From assembly GCA_021811635.1 (NCBI GenBank), contig JAJZNS010000064.1, positions 1-53,147 of the forward strand: 53,147 nt of DNA, in the 5' to 3' direction. Made by a program: the position numbers and the translations under genes. Shown here piece after piece: positions 1 to 53,147 of the stretch. Source of the DNA: Thermoplasmata archaeon (GTDB taxonomy: Archaea; Thermoplasmatota; Thermoplasmata; Thermoplasmatales; Thermoplasmataceae). The notes under the pieces were generated by a model. It was not told the DNA's origin, searched no databases, and saw only the letters and a list, made by a program, of their open reading frames with translations. Each line of letters begins with the position of its first letter. The stretch's first letter is position 1.

Positions 1-127
1 ATTGTTGTAGTCAGGAATTACATGCAGAACAGGAAATAAATCAGCGTTGGGTCATCCTTATGATTCGGTGTAGGGGCATTATGGAACGACTTGGTATTTG
101 GATTGTGCAGGTGTTAACTATGCCCTC

Positions 128-145
128 ATAACCCATAAATATCCC
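128..145 (+). promoter_or_regulatory. TATA-box region of rpoL
   Basis: An AT-rich ATAAATAT element lies here, with its centre about 25 nt upstream of the rpoL ATG at 163. In archaea transcription starts about 24-28 nt downstream of the TATA centre, so the mRNA would begin at or next to the start codon (leaderless). The upstream stretch 1-127 contains no gene I can support. Confidence 0.5.
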
Positions 146-162
146 ATCAGTATGAGCCGGCA

Positions 163-459
163 ATGGATCCTAAACTGAGGGTTGTAACCAAGGAGAAGAA
201 CTCCATAGTGATTGAAATGCTAAATTACGATAACACCATCCTCAGGCCACTGGCTGAAGAAATCCTAAAGGATGATCAGGTGGAGGAATCCCATTATTTT
301 ATCAAACACCCTGTGATAGACAACCCTGCAATATACGTGAGGGTCAAGACGGGAAAGCCCCAGGCTGCCGTTAAGAGGGCAATAAGAAAACTATCAAAGG
401 TCTACGAGACCATGCTGGCAGAACTTGAAAAGGAAAAGAAGAAGTTATCTGCCTCCTAA
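163..459 (+). CDS. rpoL: DNA-directed RNA polymerase subunit L (Rpo11)
   Basis: This 98-residue protein is the archaeal RNA polymerase subunit L, the Rpb11/AC19 homologue that pairs with subunit D in the enzyme's assembly platform. The family core is readable: the N-terminal strands, then an L-x-P-x-x-E-E-I-L-K-D helix, then the segment around IKHPVIDNPAIYVRVKTG, then a C-terminal helix with many Lys and Glu. The length matches the family (about 90-100 residues). The ATG start sits at the expected distance from a TATA-like box. The tRNA methyltransferase gene begins only 5 nt after the stop, so the two are probably co-transcribed. Confidence 0.93.
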   Translation: MDPKLRVVTKEKNSIVIEMLNYDNTILRPLAEEILKDDQVEESHYFIKHPVIDNPAIYVRVKTGKPQAAVKRAIRKLSKVYETMLAELEKEKKKLSAS

Positions 460-464
460 TAAGG

Positions 465-1445
465 ATGCCCGCCAAAACTTACATAGGGGAGTTTACAAAG
501 GATCACCCGGAAGCTCTGGCGGTTGAACTCGAATCCCTGAGATCGGCGTTTGGCGATTTTGATTATGAGTTCCTGTCCGATAGTGCTGTTATATTCAGGG
601 GGAGCCCTGAAAGCATTTCAGAATCAGCATTTATGCGGAATTATTCAGAGGTGATATGGAGCGGCCAGGATCTGGATGAAGCAGCCCAGATAAACCTGCC
701 TGTTGGAAAGTTCTATATCCGGGCAACTGCAGCAGGCAAGAACAGCGTTTCAATAGAGAAGGATCTCGGTGCAATTCTTGGCGGGCAAGGGAGGATTTCA
801 TTTTCCACGCCTGATTTCGTGATCCGCGCGTACTCGTTTGACAGGTGGTACATTGGAATCCAGGCTGGCGTGGGCCACAGAAAGGATATGGAAAAAAGAA
901 CAGCACCAATGAGGCCTTTTTTTTCTCCCGTTTCCATGCACCCTTTTCTTGCAAGGCTACTGGTGAACCTGTCCCACACCAAAAAAGGCGAACTCATTCT
1001 TGATCCATTCTGCGGAACTGGAGGAATACTCATTGAGGCGGCGGTTATGGGAAGACAGGTGATGGGAGCAGATGCTTCCCTGTCAATGGTTTCGGGCGCG
1101 AGAATGAATTTAAGGTATTATGGCGTTGATCCTGGCAGGGTAGTTCATTCATCTATCGAGAAACTTGAAATCGGCGTAAAAGTGGATGCCATTGCGACCG
1201 ATCTGCCCTATGGGAGGAGCTCCCCCATGTTCCATGTGACAGAGAATTTTCTGGCAGATACGGTAGTAAAGTTCGGCGATCTCCTCAGGGATGGCGGCTA
1301 CTCGGTGGTGGTCTCAAACACCCGTGAACTGGAACAGGTTGCACGTTCAAACTTTCAGGTAATAAACGTTATAGCATTGAGAGTGCACAGATCCCTCACA
1401 AGATTTGTCCACGTGTTCAAAAAATTAAGCCCGGGCCAGCACTAG
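465..1445 (+). CDS. tRNA (guanine(10)-N2)-methyltransferase
   Basis: This is a Trm-G10/Trm11-type enzyme that methylates N2 of guanosine 10 in tRNA using S-adenosylmethionine. The N-terminal half (about residues 1-140) corresponds to the THUMP-containing tRNA-binding region. The C-terminal half is a Rossmann methyltransferase with the SAM loop DPFCGTGG (180-187) and the amino-methyltransferase motif DLPYGRSS (246-253). The R-P-F-x-x-P-x-S-M-x-P-x-L-A-R segment before the SAM loop is also typical of the family. The length of 326 residues is normal for archaeal members. It follows rpoL by 5 nt and faces the ABC permease gene convergently. Confidence 0.9.
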   Translation: MPAKTYIGEFTKDHPEALAVELESLRSAFGDFDYEFLSDSAVIFRGSPESISESAFMRNYSEVIWSGQDLDEAAQINLPVGKFYIRATAAGKNSVSIEKDLGAILGGQGRISFSTPDFVIRAYSFDRWYIGIQAGVGHRKDMEKRTAPMRPFFSPVSMHPFLARLLVNLSHTKKGELILDPFCGTGGILIEAAVMGRQVMGADASLSMVSGARMNLRYYGVDPGRVVHSSIEKLEIGVKVDAIATDLPYGRSSPMFHVTENFLADTVVKFGDLLRDGGYSVVVSNTRELEQVARSNFQVINVIALRVHRSLTRFVHVFKKLSPGQH

Positions 1446-1492
1446 TTGCTGTTTAAAAACTGTATATAAAAGAACATTCTTATTTCCCGGCT

Positions 1493-2299
1493 CTACTCCC
1501 TGATCTCCTGTTCGCTGATATAATAGGTAAAGAGAAATACAGCAAGGGAGAGGATGCCCAGTACCAGCAGATCAAAGAGGGTCGAATAGGATTGCGTAGT
1601 AGTAATTGCCGATCCATTGATTATCACGGTCCGCATAGCATCTGCAGCCCAGGAAATTGGGTTCCAGACAGCAACAGACTGTAGCCATCCGATCATGAAC
1701 GTCTTCGGGAACATTGCGAAACTGGCAAACATCAGTGGAAGGCTTATCAGGTTTGAAATCCCAAAAATTGACTGCATGTTCCTCATTTTGACCGCTATGA
1801 CTGAAAATATAGATGAAAAGATGAAGGCAATCATCAGTGTGGTAGCAACAATCACTGCTGCAGCGAACAGGGTGAACCCGTTCACAAACCTTAACCCGTC
1901 CGGAATGACCAGGGCCGCAAGTATGAGTATCACGACCTGTACCATTATCCTCGCAATAGAAGACAGTACCTTGGAGAAGACGATTGAACTCCTGCTAATC
2001 GGCGAAGCCAGCAGTCTTGAGAGCGTACCCAGCCTGCGATCCCAGATAATGTTGATGCCTGAAAACATTCCGGTGAAAAGTGCTGTCGTCGTAAGTACGC
2101 CGGCCACCACGAACGTGATGTAATTTGGCGCATTATCTATGGCAGAAGAGTATAGTGGGGAAGCAAACGGTCCTCCAGAGAACGCGCTACCAAAGAGCGC
2201 GATCCAGAAAAAGGGTTGCAATAGCCCAACAAAGAAGAACACCGGGCTCCTGTACCACTTCTTCAATTCCCTCACAGTTAGAGGGATAAGTCCGCTCAT
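1493..2299 (-). CDS. ABC-2 type transporter permease
   Basis: This is an integral membrane subunit of an ABC-2 exporter, of the type found with DrrA/NodI-like ATPases that export drugs, lipids or polysaccharide. The 268-residue sequence has about six hydrophobic segments: one near the N-terminus after L-T-V-R-E-L-K-K-W-Y-R-S, then segments near 60-80, 110-130, 140-165, 175-200 and 240-260. The D-R-R-L-G-T-L segment before the third helix is characteristic of ABC-2 permeases. Its ATG overlaps the stop of the upstream ATPase gene by 4 nt, which indicates translational coupling. The substrate cannot be read from the sequence. Confidence 0.9.
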   Translation of the reverse strand: MSGLIPLTVRELKKWYRSPVFFFVGLLQPFFWIALFGSAFSGGPFASPLYSSAIDNAPNYITFVVAGVLTTTALFTGMFSGINIIWDRRLGTLSRLLASPISRSSIVFSKVLSSIARIMVQVVILILAALVIPDGLRFVNGFTLFAAAVIVATTLMIAFIFSSIFSVIAVKMRNMQSIFGISNLISLPLMFASFAMFPKTFMIGWLQSVAVWNPISWAADAMRTVIINGSAITTTQSYSTLFDLLVLGILSLAVFLFTYYISEQEIRE

Positions 2300-3288
2300 G
2301 CCCTCATCCTCCTAAGGTTCATTGCGGATTTTCTCACGTCTTCCCCTCCTTCAGCCTCTCTAATTGTTCTTCCAGTGTACTTTAAAAAGACCTGGTCGAG
2401 CGATGGTTTGTGCACATTGATGCTCATGGGAGTGATCTTCCTTTCTATCATGAAGTTGAATATCTTGGCCAGATCTTTATCCGAGTTCTCGACGCTGAGT
2501 CTCACCTCGTTCCCCTTGATTACTGGCTGGTCGAGGCCGTCCTTGTAAGACGATAGTGCTTCAGCCTCTCCTTCTGTGTCACAAATTATGGAAATGACAT
2601 CACCCTTCAGTGATCCCTTGAGTTCATCCGAGGTGCCTGTAATCACAATTTTCCCCCTATCAATTATTGACATCCTGTCTGCAAGAGAATCAATCTCCTC
2701 CAGATAGTGACTCGTAAGGATTATGGTGACGCCCATTTTCTTCACTATCTCTCTGATATAATCCCACATTCTGGTCCTTGTCTGCACATCCAGCCCAAGG
2801 GTTGGTTCATCAAGGAAAAGAATTTCCGGATTGTGCAGCAGACCTATAGCAAGTTCCAGCCTCTTTCTCATCCCTCCTGAATATCCCTTGACGTACCTGT
2901 TTTTGGCCTCCGTCAGTTCAACCAGATCAAGTAGTGCCTCTATCTGTTCATATGCTTCCTGCTTCGGTATCCTGTAAAACTGGGCAAACATGTACATGTT
3001 CTCAAAACCAGTCAGATCCTCATCTGCTGTAAGGTCCTGCGGGACTATTCCTATGGTTTTTCTGACTTCCAGAGATTCCGTACGGATGTCAAGCCCATTC
3101 ACGAATGCATTCCCAGAGGTTGGTTTCAAAGCGGAAGTGAGCATCTTGATGGTTGTAGTCTTACCTGCTCCATTGGGTCCGAGCAGTCCATAGATCTCGT
3201 TCTTTTCCACTGTGAATGATATGTTGTCGACCGCCTTTATCCCGCCTGGATATACCTTTGTCAATCCCTTAACCTCAATCATTGGCAT
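2296..3288 (-). CDS. ABC transporter ATP-binding protein (DrrA/CcmA-like)
   Basis: This is the ATPase that powers the adjacent ABC-2 permease. Walker A is GPNGAGKT (37-44), the Q-loop is in IVPQD (81-85), the signature is YSGGM (136-140), and Walker B is ILFLDE (156-161), followed by the switch His in ILTSHY. The C-terminal 100 residues form the regulatory extension usual for drug-exporter ATPases. The gene lies between the PadR regulator (36 nt upstream) and the permease (4-nt overlap), giving a regulator-ATPase-permease operon. PadR control suggests that the exporter responds to a small toxic or hydrophobic compound. That is inference. Confidence 0.95.
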   Translation of the reverse strand: MPMIEVKGLTKVYPGGIKAVDNISFTVEKNEIYGLLGPNGAGKTTTIKMLTSALKPTSGNAFVNGLDIRTESLEVRKTIGIVPQDLTADEDLTGFENMYMFAQFYRIPKQEAYEQIEALLDLVELTEAKNRYVKGYSGGMRKRLELAIGLLHNPEILFLDEPTLGLDVQTRTRMWDYIREIVKKMGVTIILTSHYLEEIDSLADRMSIIDRGKIVITGTSDELKGSLKGDVISIICDTEGEAEALSSYKDGLDQPVIKGNEVRLSVENSDKDLAKIFNFMIERKITPMSINVHKPSLDQVFLKYTGRTIREAEGGEDVRKSAMNLRRMRA

Positions 3289-3324
3289 CTTTTCCGGTCC
3301 TCCATTTTTTAACGTGCTGCATGT

Positions 3325-3759
3325 TCATCTTTGTTTCCCACTGGCTGCTATCTCTCGCAAAAGAGTGGCAATCTTCCCTATTCTTGCGAAATCATCAACG
3401 GAAAAAACACCGGTGTCTGAGAGATCCTGCAGATAAAGCGCAAAACTCTCCATTTCTGTCAGGATCTCTGAGGGAGTGTTGCCGCGGCGGGGAAATAACG
3501 GGGAGAGTTCCGCAGGCTCATTGATGTTTGCCAGAAGATACCTGCCGTCCTCCCTTTTCCTGATGATTCCCTCCTCAGACATTTCTGCAAGTGCAGGATA
3601 CATTGATCCCGGAGATGGTTTCCACCAGCCGTTGCTCAATTTCTCTATGCTTTCCATTATCTCGGCACCATTCTTAGGGGACTGCTTAATTGCATCTACA
3701 ATCATTGGCCTCAACCAACCCCTCTTCCCGCCGAATTTAGCGCGATAATAATTCCACAA
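3325..3759 (-). CDS. PadR-family transcriptional regulator (exporter operon)
   Basis: The N-terminal PadR winged helix covers about residues 12-85 and contains the family signature KPSPGSMYPALAEMSEEGII. The C-terminal helices, rich in Glu and Leu, would form the dimerisation domain. The start is TTG at 3757-3759. It is chosen because the second PadR protein aligns from the same point, with GGKRG at about residue 10, and because a TATA-like box (3787-3795) sits about 30 nt upstream. The 20-bp palindrome at 3762-3781 lies between the TATA box and the start codon, so the protein probably represses its own operon, including the ABC exporter that follows it. Confidence 0.88.
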   Translation of the reverse strand: MWNYYRAKFGGKRGWLRPMIVDAIKQSPKNGAEIMESIEKLSNGWWKPSPGSMYPALAEMSEEGIIRKREDGRYLLANINEPAELSPLFPRRGNTPSEILTEMESFALYLQDLSDTGVFSVDDFARIGKIATLLREIAASGKQR

Positions 3760-3761
3760 CC

Positions 3762-3781
3762 GATATCGGAATTCCGATATC
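3762..3781. promoter_or_regulatory. Perfect 20-bp palindrome in the padR-exporter promoter
   Basis: The arms GATATCGGAA and TTCCGATATC make a perfect inverted repeat with no spacer. It begins 3 nt upstream of the TTG start of the PadR gene and ends a few nt from the minus-strand TATA-like box TTTTATA (about 3789-3795). A dimer bound here would cover the predicted transcription start. This is the geometry of an autoregulatory operator. Its use by the adjacent PadR protein is inferred. Confidence 0.7.
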
Positions 3782-4093
3782 CCACAGGTATAAAACTGTT
3801 GTCGTCTAATGCAAATCCAAAGATATTGACGGACAATAAGCCTTAGTTGAGTTGTTTTCCCCGAATCATTTCAGAGTTAATAATCGGAATGAGATCACAT
3901 CTATACAAACACTCTCACAGAATCCAACCGGATGCAGGAATCATGGCAATTCACCAATAGAAAATTTTCGATAGGTTTCAGAATCAAACATTCTCAGGGA
4001 GATTCAGGAGCATTAATAATTGAAACTGAATCTTCGTTTTCATTAATTTACCTTAGAACTAACGACTCTAGTTGAAATTACGCGATGGGCTGC
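3782..4093. other. Intergenic region between two PadR genes
   Basis: About 310 nt without a supportable gene. It holds the TATA-like box of the 3325-3759 regulator (about 3787-3795) and the region downstream of the second PadR gene. I see no further repeat or hairpin that I can support. Confidence 0.4.
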
Positions 4094-4549
4094 TCACTGG
4101 TGTTTTATTCGTTCGTTGCCTTCGCGTATGATTTCATCGATTGCAAGGGCTAAGCTCTTCATCTTGCTTAGTGCCTTGCCGTCGATTGACTCTTCGGTTT
4201 CGATGGATTTTTTCAATGACAGCAGGTTATCAAAAACATCGTCCAGCAAACCAGCGATCCCCTTGGTGCTTAAATCCTGGGTTCCTTCTCCGTGATTCAC
4301 GCGGGATTCAAGGTAGTCCTCGCTCACCTCGAATTTGCCATCAATCCGCCTGATAATTATACCTTCTCTTTCCATTGACGAAAGTGCAGGATAGAGTGAA
4401 CCAGGAGACGGTTTCCACAGTCCAAGAGTCGACTTTTCAAGTTCCTTAATCAGCTCGCATGCCTTTCTGGGCTTTTCCTGAAGAGCTTCTATAATCATGG
4501 GCCGCAAATATCCACGTTTTCCTCCATACTGAAACCTCAGGACATTCAT
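4094..4549 (-). CDS. PadR-family transcriptional regulator (second copy)
   Basis: This paralogue of the neighbouring PadR has the winged-helix signature KPSPGSLYPALSSMEREGII and a 60-residue C-terminal tail predicted to be helical. The frame is open to a TTG at 4567, but I prefer the ATG at 4547-4549. A TATA-like box (about 4578-4588) would place the transcription start near 4557, between the two candidates, and the ATG start aligns better with the other PadR (MNVLRFQYGGKRG against MWNYYRAKFGGKRG). No transporter is directly attached, so it may regulate at a distance or share targets with its neighbour. Confidence 0.85.
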   Translation of the reverse strand: MNVLRFQYGGKRGYLRPMIIEALQEKPRKACELIKELEKSTLGLWKPSPGSLYPALSSMEREGIIIRRIDGKFEVSEDYLESRVNHGEGTQDLSTKGIAGLLDDVFDNLLSLKKSIETEESIDGKALSKMKSLALAIDEIIREGNERIKHQ

Positions 4550-4767
4550 CTGCCAATGTTTTTCCAATGTCTTTATGGTATTTATACAGTTACATGGGGA
4601 ATGAAAGCATAGAACAACAAAAGTGTCTGACAGTCTGTAACGTTAGGCTACCTCGCCAACCACAAAACTATAATGATTTCGTTTTTTAATTTTGAATCAT
4701 AAAATGTGTTAGTCCTTTTAAAGAGACCTGCGGAATCATTTAATTAGCTGCAAAGTTACCAGGGACA

Positions 4768-5631
4768 ATGAAAAACGTCATTCTTCTCCATGGAGGTGCC
4801 GGTGGCTTGTACATAAATGTGGAGGAACACACCAAAAAAGTTACTGAATACAGTGGCAAGTCCCTGAAATTCACTACTCCACTTGAAGTCGCGATAGAGT
4901 CGGTAAGGCAGATGGAGGACGATCCCGAATTCAACGCTGGAACTGGTTCGGTGAGGAGACTTGACGGGTCAATTCAGATGGACGCTGCGGTCATGGAGCC
5001 GGGAAACTTCGGTGCAGTCATGAATATCGAACGGGTAAGAAATCCTGTACTGGTTGCAAGGGATGTAATGCTGCACTCGCCGCATGTGATCCTTGCCGGC
5101 GATGGTGCAATAAGATTCGCAAGAGCGATGGGATATGCCGACTATGATCCTGGGACTGAGAAAACAGAAGAAATATGGAAGAAAACGAAAGAACTTCTGG
5201 CCTCTGAAAGCATGGATATCCCTCAAAGGATAGTAGAATACAGGAAATATTCCAATCTTCTGGAAAAAATAGCCACGACAGATACGGTTGGTGCAGTCTG
5301 CAGGATAGGTGGTAGATTTGCCGCAGCCATATCCACTGGTGGCGCGTCCCCGATGATCCGGGGAAGAGTTGGAGATTCTCCAATTCCAGGAAGTGGCCTG
5401 TATGCAGGAGATAAGGGTGCAGTGGCAGTTACCGGGCTGGGGGAAGAAATAATAAAGAGAACACTTTCTTTCAGGATATACAGCAGGATTGGGGAAGCGC
5501 CCCTTAAAAAGATACTCCAGGAGGAAATCTCCTATTTTGGGGAGTCACCAACAGGAGTAATTGCAGTGAGCGGTACAGAGCATGCGTCCTATGCGAACAA
5601 ATTTATGTCATCAGGGTTCACTGAGTTCTAA
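4768..5631 (+). CDS. Isoaspartyl peptidase/L-asparaginase family Ntn hydrolase
   Basis: This is a plant-type asparaginase (N-terminal nucleophile hydrolase), made as a precursor that cleaves itself before a threonine to give alpha and beta chains. Such enzymes hydrolyse L-asparagine or beta-aspartyl dipeptides. Visible motifs are HGGAG near the N-terminus (8-12), the NAGTGS segment (56-61), the DTVGAV cleavage motif with Thr173 as the expected nucleophile, and the downstream STGG and GxGxYA segments that shape the active site. The length of 287 residues is slightly short of the usual 300-320. A TATA-like TTTAATTA at about 4739-4746 puts the transcription start at the ATG. It is monocistronic. 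Confidence 0.9.
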   Translation: MKNVILLHGGAGGLYINVEEHTKKVTEYSGKSLKFTTPLEVAIESVRQMEDDPEFNAGTGSVRRLDGSIQMDAAVMEPGNFGAVMNIERVRNPVLVARDVMLHSPHVILAGDGAIRFARAMGYADYDPGTEKTEEIWKKTKELLASESMDIPQRIVEYRKYSNLLEKIATTDTVGAVCRIGGRFAAAISTGGASPMIRGRVGDSPIPGSGLYAGDKGAVAVTGLGEEIIKRTLSFRIYSRIGEAPLKKILQEEISYFGESPTGVIAVSGTEHASYANKFMSSGFTEF

Positions 5632-5737
5632 CCATGCGGGAGATTCTAGGTGACCTCTGGCATTGTATCCCACGATAATCGATAAAGCTGATTTCCGTCA
5701 AAAGTGATAAATATCAGCAAGAAAATACCGCTTTCAC

Positions 5738-5810
5738 GCGGGTGTGGTGTAGCCTGGTAACACGCGAGCTTGCCAAGCTCGTGCCTCGGGTTCAAATCCC
5801 GGCACCCGCA
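5738..5810 (+). tRNA. tRNA-Gly (GCC)
   Basis: The acceptor stem is GCGGGTG/CACCCGC with discriminator A at 5810. The anticodon stem CGAGC/GCTCG encloses the loop TTGCCAA, giving anticodon GCC. The T arm reads CGGG-TTCAAAT-CCCG. No CCA is encoded and no intron is present. A TATA-like ATAAATAT lies about 28 nt upstream. Confidence 0.96.
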
Positions 5811-6119
5811 TTGATAGAAAAAATCTAAATTTTTTCATTCAGAATTATAGAAATATGGTCATCGGACTTTCATGCCGGCCGGAACAAGACGTTCATAATG
5901 TTTCATCCGCAAATAAGAGCCTTTTTCGGATGAATTCTATCTTTAGGGATTCAACGCTTTCTCTAAGTTATAACAAATCAGGTGGAATTCACGATATCCA
6001 ATACATCTCCCCCTTTAACAACCCACATAAAAGCGCTATGAGCCTAAAAATAATAGAAGGAACGCCTATGCAGGCGTTCCCATATGAGTTACAAAAAAGT
6101 AACTCCTCTTTTAAAGATA
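5811..6119. other. Intergenic region with paired hairpins
   Basis: This stretch separates tRNA-Gly from a convergent membrane protein gene. The only structure I can support is the two tandem hairpins at 6059-6105. A 103-codon plus-strand frame at 5855-6166 runs into the neighbouring gene and has no recognisable content. Confidence 0.5.
6059..6105 (-). terminator. Tandem hairpins downstream of the 6120-6692 gene
   Basis: There are two perfect hairpins in a row. GGAACGCC/GGCGTTCC (8-bp stem, 6-nt loop) spans 6059-6080. GAGTTAC/GTAACTC (7-bp stem, 6-nt loop) spans 6086-6105. On the minus strand they begin 15 nt after the stop of the membrane protein gene, and a T-rich run (TTCTATTATTTTT) follows the second. 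This looks like a transcript end or a 3'-stabilising structure. Confidence 0.6.
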
Positions 6120-6692
6120 TTACGAAGCAGCTGCCTTTTTGGGCTTCACCATCAAAGATAATATAAGCACAATGACTTCAACAATCAAGCCTACAATTGC
6201 TATGTATGCTCCGTATATCAACCCCGTTGTTACGGTAGCGGAAGGCGAGAATGCCTGTATAGCAGCAGCATAACCAGAAGCAACAGAGGATGTGCCTGCG
6301 ATGAATAGTCCAATCGTAGTTCCAACGAATATCACGCTGAGCAATGGCATGAGAAGTTTTAAAGTTCTGCCACCTTTATCAACAAAGGCGAATACAATTG
6401 CGAGAAGGGAAAAGATGATGCCAAGAATCATAGTCACAAGTGAGGCTGTTATCATGGCAATACCGTTCATTACGTCTGAGTGTATTGTTCCGGTGGAAGA
6501 CGAAAAAGAATTAGAAACATTGCTCCAGGAGGTATATGTATTGCTAACGGTCGCGCCGAAATACGTCGCAGTGGCCTGCGTCGATTGACCAGAAACTGTC
6601 ATGGTCATCTCAGTCATAGGGACCGCAAATGTAACCCCTAACAGTGCTATCGCAACTATGCTTAGTATCAGAACCAATATTTTATTTTCCAT
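6120..6692 (-). CDS. Small membrane protein with four predicted helices
   Basis: I do not recognise this family. The protein has four hydrophobic segments: roughly residues 5-25, 80-105, 118-140 and 160-185. Between the first and second lies a 50-residue Ser/Thr/Asn-rich loop that is probably outside the cell, and the C-terminus ends in K-P-K-K. The general layout resembles four-helix tetraspan proteins but no motif supports more. The frame is open to a TTG at 6707. The ATG at 6690-6692 is preferred because a TATA-like box at 6720-6729 predicts a transcription start about 6 nt before it. Tandem hairpins follow the stop. Confidence 0.75.
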   Translation of the reverse strand: MENKILVLILSIVAIALLGVTFAVPMTEMTMTVSGQSTQATATYFGATVSNTYTSWSNVSNSFSSSTGTIHSDVMNGIAMITASLVTMILGIIFSLLAIVFAFVDKGGRTLKLLMPLLSVIFVGTTIGLFIAGTSSVASGYAAAIQAFSPSATVTTGLIYGAYIAIVGLIVEVIVLILSLMVKPKKAAAS

Positions 6693-6972
6693 AAAATCCA
6701 AAAGCAAATGATTCTGTCACTATATAAATGTGTCGTTACTTCTGGCAGAATTCCTCCTTTGTCGAAACGTCCCTATTCGATAATCAAGACCATCAGGTTC
6801 ACGCCATAGATGCCACTGAATTCTCACAGGCGCCACCTCAGAATTCGTATCATTTTAACTCGCATGTAGAGGTAAACCATACCTGAAGTGGATTCGCCGA
6901 AATAATGCAAAATTAGCACAGACAATTTTTTCAGAAGATTCAGGCCCAAATTATGAGTAATATTTAGTCAAA

Positions 6973-7494
6973 TCACAAGCTGAATTCGTGCCTCACAATT
7001 TCGGGCCAAGTTGAAATTCTGATAAGAGCCCAAAAAATTATTGACATAAACATTATGATAAACCTATATGAGGTCTCGCCATAGAAAGAGTATCCTAGGG
7101 ATATCGTAAAAAAGTATACGGTGAGAGGGATATCCGTATCTTTCAGAAGCCCTTTAATTCCGTCGACCCTGCCGATAGCAAGCAATGTCCAGACTGTGCC
7201 GAGCAGAAAGAGCGCAAAGAATAGAAACAGGTAATATTGAAATAGATTTCCCGGCAATATTATGATAAGACACCAAACAGCAAGGAAAAGCACATTAATA
7301 ATCATAAGAAGTAAGCGTTTCTCGATCCCACCCAGCTTCCCGTTTTGTACGATATGAATGAAATAACGGTACTGCATCCAGTCATCAACTATCACCGCGA
7401 AAGCAAAGGAGAACATCAGCACCGAAAGGAAAGACATTCCAAGGCTAATCCTGAGAAATGAAATACCAATCACAACGCTGTAAAGCATCTCCAT
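6973..7494 (-). CDS. Multi-spanning membrane protein of unknown function
   Basis: I do not recognise this 173-residue protein. It has about five hydrophobic segments (near 5-35, 62-82, 85-108, 122-138 and 142-160). The polar connection D-D-W-M-Q-Y-R-Y-F-I-H lies between the first and second segments. There is no signal peptide distinct from the first helix and no catalytic motif. It is flanked by gene-poor AT-rich DNA on both sides and has no operon partner, so context gives no clue. The ATG start at 7494 is followed closely by a second ATG at 7488. Confidence 0.65.
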   Translation of the reverse strand: MEMLYSVVIGISFLRISLGMSFLSVLMFSFAFAVIVDDWMQYRYFIHIVQNGKLGGIEKRLLLMIINVLFLAVWCLIIILPGNLFQYYLFLFFALFLLGTVWTLLAIGRVDGIKGLLKDTDIPLTVYFFTISLGYSFYGETSYRFIIMFMSIIFWALIRISTWPEIVRHEFSL

Positions 7495-8277
7495 AAAGCC
7501 TGTTTTTTCGACTCAGATTGACCTCTGTGTGCGGTTTATGTCCGACGCCAACACGTTAATTGCGCTATGAATTATCAGATATATATTCCTATTCTCCAAC
7601 ACATTCGGACAGATCAGTTTCCAGCCCTCAGGTAACAACAATCCATCTAATTGCCTTGGGCGCATAACGATCATGGTTCATTTGAGCTCAATAGCAGAGG
7701 GTTCTGGCGGTTATCATAAAGAAGAGAAGTTTCTAATTTCAATATAAATCCTGGGCTAAGAGAAGACAGAATTCATTGTTGATCGATGTGATTATCGACT
7801 TCTCTTCAAAACAAAGTCCGATGATCCAGGAATGTATGAATTTCCTTTAGACGCGAAAACTCACTGGACGAAATGCGCAGCGGACGAACTTAGGTTATTC
7901 CGGGAGAAGGAAACTTGTTTTTGTGCGATGTGCCATGCGAAAAATGCCCACGCTGTCCGAATTTAGGTCTACATGGACGTAACAATTGAAATTAAGTGTT
8001 CAGAGACAATAAAATTAAACACTGAGGGATTACAATCAGGAGACGTACCATAATTAGGATAAAATGATAATAGTAGCAAGTTTCAGCCGGTGGGAAATTC
8101 GGCTTTGTATCAGGTTTACGAGCGGCCCAGACTGATGGGCTTTCCTCGGATAACAAAACTCAGATTATCGGCATGTACCGACGTATCTGTAGTATGGGGC
8201 GGTCATCAGGTTTGCGCAGTGAAGTGGATCGATGCCTGAATCCTGAGAAGAAACGGGCTACGCAATTTTCTGACCCA
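7495..8277. other. Long AT-rich gap with a possible gene remnant
   Basis: This is about 780 nt without a supportable gene. One plus-strand frame at 7760-7965 reads like coding sequence (TKSDDPGMYEFPLDAKTHWT, later CFCAMCHAK), but it has no start codon before an internal ATG at 7832 and ends after about 44 codons, so it may be a decayed fragment. A 60-codon frame at 8173-8355 overlaps the MscS gene and has no recognisable content. Confidence 0.3.
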
Positions 8278-9180
8278 TCAATTCGCCCTTGTTTTAAGAG
8301 GTTCTATTCTTCCCATCAGCTTTTTCATAACTTCGCTCCTTTTCTCGTCCGGTGAAGAGGTCTTAAATTCTGCATCCACGGTTATCACATAGGTGTTCAG
8401 AGTTGTCTCGTCAATGAGAATTTTCGGCTTACCTTTTGCGCCGTCAATATTTGAAATTTCCTCCACCAAGGTCGGCTCCAATGTCTGAAATATTATATTC
8501 TTTGGGATCTCATACCTTGCCCTGACAGTGTGAATCTGGGTCATTTTCTCTATGGCTCCCTGAACAATTATAGAATTTGGTATCTTGATTTCCTTGCCGG
8601 AACGATCCTTTATGTTGGTATAGAGGAGATCTATCCTGCTCACCCTTCCGCTGTATGACGGCCTTATCTCATCCCTTGAAAAGTACTTTGGAGGATAACT
8701 TGAAAGCATCATTCCGAACTGCCATGTGTTTATGGCGATCTCGTCACCTTCAACGAATGGTTTTGCGAATACTATCATAAGTCCGCCGAAAACATTGCTG
8801 AGGACATTCTGCGAAGCCAGTCCCAGTATGAGCGACACGAAAGTGCTTCCCAGAATTATAGAGGAAACATCGATCCCAAGCGATGCGAATACAGCCAGCG
8901 ACATTATAAAATACCCTATCAGAGAAATGATGAATACCAGTGGCCGGAATCTGGCTGGAGAAACATATTTTGAAAAGTAACTCTCGAGACCTTTTACAAT
9001 GATCCTTATGATTACAAAAATGAAGAGCGCAATCACCCCAGCGTAAATGAAACGCTCAAAGTTCCCTGGTACTATATCAAGGTAAATATTCATTACATAG
9101 AGTCCGATAAAGACGGCTGCAAGGGCTATAATGACGAGCGTTACTGAAAGAATTGATCTCCTAATGCGGTCACCGTCCAT
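8278..9180 (-). CDS. MscS-family mechanosensitive ion channel
   Basis: This small-conductance channel would open under membrane tension to release solutes during osmotic downshock. There are N-terminal helices (about 10-32, 42-62, 78-100), then the pore-lining segment with the family motif LGLASQNVLSNVFGG, followed by the beta-domain opening ...IVFAKPFVEGDEI, which is the most conserved part of MscS. The C-terminal half is the soluble alpha/beta domain. A 30-residue insert after GDEIAINTW distinguishes it from E. coli MscS. A TATA-like TTTTATAAA at about 9201-9210 predicts a leaderless transcript from the ATG at 9180. Confidence 0.93.
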   Translation of the reverse strand: MDGDRIRRSILSVTLVIIALAAVFIGLYVMNIYLDIVPGNFERFIYAGVIALFIFVIIRIIVKGLESYFSKYVSPARFRPLVFIISLIGYFIMSLAVFASLGIDVSSIILGSTFVSLILGLASQNVLSNVFGGLMIVFAKPFVEGDEIAINTWQFGMMLSSYPPKYFSRDEIRPSYSGRVSRIDLLYTNIKDRSGKEIKIPNSIIVQGAIEKMTQIHTVRARYEIPKNIIFQTLEPTLVEEISNIDGAKGKPKILIDETTLNTYVITVDAEFKTSSPDEKRSEVMKKLMGRIEPLKTRAN

Positions 9181-9929
9181 AGATCATCATTAACTGTTTC
9201 TTTATAAAAGATTTTAAAAATTACCAACATTGAGAGCAAAATAAAGCAATTCGAACCTAGGTAGCCCTCTGCCAGGTTTTCTGCGGCTCCAACCGTCCAT
9301 TGCTGAGATCGAATAAATATCTGTAGGCAGATCTGAATGTATCCGCCAGTAGATACTGGAAGATGCAGGCGAATTTTGAGGAAGGGGAGCTTTAGTTCTT
9401 GCTCATCCTGAAAACTGCTGCCTTTAGCAAACTTATAGAGGCTATTTAGTCAGCAACCTTCCGAACAAACATAATCGGGAAGCATGATCCATTCCTAATG
9501 TTGCCTCTCCCTATAGCCGCTTATTGCTTAAAAATTGCAGGAAATACAATGTCCAACTCCAAAAATATGCCTCTCATAAATTCCTTCACGAATTTACATA
9601 TACAGAAAGCCACCGCTTTATTGCTGCAATTTAATCTTCACGCTGGCTAACCCATTAAAGTTGGGGTTGGTAAGAACAGGGAGATTTATCTGGTTGCATA
9701 AAAATCGACAGGTGTAAAGTACGAGATTGAAGTCAAGACTGACTAACTTGAAAATATAACCCATTCATTTGATGAATAAATAATATGGGTGAAATATGTT
9801 TGTGAAGGAGCCAAATAACCAGACTGAATGTGCGTTGCATCAATTCATAACTTCAGCTTCACATATAAAAAAATTAGTAAATCTGACTACAAAATAGTTT
9901 TAATACTTATAGCTTTTTGACTTTAATAA
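9181..9929. other. Intergenic region upstream of tes with nested inverted repeats
   Basis: About 750 nt with no supportable gene between divergently oriented genes. A nested inverted repeat lies at 9759-9790: outer arms ACCCAT (9759-9764) and ATGGGT (9785-9790) enclose ATTCAT-TTG-ATGAAT (9763-9777). Near the right edge a TATA-like TTTTAATAC (about 9897-9905) serves the radical SAM gene at 9930. Confidence 0.4.
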
Positions 9930-11765
9930 ATGGTGATTCCAAAAATGATAGTTGCAGAAGAAATAAACAGATTCCCGGAAATTAGATTTGCGACGGACTT
10001 TGAAATCAGCAAAAATGCTCCTTTCAAGACCGTAGATGAGTTTGTCAAGGCACTTGGCCACCTGATCAATGATGATATGCTGGTTCTTAGGGTTACAGAG
10101 AGTCTGTGTCCGCTTTGCGCCGATGAGGAAAAATGGGATCAGATGAGAATCGCCGCGATCGTCTATGAGAATGCAGGAGAAGTAAGGCTCATCAAGGAAT
10201 GTCCAGAACACGGGATCACCAAGGAGAAATACTGGGAAGATTACGACATGTACATGGAAGCGAAGCAGTGGCAGGACAGGGGTGTCAGAATCCTCAACCC
10301 CAATGTGGCGCTTCTTGAAGAAAAGATTGTGTGCCCAACCCATTGCGGTCTATGTGTCAAACACAAATCTCACACCGGACTCGGGAATGTTGTTGTCACC
10401 AACAGGTGTGACCTGTCATGCTGGTACTGCTTCTTCTATGCTAAGGAAAATGAACCTATCTACGAGCCATCCCAGGACCAGGTCAGGATGATGCTCCGTA
10501 GGATGAGAAACGAAAAACCGGTAGGGGCGAACGCAGTTCAAATTACTGGCGGGGAGCCAACAATCAGGGATGACATAATCGACATAATAAAGATAGCCAG
10601 AGAAGAGGGATATGAACACATCCAGCTGAACACCAACAGCATCAGGGCAGCATTCGACCCAGACTTCCCAAAACAGGTAAGGGCTGCGGGTTCAAATGTG
10701 ATTTACACGAGCTTTGATGGTCCGACCCCGAGATCCAATCCAAAGAATTTCTGGGAAATTCCAGCTGCGCTTGAGAATTATAAAAAAGCGCCTCTCGGTG
10801 TGGTACTTGTACCTACAGTCATTGGTGGTGTAAACGACCATTATCTGGGGGACATAATCAAGTTTGGGCTTTCGAACATTGACGCAGTAAGAGCTGTGAA
10901 CTTCCAGCCAGTAAGTCTGGTCGGGAGAATGCCTGACAGGATGAGGGAAAAGCAAAGAGTGACTATCCCAGGCTGCATCAAGAAGATTGAGCAGCAGACC
11001 GATGGAATGATCGGCAGGGAGGACTTCTTTACAGTTCCATCAACAACAAAGGTCTCTAACTTCGTTGAGGCCCTGAAGGGAAAGGACACCTACAAGCTGT
11101 CCATTCACTTTGCGTGCGGTATGGGAACCTACATCTTCAAGGACGATGAAAAGATCATTCCAATCACAAGATTCATCGACGTCCGCGGGATGTTTGAGTA
11201 CATAGGAGAGCTTGGGGATGAGATCAAGACCTCTTCGTTCAAGAGATTAAAGAAAGTAGAGTCCACTTCCAAACTGCTGTTGAGCCTGAGGAAGTTCGTT
11301 GACTATGAGAAGGCCCCGAAAGACTTCAAGTTGAAGGACATGGTCTACAACGCCTTTACTGAAGGGGATTACCATGGCCTGAAAGCTTTCCACTACAAGA
11401 GTATGTTCATAGGATTCATGCATTTCATGGACCCATACACGTATGATGTTGACAGGGTCGAGAGATGCGATATCCACTATGCCATGCCTGATGGCAGAGT
11501 AGTGCCTTTCTGCGCCTTCAATGTCATCCCGGAACTTTACAGGGATGCAACCCAGAGGAAATACTCAATTCCAGCGAAGCTCTACGAGGAGAAGACAGGA
11601 AAGATACTCAAGAAGGAGAAGTACTTCAGGGAGTACAGCATGGAAGACAAGAAGAGAATCATCTCTTTCTATGAAAACAGCATAGGCAGGAAACTCACAG
11701 AGAGCGAAATAGGGCTGAACCTTGAAGAGTCCATTCCGGTTATATCCTCGCAGAGACCGGAGTAA
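9930..11765 (+). CDS. tes: Radical SAM tetraether lipid synthase (Tes/MJ0619 family)
   Basis: Members of this family join two archaeol-type lipid tails by radical chemistry, making the tetraether core lipids that span archaeal membranes. Tetraethers are the dominant membrane lipids of Thermoplasmata, which fits. The iron-binding cysteines are visible: an N-terminal CPLC (60-63) with C91, CPTHCGLC (135-142), then the radical SAM triad C160-x3-C164-x2-C167, and the SAM-contact motif GGEPT (207-211). The length of 611 residues and the C-terminal segment with further cysteines match the MJ0619 type rather than ordinary 350-residue radical SAM proteins. The TATA position supports the ATG at 9930. 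A T-rich run follows the stop. Confidence 0.85.
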   Translation: MVIPKMIVAEEINRFPEIRFATDFEISKNAPFKTVDEFVKALGHLINDDMLVLRVTESLCPLCADEEKWDQMRIAAIVYENAGEVRLIKECPEHGITKEKYWEDYDMYMEAKQWQDRGVRILNPNVALLEEKIVCPTHCGLCVKHKSHTGLGNVVVTNRCDLSCWYCFFYAKENEPIYEPSQDQVRMMLRRMRNEKPVGANAVQITGGEPTIRDDIIDIIKIAREEGYEHIQLNTNSIRAAFDPDFPKQVRAAGSNVIYTSFDGPTPRSNPKNFWEIPAALENYKKAPLGVVLVPTVIGGVNDHYLGDIIKFGLSNIDAVRAVNFQPVSLVGRMPDRMREKQRVTIPGCIKKIEQQTDGMIGREDFFTVPSTTKVSNFVEALKGKDTYKLSIHFACGMGTYIFKDDEKIIPITRFIDVRGMFEYIGELGDEIKTSSFKRLKKVESTSKLLLSLRKFVDYEKAPKDFKLKDMVYNAFTEGDYHGLKAFHYKSMFIGFMHFMDPYTYDVDRVERCDIHYAMPDGRVVPFCAFNVIPELYRDATQRKYSIPAKLYEEKTGKILKKEKYFREYSMEDKKRIISFYENSIGRKLTESEIGLNLEESIPVISSQRPE

Positions 11766-11800
11766 CCATTTTTTTACTTAACTTTTATACCATTTATTGA
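11766..11800 (+). terminator. T-rich transcript end after tes
   Basis: Immediately after the stop codon there is a run of seven T, then further T-rich stretches (ACTTAACTTTTAT). Such runs act as terminators in archaea without a hairpin. Confidence 0.4.
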
Positions 11801-11879
11801 TTAATTTCCTTCAATTTGGCCTCTATGGCTATATATTTTCAAAGTCCTTATTGTCAGGGCACGTATTACGTTACAGATC

Positions 11880-12305
11880 ATGAGGGGAATAGACTGCGGA
11901 AGTCACATAAAATTGCTTGATCATACTGGAGACGCCGCATTTCTTGTAACAGCAGATACCCGTGAGGATCTTTTGAAACACTCCGTCATCGCATTGATGT
12001 GTTTGATGGGGATCAGGCGGGGTGGTAAAACAAAGTTCCTTGAAAAGGTTACCCTGAATGGTCCAAAATTTGAAGAGAATATTATCAGCGTTCTTAACAG
12101 GATACTCGTGATACTTGAGATTGATTCCATCGCGGCTGTTGAAACCAGGAATGTCTCGGTCAAAGACAACGCGATTTCGCTGGAATTATTCGGTCGCAGG
12201 ATCAGGCCAGTAAGCATTAAAGGGGAAGTGATCAAGGCTGTGACCTATCATGACCTGAATTATTCCGAAAATCCATACTCTATCAGAATAACAGTAGACC
12301 TGTAA
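11880..12305 (+). CDS. Archease (RtcB ligase cofactor)
   Basis: Archease activates the tRNA-splicing ligase RtcB by speeding its guanylylation and allowing several turnovers. The protein is 141 residues, the usual family size. The N-terminal D-H-T-G-D-A segment (about 14-19) and the C-terminal I-K-A-V-T-Y-H-D-L and I-T-V-D-L segments are the conserved metal-binding and interface parts. No rtcB gene lies in this window. The next gene (pdaD) starts 44 nt downstream on the same strand and has its own TATA-like box. Two TATA candidates upstream leave the transcription start uncertain. Confidence 0.88.
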
Positions 12306-12349
12306 GCAGAGTCAGGAAATTTATTATTTCACGACACATTCACCCGATA

Positions 12350-12898
12350 ATGCCATCGATGGTTCCCAGCAGGATATTCTTTACGCGCGGTGTTGGAAGG
12401 GGAGAATCACAGCTAACGTCCTTCGAGAACGCGCTCAGGGACGCCCACATTGCCCAGTATAACCTGGTCAGCATCAGTTCAATATTTCCTCCGAACTGCG
12501 AAGTCACATCCGTACAGGAAGGGCTGAAGAGCCTCGGAGACGGGCAGATAATATTCACAGTTCTTGCACGGAATTCATCAGACGAGTTGAACCGTATGGT
12601 CTCCTCTGCCATCGGATATGCCATCCCAAAGGACAGGAACAGGTGGGGTTACTTGAGCGAACATCACAGCTTTGGCCAGACTGAAAAAGTTGCGGGGTTT
12701 TTTGCAGAGAAGCTCGCAGCAGAAATGCTCGCGAGCACCATGGGACTGCAGGAGGAACTCAAATGGGACGAGGAAAGAAACGAGTACGTGCTGAGTGATA
12801 AGATTCTCACGACAAAGAACATATGTGCCACCGGAGTAGTGCTGAAAGCCGGTGAATGGACCACAACCATAGCTGCTGCAGTCCTGATTGTCCAATGA
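12350..12898 (+). CDS. pdaD: Pyruvoyl-dependent arginine decarboxylase
   Basis: This enzyme converts L-arginine to agmatine, a precursor of polyamines and of the agmatidine modification in archaeal tRNA-Ile2. It is made as a proenzyme that cleaves itself at a Ser-Ser bond, the second Ser becoming the pyruvoyl group. The cleavage motif SISSIFPP (41-48) is visible with Ser43-Ser44. The N-terminal [13 protein letters not shown] and the C-terminal [13 protein letters not shown] segments are also family hallmarks. The length of 182 residues is typical. A TATA-like TTTATTATT at about 12318-12326 makes a leaderless transcript from the ATG likely. leuS follows after 6 nt. Confidence 0.94.
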
Positions 12899-12904
12899 AT
12901 ATTT

Positions 12905-15652
12905 ATGGAAAATAAAGTGGAAGAGGAAATTACAGAGAAGTGGGCTGAGGCTAAGATATTTGAGCCTTCGACAAAAGGTAAGTCAAAAAAATTCCTCATC
13001 ACCGTACCGTATCCATATGTGAACGGTTCCCTGCATGTGGGTCATGGAAAGACGTACACGGTAACAGACATAATTGCCCGATACCGCAGGATAACAGGAT
13101 ACAATGTCCTTTATCCTATGGCATTCCACCAGAGCGGAACACCGTTAATAGCCTATTCCAGAAGGATCAAGTCCCGGGAACCGGCAATAATGAAAACATA
13201 TAGGGATTATCTGAGTACATACATTCGGGATAGCGAAGAGATAGAGAGAAAGCTGAAGGAATTCGAGGATCCGCAAAAGATAGCCGATTATTTTGCAAAC
13301 AAGATCAGCAAGGATTTCATGAGAATGGGCTATTCAATAGACTGGAGCAGGAGCTTTGCAAGCGGGGAACCGGTCTATCAGGATTTTGTGGAATGGCAGT
13401 TCCTCAAGCTGATGGATAAGGGGCTGATAGTCCAGAAGGATTATCCAATACTGTATTCAATTGAGGACGGAAACGCGGTGGGCGAGGATGATATCAAGGA
13501 CGGCGACACTGACAAGGTTACCATTGACGAATATACAGGTCTCATCTTCAGGGGAAAGGATTACTCCCTGATAGCAGCAACTGTCAGGCCTGAGACACTC
13601 TATGGCGTTACCAACCTCTGGATTTCCCCGAGTGCGAAGTATCTGTCATTCAATTATGGTCCAGATAAATTTGTTGTTTCTTCCGCCGCCATTGATAAGC
13701 TGGCGCTGCAGCTTAAGGGGATAAAACCAATGGAAGAGGTGCCACCTGAAGATATCTGTTCCCAGTTGTTTGAGGCACCAATAGTCAGGCGGAAGGTGAA
13801 AGTAATCAGGTCAGAAATAGTAGATCCTGAAATTGGCACCGGCATAGTGTTTTCCGTACCGGGTCATGCAATAACGGACTATGTCGCTGCTATCGGAAAT
13901 CCTGAGATTATACCCATAAAGATTATAGACATGCCGCCGGACAGTAAGGCTACCGTTGAAAAAATTGCTTCTGAATACGGGATCAATTCAGTCAAACAGG
14001 AAAAAGAACTTGATGAAGCCACCAGGATTCTGTACAGGGAGGAGTATTATTTCGGGAAAATGAACACCGAAAACGGCAGATTCTCTGGGATGACAGTAAA
14101 GGAAGCAAGGGAAGCCATCATATCTGAACTGAACCTTGGCAAAGATGCAATCAGGATCTACGAGACTAGCAGAAGGGCTGTAACAAGGAGTGAATCCAGA
14201 GTGGTGGTTGCTGTGCTTCCTGGACAGTGGTTTATAGATTACTCCTCAAGATGGTGGAAGGAGACCGGCCACAGGCTGGTGGATTCCATAGAATTCTATC
14301 CGGCCGCATTGAAGAAGAATATGCATGACACCATAGACTGGCTCAGGGAACGCCCTTGCGCAAGGAGGAGGGGGCTTGGAACCAGATTGCCTTTTGACAG
14401 GGAGTGGTTGATAGAATCCCTTTCAGACTCCACAATATACACCGTTCTCTATACCGTTATCAACGAATTGAGGGAAATTAGGGAAGAGGCAGGTAAGGTT
14501 GATCCGGAGATCCTGGATTACATAATGCTGGACAGCGACATTGATCTCAGGGGAAAGTATGGGGAAAAAGTCCAGAAACTTGCATCACGCGCAAAGAAGA
14601 ACAAGCAATATTGGTATCCGGTGGACCTCAGGGTCACTGCCACTCCACATTTCTCCAACCACCTTGCATTCTTCATCATGCACCATTGTGCAATTTTTCC
14701 CGAGAAATACTGGCCAGAATCCTTGATGGTGCTAGGCCTGGTTGTTTCCACCGGGGCAAAGATCGGAAAGAGCAAGGGAAATGCAGTATCTCTCTACAAC
14801 ACCGCGAGGCAGCATTCAGCAGATGTATACAGGCTTGCAATTGCTGCAGCGGCTGATCCAACGTCGGAACTGGAGTGGTCCGAGGATGAACTCGAGACGT
14901 TTGAGGGCAAATATGCAACATTCAGGAGGATCTTGGACTCCATTGGGAGGGATTATCCGGATCTCTCTGGAGGCGAAATCTGGATAATCTCGTCTTTCAG
15001 GACACGACTGGCAAGGTTCATGGACTTCATGGAAAAAAACGATATCAGAAATGCCACGGTCTCGATCTTTTACGAGGTGCTCAACGATCTCAGAGAGGCA
15101 GAAAAAATGGGCGTCAGCCAGGATCGTGGGGCGTGCTTCATAGTAAGGGATTGGCTAATCGCACTTTCTGCAATAATTCCGTACGCCTCTGAATTCTACT
15201 GGAGGAATCTAGGATACGAAGGTTTCTCATCTGCCCAGAGACTTGAAATGCCCACCATTACAGATGCAGATTCACGCGTGGTGGAATGGAAAGCCTTTGC
15301 TGATAAAGTAATTGGAGACATAAGAGAAATAATCGCTGCAACGCAGATAAGACCAAGAGAAGTAGAAATCATGGTGGCAGGCGAGAACCAGATCAGGGTC
15401 GCGAAGCAGGTTATGGAGAGGAGGCTTGCAGAACTGGATCAGGAATACAGGGGGCTCATCCCCCAGGTTGAGAAGGCCAGGAAGTACATCGATCTAAGGG
15501 GACTGGATGAATATTCCGCTCTCACGGCCTTTTCCCCCTACATATCAGAATCCATCGGCAAGCCCATAGGGATTGGAATTTCATCCATCAATACCCATGG
15601 GAAGAACGCCTGGCCCGGGAGGCCCCTTATCAACATTGTGCCTGAGAAATAG
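12905..15652 (+). CDS. leuS: Leucyl-tRNA synthetase (archaeal type)
   Basis: This enzyme charges tRNA-Leu with leucine in the cytoplasm. It is a class I synthetase with the HIGH-like motif HVGHGKT (44-50) and the KMSKS counterpart KIGKS (about 619-623), next to G-N-A-V-S. The editing domain is inserted between about 150 and 400. The 915-residue length and the R-P-C-A-R-R-R-G-L-G-T segment are characteristic of the archaeal/eukaryotic form. It begins 6 nt after pdaD, so the two are likely co-transcribed. The second and third positions of KMSKS are replaced by I and G, as occurs in some class I enzymes. Confidence 0.97.
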   Translation: MENKVEEEITEKWAEAKIFEPSTKGKSKKFLITVPYPYVNGSLHVGHGKTYTVTDIIARYRRITGYNVLYPMAFHQSGTPLIAYSRRIKSREPAIMKTYRDYLSTYIRDSEEIERKLKEFEDPQKIADYFANKISKDFMRMGYSIDWSRSFASGEPVYQDFVEWQFLKLMDKGLIVQKDYPILYSIEDGNAVGEDDIKDGDTDKVTIDEYTGLIFRGKDYSLIAATVRPETLYGVTNLWISPSAKYLSFNYGPDKFVVSSAAIDKLALQLKGIKPMEEVPPEDICSQLFEAPIVRRKVKVIRSEIVDPEIGTGIVFSVPGHAITDYVAAIGNPEIIPIKIIDMPPDSKATVEKIASEYGINSVKQEKELDEATRILYREEYYFGKMNTENGRFSGMTVKEAREAIISELNLGKDAIRIYETSRRAVTRSESRVVVAVLPGQWFIDYSSRWWKETGHRLVDSIEFYPAALKKNMHDTIDWLRERPCARRRGLGTRLPFDREWLIESLSDSTIYTVLYTVINELREIREEAGKVDPEILDYIMLDSDIDLRGKYGEKVQKLASRAKKNKQYWYPVDLRVTATPHFSNHLAFFIMHHCAIFPEKYWPESLMVLGLVVSTGAKIGKSKGNAVSLYNTARQHSADVYRLAIAAAADPTSELEWSEDELETFEGKYATFRRILDSIGRDYPDLSGGEIWIISSFRTRLARFMDFMEKNDIRNATVSIFYEVLNDLREAEKMGVSQDRGACFIVRDWLIALSAIIPYASEFYWRNLGYEGFSSAQRLEMPTITDADSRVVEWKAFADKVIGDIREIIAATQIRPREVEIMVAGENQIRVAKQVMERRLAELDQEYRGLIPQVEKARKYIDLRGLDEYSALTAFSPYISESIGKPIGIGISSINTHGKNAWPGRPLINIVPEK

Positions 15653-15862
15653 CCAAAGCCTTAAGTCCCGATTCTTTTTCGCAGGTCATACTTCATCATT
15701 ACTCTGTTCACAGGATGCTGTCCTGTAAAGAACAAAAATCACTGAGAGTACCTTGCCTCTTGAATGTGGGTACTTATTCTTTTAGCAATCTAACGGCGGG
15801 TCGCTGAGCCATGTGAAAATAAATCTTATCAGACAGGACCAAAAAAGTGAATCGCACCGCAG

Positions 15863-16624
15863 TCACCTTTCGTTAAGATGATACACCTTCTTGTAAAGGT
15901 CTTCGTAAAATCTCTCGTAAAGAATCGCAGAAATCATCCTTTCGCGGATTGCAGCCTGTTTTGATCCTGAAACCAGCGGGGTGAATTCCACGCCTTCGTA
16001 AACTATATCCTCCAAGACAAGAGGCTCGGCAGGCGCCACCATCCTCCTTTCAATTTTCTGGCCAAAAGGGTCAATTTCAGTATCAGGGTTTGCAAGTGCA
16101 TAACCGATAATCGATCTCAGTTGCTGCCATACGAAGCTCTTGCCGTAAAAAACCGCCTTCGCTCCTCCGCTTTCTTCCGTGTAGTCAATTCTGTCTATCG
16201 TCCGGATGGAATTTCTCTGATCCTTTCTGCAGAACTGCCTGAAATCATGCCTTCCCACGAACTTCTGTAACTTATTCCTCAAATTCTCAGGGGGATTCCT
16301 TATGAAATAGGAATATTTCTTCTGGACGCAATGCCTTGGATTGAAGCCTTCATCGACCATAGCATAGGAATGGAATACCATATCCGAAATTCTCGAATTG
16401 AGGATTCCGAGTACTTTGTCAGGCCTCTCATCGGTGGTGATCATTACCACGTTCCCAAGAGCGGAAACATTTCTATCCGTTCTGGCCGCAGATTTAATCT
16501 GCCTGGCAATCCCGGTTTCATTCAGTACAGACAGTATCGCCCCTTCGATACTGTTGCTGCCGTTGCCCCTCTGGTAGCCACTGAACCTGGTGCCGTCGTA
16601 CGCGAATTTGATGAGGAGATTCAC
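15863..16624 (-). CDS. truA: tRNA pseudouridine synthase A
   Basis: TruA converts uridines at positions 38-40 in the tRNA anticodon arm to pseudouridine. The catalytic aspartate is in S-A-A-R-T-D-R-N-V-S-A-L (Asp50), and the N-terminal F-A-Y-D-G-T-R-F-S-G-Y-Q is diagnostic. The F-x-G-x-H-D-F-R-Q-F-C segment and the C-terminal S-F-V-W-Q-Q-L-R-S-I-I-G are also conserved. The length of 253 residues is normal. The start is GTG at 16622-16624, supported by a TATA-like TTTTATCT about 24 nt upstream, so the message is leaderless. It faces leuS convergently across a 210-nt gap. Confidence 0.94.
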   Translation of the reverse strand: MNLLIKFAYDGTRFSGYQRGNGSNSIEGAILSVLNETGIARQIKSAARTDRNVSALGNVVMITTDERPDKVLGILNSRISDMVFHSYAMVDEGFNPRHCVQKKYSYFIRNPPENLRNKLQKFVGRHDFRQFCRKDQRNSIRTIDRIDYTEESGGAKAVFYGKSFVWQQLRSIIGYALANPDTEIDPFGQKIERRMVAPAEPLVLEDIVYEGVEFTPLVSGSKQAAIRERMISAILYERFYEDLYKKVYHLNER

Positions 16625-16780
16625 GTTTAAGGATATTGAAGGGAGATAAAACCGCGATGCTTACCGGATAAATTCCAATGGAATCCACTCTCCTGGCGAA
16701 TACGCTGCTGCACCACAATTTTTTATGTGGCACCCTGGTTTTCAGGCATGGCTGATTAGCCAGGGTGAAATCCTGCATGT

Positions 16781-18748
16781 TTACCTTATCCCGCCATCTA
16801 CTGGAATCATTGCATCCGTGGTTGCCCCGAAGCTCTCTTCATCCAGAAGCGCCATCATAACGCCAACCACGTGCGAAGGAAGGACCTCGATTCCCAGCAA
16901 ATTCTGGGTCTTGTATTCCTCTATCGACTGCCCTTTGGCTTTTGCCCGTGACTGGAGTATGCCCCCTTCCCAGATTTTGGATCCACGAAACACCTTGTCC
17001 GGATTGATTATGTTGGAGCGTATCCGGTATTTCCCTCCCTCTTTTGCCACGTAGTGCGAAAGGTGGGCTGCGAACGCCTTCGTCGAACCGTACATGGCCA
17101 TCTCTGCGCCAGGATTGGTGAGGTTCTTTGTTATGTTGAACACGAAATTGCCGCCAATCCCCTGTGTCTTCATGATGCGGAACGCTTCCCTGGTCACGAT
17201 GAAAGTGCCTCTTCCGTTGACAGCAAAGACCCTGTCCATTTCCGATGTGGTGATTTCGTCAATGGGGGCGGTCTTCAGGATTCCTGCATTATTGAAAACA
17301 AAGTCAATGCCGCCGAATTCCCTTATTGCCTGCTTAAAGGTGCCCTCTATCGCACCCTCATCTGAAAGGTCTATGCATGCAGGGAGATTCTGCCTGCCAG
17401 ATTCCCTGTAAACCTCCTCTGAAATCTTTCCTATTCCAGGATCTATGTCAATTGCCACAACATGCGATCCCTTGCTGGCGAGTTCCCTGAAAGCTTCCAG
17501 TCCAATGCCGCTTGCTGCACCAGTTACAACGGATACAGTACCCTCGAGCCTTTCTTTTCTCCTCCTTTTCAGCTTGGCTTCCTGAAGCGGCCAGTACTCC
17601 ATATGGTAAGCTTCAGGTGTGGAGATCGACGCGTGTTTGCCAACGTGGAGGCTCTTGCCGTTTATGGTGAAGGAATGTAAAGCCATGTCCATTATTATTT
17701 CTGCCTCACGTGCAGAGGTGGATTGCGTGATGATTCCGTATCCTCTGACAAGTATAACGCCAGGATAAGGATCATGCATTTGATACGATCCGGCATATTT
17801 TCCTTGCTCTTCCTTATAATCCCTTACGTATCGTTCTATGTCAGCCTCAATATTTTCCGGGCTGGCAACATAGAGGAATTTATGCTTGGTCCGGATAAGC
17901 ATGTCTGAGGTTGGAGGGCCGAGAAGACACAGTTCCTCGCCTTCTGCTGATAGGGCAATTTCGGCAGCCAGCCCTCTGCTGCTTACTTTCAGGATCTTTT
18001 TGCTGTTCTGCGACAAAATGCCCCTTAGCCTTGGCAGGAATTTCGTCTCGTCAATTTCCTCGGAATCAAATTTTCTGGTAAAAATAGGGCTGGTTATGAT
18101 CCCGGCCAGATGATTCTCAGCACTGGTCACAATCCTGATGTGCTTTTCGTACGATTCCTTTGCGCTGTCGGAGAAGGTCACAAGGCCATGATTCCTGAGA
18201 ACCACACCATCCGAGTGCTTGATTTTATCTGCCCTGTCAGCGATAGCTTTCGCCAGGCCGAAACCAGGTGATATGTAAGGAATCACCACCACATTTCCCA
18301 GTATTTTTTTGAGTTCAGCATCAGTCAGTTCGGTGTTTGCAAGGGATAGAATGGAATCCGCATGGCTGTGATTGACATATTTGAAGGGCACGAAGGCATG
18401 TAGAAAAGTTTCCACGCTCGGTGAGGCTTCTTCTGGATCAATCATGCTCTTTTTCAGGTAACCCTCCATCTGGAGATCATCCATGGCCTTCAGGTCTTTT
18501 GCAGCCAAAAGGTCTTGAAGCCTCAGCCCCGTAAAATCCGATCTCTTCATCGCAGACAGGTCAGATCCGCTTCCCTTGACCCGTAGCACGCTGATCTTCT
18601 TTCCTGTGTGGTCTACTTCCTCTGTCTTTACCGATGTATTCCCTCCGCCATGAAGGACAAGATCGCTTTCTGAACCCAGCAACCTTGATGAATATACCAT
18701 TACGCCTATGTCATCATCTTCATCCGGTTTCTTCCAAAGTGATTGCAC
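16781..18748 (-). CDS. Bifunctional class II aldolase / short-chain dehydrogenase
   Basis: This is a fusion protein of the kind annotated as rhamnulose-1-phosphate aldolase/alcohol dehydrogenase. The N-terminal part (about 1-380) is a class II aldolase: L-H-G-G-G-N-T-S binds phosphate, and V-N-H-S-H-A-D-S with R-N-H-G-L supplies the zinc histidines. The C-terminal part (about 400-655) is an SDR with the NAD motif TGAASGIG, NNAG and the catalytic Y-G-S-T-K. Such enzymes split a sugar phosphate into dihydroxyacetone phosphate and an aldehyde and then oxidise or reduce the aldehyde. The GTG start is supported by a TATA-like TACTTTAT about 25 nt upstream. Its neighbour is an LsrF-like aldolase on the same strand, suggesting one sugar-phosphate pathway. 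Confidence 0.88.
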   Translation of the reverse strand: MQSLWKKPDEDDDIGVMVYSSRLLGSESDLVLHGGGNTSVKTEEVDHTGKKISVLRVKGSGSDLSAMKRSDFTGLRLQDLLAAKDLKAMDDLQMEGYLKKSMIDPEEASPSVETFLHAFVPFKYVNHSHADSILSLANTELTDAELKKILGNVVVIPYISPGFGLAKAIADRADKIKHSDGVVLRNHGLVTFSDSAKESYEKHIRIVTSAENHLAGIITSPIFTRKFDSEEIDETKFLPRLRGILSQNSKKILKVSSRGLAAEIALSAEGEELCLLGPPTSDMLIRTKHKFLYVASPENIEADIERYVRDYKEEQGKYAGSYQMHDPYPGVILVRGYGIITQSTSAREAEIIMDMALHSFTINGKSLHVGKHASISTPEAYHMEYWPLQEAKLKRRRKERLEGTVSVVTGAASGIGLEAFRELASKGSHVVAIDIDPGIGKISEEVYRESGRQNLPACIDLSDEGAIEGTFKQAIREFGGIDFVFNNAGILKTAPIDEITTSEMDRVFAVNGRGTFIVTREAFRIMKTQGIGGNFVFNITKNLTNPGAEMAMYGSTKAFAAHLSHYVAKEGGKYRIRSNIINPDKVFRGSKIWEGGILQSRAKAKGQSIEEYKTQNLLGIEVLPSHVVGVMMALLDEESFGATTDAMIPVDGGIR

Positions 18749-18906
18749 TTGGGGGTATTACGCCCCATAAAGTAATAATTTCCCTTTCCACAAATTCTCA
18801 GAAATGCAGTAAAGAGTGGCTTCATGAGTGTGCAGATAAATAACGGGATACCCTGCCATGGATAGGCGCCGGGTCATCCTCCTGGTACAGGAGTTAACCC
18901 GAAAGT

Positions 18907-19728
18907 TCAGTGAACCTGGGGCTCGGCCTTTTTTGGCTCTGTGTTCCCGTTGTCGGAAAACACCTGCAGTGCTTCCTTGACGGTCGCATCCTCGTGCACG
19001 ATGGATCTGATTGCATTGATCATTGCCACGGGGTGGTCGTTCTGCCAGATGTTCCTTCCCATATCGACTCCCACTGCTCCATCCTGTATGGCGTTGTAGA
19101 CGAGGTTTAAAACATCTTCAACAGTATTCAGCTTGGGTCCTCCTGCCACAACCAATGGTACAGGTGTTCCGTTGACCACTTTGCTGAAGTTCTCGCAGTA
19201 GTAGGTCTTCACAATCTGGACTCCAATCTCCGCAGATACCCTGCATGCCAGCGCAAGGTACTTTGCATCCCTTTTCTCCAGTTCCTTCCCAACAGCTGTT
19301 ATTGCCATTACTGGCATTCCATATTCTTCACCCTCGTCAACCAGTCTTGACAGGTTGACCAGTGACTGCTTCTCATGCTGGGTACCTACGAACACTGAAA
19401 GCGCAACAGCGGAAACATTCAGCCTTACAGCGTCCTTCATGGATGTTGTAATCTCCTCGTCGCTCAGATCATCCTTCAGTATGCTTGCTCCGCCAGAAAC
19501 CCTGAGCAGGATCGGGGTATCCCATTTTGGATCCACCGATGATCTTAGCACCCCGCGGGTTACGGCGAGGGTGTCAGCATAGGGCAGCAGAGGCTCTATT
19601 GTCTTGCGCGGATTCTCAAGCTTGTGCGTCGGTCCCATAAAGTAACCATGGTCGCAGGCCAGCATTACAGATCGGCCAGTTGCTGGCTTAATCATTCGAG
19701 ACATCCTGTTACTCATTCCCCAGTCCAT
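18907..19728 (-). CDS. LsrF/class I aldolase-family protein
   Basis: The sequence is close to the DeoC/FbaB-fold family that includes bacterial LsrF (3-hydroxy-5-phosphonooxypentane-2,4-dione thiolase). The M-D-W-G-M-S-N-R-M-S-R start, A-C-D-H-G-Y-F-M-G-P-T, A-D-T-L-A-V-T-R-G-V-L-R-S and V-D-M-G-R-N-I-W-Q are shared features. The expected catalytic lysine is in Q-I-V-K-T-Y-Y (Lys174). No other AI-2 (lsr) genes lie nearby, so a role in signal breakdown is unlikely here. An aldolase or thiolase step in sugar-phosphate metabolism, alongside the adjacent fused aldolase, is more plausible. The ATG is preceded by an AGGGGAT ribosome-binding-like sequence. It is divergent from the ligase gene. Confidence 0.82.
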   Translation of the reverse strand: MDWGMSNRMSRMIKPATGRSVMLACDHGYFMGPTHKLENPRKTIEPLLPYADTLAVTRGVLRSSVDPKWDTPILLRVSGGASILKDDLSDEEITTSMKDAVRLNVSAVALSVFVGTQHEKQSLVNLSRLVDEGEEYGMPVMAITAVGKELEKRDAKYLALACRVSAEIGVQIVKTYYCENFSKVVNGTPVPLVVAGGPKLNTVEDVLNLVYNAIQDGAVGVDMGRNIWQNDHPVAMINAIRSIVHEDATVKEALQVFSDNGNTEPKKAEPQVH

Positions 19729-19904
19729 GTTTTATCCCCTGATTGGTGTTTCCTCAAATATTCGAGTACTAATAACATTTTGCCCGTGCTAAATTGCACA
19801 GATGCAAGCTCTGCCAAAGATCAGCAGCATCCTAGTTTATGGGGAATGTGCAGTCCTCCGCCGCGGATCAGGAAACTAATTATCGCCTTGCGACATATAT
19901 TTTA

Positions 19905-21653
19905 GTGTTATTCAGGGACGCATGCACCGTTTTCGAAAAAATGGAAGGCACGGCCAAGAGACTGGAACTGACCTCAATGCTGGCCTCTCTTTTTGTCGAC
20001 GCGAAAGATGAGGTAGAGAAGCTCGTCTTTCTTGTGCAGGGAAAGTTGGCCCCGGATTATGAGGGAATAGAGACAGGTATGGCGGATAAACTTCTTGTAA
20101 AGGCTCTGTCCGGGATCTCCAATGTCAGGGAGGAACATATACTCAAGGAGATGGCTAAGACAGGAGATCTTGGTACAGTTGCCTTTGGCATTGCCTCTGG
20201 CATAAAGCAGCGAGCACTGGAGGAAAGAAAGCATACGATCTCGGATGTATTTGATTCCCTGAAGGCTATTTCCACAATTTCAGGAGAGGGAAGCATCTCA
20301 AGGAAACTCGGGCTTTACACTGAACTCATCATTGGTTCTACCCCTTCCGAGGCAAAATACATCACAAGGATAATCACGGGGAGACTGAGGCTCGGCGTGT
20401 CCGACGCCACCATCCTATCTTCGCTGATTGCCGCCTTTGGCTGGGAAGGCGAACCGGAGACCATCGAATATGCATACAACTGCCACCCCGACATGGCAAG
20501 GCTTGCGCGGCTGATGCGCAGTCATGACTGGCAGGCCATCTCAGGCACAAGCCCCTTACCGATGGTGCCTGTCAAGGTTATGCTTGCTGAGAGGCTGACC
20601 AGCCTCAGCGAAATCCTTGGTAAGCTGGGCAACAGGGCAGCATTCGAATACAAGTACGACGGTCTGAGAACGCAGATCCATTATGACGGCAGCAACGTGA
20701 AAATCTTTTCCAGGGGGAGCGAAGAGACCACAGATAACTTCCCGGATATAATCCGTTCCTTTAAGTCAACTTTCAGCATGAAATCCTGTATCCTTGACGG
20801 GGAATCGGTTCCTTATAACCCTGAAACGGGGGAGCTTTATCCCTTTCAGATGGTATCAAAGAGGAGGGGGAGAAAATATGACCTTGAGGGAAAGAGTGAG
20901 GAAATCCCCATCGTGGTTTTTCTCTTCGACATACTGTATCTTGATGGCAGTTCCACAATGAATCTGCCCTATGAGGGGAGAAGAAAGCTCCTGGAATCTC
21001 TCTTTGACGAAAACGAGAACTTCAAGCTGGCCACACGGTTAGTGTCCTCCGATCTGCGGGAGATACAGGCATTTTTCGAGAAATCTATTGCCGATGGGTG
21101 TGAAGGAATCGTCGCGAAGAGCATCTCAGACGACACTCCATATCGTGCCGGAGCCCGCGGATGGCAGTGGATAAAGTTCAAGCGGGACTACCAGAGACAA
21201 ATGGGAGATTCCCTTGATCTGGTTGCCCTCGGTGCTTTTGCCGGCCACGGAAGAAGAAAGGGAACATACGGTGCCCTCCTGATGGGTGTTTACAATGATC
21301 AGAGGGATACATTTGAAACAATTTGCAAGCTGGGAACCGGATTCAATGACGAAATTCTCTTCTCCCTTCCGAAAAGGTTCGGGGACCTCAAAACGGAATC
21401 CTGCCCGAATAACGTAAATTCCATCATGACACCGGATGTGTGGTTCTACCCAGATACCGTCCTGGAGGTCGTGGGAGCGGAGATTACGATCAGCCCGGTT
21501 CACACCTGCGCATATTCTGTCATCGAGGAAAAATCAGGACTTTCGCTGCGCTTTCCGAGATTCACAGGCATTTTCAGGACGGATAAAAGGGGAAGCGAAT
21601 GCAGCAGGACTTCGGAAATCATATCGATGTACAACAACCAGGCCAAGAAATGA
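19905..21653 (+). CDS. lig: ATP-dependent DNA ligase (archaeal LigI type)
   Basis: This enzyme seals nicks in DNA during replication and repair. The adenylation motif is EYKYDG with Lys250 as nucleophile (numbered from 19905). Later motifs include F-S-R-G-S-E-E-T-T, the C-I-L-D-G-E motif, E-G-I-V-A-K and W-I-K-F-K-R-D-Y. The N-terminal 200 residues are the DNA-binding domain. The frame is open from an ATG at 19839, but the family normally begins just before the conserved E-K-M-E-G-T-A-K-R-L-E segment. A GTG at 19905, with a TATA-like TAATTAT about 26 nt upstream, fits both the alignment and the promoter. The ATG at 19941 is a third option. The assignment is secure; the start is not. Confidence 0.9.
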   Translation: MLFRDACTVFEKMEGTAKRLELTSMLASLFVDAKDEVEKLVFLVQGKLAPDYEGIETGMADKLLVKALSGISNVREEHILKEMAKTGDLGTVAFGIASGIKQRALEERKHTISDVFDSLKAISTISGEGSISRKLGLYTELIIGSTPSEAKYITRIITGRLRLGVSDATILSSLIAAFGWEGEPETIEYAYNCHPDMARLARLMRSHDWQAISGTSPLPMVPVKVMLAERLTSLSEILGKLGNRAAFEYKYDGLRTQIHYDGSNVKIFSRGSEETTDNFPDIIRSFKSTFSMKSCILDGESVPYNPETGELYPFQMVSKRRGRKYDLEGKSEEIPIVVFLFDILYLDGSSTMNLPYEGRRKLLESLFDENENFKLATRLVSSDLREIQAFFEKSIADGCEGIVAKSISDDTPYRAGARGWQWIKFKRDYQRQMGDSLDLVALGAFAGHGRRKGTYGALLMGVYNDQRDTFETICKLGTGFNDEILFSLPKRFGDLKTESCPNNVNSIMTPDVWFYPDTVLEVVGAEITISPVHTCAYSVIEEKSGLSLRFPRFTGIFRTDKRGSECSRTSEIISMYNNQAKK

Positions 21654-21681
21654 ATCGGTTGACAGGCATCCAGCTTTGTCG

Positions 21682-22854
21682 CTATTGGGCAACTGATGTT
21701 TTTTCCATTTTCTTCAATGAACTTTCAAATATGAAGGTAAAGGAGAGTGCCATGACAATTGTCGCAAAAATGGCCACGGAATAATAAGTAGGGTCAATAA
21801 AACTTTTTGAGAGGGCGATGGACGCTATAATGATCCCGACTGCCCCTCTTCCCCCGAATATACCGAGAGAGACCCTTGGGGTGATATTCTTCATGTATCG
21901 CTTTGAGAATTGGTAAGCTGCAAATCCTCCAATTGAGGCAGTAACGGCGACCAGAAACACAAGGTATGGTATCAGGGAAATCGGGATTAGGGTCATCTCC
22001 AGTCCGGAGATGCTGAAAAAGAGTGGTATGAAAAAGCTAGAGTTGATTCTCTGAAAAGTTCTCTTCAGTACGCCATAGGTCTCCTCACCCACGGAGTTCT
22101 GGTGAATGATGAGCCCGGAAAAGAATGCACCCAGGACAAAAGTGATCCCAATGTACTCAAAGAGCGATGAAACTGCCAGCCCCATGAGTATGACAGCTGC
22201 AAAGATTAACGACTCCTTCTGGCTCGTAGTGAGCTTGTCGAATCTGGACCTGATTCTTTCAGATCTCGCCTTCAGGAATACATCAAGGAAATAGAGCAGA
22301 ACCATGAAGATTGCTAGGGATGTTGACACCACAATTATAGTTGAAACAGGCCTGTGGAAGGACACGAATATAATGAAAGCTATGGTATCGCTCATCGCTA
22401 CACCTCCCAGCAGCCTCAGCCCATCGTCCATTTTGATAAGCCCCGACCTGACAAGCAGAACCGAGGTAATCGAAATTGATGGGATGCTGACAGACAGGGA
22501 AACGCTGACGGCTCCCAGGTATGAAAGGTTAAAAAGGAATATAGAGCCGGCAGACATAACAAGGAAAGGGACTAGAAACGATGTAAGCGCGAACCCGGTT
22601 ACGTATTTGATGTTCTTCGTAAAGATGTCCGAAGACGCCTCTATTCCTATTTGGAGGATAATGAAGAAAAGTGCAAGCAGGCTTATGGTGGAAAGTTCGG
22701 AAGATGGCAAAATAATTGATGAAACTGCAGGCCCGAGTAATATACCTGCAATAATCGCTCCAACCACTTCCGGAAGGCCAAAATTGTTAAAAATGGTCCC
22801 AAGGCCGATGGCAACTACAAGCAGCAGAAGGATTGATGTAATCAGGTCCGGCAT
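21682..22854 (-). CDS. CPA2-family cation/proton antiporter
   Basis: This 390-residue membrane protein is a Kef/NapA-type antiporter exchanging Na+ or K+ for protons, important for cytoplasmic pH in an acidic habitat. It has about 12 hydrophobic segments. The N-terminal L-P-E-V-V-G-A-I-I-A-G-I-L-L-G-P is the classic CPA2 signature. The G-G-V-A-M-S-D-T segment carries the Asp expected in the ion-binding region, and the G-G-R-G-A-V-G segment is near the C-terminus. There is no cytoplasmic TrkA-N/RCK domain, unlike the longer Kef proteins. It is convergent with the ligase gene (28 nt apart). Confidence 0.9.
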   Translation of the reverse strand: MPDLITSILLLLVVAIGLGTIFNNFGLPEVVGAIIAGILLGPAVSSIILPSSELSTISLLALFFIILQIGIEASSDIFTKNIKYVTGFALTSFLVPFLVMSAGSIFLFNLSYLGAVSVSLSVSIPSISITSVLLVRSGLIKMDDGLRLLGGVAMSDTIAFIIFVSFHRPVSTIIVVSTSLAIFMVLLYFLDVFLKARSERIRSRFDKLTTSQKESLIFAAVILMGLAVSSLFEYIGITFVLGAFFSGLIIHQNSVGEETYGVLKRTFQRINSSFFIPLFFSISGLEMTLIPISLIPYLVFLVAVTASIGGFAAYQFSKRYMKNITPRVSLGIFGGRGAVGIIIASIALSKSFIDPTYYSVAIFATIVMALSFTFIFESSLKKMEKTSVAQ

Positions 22855-23201
22855 CTAATGCTCATTCCCGGATGCATATAAATTATTTCAATCAGCGACC
22901 CACTTGTAACCAATGACACAATGCATCCTAATGGGACAATGGCAAAAATCCTCGACATTCTCCATCCCATTTTCAGGTAAAACGGCTGTTCCAAAAAAAG
23001 GATTGGCCTGTATTCATGCTAGGGCAGGAAATCGCATTATACGTAATTATGAGTGGCAGGGAGTTCACAATTAGTCTCATTCAGGATCAAATTCCAGAAT
23101 GCTTTCAATTCGAGCTATACAACAATTTCAATTTAGATAATAAAAAATAATAAATACGGGCTTTAAAAGCCCCACGGTTAATTAAGCACTAAGTCGGAAA
23201 A
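22855..23201. other. Intergenic region between antiporter and ssb
   Basis: About 350 nt without a supportable gene. It contains the ssb terminator hairpin at its right end (23158-23172). The rest shows no repeat or coding signal. Confidence 0.4.
23140..23172 (-). terminator. Terminator downstream of the OB-fold gene
   Basis: On the minus strand, 29 nt after the stop, the inverted repeat GGGCTTT/AAAGCCC (23158-23172, 1-nt centre) is followed by a long T/A-rich tract (TATTTATTATTTTTTATT). This is the layout of a hairpin plus U-tract terminator. Confidence 0.6.
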
Positions 23202-23642
23202 TTACTCGTCTCTACCACGAAAGCCGCCGGACCTGCGGTTTCCACCACCGCCATCTCCGCCGAATCTCCTGTAGCCCCTGAACTGGTTTTCGTGCTCTTT
23301 CTCGCTCATGTCAATCGAGTCATTGATTTCTCCCACGTCTTCGGAACTCGTGTTCAGAGCACCGTACTTGCCAACGTTCAGTCTCATATGACCTCTTACG
23401 AGTGAGACATACCCGTTGTCGATGTAAAGAACCTCGCCATCCTTTGCCTTATCCGCCTGTTCGCCCCATAGTGACAGGGTGATTTTCCCGGTGTCGTCGG
23501 CAATTATCACTTCGGTGACCGTTTTCTCTTCACCGAATTTGGTGGTTATGGCCTTCTTTTCCCCTATTGACAAAACCTTTCCCAATACATTGACCCTTCT
23601 TGACGAGGGGTTCAAATCCTTTATTTTGGTCGCGCCTTCCAT
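23202..23642 (-). CDS. Single-stranded DNA-binding protein, OB-fold with Gly/Arg tail
   Basis: The protein has a single OB fold (about residues 5-100, with I-K-D-L-N-P-S-S-R-R-V-N-V-L-G-K-V and I-A-D-D-T-G-K-I-T-L-S-L-W-G) and a disordered acidic then RGG-like tail with many Gly and Arg. This resembles the short single-OB SSB of Crenarchaeota and Thermoplasma rather than the multi-OB euryarchaeal RPA. The role would be protecting ssDNA in replication and repair. The leader is about 30 nt: a TATA-like ATATAATTATAT lies near 23700 and a GGAAG ribosome-binding-like sequence lies 9 nt before the ATG. A hairpin terminator follows. Confidence 0.88.
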   Translation of the reverse strand: MEGATKIKDLNPSSRRVNVLGKVLSIGEKKAITTKFGEEKTVTEVIIADDTGKITLSLWGEQADKAKDGEVLYIDNGYVSLVRGHMRLNVGKYGALNTSSEDVGEINDSIDMSEKEHENQFRGYRRFGGDGGGGNRRSGGFRGRDE

Positions 23643-23759
23643 TTCGTTTACTTCCTTTTTTTTCTGTCTGAGAAGACTATTCCCGATTAGCAGAAACTAT
23701 ATAATTATATTGTGGCAAAGGTGATGGTTTCGTTACTCTCCCTGTACCCTTAATATACT

Positions 23760-24995
23760 TCATGATGTGATCTCGGCCATTTCACGATTGCGCTTTGGCT
23801 CAAACTGCAGCATCAGGACCGAAACAAAGCCTATAACCAGCATTGCCCAGAAGCTGAACGATAGGTTCCAGTAGGTTAGAAGCACAACCATGAGTCCCAC
23901 ACCTGCAGATGAACCGAGGGTATTGCCAACCCCCCAAACTATGGCATTTGTGAAAGGCAGTATATCTCTCGGGATTTTCTGCCCGATATAGCCAAGCGTA
24001 ACGGGGAATCCAGTGAAGGCGAAAAAGGCAAAGAAGCCCAATGCCGCGGTCAGAAGCACTATATCTGCAGAAAGCATAAAGAGTGCGAAGCCTACAACAG
24101 ACATATATCCGGTCAAAAGCACAATGAACCTCCCTCCCCTCTCGGTTACCATTTTTCCAAATATCGGCTGCCCTATAATGGGGGGAATAAACGCAATTGT
24201 GAGAACAATCGAGGTCACAAACTTTGAATTGGTAAATATCTGCAGATAATCCGCAAGATATGTGTTCACGCCAAGATAAAAAACCGATCTGAGAAACATT
24301 GAGGCAGTGAAGTAGTAAACAAAAAATGCATAAGGCTTCATATTCGGCTTCCTTGCCTTGCTATGGCTTTCGTCCGCCTTAACGGGATTATTGCCCGATG
24401 AAATGCCACCCAGTCCGTTGTATATCACTAGGGAAAGAGCGAGCATAAGGATTCCCGTAGTGAGAATGCCTCCGCCATAGCTGAAGAACAGAACTGCAGT
24501 ACCTATAATCAGTGGAAATATGGCCCTGCCTATGCTTCCAAGGGAACCGTTTATGCCCAGATATCCCGGGCTCTTTCTCGATCCATATGTCTGATTGATC
24601 AACGATGCCCCGAGGGGATGATAGAATGCCTGGCCGATTCCAAGTACGCCTGCAGATATGAATATAAACCAGTACGTAAGGCCGGAAATAAAGAATGGAA
24701 GCGAGAACATCAGCGCCGAAATGCCCTCAAGGAATATCCCGAGCGCAATTAACGTCCCGGTTCTGCCGCTCCTTTGCGCATAGAGGCCAATTGGCCCGGC
24801 TAAAATACCGGAGAGAAGGTTGGAAGCAATAGCTCCAATCCCGACGAAAGCCTCGTTCAAATTCAGTGCTGTATGATAATACACGATTAGAAGCGAGTAG
24901 AGAAGGAAATTTCCGTCATTTGCCAAGTGCGCTAATGATGTGAAAGCAAGGCACGTCAGGTCCTGAGGGTCATTCTTTTCGTGATTCAAAACCAA
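23760..24995 (-). CDS. MFS transporter (12 predicted helices)
   Basis: This is a major facilitator superfamily transporter of 411 residues with about 12 hydrophobic segments and a central cytoplasmic loop rich in Lys (about 200-220). The A-Q-R-S-G-R-T-G-T-L loop between helices 2 and 3 corresponds to the MFS conserved motif. The G-I-G-Q-A-F-Y-H-P-L-G-A-S segment is typical of the fosmidomycin-resistance (Fsr)-like and sugar-phosphate MFS groups. The substrate is unknown. The start is TTG at 24995 (or TTG at 24989), with TATA-like elements at about 25005-25024. Confidence 0.88.
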   Translation of the reverse strand: MVLNHEKNDPQDLTCLAFTSLAHLANDGNFLLYSLLIVYYHTALNLNEAFVGIGAIASNLLSGILAGPIGLYAQRSGRTGTLIALGIFLEGISALMFSLPFFISGLTYWFIFISAGVLGIGQAFYHPLGASLINQTYGSRKSPGYLGINGSLGSIGRAIFPLIIGTAVLFFSYGGGILTTGILMLALSLVIYNGLGGISSGNNPVKADESHSKARKPNMKPYAFFVYYFTASMFLRSVFYLGVNTYLADYLQIFTNSKFVTSIVLTIAFIPPIIGQPIFGKMVTERGGRFIVLLTGYMSVVGFALFMLSADIVLLTAALGFFAFFAFTGFPVTLGYIGQKIPRDILPFTNAIVWGVGNTLGSSAGVGLMVVLLTYWNLSFSFWAMLVIGFVSVLMLQFEPKRNREMAEITS

Positions 24996-25025
24996 CTTAA
25001 GGGTATTTTAAATTGGTATAAAATC

Positions 25026-25322
25026 TAAGGCAATAATGCCCGCTTCCATTCCATTGCGGCATCATACCATGGTGACTACTCAGCGTACTGTGCTGCAGGC
25101 AATCTGGCGTTCCCCAGGTCATTGAGAGATAAACTGAAAGGAAGACTGAACCGGCTTAAATTATCATGAGCAACTGGCCTTTGATATGGGGATGAACATG
25201 AACTGTTTGAAATTGGATTAGACTCAAATGAAAGCGATCAATATGTAACTATAACGCATTCGATGGGACTTACAGTTTCGCTGCTCAAGGGTAGCGTCCG
25301 TTTTGATTGGGAAAAATTATAA
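25026..25322 (+). pseudogene. Possible decayed coding frame with two in-frame TGA codons
   Basis: One frame reads like protein over about 98 codons but is broken by TGA at 25167-25169 and 25182-25184 and lacks a start codon. The readable parts include YHGDYSAYCAAGNLAFPRSL before the stops and ELFEIGLDSNESDQYVTITH after them, ending at TAA 25320-25322. I do not recognise the family. It could be a remnant of a lost gene, or chance. It lies directly before tRNA-Arg, a common site for insertion and decay. Confidence 0.3.
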
Positions 25323-25347
25323 CTTAGGCATGCGTTAAAGGCGAAGT

Positions 25348-25421
25348 GCCCGAGTGGGGTAACATGGATATCCTTGAGGCCTGCGGAGCCTCTGATCCGG
25401 GTTCAAATCCCGGCTCGGGCG
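25348..25421 (+). tRNA. tRNA-Arg (GCG)
   Basis: The acceptor stem is GCCCGAG/CTCGGGC with discriminator G. The anticodon stem GAGGC/GCCTC holds the loop CTGCGGA, giving anticodon GCG. The T arm is CCGGG-TTCAAAT-CCCGG. The D stem is short (GGGT/ATCC with one wobble pair), with two nucleotides before the anticodon stem. No intron and no CCA. Confidence 0.92.
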
Positions 25422-25723
25422 TCATAATAAATTCAGTATCCCTACCTCAAAGAACGCTTGTTTTCACCGGACTGCTTATACACACCGGGTTGCTATTCGG
25501 AAATATATTAAAGTGTAAATAAACAAATATCCAGCCCTATTACTGATTGGCGTAGCCTTGAAACCTTAGCCGAGATAAATGGGCCCCCATCGATTAAGCA
25601 GATTGGTTTTTTGTTCAAGGGAGTCAGGGTATTTGATATTTTGTTGGTTCCATACCCCCGTTTACGCAATCAGGCGGTACTACTTCCCAATTTCGTGCAT
25701 TAGGATAACTGAATCACATGCAG
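25422..25723. other. Intergenic region after tRNA-Arg
   Basis: About 300 nt between tRNA-Arg and the end of the surface-protein operon. I see no gene, hairpin or repeat here. Confidence 0.4.
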
Positions 25724-26311
25724 TTACATTTGCATTATAACTGCCTCCGCGGTATTGTTAATGTCGACAGGGGCATTACCAACATATGCAAGTAGGAATG
25801 TATAACTACCACTGAAGCCCACGGATACCTTATACTGAATGAATGCGGCCCCCTGAAAATAAAAATAGGTGAATCCAAGAGTGGATAGATTGGCAGAGAT
25901 GCTGTCTTTCGACGTGTTGCCTTCCCAAATAGTGTGGTACTGAGCATAATAGTGGGAATACAAGCTACTGCTACTGTCGTTGCTGGACATCTGGAACTCT
26001 AAAAGTTCAAAAGAACCGTCGGAGGTACTGTTATAGTAGACATATTCTCCGGAAACAATGCCGGAGTGATAGGGAAGGGCGCTTCCATTGGTTGGGCTTG
26101 GGTTTCCCTGCTCTTCAAAGTTAGCGTTAATTCCTGAGGCACTTGAGATGTCAGAAGAAGATGGAAATCCGAAGGTAGACCCAGAAGTCCCTCTTTCCAA
26201 AACATGGAGAAAGGGTGCAAAGATGATTCCCATTATTATAATGAAAATAGCAGCGGTGGCAATGATCCCTAATCCTTTGGCAACTGAATACTCTCTTAGA
26301 ACCATATGCAT
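25724..26311 (-). CDS. Membrane-anchored exported protein of unknown function
   Basis: One hydrophobic segment (about residues 15-38) follows a short basic N-terminus. The remaining 155 residues are rich in Ser, Asn, Tyr and Gly with many N-x-S/T sites, as expected for a domain exposed outside an archaeal cell. The C-terminal part (S-V-G-F-S-G-S-Y-T-F-L-L-A-Y-V-G) is predicted to be beta-rich. The family is not recognised. It is the last gene of a probable operon with the GLP-repeat surface protein and a small membrane protein, and its start lies inside the end of the latter (16-nt overlap). Confidence 0.65.
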   Translation of the reverse strand: MHMVLREYSVAKGLGIIATAAIFIIIMGIIFAPFLHVLERGTSGSTFGFPSSSDISSASGINANFEEQGNPSPTNGSALPYHSGIVSGEYVYYNSTSDGSFELLEFQMSSNDSSSSLYSHYYAQYHTIWEGNTSKDSISANLSTLGFTYFYFQGAAFIQYKVSVGFSGSYTFLLAYVGNAPVDINNTAEAVIMQM

Positions 26312-26511
26312 CTATCTCCAGTTTTTGAGTACACGCCGTGGCCACTTAGGGAATTAAATGCAGGTAAGTCCGGTATGGAACCATGGATATAATTGCTAGA
26401 GTAACCCGCAATTATGGAGCCCTGACTTATGGCATAGCCATATCTTCCGCTCATCCGCGATAAGCAAAAGACAAAGCCAAAGAAAAGTGCCAGGGTGATC
26501 AACGCCAACAA
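26296..26511 (-). CDS. Small membrane-anchored protein (71 aa), in frame with the upstream surface protein
   Basis: The sequence begins L-A-L-I-T-L-A-L-F-F-G-F-V-F-C-L, a signal-anchor-like helix, and continues with about 50 polar residues. It lies in the same frame as the surface protein, separated only by its TGA stop and two codons, and starts at TTG (26509-26511). It may be a separate small gene, the target of occasional readthrough, or a chance frame. Overlap with the next gene (16 nt) and the hydrophobic N-terminus favour a real small protein. Confidence 0.4.
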   Translation of the reverse strand: MLALITLALFFGFVFCLSRMSGRYGYAISQGSIIAGYSSNYIHGSIPDLPAFNSLSGHGVYSKTGDRCIWF

Positions 26512-26517
26512 GCAGGA

Positions 26518-28785
26518 TCACCTTCTCTTTCTCATGAACGCAAGCACCGATACGATAGCCACGGCCGATATCACTCCTCCAAATATTCCATATAGCTCAT
26601 CGGCAGGTATTCCAGATGCTGGGGATGATTTCTTGGCGGGAGAGAAAGTGATGGCCATTGATACGCTGTTGCCATTGACAGATATTGTACCAGACGAAGC
26701 CGAAACAGAATATCCCGAGACGTTACCGATGGTGAAAGAGTACGTTCCATTGGTAGCCGTGAATGCGATTGTACCTGCCGTTGATGATTTGTTCAATCCG
26801 CTGAAGTTCACATACCATGATGTGCCAGACGGAAGTCCTGTTTCAGAGAATGTTACAGTATACTTGAACTGGGAGAATGTTATGGGCACTGACACCGATC
26901 CTCCGTTAACTGTGAATGAACCTGAAGACGGCGCTGGACTGAATATCTTGTTGGATGAGGCAATCGAGTATGAATATGTTCCATTTGGTTCCTTTATGGA
27001 TATTGTACCGGATGTTGATGTGTAGGACAGACCGTTGCTAAGGTTGACATACCATGCTGCGCCTGCTGGGAGGCCCGATTCAGAGAATGATACGGTATAA
27101 TAAGACAGGGCCGTGCCGCCTTCCGGAATGTTTGTGGATGTAATGCTGCCAGTGATACTGCCAGTTGCATTTGTTTGATAAATAGCAATCAATACGCCAG
27201 AATACGTATCAAAGTAATAGGTCAAATCCTGTCCATTCTGTGAAAGAACCACTTTGTCCGTAAGAAATGTTCCATCAGGGGTGCTTATTTTCACCGAGGT
27301 GCTGATGCTGGCATTCGGGCCCAGTGGGCTGGTACCGTTGTTCAACTCCGATATCAGTCCCTTGCCGAGCCATATGGAAAAGTTATTCCAGTTGAGGTAC
27401 CCTGTTGTATTGTTTGTTGTCCCGGAAGCTGCACTTTGACTCGTTATTCTCAGTTCCACAGTATCGTTGCTCAGTTCGACGGCAATTGCCTGAACTGTCA
27501 GATTAACGCTGGAACTACTGCCTTTGTAGACTGCGGTGAAGCTGTATTTCCCGTAGGCGCCGACGAATGCCCACACTGGAGGAGCTGTAACCAAAGGAGT
27601 GAATTTGATGGTCTGGACGATGTTGCTCCCGCTGACAGTTATATTTCCGGACGATGGCATTTGTGTGTACCCGGTTACGTTACCTACAATGTACGAATAG
27701 GTTCCGTCCGCTACAGAGAAAGTTATTGTGCCAGAGTTGGATGATTCCGTGCTTCCATTAAGTGTCACGTACCATAAGGTTCCAGGCGGAAGATCCATTT
27801 CCGTGAAGTTTAAAAGATAATAGCCGCTCGGTGTGGACTTAGAAAAAGTTACCGCGACCGTCACATTGTTTCCTGCAACCTGGACGGATCCGCCGGATGG
27901 ATAAGCAAAGTATCCGCCTGGCACAGAAGTACTAAAGCTGTAGTACCACGTGTCATTAAATTCCGGCAGCGTATAATTTGCCATCGTAGCATAAACGGAA
28001 TTGAAAACGCCTTTGCTCTCCATCGTGGTATTTGCAATATTTATTTTCCAGATGCTGTTTGCAGGGAGGCCTGTTTCTGTAAAATTGATATTGTATGCCC
28101 TGATGAAATGAACGTATACTGTCATCGGCGACCCATTAATATTTAAATACTGATATGTCTGATCGGAATTGTTAAAATACGCGACGTAGCCGCTGTAGCC
28201 GCTGACAAACGGGCCAGCTGATACAATCCATGTCCCATTCACCAGGTTAAAAGCGGTCGTGTTGCTGGAAGTTATGTTGGACGAGCTTACATCATTATAG
28301 CTAAGGTCTGTTAAGGAAGACATCCATTCCATTCGCGAAGGAAGACCGTTCTCAATAAGAGTCACATCATACGTCTTGTTGAAGTAAACGTTGTAGGTCA
28401 GGTTACTGCCGCTGACAGTTACAGAATCAGGCCTCTGATTGGGAGTTGTCATGGTCACATTGCTCGCATAACCCACGCTGGCAGGGGTAAAAGAATAATT
28501 GCCGTTTGCCAACGTGAATTGAATTATGGTGGAATTAGAGCTCCCGTTTAACGTTACGAAACCTCCGGAACCATCTCCTCCAAGAGAAACATTCCACAGA
28601 TGCCCCGCAGGAAGTCCCGTCTCCCTAATGGTAAGAGTATAACCCCCCGATCCGCCCTGAAAAGGCAGATAACCTCCGGTTGAAGGTGAACCCCGGTTCG
28701 TATGCCCGCCTATCAATGCGAAAGATGCACCCAGAAGTGCGATTACTACAACCACGGAAAGGGCGTTAAACCCTATCCTTCTCAT
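26518..28785 (-). CDS. Large surface protein with repeated GLP-x-G-x-x-W domains
   Basis: This is an exported cell-surface protein. After a signal-like N-terminus (R-R-I-G-F-N-A-L-S-V-V-V-V-I-A-L-L-G-A) there are repeats of a beta-sandwich-like unit beginning with E-x-G-L-P-x-G-x-x-W. Six copies can be read (for example TETGLPANSIW, SESGLPAGAAW, SETGLPSGTSW), interrupted by a different beta-rich domain ending in Y-Y-F-D-T-Y-S-G-V-L-I-A-I. The C-terminus is one transmembrane helix followed by R-K-R-R, so the protein is anchored with its repeats outside. N-x-S/T sites are abundant. The frame is open to a TTG at 28869; the ATG at 28785 is preferred because it gives a clean signal peptide and suits a TATA-like AATATATT at about 28826-28834. 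Confidence 0.8.
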   Translation of the reverse strand: MRRIGFNALSVVVVIALLGASFALIGGHTNRGSPSTGGYLPFQGGSGGYTLTIRETGLPAGHLWNVSLGGDGSGGFVTLNGSSNSTIIQFTLANGNYSFTPASVGYASNVTMTTPNQRPDSVTVSGSNLTYNVYFNKTYDVTLIENGLPSRMEWMSSLTDLSYNDVSSSNITSSNTTAFNLVNGTWIVSAGPFVSGYSGYVAYFNNSDQTYQYLNINGSPMTVYVHFIRAYNINFTETGLPANSIWKINIANTTMESKGVFNSVYATMANYTLPEFNDTWYYSFSTSVPGGYFAYPSGGSVQVAGNNVTVAVTFSKSTPSGYYLLNFTEMDLPPGTLWYVTLNGSTESSNSGTITFSVADGTYSYIVGNVTGYTQMPSSGNITVSGSNIVQTIKFTPLVTAPPVWAFVGAYGKYSFTAVYKGSSSSVNLTVQAIAVELSNDTVELRITSQSAASGTTNNTTGYLNWNNFSIWLGKGLISELNNGTSPLGPNASISTSVKISTPDGTFLTDKVVLSQNGQDLTYYFDTYSGVLIAIYQTNATGSITGSITSTNIPEGGTALSYYTVSFSESGLPAGAAWYVNLSNGLSYTSTSGTISIKEPNGTYSYSIASSNKIFSPAPSSGSFTVNGGSVSVPITFSQFKYTVTFSETGLPSGTSWYVNFSGLNKSSTAGTIAFTATNGTYSFTIGNVSGYSVSASSGTISVNGNSVSMAITFSPAKKSSPASGIPADELYGIFGGVISAVAIVSVLAFMRKRR

Positions 28786-29012
28786 ACCATTTTTTCGATT
28801 TTCCACGCGAAAGGAAACCAGCGTGAATATATTAGTCGGTACGATACAAAAAGTGCTGTATTGTGACAAATATTATCAGAGGTAATTCCAGATTGGTTGT
28901 GCTCATCTCTCTATGAATGGTCAATTTATGATTGCAGGTATTTTCAGTCCTGTTCCTTCGGCTGACACTGGCTGTTTGAACTATCAATGAAATGATGTTC
29001 AATCCATTGGCT

Positions 29013-29984
29013 TCATTTTTCAATTTCGGGCGGAGGGTATTTTACATGCGGATTATTGTATGACCCATTCCTGTATGTCAACATGCTTGCCGGATCAATT
29101 TCTCTTGTAGCCGCGATTAATTGATCAACGGTGGAGAAGGTTTCTGCGTAAAAGATGAAAAAAGAAAACCTGGACCAGTTCTTGTATAACAGTAATCTCT
29201 CTCGCAGGAATTTTGACTCATTTATGGCAGGCAGCCATTTTTGGTAGTCGCCGGTCATGATGATGCTGGGCAACAGAACACCCTGGGCCATGTTGGTGTC
29301 AAGCGAAACCTCCTCGTAAATTACACCTGCATCAAGCATTTTTGTTACCTTTCTGCGAACTGTACGAGCGGGCACTCTAATTTCATGAGCAATTTTATTT
29401 ATGCTCATCGACAAAGGGTTCTGGTACATAACGGCATTTAGAATGAATTGCTCACCGGGAGATATCAAACTCTCTTTTTTAGGAGAATCGTTCATTATTT
29501 CCACCAAATCCAACGAGTGATTAAGGGTTTTTTCAAGGTTGTACAATTGCTCTTTCATCTCTGAATCATCTGATGCAATCAGGGAAATGCTGGAAAATTC
29601 TCTATCGACGTTTACATCGCCAATAGCGTGTGTGAAGTTCGGCAACTTAAGGGTACCAAAAATCACACGTTCTACCAGAGGAAATTCTGAAAAGTGGTCA
29701 TGAATTTCCTTAGCAAAACTATTTCCCGCACCAATCAAAATGAAGTAACGATTCCAGGGCATAAACCTGCTGTCCGCGTAAAATTTTACCCCCCGAATCA
29801 ATCCTGATTCCAGCAGATTGTTTACCCTGTTTTTAATAACCTTCGGGTGCACGTTAAACTCCTTTGCCATTTTGTAAACAGAAGGCTTGTTCGTAAAATT
29901 TGAACCTCCACTGATCGGCCACTGGAATTTACGAATAATGTTCTTTGATATCTCATCAAGCGGCAATTTGCTGTGAACCTCCAT
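29013..29984 (-). CDS. Double Lrp/AsnC-like transcriptional regulator
   Basis: The 323-residue protein contains two copies of an HTH plus sensor-like unit. The first HTH is at about 35-65 (S-V-Y-K-M-A-K-E-F-N-V-H-P-K-V-I-K-N-R-V). The second is at about 190-220 (I-N-K-I-A-H-E-I-R-V-P-A-R-T-V-R-R-K-V). Each is followed by a beta-alpha-beta region resembling the RAM/sensor fold. Duplicated HTH regulators of this build occur in Thermoplasmata. It lies directly upstream of the surface-protein operon on the same strand, with a gap of about 230 nt, so it may control that operon. That is inference. Confidence 0.7.
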   Translation of the reverse strand: MEVHSKLPLDEISKNIIRKFQWPISGGSNFTNKPSVYKMAKEFNVHPKVIKNRVNNLLESGLIRGVKFYADSRFMPWNRYFILIGAGNSFAKEIHDHFSEFPLVERVIFGTLKLPNFTHAIGDVNVDREFSSISLIASDDSEMKEQLYNLEKTLNHSLDLVEIMNDSPKKESLISPGEQFILNAVMYQNPLSMSINKIAHEIRVPARTVRRKVTKMLDAGVIYEEVSLDTNMAQGVLLPSIIMTGDYQKWLPAINESKFLRERLLLYKNWSRFSFFIFYAETFSTVDQLIAATREIDPASMLTYRNGSYNNPHVKYPPPEIEK

Positions 29985-30320
29985 TAAAATCTACGGATGA
30001 TGGCTGAGCTGCCCCACATATAAATGTCAAGTGAAAATTATCCAAAACAGGCAATGGAAATAAGCCCAACCATATTTATGATTTTCGATCCCATTTAGTG
30101 TGGTATTACTGCTGAGGATCCAGAATAACCACTTGAACCCTGCTATTTTCATTCTGTTGCTCGAGATTTCTATGGCATTCCATAAAATAGCAGCATTTTC
30201 CAGCTTTATTTCTGCCGATTTCCCTTATATTTCAGGTAAATATTGAGATCTACCTCTATGCCTGCAGTATAATAAGAGCATGAACACTGTATGCAAAGCT
30301 TGCGAACATGAATTTTGCTC
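29985..30320. other. Intergenic region upstream of the Lrp-like gene
   Basis: About 335 nt between the double Lrp-like gene and a decayed coding stretch. No supportable gene or structure is visible. Confidence 0.4.
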
Positions 30321-30830
30321 TCACACCTCAGACGAGGGCACCTCATGCTTCACATGACCGGGAACGGAGATGATGAATGTCGCGTTCCGGGCCGACCATT
30401 TCTTCACATTGATGCCCTTTTCCTTCAGCTTGCGCTGATGCTCATTCCAAATGATCCCGTGCTGTTTCCCACAATCCCCAACAGAAATACCAGTGGTCTT
30501 TGCACAGGATAACAGATCATGACAATCCTGGAATTTCACGAACGATATCCGGTCATGAATTTCCTTCTCCGCCTGTTCATCAACAGGATTGTACGTGACT
30601 GGAAAGATAGAGTACCGTCACCAATGTTGTGATGGGAATTTTTGCCTCTCCACTATGTATGCGTCAGTATGGTACAGTTCCTTCAGGAGAGGAGGAAAGA
30701 GAGTGCAGTCTATTGCATACTTCGGGAAAGCAAGGGAATGTTGATAAAATATTGCCTGTATTTCTCCTCAAGGGCAGTGCCAAAGACGTCGCTCCTACTG
30801 TAAAATAAAAGATGCATGAATAGAGAGGAC
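30321..30830 (-). pseudogene. Decayed gene, possibly a transposase remnant
   Basis: A minus-strand frame reads as protein from 30767 to 30321 with one internal TGA (30618-30620, just after ...FPSQHW). Before the stop it contains KYAIDCTLFPPLLKELYHTD, and after it ISFVKFQDCHDLLSC and INVKKWSARNATFI. Further upstream a second frame (DVFGTALEEKYRQYF) appears to continue it through a frameshift near 30760-30770. The mixture of a stop and a frameshift within otherwise protein-like sequence indicates a pseudogene. The order of segments resembles DDE transposases, but no catalytic triad is identifiable and no terminal inverted repeats were found. Confidence 0.45.
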
Positions 30831-30900
30831 TGTTATCGGGCCTTAAAATCAGGCTGGTTTTTGGAAAGCATCTGTTATAGTATCTAGAACGAAATTATAA

Positions 30901-30973
30901 CGCCGCTGGTCGGACTTGAACCGACGACCGCCCGGTTAACAGCCGGGTGCTCTACCAACTAAGCTACGGCGGC
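30901..30973 (-). tRNA. tRNA-Asn (GTT)
   Basis: On the minus strand the acceptor GCCGCCG pairs with CAGCGGC, with one C-A mismatch at the 6-67 position, and the discriminator is G. The anticodon stem CCCGG/CCGGG holds the loop CTGTTAA, giving anticodon GTT. The T arm is GTCGG-TTCAAGT-CCGAC. No intron, no CCA. Confidence 0.94.
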
Positions 30974-31096
30974 ATTGCTCCGTGACGCACAGCATTATGT
31001 CACTCTTAATTTTTTCGGGCATCCGGAGACTTCATGCTCTATGCATGACGGATATGGATCGTGTTTCCCGGAATAAGCAGTATCTGGAAGCCGACC

Positions 31097-32128
31097 CTAA
31101 TTGATCGTGCCGATATCCTGCCCTGCGATTCCTGAAAGTTCTTCGTGAAGCGCTGCAATCCTGTCTGCAGCATCTTTGAGGCCTTTCTTTTTGTAACTGC
31201 TTATGACGTCCTGCACCGTTATTCTTTCAGAAAGGCAGAAAAGATTATCTGCATGCGCCACAATCTTCTCCTCAAGTGTACGGGGCATGAGATCATGATC
31301 AGGGAGGCCGAGAGCAATGGCCTCCTTGTCAGTTATCCCGGCTCCGGTGTGCCGTTTCACAATCTGCACTATGGTTTCGGATATTTTGTACTCTCTCAAT
31401 ATGGAAGCTCCCACAATTCCGTGATCAATGCCATTTGTTTTAGTGCGGCCAATGTCGTGAAGGAGGGCGCCAGCCCTGACAATTTCTTCTGATGCACCGC
31501 ATTTTCTGGCAATGGCAACAGCGAGTCCAGATACTGCGGCACAATGAGCAATGAGTTTCTGGTCTGCCCCTGCTTCCGAGAACATTCTCATGATTTCGTC
31601 CTCTCCAGGGATGTAATCTACGGTCTTTCCCCTTGGATTTGGAATCACGTTCAAACCGGTTACAGTCTTTCTCTGAAATTCACTTCCATCAAAAATCCTA
31701 TCAAGGGCAATTGCAAGGGCTGCCACCTCACTGTGTGGCTGGCCCGTTATGCTCACGTTGTAATCAGACATTTCGTACGCTTCCGGCGGGACCTTTGAGG
31801 CACCTACCAAAATCATAAGGCTCTTGGTCCTGAATTCGTCCCTGATCTTCTCCTTGACAGATTCTATGGGTTCTCCGTACATGGTCAGATGTATCTTTAC
31901 GCCATCAAATTCCCTGTAGGTTCTTTTCCAGTTATCACCGCTTCTGACGGTGAAGCTTCCCCCAAATTTTTCAGCCGTTCTCCTGATGGTATTTTCAAGC
32001 GGGAGATCGCTGGAATCTATGATTATACCAGAAGCTCCGAAGGCCCTTGCAACAAGCGCTACATGGGTGGTAATGCGCTTATCCCTGAAGGGCCTGTGGC
32101 CGATCCTTAGGACAATTACTTCAGGCAA
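31097..32128 (-). CDS. tRNA C56 2'-O-methyltransferase (Trm56) fused to an HD domain
   Basis: The N-terminal part (about 1-175) is the archaeal SPOUT enzyme Trm56, which methylates the ribose of C56 in the tRNA T loop. Characteristic stretches are V-L-R-I-G-H-R-P-x-R-D-x-R-I-T-T-H-V, V-G-A-S-K-V-P and N-V-S-I-T-G-Q-P-H-S-E-V-A-A-L-A. The C-terminal part (about 180-343) is an HD-family metal phosphohydrolase with His195, L-L-H-D-I-G (His224-Asp225), a later H-G-I-V-G-A and H-A-D. Typical Trm56 is only about 175-200 residues, so this is a fusion. The start is TTG at 32126-32128, 17 nt after the stop of the upstream gene, forming an operon. Confidence 0.9.
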   Translation of the reverse strand: MPEVIVLRIGHRPFRDKRITTHVALVARAFGASGIIIDSSDLPLENTIRRTAEKFGGSFTVRSGDNWKRTYREFDGVKIHLTMYGEPIESVKEKIRDEFRTKSLMILVGASKVPPEAYEMSDYNVSITGQPHSEVAALAIALDRIFDGSEFQRKTVTGLNVIPNPRGKTVDYIPGEDEIMRMFSEAGADQKLIAHCAAVSGLAVAIARKCGASEEIVRAGALLHDIGRTKTNGIDHGIVGASILREYKISETIVQIVKRHTGAGITDKEAIALGLPDHDLMPRTLEEKIVAHADNLFCLSERITVQDVISSYKKKGLKDAADRIAALHEELSGIAGQDIGTIN

Positions 32129-32145
32129 TCAGTGATCACTGGCAT

Positions 32146-32646
32146 TCAGGCGTCAAGCACACGCTCAATTTTGTATCCCTTAATCTGGAGAACGTTTGAT
32201 CTCCTGACTATGCCCTTGAGGAGTATCTGGGATATGCCAAGTTTTTCAGCGGCATCGCCGACAAAAACTCCTTCATTTGACATCATGCCTGTAATCGAAT
32301 TTTCGTATTCTTCCAGTTTCTCGTCCGACAGCGTGGTGGCATAAATGATATCTGAAAGCTCTGACATTGTACCCATTATGTTTATCTGTACGTTTGTGTA
32401 ATAGGTGTGGAACGCCTTTTCTGGTCCGTTCGGGCCGGTTATCCACTGGCTCTCTATCATCTTGATCTTGTCCAGATACATGAGAGACTTCTTTCCTGTA
32501 ACGCCATATTGCTTCTCAATTTTGTCCATGGTGACCCATTCGCTGGAAAGGTCGGCAAGCAGCCTCCTCTTGACTTCGGTGTCGGCTGCATGAAAAATCG
32601 AAACAAGTTCGCCTACGTCATTGACAACCTTTATTCTTACAACCAT
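32146..32646 (-). CDS. ArsR-like winged-helix protein of unknown target
   Basis: This 166-residue protein has an N-terminal winged helix (about 18-60: R-R-L-L-A-D-L-S-S-E-W-V-T-M-D-K-I-E-K-Q-Y) and a second HTH-like helical segment near the C-terminus (about 125-150: V-G-D-A-A-E-K-L-G-I-S-Q-I-L-L-K-G-I-V-R-R). Such double-HTH small regulators are common in archaea, but no precise family is evident. It lies 17 nt before the Trm56-HD gene and about 58 nt after the 32704-33093 gene, all on the minus strand, so it may be cotranscribed with them. Confidence 0.6.
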   Translation of the reverse strand: MVVRIKVVNDVGELVSIFHAADTEVKRRLLADLSSEWVTMDKIEKQYGVTGKKSLMYLDKIKMIESQWITGPNGPEKAFHTYYTNVQINIMGTMSELSDIIYATTLSDEKLEEYENSITGMMSNEGVFVGDAAEKLGISQILLKGIVRRSNVLQIKGYKIERVLDA

Positions 32647-32703
32647 TTCACACCCTATGGCAGGATAAGATTTAAATTATGGCATAATTAGAATATTTTT
32701 GAT

Positions 32704-33093
32704 CTATCTCTTTCTGCTCTTTATCTCCTGCAGCAGCATCTTATCGTATTCTGTTGTGAATTTAATCCCCCTGTCCTTCAGGGACTTTGCAATAACGTCC
32801 CCGACTTCCTTGAGGTTCTCCACGGGGAACCCCCTGTAAAGAATCATCTCGTTTCTATCTGCGGGAAATAACAGCCTGTACTTTGCGCCGTCACGGATGT
32901 ACCCGATGGGTTTCTGGTTTGCCCTGATCTCCCTCATGTTGAGTTCAAGCGCAGCAGTGTCATAGGACTGTTCCTCCTGATTAAGCTTTGATTCCGTGGA
33001 CATCAGTTCCCATAACTCAGGGAAAACTTTCTCCAGCTTTTTCCACTGGAATTTTGAATCGAATTTGAAATGGACACTCCAGTTCTTCACCAT
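32704..33093 (-). CDS. Conserved hypothetical protein (129 aa)
   Basis: I do not recognise this protein. It is soluble, charged, without Cys, and has alternating helix and strand character, with the segment P-I-G-Y-I-R-D-G-A-K-Y-R-L-L-F-P near the middle and a basic C-terminus (K-S-R-K-R). It is the first gene of a probable three-gene minus-strand unit ending in Trm56-HD, so a link with RNA modification is possible. The ATG at 33093 follows a TATA-like ATATATAATT (about 33111-33120) at about 22-25 nt. Confidence 0.6.
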   Translation of the reverse strand: MVKNWSVHFKFDSKFQWKKLEKVFPELWELMSTESKLNQEEQSYDTAALELNMREIRANQKPIGYIRDGAKYRLLFPADRNEMILYRGFPVENLKEVGDVIAKSLKDRGIKFTTEYDKMLLQEIKSRKR

Positions 33094-33189
33094 GGAGCAA
33101 AATTACAACATATATAATTATCATGCAGTCTTGCGTTCTCTTCCAGAAATAAGGAAACTTTTAATCCCACGCCACCAATTACCCTCGAC

Positions 33190-33262
33190 AGCCCTGTGGT
33201 GTAGTGGCCAAGCATTACGGGCTCTGGACCCGTCGACGGCAGTTCGAATCTGCCCGGGGCTA
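33190..33262 (+). tRNA. tRNA-Gln (CTG)
   Basis: The acceptor AGCCCTG pairs with CGGGGCT (one T-G wobble), with discriminator A. The anticodon stem ACGGG/CCCGT holds the loop CTCTGGA, giving anticodon CTG. The T arm is GGCAG-TTCGAAT-CTGCC. No intron and no CCA. A TATA-like CTTTTAAT lies about 28 nt upstream. Confidence 0.94.
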
Positions 33263-33270
33263 TTTGAAGG

Positions 33271-33753
33271 GTGACACTGCTGGATACTGAAAAAGATCAA
33301 GGTACCATTTACTGCGAACTGATCGATCAGGATATCCAGGGGGACCATCCGTTTTTCAGGTTTGAGTCTCATTGCAGGATGGCAATGGCCTATATCGGCC
33401 TTGCAATTTCATGCGGAACAAGGCTCGCTGAAACCAGGGAACTGCTGGAAATCATTGACACACTGTACAACAATCTTTCAAACCCGGAAGAGAAGCTGCA
33501 GGATCAGGTGCGCAAGAAACTGAACCATGAGGATGACGTCTGGCTGGACATGAAGCAGAAATTCTCATCGGGGGATGCAAGGTCATCATATCTCATTCTG
33601 GCGCATGCGGGAGTGAAGCTTGCTCTGTCTGATCTGGTGGATATGAGGAAGGATTCCAGGTTTACAGGGTTAGTTAGCGATTACCTTCTGAATTACATGT
33701 ATAAACTGTCCGTGGCATTATACAGGGAGGCAATCGGTCATGTATTGTTATAA
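33271..33753 (+). CDS. Hypothetical helical protein (160 aa)
   Basis: I do not recognise this protein. It is predicted to be nearly all helical, with one Cys (in A-I-S-C-G-T-R-L-A-E) and a C-terminal amphipathic stretch. The start is GTG at 33271, only 8 nt after tRNA-Gln, so it may be carried on the same primary transcript. It ends 6 nt into the convergent epimerase-like gene. An alternative start at an internal ATG (33382) would shorten it by 37 residues. Confidence 0.55.
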   Translation: MTLLDTEKDQGTIYCELIDQDIQGDHPFFRFESHCRMAMAYIGLAISCGTRLAETRELLEIIDTLYNNLSNPEEKLQDQVRKKLNHEDDVWLDMKQKFSSGDARSSYLILAHAGVKLALSDLVDMRKDSRFTGLVSDYLLNYMYKLSVALYREAIGHVLL

Positions 33754-34587
33754 GTCTATCCCTTCAAGATATTCCCCGTAAGATCTGGGCTTTTCCACGA
33801 ATCTGTAAAGTGAGGTATTTTCCCTGTAATAGTTAAGGGAGTATATTGAAAGGGTTTCCTTCTCCAGAATCCCGTGATCCTGCAGTTTTTCGTATATCTT
33901 ATCAATTTTGGAAGGCTTTGGTTTGACATAGCCCAGCTCGGGTTTCCCAATCCTCTTCCTCACCAGGTTGACCGCCATCTTCAGGCTCATCCTGTCTCTG
34001 GAGCAGACGAACATCGATCCCTTGAATTCAGGCGTTTTGCCTATTACCTCTACGAGGTCTTCCACATGAACAGGTGCCATGTTTCCAGTTTCTGGCAGCT
34101 TTGTGATTTCCGATTTCGCAAGTTTTGCCACAATGGGCGTTATCCTGTCCCCATTACCGAAAATAACGGAAGTCCTGACAATCATGCTGTTCTTCACCGT
34201 GCTGACATTTCCCTCGGTAAGCCTCCTTGAATGGAAAAATTCCATTGGTGCAAAATCAACGTTGATGCAGGAAATATACACCAGACGCTGGTCCCTGTCT
34301 GCGGCCTTTAATGGTGCAACAATGTTTTTTATTCCCTGAAGATTGATGTCCTGGAATTTCTGTTCCCTCTCGTCAAATATGCCTGCGGCGTGGATTATCA
34401 TATCGTGGCCGGATACAGCATCTGCAGTTTCCTGCGCATTGAGAATATTCCCTTTGATCCACTTGAACCCCAGTTCCCTTAGTTCCTTTGATTCGTTCCT
34501 AGAAAAATATGAAACCTCATCGGCTGCAATTTTCTTCACAATCGCAGACCCAACGAATCCCGATCCCCCGATTACGAGTGCCTTCAT
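33748..34587 (-). CDS. NAD(P)-binding epimerase/reductase-like protein
   Basis: This is an extended SDR of the NAD-dependent epimerase/dehydratase group. The glycine-rich motif is G-G-S-G-F-V-G at the N-terminus, followed by strands leading to I-I-H-A-A-G. The proteins it resembles most (NDUFA9-like/NmrA-like) often serve as binding or regulatory subunits rather than catalysts. The usual Y-x-x-x-K is not clear here: the region reads M-E-F-F-H-S-R-R-L-T-E. The frame is open to 34719 and has an ATG at 34602. The ATG at 34587 is chosen because it begins MKALVIGG directly and a TATA-like TTTTAT at about 34608-34613 fits a leaderless start. It is divergent from the thiolase gene. Confidence 0.8.
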   Translation of the reverse strand: MKALVIGGSGFVGSAIVKKIAADEVSYFSRNESKELRELGFKWIKGNILNAQETADAVSGHDMIIHAAGIFDEREQKFQDINLQGIKNIVAPLKAADRDQRLVYISCINVDFAPMEFFHSRRLTEGNVSTVKNSMIVRTSVIFGNGDRITPIVAKLAKSEITKLPETGNMAPVHVEDLVEVIGKTPEFKGSMFVCSRDRMSLKMAVNLVRKRIGKPELGYVKPKPSKIDKIYEKLQDHGILEKETLSIYSLNYYRENTSLYRFVEKPRSYGEYLEGIDL

Positions 34588-34709
34588 GCCAAGGGATGAC
34601 ATTTCCGATAAAATGTTTACTCCTCCACTTCTGCAGCAGGCATGAGGCAGGGCAAAAAAGGAGCTTGTGGCAAGTTTTAAAAGGTTCAGCGTATCGGGAG
34701 AAGGATAAC

Positions 34710-35972
34710 ATGAGATCACAGGGTAGAAAAGTTTACATGGTCTCGGGAGGAGTCACCAAGTTCGCCAAGGCCACTCCCGACATGGATTTTAGACTGAGAA
34801 CCAAGAAAGCATTCGACTATGCACTGAATGATGCCGGGATGTCCCTTAAGGATATAGACGGATCAGTAGCCTCATACTTCGCTGACCATTTCCAGCGGCA
34901 GCTTATGTCCGGCATCATGGCTCAGGATTACCTCGGGCTTGTACCGAAGCCGAGCAAGAGAGTTGAAGGCGGAGGTGCAACAGGCGGGCTAGCTTTTCAG
35001 GCAGGCTTTGAAGAGGTTTCATCCGGCAGAATGGACGTATGTGCTGTTTACGGCTTTGAAAGCATGTCCCATGTCAACACCTGGAAGGGAAACGAGTTCA
35101 TTGCGCTTGCGAGCGATACGAATTTCGACTATCCGGTCGGTGGCTTCTATACGGGGTATTATGCCATGATGGCAGTAAGGCATATGCATGAATTCGGGAC
35201 CACAGTAGAGCAGTTGGCAAAGGTGTCCATAAAGAACCATGGAAACGCCATGCACAACCCATATGCGCAGAGCCCCATGAAACTCACTGTAAAGGACGTT
35301 AGGAGTTCCCCAATGGTCGCCTATCCTCTCACCAGGCTGGACGTATGCGCCATGTCTGATGGGGCAGCGGTCGCCATACTGGCCGACGAAGAGAAGGCGT
35401 TTGAACTTTCGGACAACCCGGTACTGGTGAAGTCTATCGGGACTGGTACAGATACGATGAGGCTTTCTGACAGGCCGTTCCACAAGGTGCCTTTGCTTCC
35501 GAACGAGAAGGCTTCCGACTATGCAAACCTGAAGTATCCGGGAATTCATTCATTCAGGGCAGGAAGGTCTGCAGCAAAGGAGGCCTATGAGGCTGCAGGA
35601 ATCACGGACCCGCTTGAGGAGCTTGACCTGGTTGAACTGCATGACGCCTATACCTCATCCGAAATACAGACTTATGAGGATCTTGGCCTTTGCAAGTACG
35701 GCGAGGGTGGAAAATTCATCGAAGAGGGGAAGTCAGGGCTTCATGGCAAAGTAGCTGTAAACCCGTCCGGAGGTTTGCTTGCATGCGGCCACCCTGTTGG
35801 TGCCACCGGAATAATGCAGGCGGTCTTTATGTTCTGGCAGCTTCAGCATACAATAAAGAAGCACTTCGGCAATGATGCCCTTCAGGTAAGCAATGCGAGG
35901 AGAGGGCTCATTCACAGTCATGCAGGGACGGGAACGTATGTAACAGTATCAATTATGGAGGCGGTAAAATGA
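34710..35972 (+). CDS. Thiolase-family protein (SCP-x type), catalytic Cys replaced by Gly
   Basis: Thiolases condense or cleave acyl-CoA thioesters. The fold is clear across 420 residues: G-F-E-S-M-S-H-V, L-V-E-L-H-D-A-Y-T-S-S-E-I, G-G-L-L-A-C-G-H-P-V-G-A-T-G with His361, and the C-terminal H-A-G-T-G-T-Y-V-T-V. The N-terminal nucleophile motif, normally V-E-x-A-C-A-S-G, reads V85-E-G-G-G-A-T-G here, so the reactive Cys is Gly89. The protein may not be a normal thiolase. In archaea such genes pair with DUF35 partners and can act with HMG-CoA synthase in mevalonate synthesis. It overlaps the DUF35 gene by 4 nt. The start at 34710 is the first ATG that gives the family N-terminus. Confidence 0.88.
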   Translation: MRSQGRKVYMVSGGVTKFAKATPDMDFRLRTKKAFDYALNDAGMSLKDIDGSVASYFADHFQRQLMSGIMAQDYLGLVPKPSKRVEGGGATGGLAFQAGFEEVSSGRMDVCAVYGFESMSHVNTWKGNEFIALASDTNFDYPVGGFYTGYYAMMAVRHMHEFGTTVEQLAKVSIKNHGNAMHNPYAQSPMKLTVKDVRSSPMVAYPLTRLDVCAMSDGAAVAILADEEKAFELSDNPVLVKSIGTGTDTMRLSDRPFHKVPLLPNEKASDYANLKYPGIHSFRAGRSAAKEAYEAAGITDPLEELDLVELHDAYTSSEIQTYEDLGLCKYGEGGKFIEEGKSGLHGKVAVNPSGGLLACGHPVGATGIMQAVFMFWQLQHTIKKHFGNDALQVSNARRGLIHSHAGTGTYVTVSIMEAVK

Positions 35973-36484
35973 CAATAAATCCAAATGCAAAAATGGAAGA
36001 ATCCCAGGAGGGGACTGAGGTCTATAACATCGATCCACTGATAGTGAAATCCCATTACGAGATAGACTATATCCATAGCTATGCCCAGGACTCAAAGTTC
36101 TTCACCAGCCTTGGGAAGAGGAAGCTGATGGGAACGAAGTGCAAGAATCCCGATTGCGGTTGCGTGTATGCCACACCGAGAATGCACTGCATGGAGTGTG
36201 GATCTGAAACAGAGTGGATAGAACTTCCGAAGTCAGGCAGGATACATTCCTATACAACCTGCTACTTCGGCAGCGAGGCCTTTCTGTCGCAGACCCCATT
36301 CCACCTGATAATGGTGGAATTCGACGGGGTGGATTCCCTGTTCCTTGCAAGGCTCATAGGCGCAGACACTGAGGATCTGTATATAGGCATGCCAGTGGTC
36401 GCGAAATTCAAGAGGCTGCAGAGTTTTTCGCCTACCGATGTATACTTCGTTCCTTCCCCAGATGCCATGAAAGGCCGAAAATAA
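35969..36484 (+). CDS. DUF35 protein: zinc ribbon plus OB fold, acyl-CoA-binding partner
   Basis: This family pairs with thiolases and HMG-CoA synthase in archaea, where it is thought to help pass the acyl-CoA intermediate. The zinc ribbon has C-K-N-P-D-C-G-C and C-M-E-C-G (about 54-77). The OB-fold follows, from about 80 to 160, with F-G-S-E-A-F-L-S-Q-T-P-F-H-L-I-M-V-E-F-D-G. The start overlaps the stop of the thiolase by 4 nt (ATGA), so the two are translated as a coupled pair. An N-terminal extension of about 30 residues precedes the ribbon. Confidence 0.9.
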   Translation: MTINPNAKMEESQEGTEVYNIDPLIVKSHYEIDYIHSYAQDSKFFTSLGKRKLMGTKCKNPDCGCVYATPRMHCMECGSETEWIELPKSGRIHSYTTCYFGSEAFLSQTPFHLIMVEFDGVDSLFLARLIGADTEDLYIGMPVVAKFKRLQSFSPTDVYFVPSPDAMKGRK

Positions 36485-36593
36485 TCTTTTAATTATTATT
36501 CATTTATATTATTAAATTCATCCTATATTTTAACGGCTACGCCCATAGAATAGTACTTTCTACCAACCTTGACGAAGCAAAGGCAACGGCGTC

Positions 36594-36821
36594 CTAGCGT
36601 TTCCTGAGAATTATCGTCCATTCCCTCTCCTCGTTCTTTATAGAGAGGAAGTCGAACTTTCTTCCGTTTGACTCAGCCTCTATGATCTCATAGATATCCT
36701 TCGGACTTATGTTCGAATGTATGGTGATCTTGTCGCCCTGGGAGAGCTTTGGCAGAAGTTCAATGAGCCTCTGTATCTGATCGTCATGTATCTCAATGGC
36801 ATAACTCTTTGAACTCTGCAT
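36594..36821 (-). CDS. Small conserved protein of unknown function (75 aa)
   Basis: I do not recognise this protein. It is acidic then basic, with an alpha-beta-alpha-beta pattern (I-E-I-H-D-D-Q-I-Q-R-L-I-E-L-L-P-K-L then D-K-I-T-I-H-S-N-I), and no Cys. A TATA-like element at 36826-36835 lies too close to the ATG for a standard leaderless start, so the promoter is unclear. It lies between the convergent DUF35 gene and the bat-type regulator. Confidence 0.55.
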   Translation of the reverse strand: MQSSKSYAIEIHDDQIQRLIELLPKLSQGDKITIHSNISPKDIYEIIEAESNGRKFDFLSIKNEEREWTIILRKR

Positions 36822-36893
36822 GGGATTAATATATCCACAATAAGAGATAACCGATTTGCCTTACATCTAAGGCTGCCCTCTTCGCAGAAAAGG

Positions 36894-37502
36894 CTATTCC
36901 CTGATGTATCTCTCGACCAGTTTCTTCATGGCTCTCCTGATTATCTCTTCCATCGTTGGTGTGCTGATGCCAATGCGTTTGGCAATTTCGGTGAGCGATG
37001 CCTTCCTTTCAAGGTCAAAGTATCCCTCATTGTAGGCAATCGTCAAGATTTCGTTTTGCCGGTCAGTGAGATCCTCGAACTCAAAATCCTGGTCCTTTAT
37101 CACGGTGGCGTTGACGCCTCTTTCCTCAAAGAGATTCAGAAGTTTCTTGAGGCCGTAGCTCCCTGGGACCAGCAGTCTGAGCCTTACCCATTTTGAGCTG
37201 GACTCCTCAACGTTTAGCACTATGCATTGTGCATCTGCCAGCACCTTACAGGCACTGCAGCTCGGCGAGTCGATGTATATCAGGTTCTTGCCTGCCCTGG
37301 CTGTCCCGTTCGTCTTTACGCGGAGTTCCCATGCTGCGGTGTCACTATATTCGTCCAGTTCCACAAGGTGTTTCGTGAACTGCGGGCCGACGTTCTGCCC
37401 CTTGACCGTGAATGGGATGTTCGAGTCGGAGAGAATATTCGCAACGGAACAATCGCTTCTTTCCACCTTGAGTACAACTTCCCGCGACGTATGATCCGCC
37501 AT
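36894..37502 (-). CDS. Bat-type HTH transcriptional regulator
   Basis: The C-terminus (about 145-202: L-T-D-R-Q-N-E-I-L-T-I-A-Y-N-E-G-Y-F-D) is the HTH_10 domain of bacterio-opsin activator (Bat)-type regulators, which control archaeal aromatic, redox and light responses. The N-terminal half is a sensor-like region with a C-S-A-C pair (in the C-S-A-C-K-V-L-A-D-A-Q-C segment) that could bind metal or sense redox. It is divergent from the FAH-family gene with a 103-nt gap, so it may control that enzyme. That is inference. Confidence 0.85.
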   Translation of the reverse strand: MADHTSREVVLKVERSDCSVANILSDSNIPFTVKGQNVGPQFTKHLVELDEYSDTAAWELRVKTNGTARAGKNLIYIDSPSCSACKVLADAQCIVLNVEESSSKWVRLRLLVPGSYGLKKLLNLFEERGVNATVIKDQDFEFEDLTDRQNEILTIAYNEGYFDLERKASLTEIAKRIGISTPTMEEIIRRAMKKLVERYIRE

Positions 37503-37605
37503 GTAGTCGCATATCTCTTACCAATCAATAATGATTTCTGTTATCTGCTGGTTGCAGCATCCAGGAGAACCGCTAACGGTTTATCTTGGGGCTGCATGCC
37601 AGAAC

Positions 37606-38475
37606 ATGAGATTTGCCAATGTTTTAATCGAAGGAGCGCCGCACCTGATCCTGTCGGAAGGAACCAGCATATCCCTGGTAAGATCCGTACGCGGGATCGA
37701 GTTGACCACCACGGATGAGTTGCTTGCTCTTCCGGATCAAGGATTTAACAAATCTGAACTTGATTTGGAGTCAATTCCAGGAGAAACGGCGCTGAAATAC
37801 AGACCATCTGTTGTTTCACCGGAAAAAATCATCCTGGCAGCCGTAAATTACAGGTCTCACAGCAGGGAAAACAGGCGTTCTGATCTCACTTCCCCATACT
37901 TCTTCGGCAGGTTCCGGAACTCGCTTATAGGTCCGTTTGACGATCTTGTCCTGCCAAGGAACTCCATAAAGATTGACTGGGAGGCTGAACTATCGGTCAT
38001 CATAGGTAAGAAGGGAAAGTACATCAGCAGTTCATCTGCCATGGAATACATCGCAGGATACAGTATTTCCAATGACTTTTCATGGCGTGAGCAGCAGATG
38101 GAAGTTTTCAAGGGACAGGGGATGGGATCGCACTGGTATACAGGAAAGTCTTTTGACGCGTCCTTTCCACTTGGTCCATACCTGGTGACCCAGGACGATA
38201 TTGGCGATCCTGGCAATCTTGCAATACGGCTGAGCGTAAACGGGAAGACAATGCAGGACGGCAGTTCCAGCGACATGATTTTTGATATTCCCGCACTTGT
38301 AGAGAAGGCCAGCGTTGGAATCACGCTGCAACCCGGAGATGTGATTTCCACGGGAACTCCTTCCGGTGTAGCATATTTCAGCGGAAAACCATTCATAAAG
38401 GCAGGTGACAGGATCAGAACCGAGATTGAAGGGATCGGACACCTCGAAAATGTTGCCAGGGCGGAATATGCATGA
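37606..38475 (+). CDS. Fumarylacetoacetate hydrolase-family enzyme
   Basis: FAH-family enzymes hydrolyse or decarboxylate 2,4-diketo acids, often at the end of aromatic degradation, using a divalent metal. The metal-binding acidic residues are visible in D-W-E-A-E-L-S-V-I-I-G and S-N-D-F-S. The fold also shows K-S-F-D-A-S-F-P-L-G-P-Y and I-S-T-G-T-P-S-G-V-A-Y. The frame is open to 37531, but the ATG at 37606 matches the family N-terminus and has a TATA-like TTTATC about 24 nt upstream, giving a leaderless start. The bat-type gene lies divergently upstream and a glyoxalase-fold gene downstream, which would suit a small catabolic island. Confidence 0.87.
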   Translation: MRFANVLIEGAPHLILSEGTSISLVRSVRGIELTTTDELLALPDQGFNKSELDLESIPGETALKYRPSVVSPEKIILAAVNYRSHSRENRRSDLTSPYFFGRFRNSLIGPFDDLVLPRNSIKIDWEAELSVIIGKKGKYISSSSAMEYIAGYSISNDFSWREQQMEVFKGQGMGSHWYTGKSFDASFPLGPYLVTQDDIGDPGNLAIRLSVNGKTMQDGSSSDMIFDIPALVEKASVGITLQPGDVISTGTPSGVAYFSGKPFIKAGDRIRTEIEGIGHLENVARAEYA

Positions 38476-38706
38476 TCCTCATTGCATCTTTATCAGGATG
38501 AATGCAGGTCGGGCTGATCTATTATGCGGAAAAATTTTCCGAGGGGTATACAGGCATTGCAGTCCGGCACTCATTTGGATTAATGATCCATTCCCTCTAA
38601 ATCGGACTGCATTCCAACGTGGACTGTGACCCGAAAAAAGGATGCATTGAACGGATAGACTCGGCGTTCGATAATTTATAATTAGACAGGTTCTGATTGG
38701 GACAGC

Positions 38707-39138
38707 ATGAAGCCCGGTATATCTGTGATCACGCTCGGCGTAAATGACATGGCTGATTCGGTCAGGTTCTACAGGGATGGTCTTGGACTGCCAACCCATG
38801 CATCCGAGAAGGATCAGATCGTTTTTTTCGAGATGAAAGGAACGACGCTTGCGCTGTTTCCGAGGCATGAACTTGCTGTGGACGCCAACGTCAGTCCTGT
38901 CGGGTCAGGGTTTGCAGGAATAACGCTGTCGCATAACGTTGCAAGCATGAAGGAAGTGGACGATCTTATTAGAGACATAAGGAAAATGGGCGGAAACGTG
39001 GTCAAAGAACCGCAGAAGACCGCTTGGGGAGGCTATGGGTCCTATTTCGCTGATCCCGATGGATATTTGTGGGAAGTGGTATACAACCCAAAATGGAGGG
39101 TGGATGAAAACGGATTGGTCATTCGTGACTCGTACTGA
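38707..39138 (+). CDS. Glyoxalase/VOC-superfamily protein
   Basis: This vicinal-oxygen-chelate fold protein has two beta-alpha-beta-beta-beta repeats (about 5-65 and 72-140). It begins with I-S-V-I-T-L-G-V-N-D-M-A-D-S-V-R-F-Y and ends with the family motif D-P-D-G-Y-L-W-E-V. The Glu in W-E-V is the usual metal ligand. Substrates could be methylglyoxal adducts, antibiotics or ring-cleavage intermediates; the sequence does not tell. A TATA-like ATTTATAAT (about 38672-38680) about 27 nt upstream of the ATG predicts a near-leaderless message. Confidence 0.85.
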   Translation: MKPGISVITLGVNDMADSVRFYRDGLGLPTHASEKDQIVFFEMKGTTLALFPRHELAVDANVSPVGSGFAGITLSHNVASMKEVDDLIRDIRKMGGNVVKEPQKTAWGGYGSYFADPDGYLWEVVYNPKWRVDENGLVIRDSY

Positions 39139-39308
39139 AGTTATGCGAAGAGCGAAATATGCTTTCTTTCCAGCATTGGTTTTGTAAAAATTGTCAATAT
39201 CGGAGGACATTTGGTTTGGACTGCATTCTCTTTTATCAGGAAAAATCCATGGTAACCTGTGGTCGCACAAATAATGAGTGTCATTTCTCTATGATCGTGA
39301 GTCCAGGA

Positions 39309-39379
39309 TGCGGGAACCGGGATTCGAACCCGGGTTAAGAGCTTGGGAAGCTCCTGTGATACCGCTACACTATTCCCGC
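39309..39379 (-). tRNA. tRNA-Gly (CCC)
   Basis: On the minus strand the acceptor GCGGGAA pairs with TTCCCGC, discriminator A. The anticodon stem GGAGC/GCTCT holds the loop TTCCCAA, giving anticodon CCC. The T arm is CCGGG-TTCGAAT-CCCGG. This is the second glycine isoacceptor in the window, the other being GCC at 5738. No intron and no CCA. Confidence 0.94.
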
Positions 39380-39460
39380 GTGCGACCCTGATTGACAGAT
39401 GGAAATTAAATTATTGCCATTGGCGGTCATGATGCGGCTATCCTTCAATGAAAAATCCAG

Positions 39461-40612
39461 TCATAGTTTATACGAGTGGAAGCGGGCATAGAACGCAAGA
39501 TCATAACCGGCCTTGATCAGGCCTGCGGCATAGAGCAGTCCGGGGGCTGCAGCCCCGATAATGACCCCTCCCAAGGCAGGGGACGGAACCTGTGCGGCAT
39601 TTCTGGACATGAGGAACATGGAATTTGTCTGCACGCGCGTTTCCTTATCGAGAACCGTGTTGATGAAGCTATCCCTCGGCGGTACATCCATCTGGCTGGT
39701 AGACTGCCTTGCAAACAGGAATATCTCGCTGTAGATCAGGGAATGGATTACCGGCACCATCAGGAGGAATCCGTTGCTGATCAGGTGCGTGACGACCATC
39801 GTCCTGACCAACCCGTATCTCGTGGAGACTATCCCGGAATACAGCATTGAGACTGCAGTGATAATTGAAACGACAAGGAAGATCAAGCCGTTATATGTTA
39901 GAGATGTGCCATATACGGTGTTGAACCATAGAGAAAGCATGGATGTACCAATCAACCCGCCGGCAAATGAATCCGTTCCGAAGAGTAATGCCAACTCCCT
40001 GGCAACCCTCTTTGTTTCCCCGGTCATTTTAGTTTTTTCTTCGGTGCGATCCCTTTCATGGAAAGTGCAGAATGCATACGGGATTACGGAGAATAAAGCT
40101 GCAGCGAAAGAAGCAAGGAAAATCAGGCTGAAATTACCGGCAGACCATACCAGCAGGTAGAGGGAACCGGCAATGTTTCCCGTATACGCCATGAAGTTGT
40201 AAAAGGCGAAGGAACGGTTCTTTGATTCCTGATTGTCGGATTCCATGCTTATCGAATACTGTTCTACCGGCTGGTTCGGTGTCATGTCCCTGCCGGACAG
40301 GGATATACCGCCAATCGCAATTGCAAATACGTACATCCACACGTTCCGGAACAACAGCATTAGCAGAATCGAAATGGCAAAAATGCAGGAATAAACGACG
40401 ACGGTGTTGCGGTTCCCCAGCCTGAGCCTCGGATAAAGATATATTGCGACAGTGGAGGACAGCGAGGAAATGAAGATGGCTATTCCAGTCGTTATGTATG
40501 AAAGCCCCAGATGCAGGAGGTAATATGGTGCAGAGACAGAGAGGAGCAGAAGGGAAAAGGATCTGAGAAGCCTGCTTGCGGAAAAGAGAAGGACGCTCCT
40601 CTTCCTAACCAT
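39461..40612 (-). CDS. MFS-type membrane transporter
   Basis: The 383-residue protein has about 11-12 hydrophobic segments with a polar middle loop rich in Arg, Glu and Lys (about 190-205: H-E-R-D-R-T-E-E-K-T). The loop R-L-R-L-G-N-R-N-T-V between the second and third helices is in the position of the conserved MFS loop. A long loop containing G-R-D-M-T-P-N-Q-P-V-E-Q lies between the fourth and fifth helices. The substrate is unknown. It ends 81 nt from tRNA-Gly and starts 73 nt after the stop of the upstream cyclophilin gene on the same strand. Confidence 0.82.
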   Translation of the reverse strand: MVRKRSVLLFSASRLLRSFSLLLLSVSAPYYLLHLGLSYITTGIAIFISSLSSTVAIYLYPRLRLGNRNTVVVYSCIFAISILLMLLFRNVWMYVFAIAIGGISLSGRDMTPNQPVEQYSISMESDNQESKNRSFAFYNFMAYTGNIAGSLYLLVWSAGNFSLIFLASFAAALFSVIPYAFCTFHERDRTEEKTKMTGETKRVARELALLFGTDSFAGGLIGTSMLSLWFNTVYGTSLTYNGLIFLVVSIITAVSMLYSGIVSTRYGLVRTMVVTHLISNGFLLMVPVIHSLIYSEIFLFARQSTSQMDVPPRDSFINTVLDKETRVQTNSMFLMSRNAAQVPSPALGGVIIGAAAPGLLYAAGLIKAGYDLAFYARFHSYKL

Positions 40613-40685
40613 TTGCAGTTACCCTTGACCGTAGAATTCGAGCGTACATTGCGCAGTGCAGCATTCAGGGTGAACAAATGCCTGG

Positions 40686-41144
40686 TCAGCCAGTGCTGTA
40701 CGCCTTGACTATGTAAGCCTTCTCCAGAGGCCTGTCAGAACGATCTGTCCTTGCACTTCCTATGGCGTCCACGACTTCCATTCCCTTCACCACTTTTCCG
40801 AATACCGGATGCTGCTTGTCCAGGTAGTTGTTGTTCACAAGGTTGATGAAGAACTGAGATCCTCCAGTATTTGGGCCTGCGTTTGCCATTGAGATGGTGC
40901 CTCTATCATTCCTGTTGTTTTTTGAAAATTCGTCCTTTATGGAATACCCCGGTCCTCCAGTTCCATCCCCACGCGGATCTCCGCCCTGGATCATGAAGTC
41001 CTTTATGACCCTGTGAAAGACGAGTCCGTTGTAAAAACCCTTGTCCACCAGCGAACGGAAGTTCCCTGCAGTTACAGGCATCTCCTTGTCAAAAAGCTCG
41101 ATCACAATGCTGCCGCGGTTTGTTTCCATAGTTACTTTTGTCAT
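40686..41144 (-). CDS. Peptidyl-prolyl cis-trans isomerase (cyclophilin type)
   Basis: This protein-folding enzyme catalyses proline isomerisation in the cytoplasm. The length of 152 residues is that of single-domain archaeal and bacterial cyclophilins. Active-site segments are present: [22 protein letters not shown] and [16 protein letters not shown]. The Trp of eukaryotic cyclophilins is replaced by Leu in [10 protein letters not shown], as in many prokaryotic members. It is followed on the same strand by the MFS gene. Confidence 0.95.
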
Positions 41145-41179
41145 CTTTCAGGATTATGAAGGATATACCTAAATTTTCG

Positions 41180-41821
41180 CTATTGACCTTTTCTCCTGAA
41201 TTGTATCAAAATGGAATTTCCCTTCACGTGCACTTCCTTCTCAAAACCCGGAATGGAAAGAGCTTCGGCAGTTTCCCTGGACATGGCATGGGAGAATCTG
41301 CCCTTGGCCTTCACCCTTCCATTGCCTGCAAAATCCTCGAATATTGCAAGGGTGCCATTGCTGCTCAGCCTTCCGGAGAGATAAGCCAGGCCACCCTGTT
41401 TGTCCTTCCAGTGATGGAATGAAATGGTGCTGAGGATTAGATCAAAATGCCCGTCAAATGGTACGCTGCCTGAATTGCCTACTGCAAAATTTATCCTCCC
41501 CGGTTCCCGGAACCTTTTTCGCTTGGCCGATGCCACTGCGATCATGTTCTCATTTGGATCGACACCAAAGAGCAGTATATTCGGATGCAGCCTTGCAATC
41601 ATGCCAATCAGGTTTCCAGTGCCGCACCCCACGTCAAGAATAGAGTTTCCCTGAAAGCCGTTTACGTATTCAATTACGATCCGGTGCAGCCGCCGTGATG
41701 CCGGATGTATTCTTGAAAGAACTGAATATGCTTTTGCTCCCCCCGGGCCAATGCTGTCAAGGTCATGATTTTGAGAACCGGCATTATCCTGCATTGCATA
41801 CCCCATGCCATACATGAACAT
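41180..41821 (-). CDS. SAM-dependent methyltransferase (class I)
   Basis: A Rossmann methyltransferase with the SAM motif L-D-V-G-C-G-T-G-N in the middle third, then V-D-P-N-E-N-M-I and the post-motif F-D-L-I-L-S-T-I-S-F-H-H-W. It resembles the UbiE/methyltransf_11 type; the acceptor cannot be identified. The frame is open to a TTG at 41878 and an ATG at 41875. The ATG at 41821 is preferred because a TATA-like GGTATTTTCC (about 41846-41855) predicts a transcription start near 41824. The inverted repeat at 41836-41849 overlaps this promoter. Confidence 0.82.
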   Translation of the reverse strand: MFMYGMGYAMQDNAGSQNHDLDSIGPGGAKAYSVLSRIHPASRRLHRIVIEYVNGFQGNSILDVGCGTGNLIGMIARLHPNILLFGVDPNENMIAVASAKRKRFREPGRINFAVGNSGSVPFDGHFDLILSTISFHHWKDKQGGLAYLSGRLSSNGTLAIFEDFAGNGRVKAKGRFSHAMSRETAEALSIPGFEKEVHVKGNSILIQFRRKGQ

Positions 41822-41835
41822 ATTGATTTCATTTC

Positions 41836-41849
41836 TTCCTCGGGAGGAA
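41836..41849. promoter_or_regulatory. Inverted repeat in the methyltransferase promoter
   Basis: TTCCTC and GAGGAA are separated by two G (41836-41849), directly downstream of the minus-strand TATA-like box of the methyltransferase gene. The position suits a repressor site. If translation instead began at 41878 it would lie inside the gene, so confidence is limited. Confidence 0.35.
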
Positions 41850-41926
41850 AATACCTCATCCCAGTGAAACAGCATCAATCAGGATATCTGCAAGCATCCG
41901 GATGGCAGGTTCACTGGCATATTCTT

Positions 41927-42793
41927 TTATTGCTGCGGTGTCCAGCAACTGCCAGTCGATCTGTCATACCATGCATTCACATATTCTCCGGAAGCCAGGC
42001 GATTGCACACATAGCTGGAATCGCAGTAATCACAGAGCTCCTCGTTGCCTATCACCCAACCGGTTCCAGGATCCATATCCGTCTTGAGTTCCACCATCTC
42101 TTCTGAAAGTCCCTGGGTCAGGGTGTCGAATGGATTAGGCGTGCACTGATTGCAGCCTGTTGAACATGGATAAGGCTCGCAGGTGAAAAAAGGGCCACTG
42201 CTGCCGCTGACAGAGTCATGGTAATCGCAGAACTGGACGCAGGACCTGCTCCCCGACAGTGTGGCAGATACCCCTGGCGGCAGCAGTATATTGTATGCAC
42301 CGGCGATTCCCACATCAGGAACCGCGGAAACCTTTATCCAAGATAGAATTGCGTTCCCTATGTCTTCAGATGTCACCACAGCGGGCGGATTTTCGGTGAT
42401 TAAATAATGGCCTTTCAGGCCACCCATCCCAACGCCATATTGTCTCAGCCCTCCTGAGTAGGAGGCATCAGACTCCATATCCGCCACCGCCCTGTCAATC
42501 GTGTCAATCCATGAATTACCATTCCAGAATGAACCCCAGAAAACGTTTACCCACTGATATCCTGCTTTCCACAGTGGGCCGCCATTGTAAACTATCGGAA
42601 CTCCCCCTCCGGAAACTTCAGGGATTAGAGTTTCTTCCGGAACAAGGTGACCGCATGGTGATCCAATATGCCATATTGAGGAAGATGACAATGCGCCCCC
42701 CCTGACGCCAACATGGTGGAATCCCCTCAGAGGAGCATTGCAGGTGGGGCATCTGCTGATTTGATAGCACCTCTTGCACTTGCCAGCGCGCAT
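41927..42793 (-). CDS. Zinc-ribbon protein with an exordium-like domain
   Basis: The first 20 residues form a zinc ribbon with two CxxC pairs (C6/C9 and C15/C18). The rest resembles the exordium/phosphate-induced (PHI-1) domain: a W-x-N-V-F-W-G-S-F-W region (81-90), C185-x3-C189 followed by H192 in C-V-Q-F-C-D-Y-H, a Cys cluster at C205, C210, C214 and C217, then L-S-E-E-M-V-E-L (229-236) where plant proteins have A-H-E-I-A-E-L, and E-E-L-C-D-Y-C (251-257). The usual His in the HExxE-like motif is Glu. There is no signal peptide, although exordium proteins are normally secreted. The exordium assignment is by eye and needs a profile search. Confidence 0.6.
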   Translation of the reverse strand: MRAGKCKRCYQISRCPTCNAPLRGFHHVGVRGGALSSSSIWHIGSPCGHLVPEETLIPEVSGGGVPIVYNGGPLWKAGYQWVNVFWGSFWNGNSWIDTIDRAVADMESDASYSGGLRQYGVGMGGLKGHYLITENPPAVVTSEDIGNAILSWIKVSAVPDVGIAGAYNILLPPGVSATLSGSRSCVQFCDYHDSVSGSSGPFFTCEPYPCSTGCNQCTPNPFDTLTQGLSEEMVELKTDMDPGTGWVIGNEELCDYCDSSYVCNRLASGEYVNAWYDRSTGSCWTPQQ

Positions 42794-42849
42794 GGATGAT
42801 CCAACTGATCACGGCCTAATATCCTTTTACATCTGGAATGGCTCTGGAA

Positions 42850-43635
42850 TCAGAATGGAAACCTGGTGAACCCCCCGTCGATCTGTATATTGGTACCGTT
42901 GATGTAAGAGGCACTGTCAGAGCAGAGGAAAGAGACGAGATGTCCAATCTCTTCCGGATTGCCGAACCTGCCAGCAGGAATGTCATCCATCATCCTGCGG
43001 TAGGCTTCGTCAATGCTCACCTTTCCTGCGGCGGCATTTCTTTCCGCAACCCCTTTTAGTCTTGGCGTCTCGAAGAATCCCTGGGAAATGCTATTGAATG
43101 TCACATTATGACTTGAATATTCAAGGGACAGCACTTTCGATAGGCTCACAACCGCGGATCGCAACGAGGCGGAAAGCGAAAACCCCTTCATGGGCTGCTT
43201 TGTAGTGAGCGAGGTCACGAATATGATCCTGCCGCCGTTCTCAAGCATCCATGGAAGGAACGATCTTACGAGGTGCACCGAGGTCCTGAGGAACATGTTA
43301 ATGGCGTAATCCCAATCGGATCCTGAAATTTCAAGGAACGGCGCTATCTTAGGATCCCCGTAATTGATGACAAGGAAGCTGACATTTCCAGTCACAGAGT
43401 GCACTTCAGAAACCACTCTTTGCATATCAGGGATGCTGGTCATATCCCCGTGGCTGTAGTTGACGCTTCTTCCTGTCGTATGCTCGATCTCCCTGGCAAC
43501 GGCAGAGACCCTCTCTTCCGATCGGGAAAAAATATGCAATCGGCAACCATCTTCGGCTAGCACCTTTGAGATAGCACGACCTATACCGGAACTGGATGCG
43601 CTGACCAGGGCAACCTTATTGTCAAATACGGGCAT
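42850..43635 (-). CDS. Short-chain dehydrogenase/reductase-like protein without YxxxK
   Basis: This Rossmann-fold SDR has the coenzyme motif S-A-S-S-S-G-I-G near the N-terminus and the C-terminal family ending G-R-F-G-N-P-E-E-I-G and Y-I-N-G-T-N-I-Q-I-D-G-G. The catalytic Ser is present (Ser142 in I-F-V-T-S-L). Where Y-x-x-x-K is expected 12 residues later, the sequence is L154-S-A-S-L158. Other archaeal SDRs with a leucine at this position are known to me, but their reactions are not certain. It may be a specialised oxidoreductase or a non-catalytic binder. Between this and the MBL gene there is a 61-nt gap, both on the minus strand. Confidence 0.85.
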   Translation of the reverse strand: MPVFDNKVALVSASSSGIGRAISKVLAEDGCRLHIFSRSEERVSAVAREIEHTTGRSVNYSHGDMTSIPDMQRVVSEVHSVTGNVSFLVINYGDPKIAPFLEISGSDWDYAINMFLRTSVHLVRSFLPWMLENGGRIIFVTSLTTKQPMKGFSLSASLRSAVVSLSKVLSLEYSSHNVTFNSISQGFFETPRLKGVAERNAAAGKVSIDEAYRRMMDDIPAGRFGNPEEIGHLVSFLCSDSASYINGTNIQIDGGFTRFPF

Positions 43636-43696
43636 GTGAAACCATCAATGAGGGATAATTAAATCTGACACAAAATCATCAGTGATTCTACTTGCA

Positions 43697-44305
43697 TCAG
43701 ACTCTGAGAGGTTCGCCATGACCAGGCAGTATAGTCATTCCTTTCTTTGAAAGTATGTAGTTCATTGAAGCCTCTGCCTTTGGAATGTCAAGCGTAAACG
43801 CCCTGTTGATCTTAGGTTTTCCTGAAGACACTGAAAACGCATCTCCTATGAAAATAACGCTGTCTTCCTTGAAAAGATAGGAAACGCTGCCCGGTGTGTG
43901 TCCGGGTGTCGGAATGACTTCTATGAAAGGCAGTTCAAGGCTTTCTGCAGGTTTTACAGTTTCAACAGCATCAATCCTCGATACCCCTGATACCAGCTTT
44001 GAAAGCACTGACTTCGTGGTCTCAATCTTATCCTTCCCCTCAATGACTGGGATTTCTATTTCAGGAGCATATATCTCCGGCTTGAATTCTTCATAAATCA
44101 TATGCAGCCCCCCTATGTGATCAGGGTGGTAATGAGTTATGAGGACGAGGTCAGGTTTTTCCCCCCTCTCCCTGTAAAACGATATTATTTTTTTCCCCGC
44201 GGATTTTGTACCTGCATCTACCAGTATGCGCTGGTTGCCATGTCTCAGAGCATAGCAGTTGACAAAACCAGCCTTTATGAGTTCGACGTTTTCTGATATC
44301 TTCAT
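43697..44305 (-). CDS. Metallo-beta-lactamase-fold hydrolase
   Basis: This is a two-metal hydrolase with the motif T-H-Y-H-P-D-H-I-G-G (H-x-H-x-D-H), then H in P-G-H-T-P-G-S-V, an Asp in F-I-G-D-A-F and a last His in L-P-G-H-G-E-P. It resembles the glyoxalase II/MBL hydrolase type of about 200 residues. The substrate is unknown. It is on the minus strand like its SDR and MarR neighbours. Confidence 0.9.
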   Translation of the reverse strand: MKISENVELIKAGFVNCYALRHGNQRILVDAGTKSAGKKIISFYRERGEKPDLVLITHYHPDHIGGLHMIYEEFKPEIYAPEIEIPVIEGKDKIETTKSVLSKLVSGVSRIDAVETVKPAESLELPFIEVIPTPGHTPGSVSYLFKEDSVIFIGDAFSVSSGKPKINRAFTLDIPKAEASMNYILSKKGMTILPGHGEPLRV

Positions 44306-44376
44306 TCCTCTCTCACCATTTACCTTCCAGTTTTCCTGAATATGTGAACGGAAGCATCCGTCCAGGTGAATGGGTT

Positions 44377-44805
44377 TCAGGCATATTTATTTATCAACCT
44401 GTTAAGTTTTTCCAGCAATGACTCAAGCTCTTCAACATCCTGTCTGTCCATTCGGCCAAAGAAGGATTCGAAACTTGATTCCAGCATGCTTTCTATATCC
44501 TTGTATCGTTGCTCTCCCGCTTTTGTCGCCTTTATGATATAACTCCTCCTGTCATTGCCGGTTGTTCTCCTGACGAGGTGCCGGCTCTCAAGATTATCCA
44601 CAGCTGAAGTGATTAGTGCATTTGAGAGACCTGTAGATTCTGATATGCTGCTCATTGAAAGCCCGCCCTTGGCGTGGCAGACCCTGTTCAGGACCGTGAA
44701 GTCCCTGGAACTTATGTCTTTCAGATCCGCATTGATCTCGTTCATCATCCTCATCCTGAGCTTTCTAAGCGCGGTAAGCTTATCAAGAAATTCCGTATAG
44801 ATCAC
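44377..44805 (-). CDS. MarR-family transcriptional regulator
   Basis: A typical 142-residue MarR repressor: N-terminal helices, a winged helix at about 45-95 (G-L-S-M-S-S-I-S-E-S-T-G-L-S-N-A-L-I-T-S-A-V-D-N-L, then R-R-T-T-G-N-D-R-R-S-Y) and a C-terminal dimer helix. Its ATG overlaps the stop of the MFS exporter gene by 4 nt, so it is the distal gene of a transporter-regulator operon. It probably represses the exporter, releasing it when a ligand binds. Confidence 0.9.
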   Translation of the reverse strand: MIYTEFLDKLTALRKLRMRMMNEINADLKDISSRDFTVLNRVCHAKGGLSMSSISESTGLSNALITSAVDNLESRHLVRRTTGNDRRSYIIKATKAGEQRYKDIESMLESSFESFFGRMDRQDVEELESLLEKLNRLINKYA

Positions 44806-46544
44806 TTTGTCCCTCCTCCATTGGTTCCCGGCATGTTGATCGCGGCTTCGCCCGTACCGGATGGTGTGATTGGACCGATTGAAGCATTTCCCATGGATTC
44901 CTCATGCACGTATTTTCCACCTCTGAAAGCGGAAAGCACGGCTCCGGAAAGCGTCAGTGCAATGGCAATGTACAGGGAGTCCCTGAGCCCGATCATGAAG
45001 GATGGCCCTATAGCGTTGGGGAAAAACGTAGGAGACATCAGCAGATTGTAAGCACCTGATGGTATCTGCGAAAGTATGGAAGCTGGAAGGCTCGCCATAG
45101 GATTTTCTCCAAGAAAGGCAGCAAACAGCGCTCCTGAGGGGGGGATATTGGAAAGTATTGACGCGATTGACGGGGGGAGACCGATGCTAATCCCGGTGCT
45201 GAACAGGGAACTCGGAAGATCCTGTGAGAAAATTGTTATCGCAATCGAAAAAAAGACCGCCATGCTAATTGTCTGTGCGATGTTGTTGAACGTGGTCCGC
45301 ATTCCGCTTCCTGCCCCACGGTGTTCCGGCGCCAGGGAATTCATTATCGCGGTCGTATTTGGTGCGGCGAATAGGCCGCTGCCTATCCCATTCATCAGGA
45401 GTATTCCCTCAAACATCCAGAGGTTGAAGTTGTATGGAAGCAGGGTCAGCAGGTAAAGCGAGATCGCAATGACCACCATGCCTGCGGTTGCAAACGTTCT
45501 TGCCCCATACTTATCCGTAAGTATTCCTCCAACAGGGCCCAGCACAATGAACCCTGCCATCATGGGCAGCATGTAGATTCCTGCCCAGAACGGCGTGGAA
45601 GCATAGTTATACCCATGCAGGGGGAGATAAATCCCCTGAAGCCATATGACCACTAGAAACATTATTGCACCTCTGCCAAGGGATGAGAGAAAACCTGCGA
45701 AGTTTCCATAAGTGAATGCCCTGATCTTGAAGAGATCTAGGTTGAAAAGCGGATACTTCACGCGCTTTTCCACCAATATAAAGAAAACAAGGAGCAGAGT
45801 TCCCGTGACAAAAGCCGCAAGCACCCATGGATCGCCCCACCCCATTGTTGAACTCCCAAATGGAACAAGGGCATAGGTGAAAGCCAGGCTGATCAGGACA
45901 AGGCCACCACCCAGCGTGGCGTTACCTGCCAGATCCATCGGGGCTTTCTTTCGGGCCGAGGTTTCCTTTAGCTTAAAAACTGACCACAGGGAACCTGCGA
46001 CGGCAAACGGGATATTCACAATGAATACAAGGTGCCAATCGAACCCTGCAAGAATACCCCCGGCAATAAGCCCTATGAGCGAACCGGCAATGAATGATAT
46101 CTGATTAATGCCCAGCGCCTTTCCCCTCTCATCAGAGGAGAATGCATCCGTGATCAGGGCAGTACTGTTCACCATGAGTAACCCGCCGCCCACCGCCTGG
46201 ACCATCCTGAATGCAATAAGCATCAGGGCTCCACTATTGCCTGTACCGCTCGGAATGATCGAAAGCAGCACTGATCCGACGGTGAATACAAGAAAGCCAA
46301 GCGTATAGAGCCTCGTTCTTCCATAAATGTCCGAGATCCTGCCGAAAGTGACCAGCAAGGTGGCAAGTACGATGCTGTATCCCATCATAACCCACAGGAG
46401 AAGCACAAACTCTCCCGGCGCTGTGGCATCGATATTGAGCCCCCTGAAAATTGTCGGCAGCGAGATGAGTACAATTGTCATATTGATTGAAGCCATGAGA
46501 CCCCCAAGCGTAGTGTTGGTGAGAACTGTCCATTTATACTGCAT
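44802..46544 (-). CDS. DHA2-type MFS drug exporter
   Basis: This large MFS protein (580 residues, about 14 hydrophobic segments) is of the EmrB/QacA (DHA2) class, which exports hydrophobic drugs with proton antiport. The loop motif G-R-I-S-D-I-Y-G-R-T-R between helices 2 and 3, and G-I-G-S-G-L-F-A-A-P-N and the G-A-G-S-G-M segment in the second half are typical. Residues 455-510 carry an unusually long, partly hydrophobic insert before the last helix. A TATA-like TTTTTATAAC (about 46562-46571) lies about 24 nt upstream of the ATG, so the mRNA is leaderless. Confidence 0.92.
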   Translation of the reverse strand: MQYKWTVLTNTTLGGLMASINMTIVLISLPTIFRGLNIDATAPGEFVLLLWVMMGYSIVLATLLVTFGRISDIYGRTRLYTLGFLVFTVGSVLLSIIPSGTGNSGALMLIAFRMVQAVGGGLLMVNSTALITDAFSSDERGKALGINQISFIAGSLIGLIAGGILAGFDWHLVFIVNIPFAVAGSLWSVFKLKETSARKKAPMDLAGNATLGGGLVLISLAFTYALVPFGSSTMGWGDPWVLAAFVTGTLLLVFFILVEKRVKYPLFNLDLFKIRAFTYGNFAGFLSSLGRGAIMFLVVIWLQGIYLPLHGYNYASTPFWAGIYMLPMMAGFIVLGPVGGILTDKYGARTFATAGMVVIAISLYLLTLLPYNFNLWMFEGILLMNGIGSGLFAAPNTTAIMNSLAPEHRGAGSGMRTTFNNIAQTISMAVFFSIAITIFSQDLPSSLFSTGISIGLPPSIASILSNIPPSGALFAAFLGENPMASLPASILSQIPSGAYNLLMSPTFFPNAIGPSFMIGLRDSLYIAIALTLSGAVLSAFRGGKYVHEESMGNASIGPITPSGTGEAAINMPGTNGGGTK

Positions 46545-46630
46545 TGATCAGGAATTTATTTTAGTTATAAAAATTATTGTTGAAAAACATTAAGTGTAAG
46601 TACATCTGGGTGAAGGTAAGGCCCCGCATC

Positions 46631-46645
46631 CTTACTTAAAGTAAG
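46631..46645. promoter_or_regulatory. Inverted repeat upstream of the MFS-MarR operon
   Basis: CTTACTT and AAGTAAG flank a single A (7-1-7) in the 232-nt gap between the exporter and the divergent PolX gene. It lies about 60 nt upstream of the exporter's TATA-like box. The size and symmetry suit a MarR dimer, but no second copy is seen. Confidence 0.45.
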
Positions 46646-46776
46646 CCTCGAAGATCAAAAAACTGGCAGATCTTGTTATGCCTGTGTGTTTTACCAGTAT
46701 CTTTTGGGGAAGTAAATCAAGTGTGTCGTCTCATTCTGCAGGGAATGAAAAAACTAGTTAATGCGGCATGGGATAG

Positions 46777-48489
46777 ATGCAGGTGCTGAACGATGAACTG
46801 GCAGCCATTTTTGAAGAAATGGCGGATATGGAAGAGATAGAAGGCCGGAAATGGCAGTCCCTTGCATACAGGAAGGCTGCAGCTTCCATATCCGCAGCCG
46901 GCAGCAATCTCATGGATCTGTACAGGAGTGGCCGGCTCAGAGATATAGATGGAGTGGGAGATGCAATAGAGGCGAAGATAAGGGATTACATCGAGAAAGG
47001 GAAAATAGAAAAGTACGAGGAAATGAAGGCCAGGTATCCAATTGATTTTACCTCGCTGCGAAAACTGCAGGGACTTGGTCCAAAGAAGATCTATGCACTC
47101 TTTACGGCGCTCAGGGTGAAGGACATTGAGACGCTTAAGGCAGCCCTGAATGATCACAGCATATCAGGACTGCAGGGCTTCGGAGAAAAGAGCGAAGAAT
47201 CCCTCAGAAAAGCGGTAGAGGTATTTGAAAAATATGGCGCCAACAGGAGGTTTCTTGCTGAAATATACGATGAGGTTCAGGAGATCAAGAAAAAACTTGT
47301 TAAATCCTCACTTTTCGAGTCTCTGGAAATAGCAGGCTCCTTCAGACGCATGCGGGAAACCGTGGGAGACATTGACATTCTGGGCGTTTCCCCTGACCCG
47401 GAAAAGGGCAGGGAGTTTTTCACCAGTCTGGATGATATTGCAGGCATCATATCATCCGGACCATCAAAGATGACAGTCAGGCTTAAGAATGGACTCACCT
47501 GCGACTTCAGAATCTTCGAAAAGGATTCGTTCGGAGCTGCAATGCAGTACTTTACGGGGAGCAAGGAACACAACGTTCAGCTAAGGGAAATTGCCATATC
47601 AAAGGGAATGAAGCTGAACGAGTACGGCCTCTACGAGGGTGGTCGCGTTAAGGCTGGTTCCAGCGAAATAGAGATTTACAGGGCACTGGGACTTGAATGG
47701 ATTGAGCCGGAACTGAGGGAGAACATGGGAGAAATTCAGGCTGCTGCTGCGAATAGACTGCCGAGACTGGTGGAATATGGAAGCATCAGGGGCGATCTGC
47801 ATACCCACACCGTAGACACAGATGGCAGGAACACACTGGAGCAGATGGTTGAAGCCGCGTCGGCAAGCGGGCTTGAGTACATGGCAATAACGAACCACAG
47901 TAAGGGACTGAAGGTTGCAAGGGGTCTTACTGATGAAGGATTCCGATCATTCAACAGAAAAATAGATTCCATGAACGAAAAAGGCAGCATCCGTATCTTC
48001 AAGGGCGTGGAGCTTGAAATCCTTAAGGATGGCAGTCTTGATCTTGATGATTCAACGTTAAAGGAAATGGATTTTGTTCTGGCGGCTCTGCATCAGGGCC
48101 TAGTCGCAGACGCTGATATGAACACAGCTAGATTACTCAAAGCCATTGAAAGCGGAAAGATCCACGGCCTCGCACACCCTACCGGACGGCTGATCGGGAG
48201 CAGGGAGGCTTACAGACTGAATTTCGATCGCATATTCGAGGCCTGCAGGGATAATCATGTATTCATTGAAATAAACGGTCACCCGGAAAGATCGGATCTT
48301 CCATTCGACCTCGTTAAGAAGGCGAAGGAATATGGCATACACTTCACTCTGGGCAGCGATTCCCATAGCACGATGGATTTGCGTAATTTGCATTTCGCGA
48401 CTGCAATTGCCAGAAGGGGATGGCTTGATAAGGAATCGGTTGTAAATACCCTGGATGCTGGTCATTTCGTGGACTTAATCAGGCGGTAA
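46777..48489 (+). CDS. polX: Family X DNA polymerase with PHP domain (PolX)
   Basis: PolX proteins fill short gaps in base-excision repair and carry a PHP domain with 3'-phosphatase or exonuclease activity. The N-terminal 8-kDa-like region has two helix-hairpin-helix motifs (D-G-V-G-D-A-I and Q-G-L-G-P-K-K). The palm has G-D-I-D-I with Asp198 and Asp200, and the third catalytic Asp243 in C-D-F-R-I-F. The PHP domain (about 338-570) has D-L-H-T-H-T at 340, N-H-S-K-G, G-V-E-L-E-I, H-P-T-G-R and G-S-D-S-H. All metal-binding positions I can identify are kept. The start at 46777 gives the usual family N-terminus. Confidence 0.94.
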   Translation: MQVLNDELAAIFEEMADMEEIEGRKWQSLAYRKAAASISAAGSNLMDLYRSGRLRDIDGVGDAIEAKIRDYIEKGKIEKYEEMKARYPIDFTSLRKLQGLGPKKIYALFTALRVKDIETLKAALNDHSISGLQGFGEKSEESLRKAVEVFEKYGANRRFLAEIYDEVQEIKKKLVKSSLFESLEIAGSFRRMRETVGDIDILGVSPDPEKGREFFTSLDDIAGIISSGPSKMTVRLKNGLTCDFRIFEKDSFGAAMQYFTGSKEHNVQLREIAISKGMKLNEYGLYEGGRVKAGSSEIEIYRALGLEWIEPELRENMGEIQAAAANRLPRLVEYGSIRGDLHTHTVDTDGRNTLEQMVEAASASGLEYMAITNHSKGLKVARGLTDEGFRSFNRKIDSMNEKGSIRIFKGVELEILKDGSLDLDDSTLKEMDFVLAALHQGLVADADMNTARLLKAIESGKIHGLAHPTGRLIGSREAYRLNFDRIFEACRDNHVFIEINGHPERSDLPFDLVKKAKEYGIHFTLGSDSHSTMDLRNLHFATAIARRGWLDKESVVNTLDAGHFVDLIRR

Positions 48490-48604
48490 GGTATAACAGA
48501 CGCAGTTGAATCGATCCTTACAGCAATGAAGCATAACCTACAACTGCAGGTCTCTCAAGAAAAGTTTAAAGCATGTTTCATTGATACGGATTTCACGACA
48601 TAGG

Positions 48605-48678
48605 GGGGCTGTAGCTTAGCCCGGTAGAGCGCCTGGCTCATAACCAGGTGGTCGTCGGTTCAAACCCGACCAGCCCCA
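48605..48678 (+). tRNA. tRNA-Met (CAT), probably elongator
   Basis: The acceptor GGGGCTG pairs with CAGCCCC, discriminator A. The anticodon stem CCTGG/CCAGG holds CTCATAA, giving anticodon CAT. The T arm is GTCGG-TTCAAAC-CCGAC. The anticodon stem lacks the run of three G-C pairs found in initiators, so elongator tRNA-Met is preferred. tRNA-Ile2, whose CAT anticodon is modified with agmatine, is an alternative. No intron and no CCA. Confidence 0.92.
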
Positions 48679-48858
48679 TTCCCTATTTGGCTTAAACAAC
48701 AATCAGGTAAAATCGTCTAAAGTCCGAATCCATTCTTTCCTGAAAATTTTCAATATTTCAAGGCAGCAATAATAGTTGTTCTAATCAGCCCTTGAACCCG
48801 TTGCTTATCTAACTTTTGCATCTAATCTATATTTGTAAATTTAGAAACCAAAACATTG

Positions 48859-48877
48859 AGCATTTTGCCCCAATGCT
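48859..48877 (-). terminator. Weak hairpin after the 48893-49234 gene
   Basis: AGCATT and AATGCT (6-bp stem, 7-nt loop) lie 16 nt downstream of the minus-strand stop. No long T run follows, so its role as a terminator is tentative. Confidence 0.3.
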
Positions 48878-48892
48878 AAGGAAAATAGTTTA

Positions 48893-49234
48893 TCAGAAGT
48901 AGCGGAACATCGATCGTTCAAGCACTGAAATGAATTCCAATGCCTCCGGTATCCTGGATTCATCTGAGCATACTACACGGTATCTGGTGAAATCCAACTT
49001 TATGAAAGGTCTTCCCTTGATGGTCTCCACTTCGATCGAGATGGATGCTAAATCATCCGCTTCATCTTCCGAAGGAAATTGATCAGATTGAATCAGAGAA
49101 CTACGGTCAATATAGCTTTTGCCAGAATATCGGATTATATACCCGTTCAAGTCGTACTGCCCCAGTTTCTTGACTCCGAAGAGTCTTGCAAGGTACGCGA
49201 CTGTATCGGCATAGTCGCCGGTTATCTCCTTCAC
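48893..49234 (-). CDS. Hypothetical protein (113 aa)
   Basis: I do not recognise this protein. It is soluble and acidic in the middle (F-P-S-E-D-E-A-D-D) with strand-rich ends (Y-D-L-N-G-Y-I-I-R-Y and P-F-I-K-L-D-F-T-R-Y-R-V-V-C). The GTG start at 49232-49234 fits a leaderless start from the AT-rich divergent promoter at about 49247-49262. It shares this promoter with the membrane protein gene at 49287. Confidence 0.55.
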   Translation of the reverse strand: MKEITGDYADTVAYLARLFGVKKLGQYDLNGYIIRYSGKSYIDRSSLIQSDQFPSEDEADDLASISIEVETIKGRPFIKLDFTRYRVVCSDESRIPEALEFISVLERSMFRYF

Positions 49235-49286
49235 GATTCAAGTTATCATGATTATTATTAATAGTTTGAGTGGCTTCAGGAAGAAC
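49235..49286. promoter_or_regulatory. Compact divergent promoter
   Basis: Only 52 nt separate two divergent start codons. The central AT-rich tract ATTATTATTAATAG (about 49249-49262) can serve as a TATA element in both directions: it lies about 22-28 nt from the GTG at 49234 and from the ATG at 49287. The two genes may compete for transcription initiation. Confidence 0.5.
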
Positions 49287-49670
49287 ATGGACAGTGACTT
49301 CAGATGGGCTGTCATTCTTGTCAGGGTTTCAATTTATATCACTGCATTCTTCTTTCTGGTGTTCCTGGCTGAGGCAATATACCTGTTTGCAGGAGGGGCA
49401 CCCCTCCGGCTGGCATATCCTATTTCGGAAACAATAGGCAGATACTATGTCCTTGCCATTGCAATGATAGAATTTCTTTGGTTCTGGCTCGCCTACCTCA
49501 CGGTATACTCAAATTTGAGAAACGGATCCACTGAAAAGGCTGAAATGCCGAGCCTGTTGCTTGGCATCCTTCAGTTGCTGTTCGGAGGCATATTATCAGG
49601 AATTTTGCTTCTCATATCATGGGTGAAGATCAAGGACTACCTGAGGGATCAGCAGATCCTTAATGCTTGA
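49287..49670 (+). CDS. Small membrane protein (about 127 aa)
   Basis: Three hydrophobic segments are visible (about 8-35, 50-75 and 88-112), with a short basic tail (K-I-K-D-Y-L-R-D). No family is recognised. The frame is open to 49248, but the ATG at 49287 is chosen because the divergent TATA-like element would place the transcription start there and the extra 13 residues include no likely helix. It precedes the alpha/beta hydrolase gene by 59 nt on the same strand. Confidence 0.6.
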   Translation: MDSDFRWAVILVRVSIYITAFFFLVFLAEAIYLFAGGAPLRLAYPISETIGRYYVLAIAMIEFLWFWLAYLTVYSNLRNGSTEKAEMPSLLLGILQLLFGGILSGILLLISWVKIKDYLRDQQILNA

Positions 49671-49729
49671 ACCCATCGAAGAAGGCTTTAAAACAACATG
49701 TTTTTAGATATCGTAATTATTAAGTCATC

Positions 49730-50707
49730 ATGGTCAAGATTTCCACTATCAAGTTTCATAGCCAGATTTTGCAGACAAACCCACTGCATGATCCATATGA
49801 TCGCGATGTCCTGATAGTATCCCCCGATGCGCCCAAGCAGAATGCGCCTTTACTTATTGGCTTGCCTGGTTTCGGGGCCTCGATATCGACAATGCGCAAC
49901 GAGGGACCATTTTCCCAGAGCGTTGTGTCACTCGTTTCTGATCTCTCATCCAAAGGATTGCTCAAAGATGCGGTTGTCGCGATACCGGATACCGTCACAA
50001 AGTACGGCGGAAACCACTACCTGAATAGCGAATCTGTTGGAATGTACGAGACCTTCATCATAGAGGAGCTCATTCCTAAACTGAAATCAGATTTCAATTC
50101 AGGGCTTGTGGGACTGTTTGGGAAGGATGCAGGAGCTTTCGGTGCTTACATGCTTGCTGTCAGAAATGCAGGGAACATAAACGCATTCGCAAGCCATTCC
50201 GCGGACATGGGCTTTGAATATTTTTTCATCCCCGATTTCCCGGAAATCATGGGGGCAATAAGGCAAATGAGCGGGGTTGACAAGTGGCTGGCAAAGTTCT
50301 GGTCCTCCAAGAACAGGCTCTCGTCATCGAAGCTGAAGGTCCTCAGAACCATAGAAACGGCAGCGTTTTTCAGCCCAAATCCATCATCTGCTGAGGGGGG
50401 GTCTGATCTCCCGTTCGACTGGGAATCGGGGGAATTCAAGTCGGAAGTATGGAAGCTCTGGGAGGAAAAGGATCCTGCCAGAAATTGCCTTTCCTATGCA
50501 AGGCAGCTGGAATCGCTGCACTTCTCCTATTTCGACGTAGGTATAATGGACGAGTTCCAGCTGGTGTGGGGGCACAGGACCCTCGAAAAGAAGCTAAATG
50601 ATGCGGGAATCAAGTTCACCTATGAAGAGTATGAGGATGGGCACTTCGGCCTGAACTACAGGCTTGAGAGGTCGCTGCCTGCCATGGCCAGTGCTCTCGT
50701 TTCATGA
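49730..50707 (+). CDS. Alpha/beta hydrolase, esterase-D-like, nucleophile Ser replaced by Asp
   Basis: The protein has the fold of putative esterases (esterase D/antigen 85 group). It opens with strands leading to P-L-L-I-G-L-P-G-F-G-A (oxyanion-side loop), then L-V-G-L-F-G-K-D-A-G-A-F-G-A-Y, where G-x-S-x-G is expected: Asp133 replaces Ser. A later Asp near 274 (G-I-M-D-E) and His305 (E-D-G-H-F-G-L-N-Y-R) complete a possible triad. A nucleophilic Asp is typical of haloalkane dehalogenases and epoxide hydrolases in the wider superfamily, so the reaction may be other than ester hydrolysis, or the protein may be inactive. It is convergent with the next SDR gene, overlapping it by 6 nt. Confidence 0.75.
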   Translation: MVKISTIKFHSQILQTNPLHDPYDRDVLIVSPDAPKQNAPLLIGLPGFGASISTMRNEGPFSQSVVSLVSDLSSKGLLKDAVVAIPDTVTKYGGNHYLNSESVGMYETFIIEELIPKLKSDFNSGLVGLFGKDAGAFGAYMLAVRNAGNINAFASHSADMGFEYFFIPDFPEIMGAIRQMSGVDKWLAKFWSSKNRLSSSKLKVLRTIETAAFFSPNPSSAEGGSDLPFDWESGEFKSEVWKLWEEKDPARNCLSYARQLESLHFSYFDVGIMDEFQLVWGHRTLEKKLNDAGIKFTYEEYEDGHFGLNYRLERSLPAMASALVS

Positions 50708-51418
50708 TCGGAACCTGCTGCCGCCATCAACCGGGATAACTGCACCATCAACCATTTCTGAAAGGTCTGAAAGCAGAAAATAGACCACATTGGCAATGTC
50801 TTCCGCGGGTGTAGAATGATCCCCAAGCTTTCTCATCTTTTTCCAGTCTCTATGGGGGTCATAGTCCTCAGAGATGGAGGAGATTGCCACTGCATTCACC
50901 CTTATGTTATTCGCAAGCAGTTCTGCTGCGAGTGTGTACGTTAGCCCGTTAAGGGCGTACTTTGTGACCGTATATGAAAGGGGATTTTTTTCACTGAAGC
51001 GCAATGTTGTGATACTGCTTGTGAAAACAATGGAACCCGATTTTTCCAGGATTCCAAGCAGGCTGCTTATGACCTTCATCGGGACAAGAAGATTGGAATT
51101 TACCAGCGCTTGGGTATTTCCCGGGGTCCGCACGTCGTCGTAAAAGAATCCCCCAACCGTAACTACTATGCCCCTGACAGTGCCGAACTTCTCCTTCACG
51201 TGATCGCAAAGATTCCGCAGGGAACTATCGTCAGAGAGATCGCAGGGATAATAATCTGAACCTTCAAGGCGCAGAGATGCGTTTTTCAGGGTTTCATGGC
51301 TCCTTGCCACCAGCAGGGGTACAGCCCCATGGGATAACAGCATCCTGCAAATCGCATCTCCAAGAGGTTCCCCATACCCTGCAATAATAAATCTCTGGCC
51401 TTTCAGGTCATCCTTCAT
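50702..51418 (-). CDS. Short-chain dehydrogenase/reductase
   Basis: A 238-residue SDR. The coenzyme loop is A-G-Y-G-E-P-L-G, a variant of T-G-x-x-x-G-x-G. The catalytic Ser is in V-F-T-S-S-I, and Tyr and Lys in S-Y-T-V-T-K are intact, as is the C-terminal V-D-G-G segment. The substrate is unknown. Its start lies about 104 nt from the divergent citrate synthase gene. Confidence 0.87.
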   Translation of the reverse strand: MKDDLKGQRFIIAGYGEPLGDAICRMLLSHGAVPLLVARSHETLKNASLRLEGSDYYPCDLSDDSSLRNLCDHVKEKFGTVRGIVVTVGGFFYDDVRTPGNTQALVNSNLLVPMKVISSLLGILEKSGSIVFTSSITTLRFSEKNPLSYTVTKYALNGLTYTLAAELLANNIRVNAVAISSISEDYDPHRDWKKMRKLGDHSTPAEDIANVVYFLLSDLSEMVDGAVIPVDGGSRFRS

Positions 51419-51522
51419 GGTCAGGATTACGCGATTGTGAAATTTAATGGTTGAGTTTCACAACCTAACGTCTTAAGGCAAAAGCGTATAAATTCTGTTG
51501 AAATCACATTCTGATCAGAGTT

Positions 51523-52662
51523 ATGGATGCTAATACGGTTTTTAAGGGGCTGGAAGGGGTTATTGTCTCGGAAACAAAGGTCGGATTCGTGGACGGAGAG
51601 GCGGGGAGGCTGGTATACAGGGGATTCAACATAGAGGAACTAGTACAGCACTCCAGTTACGAGGAGGTTTCTTACCTTCTGATAAACGGACATCTTCCGA
51701 CAGCCGGAGAACTGAAATCCTACAGGGACGTGCTCATGAAATCCTCCAGTCTGCCTGGTGAAGTTATTGATTTCATATGGGACCATTCGAACAAATATCC
51801 AACATCTCTCTTGAGAACTGCTGTCTCTCTCCTTGGGGCAGACGACACCAGGGCGGATCACATCATCGACAGTGACCAGAGGGAGATCGGCGTGGAACTT
51901 GTCGGGAAGGTCCCAGCACTGGTGTCCTCAATAAGACGCGCTGCAGAGGGCGGAAAATATGTAAAGCCCTCTCCGGACCTTTCTCTCGCAGGAAATATGC
52001 TGTATCAGTCAACGGGAAAAAAGCCTGATAAATCGTCAGAGAGAATTATGGACGTCTGTCTCATGCTTCATGCTGATCATGGAAGCAACGCGTCAACATT
52101 CTCATCATTGGTGACAATTTCATCACTTTCCGATATCTACTCAGCCCTGACTTCAGCGATTGGTACACTGAAAGGCCCACTGCATGGCGGCGCAAACGAG
52201 ATGGCGCTGAAGCTGATAATGGAAGTCGGAAAGCCGGAAAATGTCGAGAAGGTAATCGGCGGAAAACTCGAAAAAAAGGAGAAGATAATGGGGTTCGGGC
52301 ACAGAGTCTATAAGGTCTATGATCCCAGGGCAAGGATCCTGAAGAGCTTCGCCAGAGAAGTCACCGCCAGGAACGGAAAGGGACAGCTCTTTGACACTGC
52401 GCAGAAAATAGAGGATGTGATGATAAGCAAACTCGGAACAAAGGGTATATTCCCAAACGTCGATTTCTATTCGGGGATGGTGTATGACTCACTGGGTTTC
52501 CACCCTGATATGTTCACCTCACTTTTCGCGGCTTCAAGGACATCGGGATGGGTGGCCAGGAGCCTTGAATATGTATCTGATAACAAGCTTTTCAGGCCCA
52601 GAAGCAGCTATGTGGGGGAACGCGGGCCAATACCCTATATTCCCATCGAAGAAAGGAACTGA
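51523..52662 (+). CDS. gltA: Citrate synthase
   Basis: This enzyme condenses acetyl-CoA with oxaloacetate to start the citric acid cycle. Its 379 residues match the archaeal short form (as in Thermoplasma). The N-terminal G-L-E-G-V-I-V-S-E-T and G-F-N-I-E-E-L, and the catalytic segments G-P-L-H-G-G-A-N-E, G-F-G-H-R-V-Y and N-V-D-F-Y-S-G are present. The segment A-D-H-G-S-N-A-S-T-F has Ser where Met or Leu is more usual. A TATA-like CGTATAAATT (about 51487-51496) predicts a transcript starting a few nt before the ATG. A HerA-like gene follows after 9 nt. Confidence 0.95.
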   Translation: MDANTVFKGLEGVIVSETKVGFVDGEAGRLVYRGFNIEELVQHSSYEEVSYLLINGHLPTAGELKSYRDVLMKSSSLPGEVIDFIWDHSNKYPTSLLRTAVSLLGADDTRADHIIDSDQREIGVELVGKVPALVSSIRRAAEGGKYVKPSPDLSLAGNMLYQSTGKKPDKSSERIMDVCLMLHADHGSNASTFSSLVTISSLSDIYSALTSAIGTLKGPLHGGANEMALKLIMEVGKPENVEKVIGGKLEKKEKIMGFGHRVYKVYDPRARILKSFAREVTARNGKGQLFDTAQKIEDVMISKLGTKGIFPNVDFYSGMVYDSLGFHPDMFTSLFAASRTSGWVARSLEYVSDNKLFRPRSSYVGERGPIPYIPIEERN

Positions 52663-52671
52663 ACGGTAGAT

Positions 52672-53147
52672 TTGTTTCGATACGATCCTGCGCTCGGCAG
52701 ACGCAGGGAAGGGCCAGAAGACGGTATAGCTATCGGTATAAGGGCGGAGGGAACGGCATTCCGCATTCCCTCGGAAACCTTTGAGACGCACTCGCTGGTT
52801 ACCGGTCGTACTGGAAGCGGTAAGACCAGTCTCCTATATTCCATCATCAGGGAACTTGTGGCCCGAAAATCCAACGTGATCCTTGTGGATCCACATGGAA
52901 CGCTTTCAGAATCCGTAATATCCGGCACAAATCCAGATGAGTTGTACTATTTCAGCACGGATGAGACGGAGAAAGACGGCAGCAAACTTTCAATCAGGCT
53001 TAACCCGTTTTCCTTCGACAGGGCAGAAAGGGCACAGATCGTAACAGGCGTACTCAGAGATCTGCTGGCACTGGATGAAGAGCTTTCTCAGGGAACGTGG
53101 GGGCCGAGGCTGCAGGTCCTTGTTGGTACATTGATGACAAGGCTTGT
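52672..53147 (+). CDS. HerA/VirB4-like ATPase, N-terminal part (cut by window end)
   Basis: The frame is open from just after the citrate synthase stop to the window end, so only about 158 residues are seen. It shows the Walker A motif V-T-G-R-T-G-S-G-K-T-S followed by L-L-Y-S-I-I-R-E-L and the P-loop strand N-V-I-L-V-D-P-H-G-T-L-S-E-S, as in HerA/VirB4/TraG-type DNA or protein-pumping ATPases. The start is uncertain; a TTG at 52672 lies 9 nt after the previous stop. The rest of the gene lies beyond the window, so whether it belongs to DNA repair (HerA-NurA), conjugation or surface assembly cannot be told. Confidence 0.7.
   Translation, partial: MFRYDPALGRRREGPEDGIAIGIRAEGTAFRIPSETFETHSLVTGRTGSGKTSLLYSIIRELVARKSNVILVDPHGTLSESVISGTNPDELYYFSTDETEKDGSKLSIRLNPFSFDRAERAQIVTGVLRDLLALDEELSQGTWGPRLQVLVGTLMTRL

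What the first reader, a model, noticed from the sequence alone, without database searches (positions are those of the whole stretch)
34710..36484. Thiolase-DUF35 pair in which the thiolase lacks its nucleophilic cysteine
The N-terminal active-site motif reads V-E-G-G-G-A-T-G, placing Gly89 where thiolases need Cys, while His361 and the rest of the fold are kept. The 4-nt coupling with a DUF35 acyl-CoA-binding partner suggests an obligate complex. It could be a non-thiolytic acyl-CoA binder, a scaffold for another thiolase, or an enzyme with new chemistry.
Basis: partly seen in the sequence, partly recalled or inferred. Interest (0 to 1): 0.7.

Follow-up and report, generated by a model that had tools for sequence, protein, structure and literature searches.

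The report
Cysteine-less thiolase paired with DUF35
A widespread archaeal and bacterial protein that databases call a thiolase has replaced the cysteine it would need for that job with an unvarying glycine while keeping much of the rest of its active site, which suggests that it splits carbon chains by another chemistry, probably an aldolase step in branched-acid breakdown.

Summary
Confirmed: window 34710-35972 encodes an SCP2-type thiolase-fold protein with Gly89 where thiolases carry the nucleophilic Cys; it overlaps a DUF35 gene (35969-36484) by 4 nt. It is no error or isolated variant: Gly89 is invariant in 121 of 121 aligned homologues and 80 genome loci, in all four Gly codons. His361 is 121/121; His311 118/121, otherwise Tyr. 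Known relatives are built this way: the DUF35-bound retro-aldolases Ltp2 and Sal (PMC12329534). Our protein forms a separate clade; its grouping with those aldolases is best in four rooted trees, strongly supported in one. A paralogue in a sibling genome sits in a ligase/MaoC hydratase/Gly-thiolase/DUF35 operon, the aldolase arrangement. Some bacterial members lie beside isobutyryl-CoA-mutase-like B12 mutases or acyl-CoA dehydrogenases. Best reading: a retro-aldolase of beta-hydroxyacyl-CoA in branched acyl-CoA catabolism, using His311/His361 where Ltp2 uses Tyr/Tyr. Activity is untested and the substrate is inferred. In passing: the thiolase beside HMG-CoA synthase lacks its Cys in 26 of 30 Thermoplasmatota genomes read.

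The parts
34710..35972 (+). thiolase-fold protein (420 aa) without nucleophilic Cys; NCBIfam NF004982 (PRK06365.1, thiolase domain-containing protein)
34974..34976 (+). codon of Gly89 (GGT) at the position of the thiolase nucleophilic Cys
   Evidence: 121/121 aligned homologues Gly, 80 of 80 motif matches in loci Gly, by four codons
35640..35642 (+). codon of His311 (HDAY motif), aligned with the catalytic Tyr of Ltp2/Sal (YDHF/YDCY)
   Evidence: 118 His, 3 Tyr of 121; Tyr also in L148, L149, L150; alignments
35790..35792 (+). codon of His361 (GHPVG), aligned with Gln352 of CtSal and Tyr344 (general acid) of TcLtp2
   Evidence: 121/121 His; alignments; numbering from PMC12329534
35913..35921 (+). 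His402-Ser403-His404 (HSHAGTG), a loop where the SCP2-type thiolases compared read for example HNVGGTG, HNMAGTG or QNIGGTG
   Evidence: His402 118/119, His404 119/119; motif table
35969..35972 (+). ATGA overlap coupling the two genes
   Evidence: such an overlap in 45 of 50 Thermoplasmata loci
35969..36484 (+). DUF35 / ChsH2-type partner (171 aa): zinc ribbon plus OB fold
   Evidence: OB_ChsH2_C 46.5 bits; matches 6esq_E, 3irb_A, 6ok1_B, 9myr_B; a DUF35 ORF was found somewhere in 76 of 81 loci including the window
36140..36199 (+). four-Cys zinc ribbon of the DUF35 protein (Cys58, Cys63, Cys74, Cys77)
   Evidence: sequence; a C-x(n)-C-x(n)-C-x2-C pattern was found in each of the 76 DUF35 ORFs listed

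Best explanation
The two genes encode a thiolase-fold/DUF35 complex, probably obligate, that breaks (or makes) a C-C bond in a CoA thioester without a covalent acyl-enzyme: an aldolase/retro-aldolase acting on a beta-hydroxyacyl-CoA, not a thiolase. Proposed mechanism: the DUF35 OB/zinc-ribbon subunit binds beside the thiolase-fold dimer and shapes the acyl-CoA site (inferred from Ltp2 and Sal). Gly89 replaces the nucleophilic Cys and leaves room for, and a backbone NH to hold, the beta-hydroxyl of the substrate (proposed from modelling for CtSal in PMC12329534, inferred here). His311, in the place of the Tyr base of Ltp2/Sal, takes the proton from the beta-hydroxyl; the C-C bond breaks to give an aldehyde or ketone and an acyl-CoA enolate; His361, in the place of the Tyr344 acid of Ltp2, returns a proton to the enolate (both roles inferred). 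Physiological role (inferred, weaker): degradation of branched-chain acyl-CoA, where a beta-carbon bearing a methyl group cannot be oxidised to a ketone for thiolysis; the most economical candidate is 3-hydroxyisovaleryl-CoA (leucine/isovalerate) to acetone plus acetyl-CoA. Shown here: the sequence facts, the conservation, the kinship, the gene neighbourhoods. Not shown: any activity.
For: (1) Gly89 is invariant, 121/121, 80 of 80 motif matches with four codons, while the rest of the site is kept: Glu86, Gly88, Tyr147, Tyr151, His177, Asp312, Asn351, His361 121/121; His402 118/119; His404 119/119. (2) Characterised thiolase-fold proteins with a Gly there and a DUF35 partner are retro-aldolases: CtSal/Shy and TcLtp2/ChsH2 (PMC12329534). 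All 27 aldolase-like rows compared (25 Chloroflexota proteins, L083, 4U4E) have Gly at this position; one reads NGGGATAG against EGGGATGG here (L226). (3) His311 aligns with their catalytic Tyr and is Tyr in 3 of 121 homologues and in the three Ferroplasma-like loci L148-L150, so the two residues interchange inside this family. His361 has His as counterpart in 13, Tyr in 13 and Gln in 1 of the 27 aldolase-like rows. (4) A paralogue in the sister lineage (L094; also Gly) lies in an operon AMP-ligase - MaoC hydratase - Gly-thiolase - DUF35 - AMP-ligase in L044, and the same order is seen in L205 (by eye); Sal is likewise tied to a MaoC hydratase through the DUF35 of Shy (for Ltp2 this is recalled). 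(5) The four rooted trees put the Gly clade beside the aldolase group: 97/88, 84/81 and 57/84, 73/79. (6) Neighbourhoods: in 30 loci outside Thermoplasmata, same strand within 6 kb, DUF35 in 25, acyl-CoA dehydrogenase in 17, B12-mutase small subunit in 11 and large subunit in 8, E1-alpha in 1; in 18 further loci (one of them, L158, is the same contig as L054) DUF35 10, acyl-CoA dehydrogenase 8 (5 + 3 by two seeds), mutase large 5, E1/E2 1. (7) At least one mutase of the Phe/Gln (isobutyryl-CoA mutase-like, recalled criterion) type in 10 of 10 carrier genomes and in 14 of 15 carriers; a published isobutyrate degrader uses an isobutyryl-CoA mutase cluster for that rearrangement (PMC5017805, passages).
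Against: The base and acid of the known aldolases (Tyr/Tyr in Ltp2, Tyr/Cys in Sal) are not present: position 311 is Tyr in 27 of 27 aldolase-like rows but His in 118 of 121 here; His311 and His361 are what ordinary SCP2-type thiolases carry, so their retention is no proof of aldolase chemistry. With motif columns left out, support for the grouping with aldolases is not strong in any of three trees. In the 51 Thermoplasmata loci (window included) the pair has hardly any catabolic neighbours: FAA hydrolase in 7, EtfA/B in 1, AMP-ligase in 1; the usual neighbours there, ThyX, a thermosome and SucCD, are syntenic but functionally mixed. No MaoC hydratase lies near the pair: a MaoC seed found only the paralogue operon of L044 in the window and 98 loci (E 1e-6). 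Enoyl-CoA hydratase matches occur in only 5 of those 99 sequences (L051, L075, L151, L161, L163). Five of 81 loci had no DUF35 ORF detected; three end just behind the thiolase gene, but L054 and L076 do not; in L074 it is 7 kb away. The Phe/Gln mutase also occurs in at least 10 of 20 genomes without the Gly protein, and carrier G053 had no mutase hit. HMG-CoA lyase gave no match at E 1e-60 in 32 of 32 carriers but also in 63 of 64 non-carriers, so that absence says nothing. A carboxylating leucine route is possible in some carriers: a carboxyltransferase-like gene lies near L051 and PF01039 rings in 18 of 32. NCBIfam names the neighbouring E1-alpha a pyruvate dehydrogenase, not a branched-chain one. 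The acetone product would need a sink that I did not look for.
Confidence: 0.48

Rival explanations
1. Catalytically dead scaffold: the thiolase fold has lost activity and only holds DUF35 (and perhaps another enzyme) in place.
For: Both thiolase Cys are gone. In the same phylum another DUF35-linked thiolase, the one next to HMG-CoA synthase, has lost its Cys in 26 of 30 genomes read and its GHP His in 18 of 30, so dead thiolase subunits of DUF35 complexes are plausible here.
Against: The HMG-CoA-synthase-linked protein varies at the Cys position (Thr 9, Asp 9, Ser 4, Cys 4, Gly 3, Glu 1), whereas here Gly is 121/121 and the His residues are nearly all invariant; 170 of 420 positions are at least 98.5% identical across the 121 archaeal and bacterial proteins. 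The pair also sits beside different partner enzymes in different genomes, which a dedicated scaffold would be less likely to do.
Confidence: 0.16
2. Another noncovalent CoA-thioester reaction in the thiolase fold: beta-ketoacyl-CoA hydrolysis (water instead of Cys), decarboxylation of a malonyl-type CoA, or acyl/formyl transfer to an acceptor held in the site, as in the DUF35-bound PhlABC acylases.
Against: The acylases seem to keep a Cys at this place (an entry title names a C88S variant). CtSal showed no malonyl-CoA decarboxylation. The paralogue operon with a MaoC hydratase points to a beta-hydroxyacyl substrate.
Confidence: 0.22
3. An aldolase, but acting on other substrates than leucine-derived ones, for example 2-methyl-3-hydroxyacyl-CoA (isoleucine, giving propionyl-CoA plus an aldehyde), or a biosynthetic aldol addition. 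(This overlaps with the best explanation in its chemistry.)
For: The mutase, ligase and acyl-CoA dehydrogenase neighbours would fit isobutyryl-, 2-methylbutyryl- or isovaleryl-CoA alike; Thermoplasmata keep the pair with hardly any catabolic neighbours.
Against: Straight-chain or 2-methyl substrates can be handled by ordinary Cys thiolases, which some of these genomes have, so they would need no aldolase.
Confidence: 0.3
4. An ordinary thiolase that uses another Cys (Cys213, Cys328 or Cys359).
For: Cys213 and Cys328 are invariant in 121 homologues.
Against: Cys328 has a counterpart in thiolases that also carry the canonical Cys; Cys359, two residues from His361, is Cys in only 69 of 121; the HDCF Cys is Ala here.
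Confidence: 0.04

Closest known systems
Ltp2-ChsH2(DUF35) steroid aldolase (TcLtp2, PDB 6OK1) and Sal-Shy(DUF35) bile acid aldolase (CtSal, PDB 9MYR)
   Different: 22-24% identity; His311 instead of Tyr (base), Ala313 instead of His/Cys, His361 instead of Tyr344/Gln352; separate clade (99/97); short acyl-CoA neighbours, no steroid genes noticed
Acetoacetyl-CoA thiolase of the archaeal HMG-CoA synthase/DUF35 complex (PDB 6ESQ, NCBIfam NF053570)
   Different: Cys to Gly and HDCF to HDAY; no HMG-CoA synthase in the window (in sibling genomes the synthase has its own thiolase-like gene); NF053570 score 270 vs cut-off 600
Benzoylsuccinyl-CoA thiolase BbsAB (PDB 7PXP)
   Same: thiolase plus DUF35 (DUF35 part recalled); HDAF motif also lacks the second Cys
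   Different: keeps the nucleophilic Cys (SACSAG); 29-32% identity
Trypanosoma brucei SCP2-thiolase-like protein TbSLP (PDB 5AB4-5AB7)
   Same: thiolase fold without the thiolase cysteines, proposed by others to be an aldolase (PMC12329534)
   Different: no DUF35, YDCF motif (PMC12329534), 20-22% identity
NCBIfam NF004982 / PRK06365.1 'thiolase domain-containing protein'
   Same: our protein is a member (788 bits, cut-off 695)
   Different: the name asserts no function; some source records call members acetyl-CoA C-acetyltransferase, which the missing Cys contradicts

Membership tests
SCP2-type thiolase (acetyl-CoA C-acyltransferase) | thiolase fold | tested here: met
SCP2-type thiolase (acetyl-CoA C-acyltransferase) | nucleophilic Cys in the N-terminal half | tested here: not met
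   Gly89, 121/121
SCP2-type thiolase (acetyl-CoA C-acyltransferase) | second catalytic Cys (HDCF) | tested here: not met
   HDAY; Ala 116, Ser 5 of 121; note that BbsB and 7YVY also lack it
Ltp2/Sal-type DUF35 aldolase | Gly instead of nucleophilic Cys | tested here: met
   Gly in 27 of 27 aldolase-like rows; PMC12329534
Ltp2/Sal-type DUF35 aldolase | DUF35 (ChsH2-type) partner subunit | tested here: met
   OB_ChsH2_C over cut-off, gene overlap; binding itself is not tested
Ltp2/Sal-type DUF35 aldolase | catalytic Tyr of the YDxx motif | tested here: not met
   His311; Tyr in 27 of 27 aldolase-like rows but only in 3 of 121 here and in L148-L150
Ltp2/Sal-type DUF35 aldolase | inside the Ltp2/Sal clade | tested here: not met
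   own clade 99/97 outside the aldolase group 100/99; sister position favoured but weakly supported
Ltp2/Sal-type DUF35 aldolase | linked MaoC hydratase | tested here: not met
   a MaoC seed finds none in the window or beside the pair in 98 loci (E 1e-6); one lies in the paralogue operon
Ltp2/Sal-type DUF35 aldolase | retro-aldol activity on a beta-hydroxyacyl-CoA | not testable with these tools
   needs an assay
Archaeal HMG-CoA synthase/thiolase/DUF35 complex | adjacent HMG-CoA synthase gene | tested here: not met
   an archaeal HMG-CoA synthase seed has no match in the window or in 98 loci; in sibling genomes the synthase has another thiolase-like partner
NCBIfam NF004982 (PRK06365.1) | score over the curated cut-off of 695 bits | tested here: met
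   788.3 bits

The most novel reading that the evidence does not exclude
A third, so far uncharacterised lineage of thiolase-fold aldolases, with a His-His pair in place of the Tyr-Tyr or Tyr-Cys pairs, gives acidophilic archaea and several bacterial phyla a carboxylase-free and thiolase-free way to cleave branched (3-methyl-3-hydroxy) acyl-CoA, for example leucine-derived 3-hydroxyisovaleryl-CoA into acetone and acetyl-CoA, alongside B12-dependent rearrangement of the other branched acyl-CoAs.
Probability: 0.2. Interest if true: 0.75.

Novelty: new variant of a known kind. Interest (0 to 1): 0.52.

Why it matters
The family is large: 501 of 552 pattern-matching stretches of public genome contigs encode a relative (the best 80 were kept and read, and the 501 may include other thiolases). 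Some of its members carry names such as acetyl-CoA C-acetyltransferase that the active site contradicts, so metabolic models of these archaea and bacteria can assign it the wrong reaction. If it is an aldolase, it extends the Ltp2/Sal chemistry from steroids to small branched acids, offers a C-C lyase/synthase from thermo-acidophiles, and makes the fate of branched-chain amino acids in Thermoplasmata testable with one assay. The comparison with the HMG-CoA-synthase-linked thiolase contrasts a Cys lost with the active site kept and a Cys lost with the active site varying.

Tried and rejected
Absence of HMG-CoA lyase as evidence for a replaced leucine route: no match at E 1e-60 in 32 of 32 carriers, but a match in only 1 of 64 non-carriers; not discriminating, dropped. 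Absence of carboxyltransferase (PF01039): none in 14 of 19 archaeal carriers but present in the other 5 and in all 13 remaining carriers (18 of 32 ring overall); suggestive only. Co-occurrence with the Phe/Gln mutase: 14 of 15 carriers vs at least 10 of 20 non-carriers (a further non-carrier, G022, has an odd 34%-identical match with the same two letters, and G021 was not typed); one-directional and weak, kept only as context. The Phe/Gln versus Tyr/Arg reading of mutase substrate (positions Tyr89/Arg207 of methylmalonyl-CoA mutase) is recalled; the paper that would document it is not held, and NCBIfam did not name these mutases as isobutyryl-CoA mutase over a cut-off. Thermoplasmata neighbours ThyX, thermosome and SucCD looked at first like an operon but are only conserved synteny. 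A first impression that the neighbouring E1/E2 genes are branched-chain-specific was toned down. A first label of 4YZO as an Ignicoccus protein (recalled) was wrong: it is ST0096 of Sulfolobus tokodaii. The pdb_via list is a re-alignment of Foldseek's matches only; nothing is concluded from absences in it. The model is weak (pLDDT under 50) at 123-149 and 201-213, which include conserved residues such as Tyr147. Literature: ten searches listed no paper in the held library that, by title and start of abstract, describes this clade or the Cys loss in the Thermoplasmatota HMG-CoA-synthase-linked thiolase; subscription papers are mostly not covered.

Rows left out before counts: the 121 are the query and the 120 listed of 7298 hits. 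For one search I used 9 of the 121 family proteins, left out the eight orthologues (L087, L088, L096-L101) and the classical thiolases L103 and L105 (added); the hits L102 and L104 gave no row. For one search I left out ten rows: five near-copies of the L218 type, two of the L231 type, and the PDB fragments 9MYR, 6OK1 and 4U4E. In one search, 30 of the 35 matching genomes were read, because no more than 30 loci are given.

Full report
What is there. Window 34710-35972 (+) encodes a 420-residue thiolase-fold protein and 35969-36484 (+) a 171-residue DUF35 protein; they overlap by ATGA. The first protein is a member of NCBIfam NF004982 (788.3 bits, cut-off 695); the second carries the ChsH2-type OB fold and a four-Cys zinc ribbon. 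The nearest named locus, L044 (Thermoplasmata archaeon YP2.bin70), is 98% identical in the protein and about 90% identical and syntenic over most of window 30.9-45.8 kb, so the window is very probably from a Thermoplasmata archaeon.

The missing Cys is real and fixed. Gly89 stands under the nucleophilic Cys of archaeal thiolases (VEAACASG in 6ESQ). It is Gly in 121 of 121 aligned proteins (query plus the 120 listed of 7298 hits) and in 80 of 80 motif matches in loci L001-L080, written GGA 35, GGC 19, GGT 16, GGG 10. The second thiolase Cys is also absent: the motif is HDAY, with Ala 116 and Ser 5 of 121 at its third place. Other parts of the site are kept: His361 121/121, His311 118/121 (Tyr in 3), Asn351 121/121, His402 118/119, His404 119/119. 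A 4-nt stop-start overlap recurs in 45 of 50 Thermoplasmata loci. The two remaining invariant cysteines, 213 and 328, do not look like substitutes: position 328 is also Cys in thiolases that have the canonical nucleophile.

Known proteins that work like this. CtSal and TcLtp2 are thiolase-fold retro-aldolases bound to DUF35 domains; CtSal has a Gly where thiolases have the nucleophile, and the paper concludes that it cannot thiolyse (PMC12329534: abstract, passages and first part of the Discussion read). Their catalytic residues are Tyr302/Cys304 in CtSal and Tyr294/Tyr344 in TcLtp2. By the printed alignments and the paper's numbering, His311 here lies under Tyr302/Tyr294, His361 under Gln352/Tyr344 and Ala313 under Cys304. 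So both acid-base positions used by Ltp2 are occupied by His here. His311 is Tyr in three of 121 homologues and in the three Ferroplasma-like loci, so the family itself exchanges the two. Twenty-five Ltp2/Sal-like proteins from Chloroflexota genomes, with L083 and 4U4E, have Gly at the place of Gly89 in 27 of 27, Tyr at the place of His311 in 27 of 27, and His 13, Tyr 13, Gln 1 at the place of His361; the closest Ltp2 relative, L212 (402 bits to the TcLtp2 fragment), reads HHGGGAACA and L226 reads NGGGATAGM. The Gly therefore agrees with the aldolases, the residue at 311 does not.

Trees. Sixteen Gly proteins (nine of the family, five divergent members, two paralogues) form one clade in the four builds whose support was printed: 100/96, 99/96, 98/97 (first tree), 99/97. 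Rooted on four classical thiolases, the clade groups with the Sal/Ltp2 group: 97/88 with all columns; with the active-site columns removed 84/81, and 57/84 without the two C-terminal fragments; 73/79 with 19 full-length aldolase-like rows. The grouping is favoured, not shown; a single loss of Cys for both groups is possible but not proven.

Neighbourhoods. In 51 Thermoplasmata loci (the window included) the pair stands among ThyX (32 loci), thermosome (23) and SucCD genes or, in 7, a FAA-hydrolase gene, with no clear pathway signal. Outside them, in 30 loci within 6 kb and on the same strand: DUF35 25, acyl-CoA dehydrogenase 17, mutase small subunit 11, mutase large subunit 8, AMP-ligase 6, metallo-beta-lactamase-fold 4, EtfA 3, EtfB 3, MeaB 3, CoA transferase 2, E1-alpha 1; in 18 further loci from more distant genomes: DUF35 10, acyl-CoA dehydrogenase 8, mutase large 5, 3-hydroxyacyl-CoA dehydrogenase 4, mutase small 3, E1-alpha/E1-beta/E2 1. 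Several of these loci are close relatives and L158 is the same contig as L054, so the counts are not independent events; the seeds also miss distant DUF35 partners (L151 and L161 have DUF35-like genes by eye). In L148 and L150 the acyl-CoA dehydrogenase gene overlaps the thiolase gene, and in L149 it abuts it. In L159 the order is Gly-thiolase, DUF35, E1-alpha, E1-beta, E2, 3-hydroxyacyl-CoA dehydrogenase; in L065 mutase, lactamase-fold protein, Gly-thiolase, DUF35, E1-alpha. At least one mutase carries Phe/Gln at the two substrate-defining positions (recalled numbering) in 10 of 10 carriers and 14 of 15; but at least 10 of 20 non-carriers also have that type. No MaoC or HMG-CoA synthase gene was found near the pair, and enoyl-CoA hydratase matches occur in 5 of 99 sequences. 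The common theme, where there is one, is short or branched acyl-CoA catabolism. A paper on syntrophic branched-chain fatty acid degraders assigns isobutyrate rearrangement to an isobutyryl-CoA mutase cluster (PMC5017805, passages).

The paralogue. L044 carries, in a stretch absent from the syntenic place of the window, a second Gly-thiolase (L094; TTGGATGG, 39% identical) in an operon AMP-ligase, MaoC hydratase (PF01575, 88 bits), Gly-thiolase, DUF35 (33.5 bits), AMP-ligase; the same order is seen by eye in G002 (L205). A hydratase that makes beta-hydroxyacyl-CoA next to a Gly-thiolase and DUF35 is the Sal/Shy arrangement (and, recalled, that of Ltp2 with ChsH1-ChsH2). This is the best single hint on the chemistry of the sister lineage; for the pair of the window itself no such neighbour exists.

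Scaffold or catalyst. The archaeal HMG-CoA synthase operon (synthase - thiolase - DUF35) in Thermoplasmatota gave an unplanned control. In the 30 genomes whose synthase locus was read (of 35 with a match among 39 searched), a thiolase-like gene lies beside the synthase in 30 of 30; its Cys position reads Thr 9, Asp 9, Ser 4, Cys 4, Gly 3, Glu 1, and the GHP His is kept in 12 of 30. That is what decay of an active site, or a switch to scaffolding, could look like. The protein of this finding shows the opposite: one residue fixed and the His set kept. It is therefore more likely a working enzyme with changed chemistry.

Judgement. Observation confirmed. Most likely a DUF35-bound CoA-thioester aldolase/retro-aldolase with a His-His acid-base pair, probably in branched acyl-CoA breakdown (0.48 for the whole statement; the substrate is the weakest part). 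It is a new variant of a known kind: on present evidence it works like Ltp2/Sal, but it lies outside their clade and lacks their catalytic Tyr. I found no report of an activity of this clade in the held library (ten searches, listed under tried and rejected).

Noticed in passing
L242-L271 (HMG-CoA synthase loci of 30 Thermoplasmatota genomes), also L237-L240: The thiolase-like gene beside archaeal HMG-CoA synthase (three synthases named by NCBIfam TIGR00748) lacks the nucleophilic Cys in 26 of 30 genomes read and the GHP His in 18 of 30. The thiolase of the synthase/DUF35 complex may thus be a pseudo-enzyme in many Thermoplasmatota, with acetoacetyl-CoA made by a separate classical Cys thiolase (L103, L105).
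   Followed up: partly
L044:349-5579 and L205:5366-10597: Operon AMP-ligase - MaoC hydratase - second Gly-thiolase - DUF35 - AMP-ligase in the sibling genome (annotated by Pfam in L044, by eye in L205), absent from the window at the syntenic place (between about 30.1 and 30.9 kb).
   Followed up: yes
window 37531-38475: Fumarylacetoacetate-hydrolase-family gene downstream of the pair, same strand, in 7 of 51 Thermoplasmata loci.
   Followed up: no
L065:7484-8320, L074:3695-4537, L051:6792-7799, L076: A metallo-beta-lactamase-fold protein (PF00753 for L074) recurs within 6 kb of the Gly-thiolase in four loci; function unknown.
   Followed up: no
L161, L163 (divergent Gly-thiolases): Neighbours are another B12 mutase type (33-34% identical), acyl-CoA and 3-hydroxyacyl-CoA dehydrogenases, an enoyl-CoA-hydratase-like gene and, in L161, a 1265-residue protein resembling an indolepyruvate-type oxidoreductase (by eye), hinting at a second substrate range.
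   Followed up: no
window 26518-28869 (-) and 49730-50707 (+): Long ORFs (783 and 325 aa) without any Pfam match at E 0.001.
   Followed up: no
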